A DNA stretch of 18,641 nucleotides from an uncultured Oscillospiraceae bacterium. Lineage in GTDB: Bacteria > Bacillota > Clostridia > Oscillospirales > Oscillospiraceae. Where the stretch lies: positions 1 to 18,641 of the forward strand of contig CAKTHW010000026.1 of the NCBI GenBank assembly GCA_934565425.1, in the 5' to 3' direction. How positions within the stretch are numbered: the first letter of the stretch is position 1; every line of letters begins with the position of its first letter. A model generated the notes under the pieces. That model saw only the letters and a list, made by a program, of their open reading frames with translations, was not told where the DNA came from and made no database searches. This document shows, in pieces, positions 1-18,641 of this stretch. A program made the translations under genes and the position numbers.

Positions 1-228
1 AAGGGCAAGATCATCCCCGGCGGCGTCCCCTTCTTCAACGCCGAGAGCATGACCAGCCGCGGCCCCTATCAGGCGGTCATCGAGAAGGAAGCCCCTGCCG
101 CCGGCTGCCACGTGGCCAAGCTGGGAACGGAGTTCTATGAAGCCTACGACGGCGCGCACCCCACGCTGAACGGCATGAACTACATCGCTCAGTGCTGGAT
201 CGAGGCCATCGAGAAGGGCGACCAGTAA
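1..228 (+). CDS. C-terminal end of a probable SGNH/GDSL-type hydrolase (5' partial)
   Basis: This frame is open from the window edge to a TAA at 226-228 and gives 75 residues; the start lies upstream of the window. Near the end it reads YDGAHPTLNGMNYIA, which resembles block V of SGNH/GDSL hydrolases. In that block a D-x-x-H pair supplies the catalytic Asp and His, followed by 'P-x-x-G' and a final amphipathic helix (here IAQCWIEAIEKGDQ). The Ser, Gly and Asn blocks would lie upstream and cannot be seen, so the assignment rests on one motif. Substrate and location are unknown. A strong hairpin terminator follows 14 bases after the stop, so this is the last gene of its unit. Another alpha/beta hydrolase or an unrelated family remains possible. 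Confidence 0.5.
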   Translation, partial: KGKIIPGGVPFFNAESMTSRGPYQAVIEKEAPAAGCHVAKLGTEFYEAYDGAHPTLNGMNYIAQCWIEAIEKGDQ

Positions 229-242
229 GGAACTATAGCAAC

Positions 243-274
243 AAAGAGCGCACCCGCTTGGGTGCGCTCTTTTC
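243..274. terminator. Bidirectional rho-independent terminator
   Basis: A perfect 13-bp stem (AAAGAGCGCACCC at 243-255, its complement at 260-272) closes a GCTT tetraloop. On the plus strand it runs into TTTT, which suits the upstream gene ending at 228. On the minus strand the stem is followed by a weaker T-rich stretch just past the copA stop at 277. One hairpin therefore probably ends both convergent genes. Confidence 0.85.
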
Positions 275-276
275 AT

Positions 277-483
277 TCACTGGATGCCCTTGACGGTATA
301 ACCTGCGTCCTCTACCGCCTTCTTCAGCACCGCGTCCTCCACCGGCTCCGTGCTGGTCACGGCGGCAGTACCCTTGTCCAGGTCTACCACAGCCTGGACG
401 CCGGGCAGGTCGTTGAGGGCCTTTTCCACGTGGGCTTTGCAATGGGCACACATCATGCCCTCGATGTTCATGGTCTTGTTCAT
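277..483 (-). CDS. Possible free CopZ-like copper chaperone from an internal start inside copA
   Basis: An in-frame ATG at 483-481 would give a 68-residue protein, [15 protein letters not shown] onward, ending at the copA stop. This is the usual full length of a stand-alone CopZ, with an M-x-C-x-x-C copper site and a complete beta-alpha-beta-beta-alpha-beta pattern. A perfect AGGAGG lies 8 bases upstream (497-492), optimal spacing for initiation. CopZ normally carries Cu(I) to the membrane pump, so free and tethered forms from one mRNA would make sense. The alternative is that the ribosome binding site is a relic of a former copA-copZ gene pair now fused and is not used. The sequence alone cannot tell these apart. 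Confidence 0.5.
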
Positions 484-2802
484 TCCGGGTTCCTCCTGTT
501 TTTTGATTTCAGATTCCACTTTTGTTGTATCGTTGGCCTTCACGCTGACCTCTTCCCTAGGCTCCGGACGGAACCGGTTGAGGCGCAGGGCGTTGGAGAC
601 CACGCAGACGCTGGAGAGGGACATGGCTGCCGCCCCCAGCATGGGGTTCAGGGTCAGTCCCAGGCCGCTGAACACACCGGCGGCAATGGGGATGCCGATG
701 ACGTTGTAGATAAACGCCCAGAACAGGTTTTCCTTGATGTTGCGCACCACCCGACGGGACAGGCGCACCGCCTCCACCACGTCCTGAAGGGAGGACTTCA
801 TGAGCACCACATCCGCCGCATCCAAGGCGATGTCCGCCCCGGCGCCGATGGCGATGCCCACCTCGGCACTGGTCAGGGCAGGGGCGTCGTTGATACCGTC
901 CCCCACCATGGCCACGGTGCCGGTCTGGGACAGACGCTGTACTTCCGCCGCCTTATCCGCCGGCAGCACACCGGCACGCACCTGGTCGATGCCCACCTGC
1001 TTGGCCACCGCCTGAGCGGTGCGGGGATGGTCACCAGTGACCAGAGCGGTCTGGATGCCCAACTCATGGAGCCGGGCGATAGCGTGGGCGCTGTCCGGCT
1101 TGATCTGGTCGGCCACGGCGATGATGCCCAGGGCTTTGCCGTCCAGGGCAAAGTACAAGGGGGTCTTGCCCTCACCGGCCAAGCGTTCCCCCTGCTGTGC
1201 CAGGGTACCGACAGGGATGTTCTGTTCTTCCATCAGCTTCAGATTGCCGCCCATAGCGGTCTTGCCGTTCAGCTGGCCGCTGAGGCCATGGCCGGGCAGA
1301 GCAGTGAAACCGGTCAGCTCCGGTGCGACCACGCCCTGTTCCTTGCCCCAGGCCACTACGGCGCTGGCCAGGGGATGTTCGCTCTTGGCCTCCAAAGCCA
1401 GGGCGGTCTGGAGCAGGGTCTCCTGGGAGACGCCCTCTGCCGGGATCAGGTCGGTCACGTGGGGCTTGCCTTCGGTGACGGTGCCGGTCTTGTCCAGGAC
1501 GATGATGTTGGTCTTGCCCATGGCTTCCAGAGAAGCGGCGGTCTTGAACAAAATCCCCGCCTTGGCGCCGGCGCCGCTGCCCACCATGATGGCCACCGGG
1601 GTAGCCAGACCCAGGGCGCAGGGGCAGCTGATGACCAGGACGCTGATGGCACGCGCCAGGGCAAAGCCGATGGTCTGCCCCATCGCCAGCCAGACGATGC
1701 CGGTGATAAGCGCCAAAAGGAGCACAGTGGGCACAAAGACGGCGGACACCTTGTCGGCAATCTTGGCGATGGGCGCCTTGCTGGCGGCTGCCTCCTCTAC
1801 CAGGCGGATCATCTGGCTAACGGTGGTGTCCCCGCTGACCCGCATGGCCTGACAGGTCAGGAAGCCGCTCTGGTTGGTGGTGGCAGCGGAGACGGTGCTG
1901 CCCGGCCCCTTGTCCACCGGCAGGCTCTCGCCGGTGAGCATGGATTCGTCCACGGCGCTCTCGCCCTGGACTACCTTGCCGTCCACCGGGATGCTCTCCC
2001 CGGGGCGCACCAGGAACTGGTCGCCTACCACCACGTCCTCCACCGGGATCTTGACCTCCTGGCCGTCCCGCAGGACGGTGGCCTGTTTGGGGGTCAGATC
2101 CATGAGGCCGCGGATGGCGTCGGTGGTCTTGCCCTTGCTGTAGGCTTCCAGGGTCTTGCCCACGGTGATGAGGGTCAGGATCATGGCAGCGCTCTCGAAA
2201 TAGTACTCGTCCATATAGGGCATAGCCGCTTCCGGTCCGCCCTGGGCCATGGCAGAGCTGGCCAGGAAGAGGACGACAGTGCTATATAGGAACGCGGCTG
2301 CGGAACCCATGGCGACTAGGGTGTCCATGTTGGGCGCTCGGTGGAGCAGCCCTTGGGTGCCGCTGATGAAATACTTTTGGTTGATGACCATGACCATGGC
2401 GGTGAGCAGCAGCTCGAACAGCCCCATGGACACATGGTTCCCCGCCAGGAAGGGCGGCAGGGGCCAGTTCCAGAGCATATGTCCCATGGACACATACATC
2501 ATAGGCAGCAGGATGCAGATACTGGCGATGAGACGGCGCACCATCTTGGGCGTCTCCTTGTCCTCCAGCTCCGCCGGTGTGCTCTTGGCCTTCTCCGCCG
2601 TGGCGGGAGACGCGCCGTAGCCTGCCTGCTCCACGGCCTGGCAGATGCTCTCGGCGGTGGCGGGGGCTTCGTAGTCCACCCGCATCTGGTTGGTCAGCAG
2701 GCTCACGGTCACCTGTTTCACGCCGGGCACCTTGGATACGGCTCGTTCCACGTGGGCGCTGCAGGCGGCGCAGCTCATGCCGGTTACGTTAAACTGTTCC
2801 AT
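277..2802 (-). CDS. copA: Cu(+)-exporting P1B-type ATPase with a C-terminal CopZ-like chaperone domain
   Basis: This 841-residue inner-membrane ATPase pumps Cu(I) out of the cytoplasm. Domains in order: an N-terminal HMA domain (GMSCAAC, Cys11 and Cys14), transmembrane helices from about 90 to 220, the actuator TGES at 290-293, the copper-translocating CPC at 393-395, the phosphorylation motif DKTGT at 437-441 (Asp437), the P1B signature SEHP at 474-477, and the hinge GDGINDAP at 634-641. The last membrane pair carries YN (699-700) and MSLSS (727-731), as in Cu(I) pumps. A charged linker (about 745-773) then leads to a second HMA domain (MMCAHC, Cys785 and Cys788). That tail is a whole CopZ of 68 residues and has its own ATG and AGGAGG. 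The start at 2802 is chosen because TTGGAGGTCAAC precedes it; an upstream in-frame ATG at 2862 lies inside the leader and lacks this site. Copper is preferred over silver or zinc by motif, though silver may also be carried. Confidence 0.95.
484..497 (-). promoter_or_regulatory. Internal ribosome binding site in front of the CopZ-like domain
   Basis: On the minus strand AGGAGG (497-492) is followed by eight bases (AACCCGGA) and then the in-frame ATG at 483. In the fusion frame these bases encode Gln-Glu-Glu-Pro-Gly in the linker. The match to the Shine-Dalgarno consensus and its spacing are as good as those of true gene starts in this window. Confidence 0.6.
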
Positions 2803-2832
2803 GTTGACCTCCAATCTATCTCTGTGCTTCTT

Positions 2833-2854
2833 GTTAGGGTTACCTTTCCCTAAC
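2833..2854 (-). repeat. Inverted repeat 2 in the copA leader
   Basis: GTTAGGG (2833-2839) and CCCTAAC (2848-2854) form a perfect 7-bp inverted repeat around eight bases. It lies about 55-75 bases downstream of the predicted copA transcription start and 30 bases upstream of the ATG. It could be a protein-binding site or an mRNA hairpin. A nested GGTTA/TAACC pairing is also possible. Confidence 0.5.
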
Positions 2855-2866
2855 CATATCATCCAT

Positions 2867-2899
2867 AATCCCCTAATTTCCTATCAGGTAAGGGGGATT
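2867..2899 (-). repeat. Inverted repeat 1 just downstream of the copA promoter
   Basis: AATCCCC (2867-2873) and GGGGATT (2893-2899) are perfect 7-base arms separated by 19 bases. The repeat begins roughly 10 bases after the predicted transcription start. The C-tract/G-tract character recalls operators of the CsoR copper-sensor family, but the spacer is longer than I would expect, so a leader hairpin is equally plausible. Confidence 0.45.
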
Positions 2900-2914
2900 T
2901 TCGCTTCTGGGCTC

Positions 2915-2943
2915 ATGATACTGCATTCTGCCAGTTCTGTCAA
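2915..2943 (-). promoter_or_regulatory. Sigma-A-type promoter of copA
   Basis: On the minus strand TTGACA (2943-2938, 6/6) is separated by 17 bases from TATCAT (2920-2915, 5/6). Transcription would start near 2908 and leave a leader of about 105 bases before the copA ATG. The -35 lies 18 bases beyond the terminator of the upstream L,D-transpeptidase gene, so copA is its own unit. Confidence 0.8.
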
Positions 2944-2960
2944 GCCGTCCAACTGCATGA

Positions 2961-2994
2961 AAAAATCCGAGGAAATTTTCTTCCTCGGATTTTT
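2961..2994 (-). terminator. Rho-independent terminator of the L,D-transpeptidase gene
   Basis: A perfect 14-bp stem (2961-2974 with 2981-2994; core ATCCGAGGAA) closes a 6-base loop. On the minus strand it extends into a run of six Ts. It sits 20 bases after the stop codon at 3015 and separates that gene from the copA promoter. Confidence 0.9.
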
Positions 2995-3014
2995 CTCGTC
3001 TGTTTCAAAAGCCG

Positions 3015-4466
3015 TCAGTACACCACAACGGCGCTGCCAATCTCCAGCGTGTTGTACACGGTCCTGGCCGCTGCCTTAGGCATATTCACGCAGCCGTGGG
3101 AGCCGTTGGTCTTGTAGATCTGGCCGCCGTACTCGTGCCGCCAGCCGTCGGCGTCGTGCATACCCACGTTGCCGCAATAGGGCATCCAATAGGTGACGGG
3201 AGAGCTGTAGCCCATGGTCTCGATGGTGCCCAGGACGGCCGGGCTCTTCTTTGCGTCGATGGCCCAGACGCTGCCCTTGGGGGTGCCGTTGCCCTTGCTG
3301 ATGTTGCCGGTGACCACCGGGGTCTCCAAGATCTCCTTACCGTTCTTATAGCACCACAGGGTCTGCTTGCTGATGCTGATCTCCACGTAAGTGCCGCCGA
3401 TGTCGTCCTTGGCGCGGGACTTGGCGCTGTACAGGTAGGCCGGTTCGATCTTCTTCTCTGCGCCGGACTCCAGCAGGGGGATGAGTTCTTCCGTGGTCTT
3501 ATCCCGGTTGATGCACCAGCCGTAGTCACCGCCGGTGAGCTTTCTGGTCTTGCCGTCGTGGCATTTCACCGCATGAGTCAGGCCGAAGGTGTCGGTAGCG
3601 TAGGCCAGCTTGGTGGTAACGAACTCCTTGACCTTGGTCTTATCCAAGCCGTAGTTGCCCTTGTCGTCCTGGGCGATCATGGCCATGATGTCCTGGGCGG
3701 TGACCTCAATGGTGCGGTCGTCAAAGTCGTATGTAATCTTGGCCTTCAGGTAGCCGTTGACCTTCTCCAGCTGTTCCTTCAGGTTCTGGTCGTTCTCGTA
3801 CACGGAAGGCTTTTTGTAGCACTCGCTGGCCTCGAAGTCGATCTCAGTCACGCCAGTCTTGATACCCTCCTGGATGAGCTTGAGGGCCTTCTCGTTGTCC
3901 AGCTCCCGTCCTTCGCTCTCCTTCTGGATCTGGAACTGGGTGTCGCCTGCGACGATCTGGGCGTCGGTGGGCGCTTCTGCATAGGCGGGGTTGAAGGCGC
4001 TGAGGTGGCTGATGACGGTCTCGAATTTGGTCTCGTCATAGCTCATGTTGGCCTGGACGGTCAGCTCGGTGCCCCGGATCTGGGACCACAGCCAGCCGTA
4101 GGGGGAGATGCTGTCCAGCAGGGCTGCCACTTGCCCGTTGTCCACGTAGGTCAGGTCGATGTCCCCGCCGTTGATGGTCTCGGTCTTGCCGTCCCGCTCC
4201 TTCAAGGTCAGCACATAGTTCTTGGCCTGGAGGTTCATGGCGGTGTTCACTTCCTGGACGGTCTTGCCGCTGCAATTGAGGCCGTTGATGGTGGTACGGC
4301 CCAGGAAACGGCCTTTGTAGGAGCTTGCGATGGTGAAGTACACCACCAGGAGCAGCACCACGATGACGCCGATGGCAGCCAGCAGCAACCCCTTGGGACT
4401 GCTCTTGACTTTCGTGCCTCCCCTGGCACGGACGTGCTTGCCGGAACTTGCTCTTTTGGGTTTCAT
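3015..4466 (-). CDS. Membrane-anchored L,D-transpeptidase (PG_binding_4 + YkuD)
   Basis: This 483-residue protein has a basic cytoplasmic N-terminus, one membrane helix at about 26-47 and a long extracellular part. The middle (about 60-340) resembles the duplicated peptidoglycan-binding domain (PG_binding_4) found before the YkuD domain in Enterococcus faecium Ldtfm. The C-terminal YkuD domain holds the catalytic signature SHGCVNMP, with nucleophile Cys459 and His457, and an upstream MHDADGWR block (His437). Such enzymes make 3-3 cross-links in peptidoglycan or attach proteins to it and are poorly inhibited by most beta-lactams. The ATG at 4466 is preferred because AAGGGG lies eight bases upstream; a GTG at 4475 would abut that site. 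The gene has its own promoter and terminator. The family call is firm; the physiological role is inferred. Confidence 0.92.
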   Translation of the reverse strand: MKPKRASSGKHVRARGGTKVKSSPKGLLLAAIGVIVVLLLVVYFTIASSYKGRFLGRTTINGLNCSGKTVQEVNTAMNLQAKNYVLTLKERDGKTETINGGDIDLTYVDNGQVAALLDSISPYGWLWSQIRGTELTVQANMSYDETKFETVISHLSAFNPAYAEAPTDAQIVAGDTQFQIQKESEGRELDNEKALKLIQEGIKTGVTEIDFEASECYKKPSVYENDQNLKEQLEKVNGYLKAKITYDFDDRTIEVTAQDIMAMIAQDDKGNYGLDKTKVKEFVTTKLAYATDTFGLTHAVKCHDGKTRKLTGGDYGWCINRDKTTEELIPLLESGAEKKIEPAYLYSAKSRAKDDIGGTYVEISISKQTLWCYKNGKEILETPVVTGNISKGNGTPKGSVWAIDAKKSPAVLGTIETMGYSSPVTYWMPYCGNVGMHDADGWRHEYGGQIYKTNGSHGCVNMPKAAARTVYNTLEIGSAVVVY

Positions 4467-4500
4467 CGTAAACACCCCTTCTTTCTATGGTGAATCGGCA

Positions 4501-4516
4501 GATGACGCAGGTCATC
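4501..4516. repeat. Inverted repeat in the leader of the L,D-transpeptidase gene
   Basis: GATGAC (4501-4506) and GTCATC (4511-4516) are perfect arms around four bases. The repeat starts about 14 bases downstream of the predicted transcription start and 35 bases upstream of the ATG. It may be an operator or a short mRNA hairpin; no regulator can be named. Confidence 0.4.
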
Positions 4517-4536
4517 CTCTCCGCACAATTTCACGG

Positions 4537-4565
4537 ATGTTATTAACCTACCACAAATCTGCCAA
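4537..4565 (-). promoter_or_regulatory. Probable sigma-A promoter of the L,D-transpeptidase gene
   Basis: On the minus strand TTGGCA (4565-4560, 5/6) is followed after 17 bases by TAACAT (4542-4537, 4/6). The predicted start near 4530 gives a leader of about 65 bases. Confidence 0.55.
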
Positions 4566-4621
4566 AAACTCAAGTAACAAGTCATTACAATGGGTGACAA
4601 GAAGGGGAACAAGGGTGTTAT

Positions 4622-6007
4622 TTACGCCCGCCTGCTGCGGTCTCTCATGCCTCGCAGCAGCACCGCCAGCATGACTACGGTGACGGCGGTCATGGACAAA
4701 AAGGCCAGGCGCAGGCCGTAGATGCCGCCCTCCCCTGCCAGCGTGTCGCTGACCTGAGCGGAGGCGGTGTGGAGGATACCCACGAAGACAGCGGAGCCGA
4801 TGGCACCGGCGATGGTGCGCAGGGAGGTGAGGAGAGCGGTGCCGTGGGCGGTGTGGGCAGTGCTCATGCTGCTGACGCCGAAGGTGACGAAGGGCATCAT
4901 GAGACAGCCGATGGAGACGCAGCGGATGACGTTGAGCAGCGCTGGGACAGCCAGGCTGGTGCCCGCTCCCACCAGGCACATCCCGGCGTTGCTGACCAGC
5001 AGGCAGCAGGTGCCCACGATGTCCAGGCGTTTCATACCGAACCGGTCATAGAATCGTCCTGCGAAGGGGCTGACGATGGCCATGGCCAGGGAGCCGGGCA
5101 GGGTGACCAGGCCGGAAACGGTGGCGCTGTGGCCCAGGATGGACTGGACGTAGAGGGGCATGATGACGGAGGAGCCCATCATGACGAAGTAGAGGAGCAT
5201 ACTGCCCAGGACGCTGAGAGCGTAGTCGTGGCCGGAGAGGATGCGCAGGTTCAGGAACGGGGTCTCCGCTTGGAGCTGCCGCCGGGTGAAGAGGACACCG
5301 GTGACCAGGCCGATGACCAGGGGCACCAGGGCGTTAGGAGCGGTGATGCCGTTGGCGGTCAGGTTGCCCACGCCCAAAGTGATGCCGCCGAAGGCCAGGA
5401 CGCTGAGGAGGAAGGAGGGCAGGTCGAACTGCTTGACCTGGGTCTCCAGCACGTCGTCGAACATGGCCACGGCCAGGAGGAAGGAGGACAGCAGGATGAC
5501 AAAGGCGATGGCGAAGATGGTGCGCCAGCCCAGGGTGTCCACCAGCACGCCGGCGATGGTGGGGGCGATGACCGGTGCGGCGCCTACCGACAGGCCGTAC
5601 CAGCCCATGATGCTCCCCCGACGCTCCGGCGGGTAGATGGTCAGGAGGACCACCTGAGCCATGGAGGTGGTGATGCCGTTGCTGCACGCCTGCAGGATGC
5701 GCCCGGTCATCATGAGGGGGAAATTAGGGGCGACCATACAGACGGCCAGGCCGGTCAGGAAGAGGCCGATGGCGCTCAGGTAGAGCTTTTTGGTGGGACA
5801 GCGGGTGATGAGGAAGGCGGTCAGGGGCATCATGATCCCCATGGCCAGGGAGTACCCGCTGGTGAGCCACTGTCCGCTGGACACGGAGATGTGCAGGTCG
5901 TGTATCATGGGCGGCAGGGCGGTGGTCAGGGCGGTCTGTAGGAAGGAGGAGGCGATACAGGTGACGATGAGGTTGACGGTGATCCAGGTTCTTCGGGTTT
6001 GATTCAT
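4622..6007 (-). CDS. MFS drug exporter, DHA2 (14-helix, EmrB/QacA-like) family
   Basis: This 461-residue, very hydrophobic protein has about 14 predicted membrane helices, beginning with ITVNLIVTCIASSFLQTAL. It carries the DHA2 pattern TALPPMIHDL...QWLTSGYSLAMGIMMP at the end of helix 1 and through helix 2, and GRILQACSNGI (motif-B-like) in helix 4. The family exports drugs, dyes, bile salts or antiseptics by proton antiport. The substrate cannot be read from sequence. The ATG at 6007 has GGAG eight bases upstream. It is divergent from a TetR-family gene starting at 6125, the classic arrangement of an efflux pump and its local repressor. I see no convincing terminator between its stop and the L,D-transpeptidase promoter, so readthrough is possible. 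Confidence 0.9.
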   Translation of the reverse strand: MNQTRRTWITVNLIVTCIASSFLQTALTTALPPMIHDLHISVSSGQWLTSGYSLAMGIMMPLTAFLITRCPTKKLYLSAIGLFLTGLAVCMVAPNFPLMMTGRILQACSNGITTSMAQVVLLTIYPPERRGSIMGWYGLSVGAAPVIAPTIAGVLVDTLGWRTIFAIAFVILLSSFLLAVAMFDDVLETQVKQFDLPSFLLSVLAFGGITLGVGNLTANGITAPNALVPLVIGLVTGVLFTRRQLQAETPFLNLRILSGHDYALSVLGSMLLYFVMMGSSVIMPLYVQSILGHSATVSGLVTLPGSLAMAIVSPFAGRFYDRFGMKRLDIVGTCCLLVSNAGMCLVGAGTSLAVPALLNVIRCVSIGCLMMPFVTFGVSSMSTAHTAHGTALLTSLRTIAGAIGSAVFVGILHTASAQVSDTLAGEGGIYGLRLAFLSMTAVTVVMLAVLLRGMRDRSRRA

Positions 6008-6018
6008 ACTCTTTACTC

Positions 6019-6030
6019 CAACATTTGTTG
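6019..6030. promoter_or_regulatory. Candidate operator between exporter and TetR-type gene
   Basis: CAACA-TT-TGTTG is a perfect 12-base palindrome whose right end overlaps the -35 of the plus-strand promoter. It lies 12 bases upstream of the exporter ATG. A related TCAACAA at 6084-6090 is the inverted copy of TTGTTGA at 6025-6031. A repressor bound here could control both divergent genes. Confidence 0.45.
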
Positions 6031-6056
6031 ACTTTATCGGTTGCGTATTTTATGAT
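6028..6056 (+). promoter_or_regulatory. Sigma-A promoter of the TetR-family gene
   Basis: TTGACT (6028-6033, 5/6), 17 bases, then TATGAT (6051-6056, 5/6). The predicted start near 6063 lies about 60 bases upstream of the ATG at 6125. Confidence 0.75.
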
Positions 6057-6124
6057 TTTATCACGGGGGTTCCCTCGACGCAATCAACAATCTTTCGCCC
6101 GGTGTCGGGTTAATGGGAGGGTAC

Positions 6125-6661
6125 ATGAACACCAAGAACAACCAACGCTTCCGCGCCATGGATGTGCGCCTGAAGGCCACCATGCTGCACCTATTGCAGG
6201 AGACGCCCTTCGAGTCCATCACCGTCACCAAGGTCTGCCAGGTGGCCGGCGTCAACCGCTCCACCTTTTACGCCCACTACACCGACCTATTTGATATGCT
6301 GGGACAGATAGAGACCCGCCTGCGGCAGGAGCTGTCCGAGACGCTGGCGGAGGTGGACGTCCTCTCAAAAGCGTCACTGACCCTCTTTTTGCGACATGTC
6401 CGGCAGCACCATTTTTTCTATCAGGCCGTGCTCCGGCATCATCCGGAATCGGTGCGCTTTCTGGACGCCGACACCATGTATCAGCACGTCATCCTCCCCT
6501 ACTGCCAGCGGAAGGGCGTCACCGGGGCGGCAGAGGCGGGATACCTGCTGACCTTCTTTCAGGCGGGATTCACCATGGTGCTTCGGCAGTGGGTGGAGTC
6601 CGGGTGTTTGGAGGGCGAGGAGGAGATGACGGCGCTGTTATCCTCCTGTTTCCCGTCGTGA
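6125..6661 (+). CDS. TetR/AcrR-family transcriptional regulator
   Basis: The protein has 178 residues. The N-terminal DNA-binding domain is clear: a first helix (RAMDVRLKATMLHLLQE), then the helix-turn-helix at about 31-53 (ITVTKVCQVAGVNRSTFYAHY), the TetR signature ending in Y-x-H-Y/F. The C-terminal half (about 70-178) looks like the TetR_C_7-type ligand-binding domain common in Firmicutes regulators. The ATG at 6125 follows GGGAGG closely; an in-frame ATG at 6113 overlaps that site and is less likely. Divergence from the exporter and the palindrome in the shared promoter suggest that it represses the exporter and itself and is released by the exporter's substrate. This is inferred from context. 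Confidence 0.88.
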   Translation: MNTKNNQRFRAMDVRLKATMLHLLQETPFESITVTKVCQVAGVNRSTFYAHYTDLFDMLGQIETRLRQELSETLAEVDVLSKASLTLFLRHVRQHHFFYQAVLRHHPESVRFLDADTMYQHVILPYCQRKGVTGAAEAGYLLTFFQAGFTMVLRQWVESGCLEGEEEMTALLSSCFPS

Positions 6662-6686
6662 CATCTCCCGCCATTTTTGCTATGAT
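6658..6686 (+). promoter_or_regulatory. Promoter of the two-component regulator-kinase pair
   Basis: GTGACA (6658-6663, 5/6), 17 bases, then TATGAT (6681-6686, 5/6) preceded by TGC, an extended -10. The -35 overlaps the TGA stop (6659-6661) of the TetR-family gene. Predicted start is near 6693, 36 bases before the ATG at 6729. Confidence 0.7.
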
Positions 6687-6728
6687 AGGGACAGCGTTTT
6701 TTCCCGTGTGCTTTGATTTGGAGGCTTT

Positions 6729-7415
6729 ATGGAACATAACTACCGTATTTTGATTATAGAAGACGACCCAGTCATCGCCCGTGTGGTGCAGAACCACCTG
6801 GAGGGGTGGGGGTACGTGGCCCACTGCGTGACGGATTTCTCCGATGTTTTGACCCAATTCACCGATTTCGACCCCCAGCTGGTGCTGCTGGACATCTCCC
6901 TGCCCTTTTTCAACGGCTACCACTGGTGCGCTGAAATTCGCAAGCTCTCCCACGTACCCATCCTCTTCCTGTCCTCCGCCTCGGACAACCTGAATCTCAT
7001 CACCGCCATGAACATGGGCGGCGACGACTTCGTGGCCAAGCCCTTCGAGCTGCCGGTACTCACCGCCAAGATTCAGGCGCTGCTCCGCCGGGCCTATGAC
7101 TTCGCTGCGCCCACCACCCTGCTCCGCTGCGGGGACGCGGTGCTGAACACGGCGGACGGGAGCTTGCAGGTGAAGGGGCAGCGGGTGGAGCTGACCAAGA
7201 ATGAGTGGAAGATTTTGCAGCTGCTGTTGGAGCAGAAGGGCAAAGTGGTGTCCCGCCAGGCGCTGATGACTCGGCTGTGGGAGTCGGATGCCTTCATCGG
7301 GGAGAACACCCTGACGGTGAATGTGACCCGGCTGCGCAAGAAGCTGGAACAGGCGGGGCTGCCTGGGCTCATCCGCACCAAGAAGGGTGTGGGGTATGTG
7401 GTGGAGGAGGGCTGA
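6729..7415 (+). CDS. OmpR-family response regulator, BceR-like
   Basis: This 228-residue cytoplasmic protein has a receiver domain (about 5-118) and a winged-helix DNA-binding domain (about 128-226). Receiver residues are intact: acidic pair Glu11/Asp12, phosphoacceptor Asp55 in LLDISLP, Ser82 and Lys104 in AKPFE. The effector domain shows VELTKNEWKILQLLL and the wing RTKKGVGYVV. GGAGG (6720-6724) sits four bases before the ATG. The stop is separated by one base from the kinase start, so the two are translationally coupled. The partner kinase is of the intramembrane-sensing type, and the next two genes are a BceAB-type transporter preceded by a BceR-type box. The regulator most likely activates that transporter when peptide antibiotics are present. 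Confidence 0.92.
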   Translation: MEHNYRILIIEDDPVIARVVQNHLEGWGYVAHCVTDFSDVLTQFTDFDPQLVLLDISLPFFNGYHWCAEIRKLSHVPILFLSSASDNLNLITAMNMGGDDFVAKPFELPVLTAKIQALLRRAYDFAAPTTLLRCGDAVLNTADGSLQVKGQRVELTKNEWKILQLLLEQKGKVVSRQALMTRLWESDAFIGENTLTVNVTRLRKKLEQAGLPGLIRTKKGVGYVVEEG

Positions 7416-7416
7416 C

Positions 7417-8409
7417 ATGAAGTTCTTTTTCTCCTATCTCCAACGGCGCTGGAAGGGCATCTGTGTGGTGTGCCTGCTGTGTGCCTCCACGGCGCTGATG
7501 TTCTATCTCTACGACTTGGATTGGGAACCCTTTACCTACATCCTGGTCTTCTGGCTCTTCCTCTGTCTGCCAGTCTTTTTGCTGGACTTCCGCAACTATC
7601 GCCGCCGTCACCGTGGCCTGGTTCAGCTGGCGCAGAACCCAGAAGAGGCCGCCCCGTGCCTGCCCCCCTCCCACAACCTGGTGGAGCAGGACTATCAAGC
7701 CCTCATCCACGCCATCTCGGACAACCACACCCAAGTGACCGCCGACTACGCCGCTCGTGACCAAGAGCTGACCGACTACTACACCCTGTGGGCGCATCAA
7801 ATCAAAACCCCCATCGCCGCCATGGGCCTGATCCTCCAGGAGGAATCGGTGCGGCCGGAGCTGCTGGCGGCGGAGCTGGGGAAGGTGGAGGACTATGTGG
7901 AGATGGCGCTCTCTTATCTGCGTCTGGACAGCGACAGCAGCGACTATGTGCTCCGCCGGTACGACCTGGACGGCATCCTCCGCTCCTGCGTGCGCAAATA
8001 CGCCCGGCTATTCATCTTGAAGCGCATCGAGCTGGAGTTGGAGGAGACCCACGCCAAGGTGCTCACCGACGAGAAGTGGCTGGCCTTTGTCATCGGTCAG
8101 CTCCTCTCCAACGCCCTGAAATATACGCCGGAGCAGGGACGCATCTCCGTCACCTGGGCGGACGCCACCCAGACCCTGACCATCGGGGACACGGGCATCG
8201 GCATCCGTCCGGAGGATCTGCCTCGGGTCTTCGAGAAGGGGTTTACGGGGCACAACGGACGGGAACAGAAGAAATCCACCGGCATCGGCCTCTATCTCTG
8301 CCGACGGGTGCTGGGCAAGCTGGGGCACACCATCGTCATCACGTCCATCCCTGGTCAAGGGACGCAGGTGCAGATCGGCCTGGCGGCGGCGGAACAGGTG
8401 GTGGAATGA
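7417..8409 (+). CDS. Intramembrane-sensing histidine kinase, BceS-like
   Basis: The protein has 330 residues and only two membrane helices (about 14-32 and 38-57) joined by a short loop (YDLDWEP), so there is no external sensor domain. This is the hallmark of BceS-type kinases, which sense peptides through their partner ABC permease. The dimerization helix carries HQIKTP with phosphoacceptor His127. The ATPase domain has the N box (IGQLLSNALKY), G1 (GDTGIGI), F box (FEKGFTGHNGR) and G2 (STGIGLYLC). The ATG at 7417 follows GGAGGAGG (7403-7410) with six bases between and lies one base after the regulator stop. An in-frame start 30 bases upstream would overlap the regulator gene and has no such site. 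Confidence 0.92.
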   Translation: MKFFFSYLQRRWKGICVVCLLCASTALMFYLYDLDWEPFTYILVFWLFLCLPVFLLDFRNYRRRHRGLVQLAQNPEEAAPCLPPSHNLVEQDYQALIHAISDNHTQVTADYAARDQELTDYYTLWAHQIKTPIAAMGLILQEESVRPELLAAELGKVEDYVEMALSYLRLDSDSSDYVLRRYDLDGILRSCVRKYARLFILKRIELELEETHAKVLTDEKWLAFVIGQLLSNALKYTPEQGRISVTWADATQTLTIGDTGIGIRPEDLPRVFEKGFTGHNGREQKKSTGIGLYLCRRVLGKLGHTIVITSIPGQGTQVQIGLAAAEQVVE

Positions 8410-8426
8410 CCCTTCTGACGACAATG

Positions 8427-8440
8427 TGACAGGATTGTAA
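8427..8440 (+). promoter_or_regulatory. BceR-type binding box upstream of the transporter genes
   Basis: TGACA-GGAT-TGTAA matches the known BceR/BraR-type consensus TNACA-N4-TGTAA exactly. It lies 17 bases after the kinase stop and 84 bases before the ABC ATPase ATG. A further TGTAA half-site occurs at 8456-8460. A weak -10-like TAGGAT (8494-8499) lies downstream, with no good -35, as expected of an activator-dependent promoter. Confidence 0.75.
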
Positions 8441-8447
8441 GGTTCGG

Positions 8448-8487
8448 AGCCGGAATGTAAGCCAAAGCGATGGCAAGCGTTCCGGCT
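8448..8487. repeat. Inverted repeat between BceR box and ABC gene
   Basis: AGCCGGAA (8448-8455) and TTCCGGCT (8480-8487) are perfect 8-base arms around 24 bases, with an inner GCC/GGC pair (8461-8463, 8472-8474). No T-run follows, so it is a poor terminator. It may be part of the activator or repressor site, or a hairpin partly separating the regulator and transporter units. Confidence 0.4.
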
Positions 8488-8524
8488 TTGGGTTAGGATA
8501 GAGGACGAAAAGGAGGAATGAACC

Positions 8525-9292
8525 ATGTCTCTGTTAGAAGTGCGTCATTTGAAAAAAGTTTACACCACCCGTTTCGGCGGCAACCAGGTAGAAGCCCTGC
8601 GCAACGTGAATTTCACGGTGGAAGCGGGAGAATATGTGGCCATCATGGGCGAGTCCGGCTCCGGCAAGACCACCCTGCTGAACATCCTGGCCGCCTTGGA
8701 TCGTCCCACCTCCGGTGAGATCCTGCTCAACGGAAAGTCTCTGTCCAAAATCTCTCAGAACAAGCTGGCCGCCTTCCGGCGGGACAATCTGGGCTTTGTG
8801 TTCCAGGAGTTCAACCTGCTGGACACCTTCTCCCTCCAGGACAACATCTATCTGCCCCTGGTGCTGGCCGGTGTGCCCTATGAAGAAATGGAACGGCGCT
8901 TAAAACCCATCGCTGAGACCCTGGACATCAGCCACATCTTGAAAAAGTTCCCCTACGAGGTCTCCGGCGGTCAGAAGCAGCGTGCCGCGGTCGCCCGTGC
9001 CCTCATCACCAAGCCCCAGATCATCCTGGCCGACGAACCCACCGGCGCCCTGGACTCCAAGGCTTCGGACACCCTGCTGCGCCTGTTCGGCCAGGTGAAC
9101 GGAGCGGGTCAGACCATCCTCATGGTCACCCACTCCGTCAAGGCCGCCAGCCACGCCAAACGGGTGCTCTTTCTCCAGGACGGAGAGGTGTACCACCAGC
9201 TGTATCGGGGCGACCAGACATCGGAACAGCTCTATGCCAAGATCTCCGACACCCTGACCGTTCTCACGCAAGGCGGTGAGCTCCATGCGTAA
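8525..9292 (+). CDS. ABC transporter ATPase, BceA-like peptide-detoxification type
   Basis: The 255-residue ATPase is complete: Walker A GESGSGKT (42-49), Q-loop Gln94 (FVFQEFNLL), signature VSGGQKQR (146-153), Walker B IILADEPTGALDSK (from 166) and switch His203. The MacB/LolD/BceA-like ATPases share the EPTGALD form. AGGAGG (8511-8516) lies eight bases before the ATG. Its reading frame overlaps the permease start by eight bases, so the two are co-translated. With the permease it should free targets such as lipid II-cycle intermediates from bacitracin- or lantibiotic-like peptides and act as the sensor for the kinase. The exact peptide cannot be predicted. Confidence 0.94.
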   Translation: MSLLEVRHLKKVYTTRFGGNQVEALRNVNFTVEAGEYVAIMGESGSGKTTLLNILAALDRPTSGEILLNGKSLSKISQNKLAAFRRDNLGFVFQEFNLLDTFSLQDNIYLPLVLAGVPYEEMERRLKPIAETLDISHILKKFPYEVSGGQKQRAAVARALITKPQIILADEPTGALDSKASDTLLRLFGQVNGAGQTILMVTHSVKAASHAKRVLFLQDGEVYHQLYRGDQTSEQLYAKISDTLTVLTQGGELHA

Positions 9293-11318
9293 GATCACCT
9301 TCTATCCCCACCTGGCGATCACCAATGTCCTGCGCAACAATCAGTTCTATCTCCCCTACCTGCTGACCAACATCGCCACCGTGGCCATGTTCTACATCCT
9401 GACCTACCTGTCCTTTGATGACACCCTGGCCAGCTTCCCCAGCGCCAACAACGTGCAGCTGATGATGGGGCTGGGCTGCGTGGTGGTGGCCATCTTCTCC
9501 GCCATCCTGGTGTTCTACACCAACAGCTTTGTGATGAAGCGCCGCCAGCATGAACTGGGGCTGTACAGCATCCTAGGCATGGAGACTCGACACATCGCCC
9601 GCCTGCTTCGGGTGGAAGCGCTGTTTTTGGGGCTGTTCAGCCTGGTCTGCGGTCTGGCTGCCGGAATCATCCTGTCCAAGCTCATGCTGATGCTGCTCTT
9701 TAAGCTCCTCCACTTTCCCGTGTCCCTTGGCTTCTCCATCAGCATCGTTGGCATCGCCATGACCACCGTTCTCTTTGCCGTTCTCTTTCTGCTGGTGCTG
9801 CTGCGCAACCTGATCCAGCTGCACAAGTCCAAGCCAGTGGAGCTGCTGCGCAGCTCCTCAGTAGGCGAGCGGGAACCCAAGGTCAAGTGGCTGCTGGCTC
9901 TGGTGGGCGTGGTGACCCTGGTGGCCGGTTACGTCATGGCCAACACCATCCAGTCCCCTTTGCAAGCGCTGACCCGTTTCTTCTTCGCCGTTGTCCTGGT
10001 CATCATCGGCACCTACTGCATCTTCACCGCCGGTTCCATCGCCGTCCTGAAGCTGCTCCGGGCCAACAAACATTACTACTACAAGCCCCAGCACTTTACC
10101 ACCGTCTCCGGCCTCCTCTACCGGATGAAGCAGAACGCGGTGGGTCTGGCCAGCATCTGCATCCTGTCCACCATGCTCCTGGTCACCGTCTCCACCACCG
10201 TCTGTCTCTACTTAGGAGTGGAGACCTCCCTGAAGGAATCCTTCCCCCGGAACATCAACTATACCATTGCCCTGGACGAAACCCAGACTGCGGAGGATGT
10301 CGTCAAGACCATGGAACAGGCGATCAAAAAGACCGGTCACCAGGCCGAGAACGTCCTGACCTACACCAGCCTCTCCTTTCCTGTCGTCCTCTCCTCCTCC
10401 CATGAGCTGACCCTGGACGGCGACGTCATCCGCAGCACCAGCATCGTCAGCACCGTCTGTGTCATCACCCAGGAGGACTACAACCGTTACAACCAGACGC
10501 CCCTCTCCCTCTCCAAGGGTCAGGTGGCCTGCTACAGCGAGGGGGCGGAGCTGGAGAACAACTTTCAGCTGGGCGACCAGACCTTCACCATCGCCCAGCG
10601 CCTGACGGACACCCCCCTGCCCTTTTACGACGCCTTTCGCAACCTGACCAACTATGTCAGCATCCACTACCTGGTGGTGCCCGATGAGGCGACTTTGCAG
10701 GAGCTGTATCAGAAGGAGACCAAGGCGCTGGCCACGGACGATAACACCACCCGGTTGGCCGACCTCACCTACACCTACTGCTTTGACATGGATGCTGCCG
10801 ACGAAGAACTGGAAACCTTCTACAACCAGCTTTCCCCGAAGTTTCACACGACCTACTCCTACGGCTGCCGCCAATTCATCTCTCAGGAGTTCTATGCCAT
10901 CTATGGCGGGTTCCTTTTCTTAGGGTTGTTCCTGGGACTGCTCTTTCTGCTGGGTACTGTACTCATCATCTATTTCAAGCAGATCTCCGAAGGGTACGAT
11001 GACCAGAAACGGTATGAGATCATGCAGAAGGTGGGGCTGAGCGAACGGGAAGTCCGCCGCAGCGTCCACAGTCAGATCTTGCTGGTCTTTTTCCTCCCCC
11101 TGGTCACTGCCATGATCCACGTCTTTGGCGCCTTCCACATGATCACCAAAATGTTGCAGCTGTTCCTGTACGCCAAAACCATGACCACTTCCTTCTTCCT
11201 GACCTGCACTCTGGGCACTCTGGCTGGATTTGCCGTCATCTATGCCCTGGTCTACTGGGCCACGGCGCACACCTACTATAAAATCGTGCGGGTGAAGCAA
11301 GCCGACCCCCGTTTTTAA
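9285..11318 (+). CDS. BceB-like ABC permease (FtsX-type, 10 membrane helices)
   Basis: The 677-residue membrane protein has about 10 helices: one near the N-terminus (FYLPYLLTNIATVAMFYIL), several between 60 and 300, and three in the C-terminal part. A large external domain (about 315-535) lies before the last group of helices, as in BceB, where it determines the peptide recognized. The late helix followed by IYFKQISEGYDDQKRYEIMQKVGLSEREVRRSV is the conserved FtsX-domain and coupling region of this family. The ATG at 9285 overlaps the ATPase gene by eight bases; a GTG at 9276 in the same frame is an alternative. The external domain is the part to compare with known systems, since the ligand may be new. 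Confidence 0.93.
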   Translation: MRKITFYPHLAITNVLRNNQFYLPYLLTNIATVAMFYILTYLSFDDTLASFPSANNVQLMMGLGCVVVAIFSAILVFYTNSFVMKRRQHELGLYSILGMETRHIARLLRVEALFLGLFSLVCGLAAGIILSKLMLMLLFKLLHFPVSLGFSISIVGIAMTTVLFAVLFLLVLLRNLIQLHKSKPVELLRSSSVGEREPKVKWLLALVGVVTLVAGYVMANTIQSPLQALTRFFFAVVLVIIGTYCIFTAGSIAVLKLLRANKHYYYKPQHFTTVSGLLYRMKQNAVGLASICILSTMLLVTVSTTVCLYLGVETSLKESFPRNINYTIALDETQTAEDVVKTMEQAIKKTGHQAENVLTYTSLSFPVVLSSSHELTLDGDVIRSTSIVSTVCVITQEDYNRYNQTPLSLSKGQVACYSEGAELENNFQLGDQTFTIAQRLTDTPLPFYDAFRNLTNYVSIHYLVVPDEATLQELYQKETKALATDDNTTRLADLTYTYCFDMDAADEELETFYNQLSPKFHTTYSYGCRQFISQEFYAIYGGFLFLGLFLGLLFLLGTVLIIYFKQISEGYDDQKRYEIMQKVGLSEREVRRSVHSQILLVFFLPLVTAMIHVFGAFHMITKMLQLFLYAKTMTTSFFLTCTLGTLAGFAVIYALVYWATAHTYYKIVRVKQADPRF

Positions 11319-11347
11319 CGCAATCCCCTACTTTTTCTCCTATCTAC

Positions 11348-11385
11348 AGAACCTCCACCCGTTTCTGAAACCCGGTGGAGGTTCT
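11348..11385 (+). terminator. Probable terminator of the Bce-type transporter operon
   Basis: A 12-bp stem (AGAACCTCCACC at 11348-11359 with its complement at 11374-11385) encloses a small inner GTTTC/GAAAC pairing. The following CTCTTTGTT is only moderately T-rich. It lies 30 bases after the permease stop. Confidence 0.7.
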
Positions 11386-11440
11386 CTTTGTTCCCATTCG
11401 ACGAAAGACACGGATTCTCCCCGCGCTGAATAGGATAGTA

Positions 11441-11459
11441 ACAGAGTTCCCCGCTCTGT
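11441..11459 (+). repeat. Small inverted repeat upstream of feoA
   Basis: ACAGAG (11441-11446) and CTCTGT (11454-11459) flank seven bases, 31 bases upstream of the feoA ATG. It may be an operator or leader hairpin. The surrounding 90 bases hold no recognizable Fur-type box and no promoter that I can support. Confidence 0.3.
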
Positions 11460-11489
11460 GAAAACTTGATTGAGAAAGGTGTCTTTTTG

Positions 11490-11726
11490 ATGAAGCCACA
11501 CGTTTGTTTGAATGACCTACAACCCGGTCAGCAGGCCATCGTCCAAGAGCTGCGCTCCACCGGCAGCATCCGCCGTCGGCTGCTGGACATGGGGCTGATC
11601 CGGAACACCGTCGTCCAATGTCTGGGGCGCAGTCCCGGCGGTGACCCCTCCGCCTTCCTCATCCGTGGGGCGGTCATCGCCATCCGGGCGGTGGATGGGC
11701 AGCACATCTGGGTGACTCCTTGCTGA
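11490..11726 (+). CDS. feoA: FeoA, SH3-like ferrous iron transport accessory protein
   Basis: This 78-residue cytoplasmic protein matches the FeoA pattern: LNDLQPGQQAIVQEL, then the R-R-L-L-D-M-G-L-I core (residues about 30-40) and the C-terminal strand FLIRGAVIAIR. FeoA is thought to bind FeoB and support Fe(II) transport. The ATG at 11490 has GAGAAAGG upstream at workable spacing. A TTG 24 bases earlier in the same frame would place the Shine-Dalgarno inside the gene and is rejected. The stop overlaps the ribosome binding site of feoB, with 13 bases between the two genes, so they form an operon. No FeoC is present. Confidence 0.93.
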   Translation: MKPHVCLNDLQPGQQAIVQELRSTGSIRRRLLDMGLIRNTVVQCLGRSPGGDPSAFLIRGAVIAIRAVDGQHIWVTPC

Positions 11727-11739
11727 GGAGGGACGCTGG

Positions 11740-13896
11740 ATGGGACTGACCAAACACGCTACGGGGACGGGTGCTTTGGACAGTGGCCTGACGGTGCTGA
11801 AACGGTCGCCGGAGGACCGGGTGATCGCCCTGGCGGGCAACCCCAACGTGGGCAAGAGCACCCTGTTCAACGCCCTGACCGGCATGAACCAGCACACCGG
11901 CAACTGGCCCGGCAAGACGGTGGCCAACGCCCAAGGCCACTGCTCCACCGACGCCCACGACTATGTGTTGGTGGACATTCCCGGTACGTATTCCCTGCTG
12001 GCCCACTCCGCCGAAGAGGAAGTGGCCCGCGATTTTCTCTGTTTCTCCCAGCCGGACGCGGTCATCGTGGTCTGCGATGCCACCTGTCTGGAGCGCAACC
12101 TGAATTTGGTACTGCAAATCTTGGAGCTGTCTCCCCAGGTCATCGTCTGCGTGAATCTGATGGATGAGGCTCGCCGAAAGGGCATCTTGCTGGACCTGGG
12201 ACGGCTGTCCAGCCTGTTGGGGGTGCCGGTGGTGAGCACAGTGGCCCAGTGCAAAGCCTCCCAAGCCACCCTGATGGACGCGGTGGATCAGGTGATGGAC
12301 GGGATGCTGGACTGCACGCCCCACCTGGTCACCTATCCGCCGGAAATCGAGCAGGCGCTGTCCCTGCTGGAACCGGAGCTGACCCCTCTGGTGGCAGGCA
12401 CGACCATCCAACCCCGTTGGCTAGCGCTGCAAATGCTGGCGCCGGATGCGACCCTGTTCGAGACCCTCCGACAGCAGTTGGGGGTGGACTGTCTCCACGC
12501 GCTGACCCTGAAAGCCGCTCTGACCAACGCCCACATCCAGCTGGGGCAGGCGGGACTGGACGCCAAGCAGGTGAAGGACGCCATCGTGACCAGCTTGGTG
12601 ACGAGAGCGGAAGCCATCAGCCGTCAAGTGGTTACATACCAACGGGACGGCTGCCACAGCATTGACCGAAAGCTGGATCGCATCCTGACCAGCAAGGGCA
12701 CCGGCTATCCGGTGATGCTGCTGCTCCTGGCGCTGGTGTTTTGGCTCACCATCGCCGGGGCGAATGTGCCGTCCCAGTGGCTGTCCACCTTTCTGTTCTG
12801 GGTGGAGGGACAGCTGAGCCAGCTCTTTGTGACCCTCCACGCACCGGCCTGGCTCCACGGGCTGCTGGTAGACGGCTGTTTCCACGTGCTGGCCTGGGTG
12901 GTGTCGGTGATGCTGCCGCCTATGGCCATCTTCTTTCCCCTGTTCAGCTTGTTGGAGGATGTGGGGTATCTGCCGCGGGTGGCGTACAATCTGGATAAAC
13001 CCTTCCAGAAATGCTGCGCCTGTGGGAAGCAGGCGCTGACCATCTGCATGGGGTTCGGCTGCAACGCCGCCGGTGTGGTGGGCTGCCGCATCATCGACTC
13101 CCCTCGGGAGCGGCTGCTGGCCATCCTGACCAACAGCTTCGTCCCCTGCAACGGCCGCTTCCCCACCCTCATCACCCTGCTGACCCTGTTCTTCATCGGC
13201 ACCGCCGGCGGGTTATGCTCCTCCCTCCTGTCTGCCCTGCTGCTGACCCTGCTCATCCTGCTGGGGCTGGGGGTGACCTTCGCCGTCACCAAGTTGCTGT
13301 CCCAGACCATCCTGAAGGGCGTCCCCTCTTCCTTTACCTTGGAGCTGCCGCCCTACCGAAAACCCCAGATCGGCAAGGTCATCGTCCGGTCCATCTGGGA
13401 TCGCACCCTCTTTGTGTTGGGGCGTGCAGTGGTGGTGGCGGCACCGGCGGGGATGGTGCTGTGGGGGATGGCCAATGTGACGGTGGACGGAGTGAGTCTG
13501 CTGAATCACTGTGCGAACTTTTTGGACCCGTTTGCCCAGCTGATGGGGCTGGATGGCGTGATTTTGGTGGCATTCATCTTGGGATTTCCCGCCAATGAGA
13601 TCGTACTGCCCATCGTCATCATGGCCTATCTGGCACAGGGCAGCTTGGTATCCATGGACAATCTGCTAGAACTAAAAGCTCTGTTTTTAGACCACGGCTG
13701 GACCTGGATCACCGCCGGCTCCACCATGCTCTTCTCCCTCATGCACTGGCCCTGCTCCACCACCCTGCTGACCATCCGCAAGGAGACCCAGAGCTGGAAG
13801 TGGACGGCACTGGCGGCGGTTCTGCCTACTGTCGTCGGGATCGTGTTCTGTATGGTGTTTGCCAATGTGGCGCGGCTGTTCTGTTTCATCCTATGA
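11740..13896 (+). CDS. feoB: FeoB, ferrous iron transporter with N-terminal G domain
   Basis: This 718-residue inner-membrane protein imports Fe(II). The G domain has G1 GNPNVGKS (33-40), the switch I segment HTGNWPGKTV (52-61), G3 DIPG (79-82) and G4 NLMD (139-142). After a helical linker come two Gate-type membrane halves (from about 325) and a C-terminal membrane segment. The membrane part contains a Cys-rich stretch (KCCACGKQALTICMGFGC) and the conserved PRERLLAILTNSFVPCNGRFP, the form common in Clostridia. About 25 residues precede the G domain, which is longer than in many FeoBs. GAGGAGGG (11725-11732) precedes the ATG by seven bases. The gene is convergent with rpoC, and the shared terminator begins four bases after its stop. 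Confidence 0.95.
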   Translation: MGLTKHATGTGALDSGLTVLKRSPEDRVIALAGNPNVGKSTLFNALTGMNQHTGNWPGKTVANAQGHCSTDAHDYVLVDIPGTYSLLAHSAEEEVARDFLCFSQPDAVIVVCDATCLERNLNLVLQILELSPQVIVCVNLMDEARRKGILLDLGRLSSLLGVPVVSTVAQCKASQATLMDAVDQVMDGMLDCTPHLVTYPPEIEQALSLLEPELTPLVAGTTIQPRWLALQMLAPDATLFETLRQQLGVDCLHALTLKAALTNAHIQLGQAGLDAKQVKDAIVTSLVTRAEAISRQVVTYQRDGCHSIDRKLDRILTSKGTGYPVMLLLLALVFWLTIAGANVPSQWLSTFLFWVEGQLSQLFVTLHAPAWLHGLLVDGCFHVLAWVVSVMLPPMAIFFPLFSLLEDVGYLPRVAYNLDKPFQKCCACGKQALTICMGFGCNAAGVVGCRIIDSPRERLLAILTNSFVPCNGRFPTLITLLTLFFIGTAGGLCSSLLSALLLTLLILLGLGVTFAVTKLLSQTILKGVPSSFTLELPPYRKPQIGKVIVRSIWDRTLFVLGRAVVVAAPAGMVLWGMANVTVDGVSLLNHCANFLDPFAQLMGLDGVILVAFILGFPANEIVLPIVIMAYLAQGSLVSMDNLLELKALFLDHGWTWITAGSTMLFSLMHWPCSTTLLTIRKETQSWKWTALAAVLPTVVGIVFCMVFANVARLFCFIL

Positions 13897-13899
13897 AAA

Positions 13900-13930
13900 A
13901 ACGCCCCTAAGCAGCTTGCTTAGGGGCGTT
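13900..13930. terminator. Bidirectional terminator between feoB and rpoC
   Basis: A perfect 13-bp stem (AACGCCCCTAAGC at 13900-13912 with 13918-13930) closes a 5-base AGCTT loop. On the minus strand it runs into six Ts, a strong terminator for the rpoBC operon. On the plus strand the tail is only GTGTTTGG, weaker for feoB. Confidence 0.88.
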
Positions 13931-13953
13931 GTGTTTGGTTAGGGGTTCCGAAC

Positions 13954-17799
<3,846 letters not shown>

Positions 17800-17805
17800 T
17801 CTCAA

Positions 17806-17816
17806 TTCTACCTCCT
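17806..17816 (-). promoter_or_regulatory. Ribosome binding site of rpoC (start ambiguous)
   Basis: AGGAGG (17816-17811, minus strand) lies five bases before a TTG (17805) and 11 bases before the in-frame ATG (17799). Spacing favours TTG, codon identity favours ATG; the products differ by two residues. Confidence 0.6.
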
Positions 17817-17820
17817 CTGA

Positions 17821-18641
<821 letters not shown>

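Follow-up and report, generated by a model that had tools for sequence, protein, structure and literature searches.

Results

A copper pump gene that ends in a second metal-binding domain

The window (the whole stretch of DNA that was analysed, 18,641 nucleotides from an uncultured Oscillospiraceae bacterium) carries on its minus strand a gene for a copper pump, copA, whose product has an HMA domain at either end. Among plasmid records, the best match to the rpoBC region of the window is Vescimonas fastidiosa (79.4% identity over 21% of the window), and a position near Oscillospiraceae is probable. The features of relevance here are the following.

2915-2943, minus strand: sigma-70-like promoter TTGACA-17-TATCAT, upstream of copA (consensus scan)
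2808-2812, minus strand: GGAGG before the likely main copA start, ATG 2802 (sequence; duplex -10.0 kcal/mol)
277-2802, minus strand: copA, Cu(I) P1B-type ATPase of 841 aa, composed of N-terminal HMA, ATPase and C-terminal HMA (sequence, Pfam, NCBIfam)
484-576, minus strand: charged linker from the last membrane helix to the C-terminal HMA, residues ~743-773 (alignment; low model confidence)
492-497, minus strand: internal ribosome-binding site AGGAGG, within the linker codons CAG GAG GAA (sequence; duplex -10.3 kcal/mol; kept in relatives)
481-483, minus strand: internal start ATG (Met774), at the beginning of the C-terminal HMA fold (sequence, relatives, fold model)
277-483, minus strand: C-terminal HMA, the predicted free CopZ-like chaperone of 68 aa (Pfam, NCBIfam, PDB matches, fold model)
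439-450, minus strand: metal-binding CxxC, residues 785-788, within GMMCAHC (sequence, alignment)
243-272, minus strand: 13-bp hairpin with terminator-like stem, directly 3' of the copA stop (hairpin search)

The copA frame ends with the stop codon at 279-277 and is uninterrupted up to ATG 2802 (841 codons). The ORF listing places the start further upstream, at ATG 2862; ATG 2802, with GGAGG at 2812-2808, is likely to be the gene's own start. CopA scores 583.9 bits with TIGR01511 (copper-translocating P-type ATPase), above the cut-off of 397. Membrane CPC, DKTGT, GDGxND, YN and MxxSS, a set of motifs that we take to identify a copper P1B-type ATPase, are all present in the alignment of the window with 28 relatives (alignment A1). 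In the full-length protein, Pfam recognizes two HMA stretches, one per end. A terminator scan near the copA stop returned no terminator by its T-run rule, despite the 13-bp hairpin located there.

Taken alone, the 68-residue tail scores 63.9 bits with Pfam HMA (cut-off, 24.8), and CopZ chains from the PDB (6ff2, 2qif, 1k0v) align within its residues 2-67. The AlphaFold2 model of CopA, computed from an alignment of 29 rows and of modest confidence (mean pLDDT 72.7, pTM 0.54), shows the strands and helices of the tail ordered as in an HMA domain. The HMA fold, the GMxCxxC motif and the length of a CopZ are combined in these 68 residues. An earlier note on this DNA had described the tail as a complete CopZ, and this description holds for length and fold, as the PDB matches indicate, but the tail remains below all curated NCBIfam cut-offs for CopZ (NF047957, 67.4 against 85; NF033795, 60.9 against 91; TIGR00003, 50.1 against 62).

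An internal start site at the domain boundary

Read along the minus strand, AGGAGG (497-492) is followed by AACCCGGA (eight bases) and by ATG (483-481) in the frame of copA, from which 68 codons extend to the copA stop. The sequence agrees exactly with what the earlier note had reported for this in-frame ATG, the AGGAGG eight bases before it and the 68-residue tail. The computed duplex energy of the internal site is -10.3 kcal/mol, that of copA's own site -10.0 kcal/mol. In the AlphaFold2 model, the internal Met (residue 774, from 841-68+1) opens the first strand of the C-terminal domain, and residues 735-772 have a pLDDT below 50, as fits a flexible linker. A start codon and a Shine-Dalgarno (SD) sequence at proper spacing are thus found at a domain boundary, the arrangement expected of internal in-frame initiation. 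An E. coli-type frameshift does not describe the C-terminal domain, which is encoded in frame 0 of an uninterrupted ORF.

A free domain might alternatively be translated from a separate short transcript that originates at a promoter inside copA, for it is generally known that internal promoters serve some internal starts. However, a consensus scan run on the window (positions 150-3100), with some promoter types outside its reach, gave a single match upstream of copA and none inside the gene, and we consider such a transcript improbable.

Fused and split forms of copA among relatives

The protein search scored at least 7994 relatives, and 28 of the 120 listed were aligned with the window to give alignment A1. 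The C-terminal domain is present in all 28, incomplete in one. Two apparently chimeric proteins (P0021, P0024) were retained in A1 and excluded from alignment A2, which covers the C-terminal 159 residues and served to scan contigs; the best 80 of at least 592 confirmed places were used. A class sample of 293 genomes drawn evenly contained at least 100 full-length stop-free matches, in at least 99 genomes. In 17 retrieved matches the pump is separated from the HMA by stop codons, and these matches represent split pairs of copA and copZ. The phylum sample of 299 genomes yielded 36 matches at 1e-35, of which three contain stop codons; the full-length matches G396 and G547 of this sample were left out.

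Removal of repeats resulted in 199 CopA ORFs: 172 fused with the GMxCxxC motif, 5 fused with a variant motif (L204, L218, L220, L227, L228; excluded from DNA-level scoring), 17 split and 5 domainless. The 172 fused genes comprise 91 from the class-wide set and 81 others, and a further 21 new genes from the phylum-wide set, with three near-identical pairs among them, were treated apart. The comparison of relatives for which the earlier note had asked reveals coexistence of split copA-copZ (17 loci) with fused copA (172). A CsoR-like ORF, called by a presumably diagnostic motif, lies at most 1.5 kb away in 33 of the 73 fused loci with sufficient upstream sequence. The record of Ruminococcus albus 7 has a metal-sensing repressor gene and then the fused copA, annotated as a single protein and with a duplex energy of -11.1 kcal/mol at its internal site; the fused copA of Roseburia 831b is likewise annotated as a single protein.

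Strength, spacing and structure of the internal start in relatives

A start-type codon (ATG, GTG or TTG) is placed 5-18 codons before GMxC in 171 of the 172 fused copA genes (167 ATG, 2 GTG, 2 TTG), and in 140 of the 172 it is placed exactly 8 codons before. Ribosome-binding strength was computed as the energy of the duplex (kcal/mol) with the 16S tail, whose sequence we assumed, and values of -8 or better were counted as strong. Strong pairing was obtained in 144 of 172 genes at the domain start, as compared to 71 of 3746 other internal ATGs in the same genes. The mean duplex energy of the internal site is -9.4 (n=171); the corresponding values are -8.6 for copA's own starts (39 measurable) and -10.4 for the starts of split copZ (n=17), whose SD energies extend from -5.6 to -13.2. 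Synonymous shuffling of the seven upstream codons weakened the mean to -5.9, permutation of the linker codons to -2.3. The pairing core varies among the 172 genes (AGGAGG 55, AGGAG 65, GGAGG 23, AGGA 18). Its distance to the start is well defined, with 8-9 nt between GGAG and the start codon in 115 of 144 internal cores and in 12 of 14 split copZ.

SD-like codons in the linker, right after the last membrane helix, would also be accounted for by ribosome pausing, in which pairing with the anti-SD slows elongation and gives the membrane part time to fold ahead of the last domain, without any initiation. Pausing needs no start codon at a fixed distance, yet a start-type codon is there in 171 of 172 genes and the 8-9 nt spacing in 115 of 144. 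The genes L061, L137 and L196, in which strong sites are combined with GTG (two) or a well-placed TTG (one) replacing ATG, likewise speak against pausing, which is scarcely probable.

By computed folding, the mRNA around the internal start is weakly structured. The mean fold energy of 60 nt is -3.5 kcal/mol there as compared to -14.7 kcal/mol at other ATGs, and in 171 of 171 genes the internal start has less structure than the median for up to 15 other ATGs. The G+C content of the 60 nt is 0.34 around the internal start and 0.53 around the other ATGs; this line of evidence is weakened because a Lys/Glu-rich linker lowers G+C also for reasons of the protein.

Several sources of an apparent signal were considered and rejected. 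Scoring bias from choosing the best site in a search window is small: the identical choose-best rule, applied to 3440 random windows from the same genes, yields -8 kcal/mol or better in 2.6%, and when only genes with an ATG at position -8 are scored, at that fixed position, 118 of 137 attain -8 kcal/mol. Retention of the Met as a structural residue of the domain is at variance with the tandem N-terminal domains of 15 split-form CopAs: among their HMA2 domains (the second N-terminal HMA), 1 of 15 has an ATG within range, and no site exceeds -5.1 in strength. Concerning bias of sampling toward the window, the class-wide 91 and the phylum-wide 21 genes were scored apart; the latter have an ATG in 21 of 21 and a duplex of -8 or better in 16 of 21, and are the weaker sample.

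The site is missing from a minority of fused genes. Among the 172, a start-type codon is missing from L226, and a recognizable ribosome-binding core from L209, L229 and L236; 12 of the 172 fall short of -6 kcal/mol. Of the further 21, L313 and L318 are without the site and L300, L323 and L324 have a weak one. The Roseburia 831b gene has a weak internal site (-5.6), and a Met is lacking at the domain start of the fused proteins P0023 and P0025. The earlier note had held that fused relatives without a conserved ATG and AGGAGG would speak against it; such relatives exist, but as a minority only (4 of 172; two siteless and three weak in the further 21). The internal start is a strongly favoured device across these genes but not a universal one.

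Selection at the level of nucleotides

Codon choice at the site departs from each gene's own usage in the direction of SD pairing. Glu at position -4 is encoded by GAG in 102 of 112 cases (expected, 56.1), and Gly at the same position by GGA in 35 of 37 (expected, 8.5). Lys at position -5 is encoded by AAG in 64 of 65 cases when it precedes Glu (expected, 33.1) and in none of 25 when it precedes Gly (expected, 13.1). Further up the linker, the control positions show GAG for 44 of 195 Glu (98.1 expected), AAG for 113 of 363 Lys (188.1) and GGA for 19 of 96 Gly (24.1); within the C-terminal domain the counts are near expectation (GAG, 468 of 900 with 433.1 expected; AAG, 374 of 661 with 333.1; GGA, 87 of 379 with 94.3). 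The class-wide set of 91 genes and the remaining 81 each show the pattern on their own. Chance occurrence in a Glu/Lys-rich linker is rejected by the synonymous shuffles, the permutations and the codon choice.

The same bases are moreover read in different codon phases, as in AAG GAG GAA (KEE), AAA GGA GAA (KGE) and CAA GGA GGA (QGG). Of the 144 GGAG cores, phase 2 accounts for 111, phase 0 for 32 and phase 1 for a single one. On a FastTree phylogeny of 181 of the 199 CopA cores, with the linker omitted and 63 of 178 inner branches weak, the GGAG phase changed at least 16 times (130 rows with defined phase, out of 162 fused rows). The median end branch of this tree amounts to 0.21 changes per column, and the fused state requires a minimum of 3 changes, with 19 of 181 rows non-fused. 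The start position has a residue entropy of 0.18 bits, as compared to 1.6 bits at -4, 2.4 bits at -5 and 3.0-3.9 bits at the other ten upstream positions. In synonymous shuffle tests on single genes, 11 of 81 fall below 0.05 and most are non-significant, because much of the signal is already given by the amino acids; the pooled z-scores of -17 and -37 overstate certainty because the genes are related. From comparison of the sequences, the evidence shows the internal site to be kept across relatives by selection on the nucleotides. The earlier note had asked if AGGAGG was conserved in fused forms beyond codon needs: SD pairing and codon choice are conserved, but the literal AGGAGG is found in 55 of 172 only.

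These data bear on the possibility that the C-terminal HMA serves the pump solely in metal sensing or regulation, with the Met and the Glu/Lys residues kept for the protein and the SD as their by-product. The linker is indeed rich in Lys and Glu, and C-terminal metal-binding domains are known from other Cu-ATPases, among them reportedly Archaeoglobus fulgidus CopA. However, swaps of Gly for Glu keep the same bases, synonymous codons are chosen such that GGAG is preserved, and synonymous shuffles lose much of the pairing (-5.9 as compared to -9.4); an exclusively regulatory role is thus highly improbable. A regulatory role of the C-terminal HMA as such is compatible with internal initiation, and both could hold.

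The earlier note's other option, that a recent copA-copZ fusion still carries old start signals, undecayed and without function, finds its parts plausibly provided by the split pairs with similar signals in the class, but it is contradicted by class-wide spread of the fused form, by end branches of median 0.21 and by a signal that survived at least 16 phase changes with matching synonymous choices, opposite to those in the rest of the linker, and is extremely improbable.

Separate copZ genes in the same genomes

The split CopZ proteins score 69-97 bits against a profile of the C-terminal domain (17 of 17). From the class list, 32 genomes with fused copA were chosen and their short Pfam-HMA frames, as 37 stretches, were rescored with this profile; HMA entries listed for the first 15 genomes were left out of the rescoring. 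A standalone protein in the 69-97 range was found in 1 of the 32 (G145, 78.8 bits). The other short HMA proteins were mainly of a DCANC type, a GMCEAH type and membrane-anchored forms. In a control of 8 genomes whose CopA has neither C-terminal domain nor adjacent copZ, for which part of the short HMA frames was scored, G021 and G040 gave a protein in the 69-97 range and G202 one of 66.4 bits. Because this control mostly lacks CopZ too, the missing separate CopZ is insufficient to show replacement by the fused domain; a CopZ may be dispensable in many of these bacteria. Many genomes in the comparison are draft assemblies, and absences are provisional.

If the internal start were indispensable, genomes without the site should carry a separate copZ. 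In G135 (siteless L209), copA is directly preceded by a copZ-like ORF that scores 62.0 bits, under the split range of 69-97, and G184 (L229) has an HMA inside a frame of 334 residues (80.9 bits). No separate copZ was found in G221 (L226; best score 37.0 bits) or G236 (L236; 54.1 bits, membrane-anchored type). A pattern in which internal start and separate copZ complement each other across genomes is only loosely seen, and the evidence for replacement is mixed. The window's own genome may have a separate copZ elsewhere, beyond the window.

Discussion

Based on sequence comparison, the internal site in copA is established as real, of normal strength and spacing, and located in a weakly structured stretch at a domain boundary. 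The option of internal initiation, put forward in the earlier note, is supported by the comparative evidence in its several parts, namely the start codon (171 of 172), the SD pairing (144 of 172), the codon choice and the phase changes. Conserved internal initiation very probably makes a free CopZ-like chaperone of 68 residues beside the pump. To do so, ribosomes starting at ATG 2802 would produce the 841-residue copper pump with an HMA at each end, and other ribosomes would bind AGGAGG 497-492 on the copA message and start at ATG 483, releasing the last 68 residues alone. The free CopZ-like protein would carry Cu(I) to the pump; the same HMA domain would also stay tethered to the pump through the flexible linker. 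That the 68-residue product functions as a Cu(I) chaperone is likely. The chaperone domain may stand in for the separate copZ of the split-gene relatives, a reading for which the evidence is mixed.

We think it probable that in a large share of Clostridia the main copper chaperone is hidden in copA, with a dedicated internal start that has been kept since before these lineages diverged; the designation as main chaperone is weakened because a separate CopZ was also rare in the comparison genomes that have neither the fusion nor an adjacent copZ. If the proposed mechanism holds, a free Cu(I) carrier that is absent from present annotation is produced by the bacteria that have fused copA: annotation gives one protein (Ruminococcus albus 7, Roseburia 831b), and the chaperone is therefore missed. 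A copA knock-out in these bacteria would then remove two proteins instead of one. On this reading, copA and copZ would also have switched between split and one-frame organization with the chaperone's own start retained. The prediction is directly testable in culturable gut anaerobes, and the codon-level signature is usable for finding other hidden in-frame genes.

In the open-licence literature, we found no report of internal initiation in copA, the nearest being a review of E. coli frameshifting. Research papers on frameshifting in E. coli copA were reportedly published by Meydan (2017) and Drees (2017). In E. coli copA, -1 frameshifting gives a chaperone-like product of 70 residues beside the pump (PMC5009743). 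There exists an analogy in that a single gene gives the full pump and a free metal-binding domain of ~70 residues, as predicted here. The E. coli product differs in that it corresponds to the gene's 5' part and arises through a frameshift in elongation, whereas here it would be the C-terminal domain, in frame and with its own start signal. As regards the process, Haloferax cas8b contains an internal in-frame start from which Cas11b is translated (PMC11899642); as is predicted for copA, the gene encodes a large protein, and ribosomes also begin at an internal ATG to translate its 3' part by itself. Cas11b is an unrelated protein of an unrelated process, however, and its SD in Haloferax is only a variant one (GGATG).

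The CopZ/Atx1-like metallochaperones (NF047957, NF033795; 6ff2, 2qif, 1k0v) share length, fold and GMxCxxC with the CopA tail, which differs from them in being encoded inside the pump gene and in scoring under the curated CopZ cut-offs. The split copA-copZ operons (the 17 class relatives and a Staphylococcus warneri record) encode the same two proteins in the same order, and in the 17 split relatives copZ's own start is found 8-9 codons before GMxC. They have a stop codon and a spacer between the genes where fused copA has one frame. If the proposed reading of fused copA is true, internal initiation constitutes a second route, independent of the E. coli frameshifting, to pump and chaperone from one gene; frameshifting, internal initiation and split genes would then be understood as convergent answers to the task of providing pump and chaperone from one unit.

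HMA proteins and CopA variants among the relatives

The fused copA of one related genome (L209 in G135) is without an internal ribosome-binding site, and immediately 5' of it lies a copZ-like ORF that scores 62.0 bits against the profile of C-terminal HMA domains, an arrangement that reads as if the chaperone were supplied by another route. Genomes with a fused copA also encode further types of small, free-standing HMA protein, in families that recur across the loci L241-L277:

DCANC type (MKKTYKIEVDCANCANKMEEA...)
GMMCGMCEAH type, with a KKGLF-like tail
Cys-rich, membrane-anchored type

Two metagenome proteins aligned with the window CopA, P0021 and P0024, combine a diverged pump part with a tail almost identical to that of the window protein, and on alignment they look chimeric.

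Leader and gene neighborhood of copA

Reading of the copA leader by eye revealed an inverted repeat, placed downstream of the promoter-like site and upstream of the copA start, which could represent an operator or a leader hairpin.

2826-2850, minus strand: inverted repeat GTTAGGG...CCCTAAC
6729-11318, plus strand: response regulator and further ORFs
11466-13896, plus strand: feoA-feoB, for the uptake of ferrous iron
after feoA-feoB, on the opposite strand to it: rpoC-rpoB

The ferrous iron uptake genes share the stretch with copA. Within 6729-11318, the response regulator was identified by Pfam; for the other ORFs, translation alone suggests a histidine kinase, an ABC ATPase and a large permease. 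The group looks like an antimicrobial-peptide module of the BceRSAB type.
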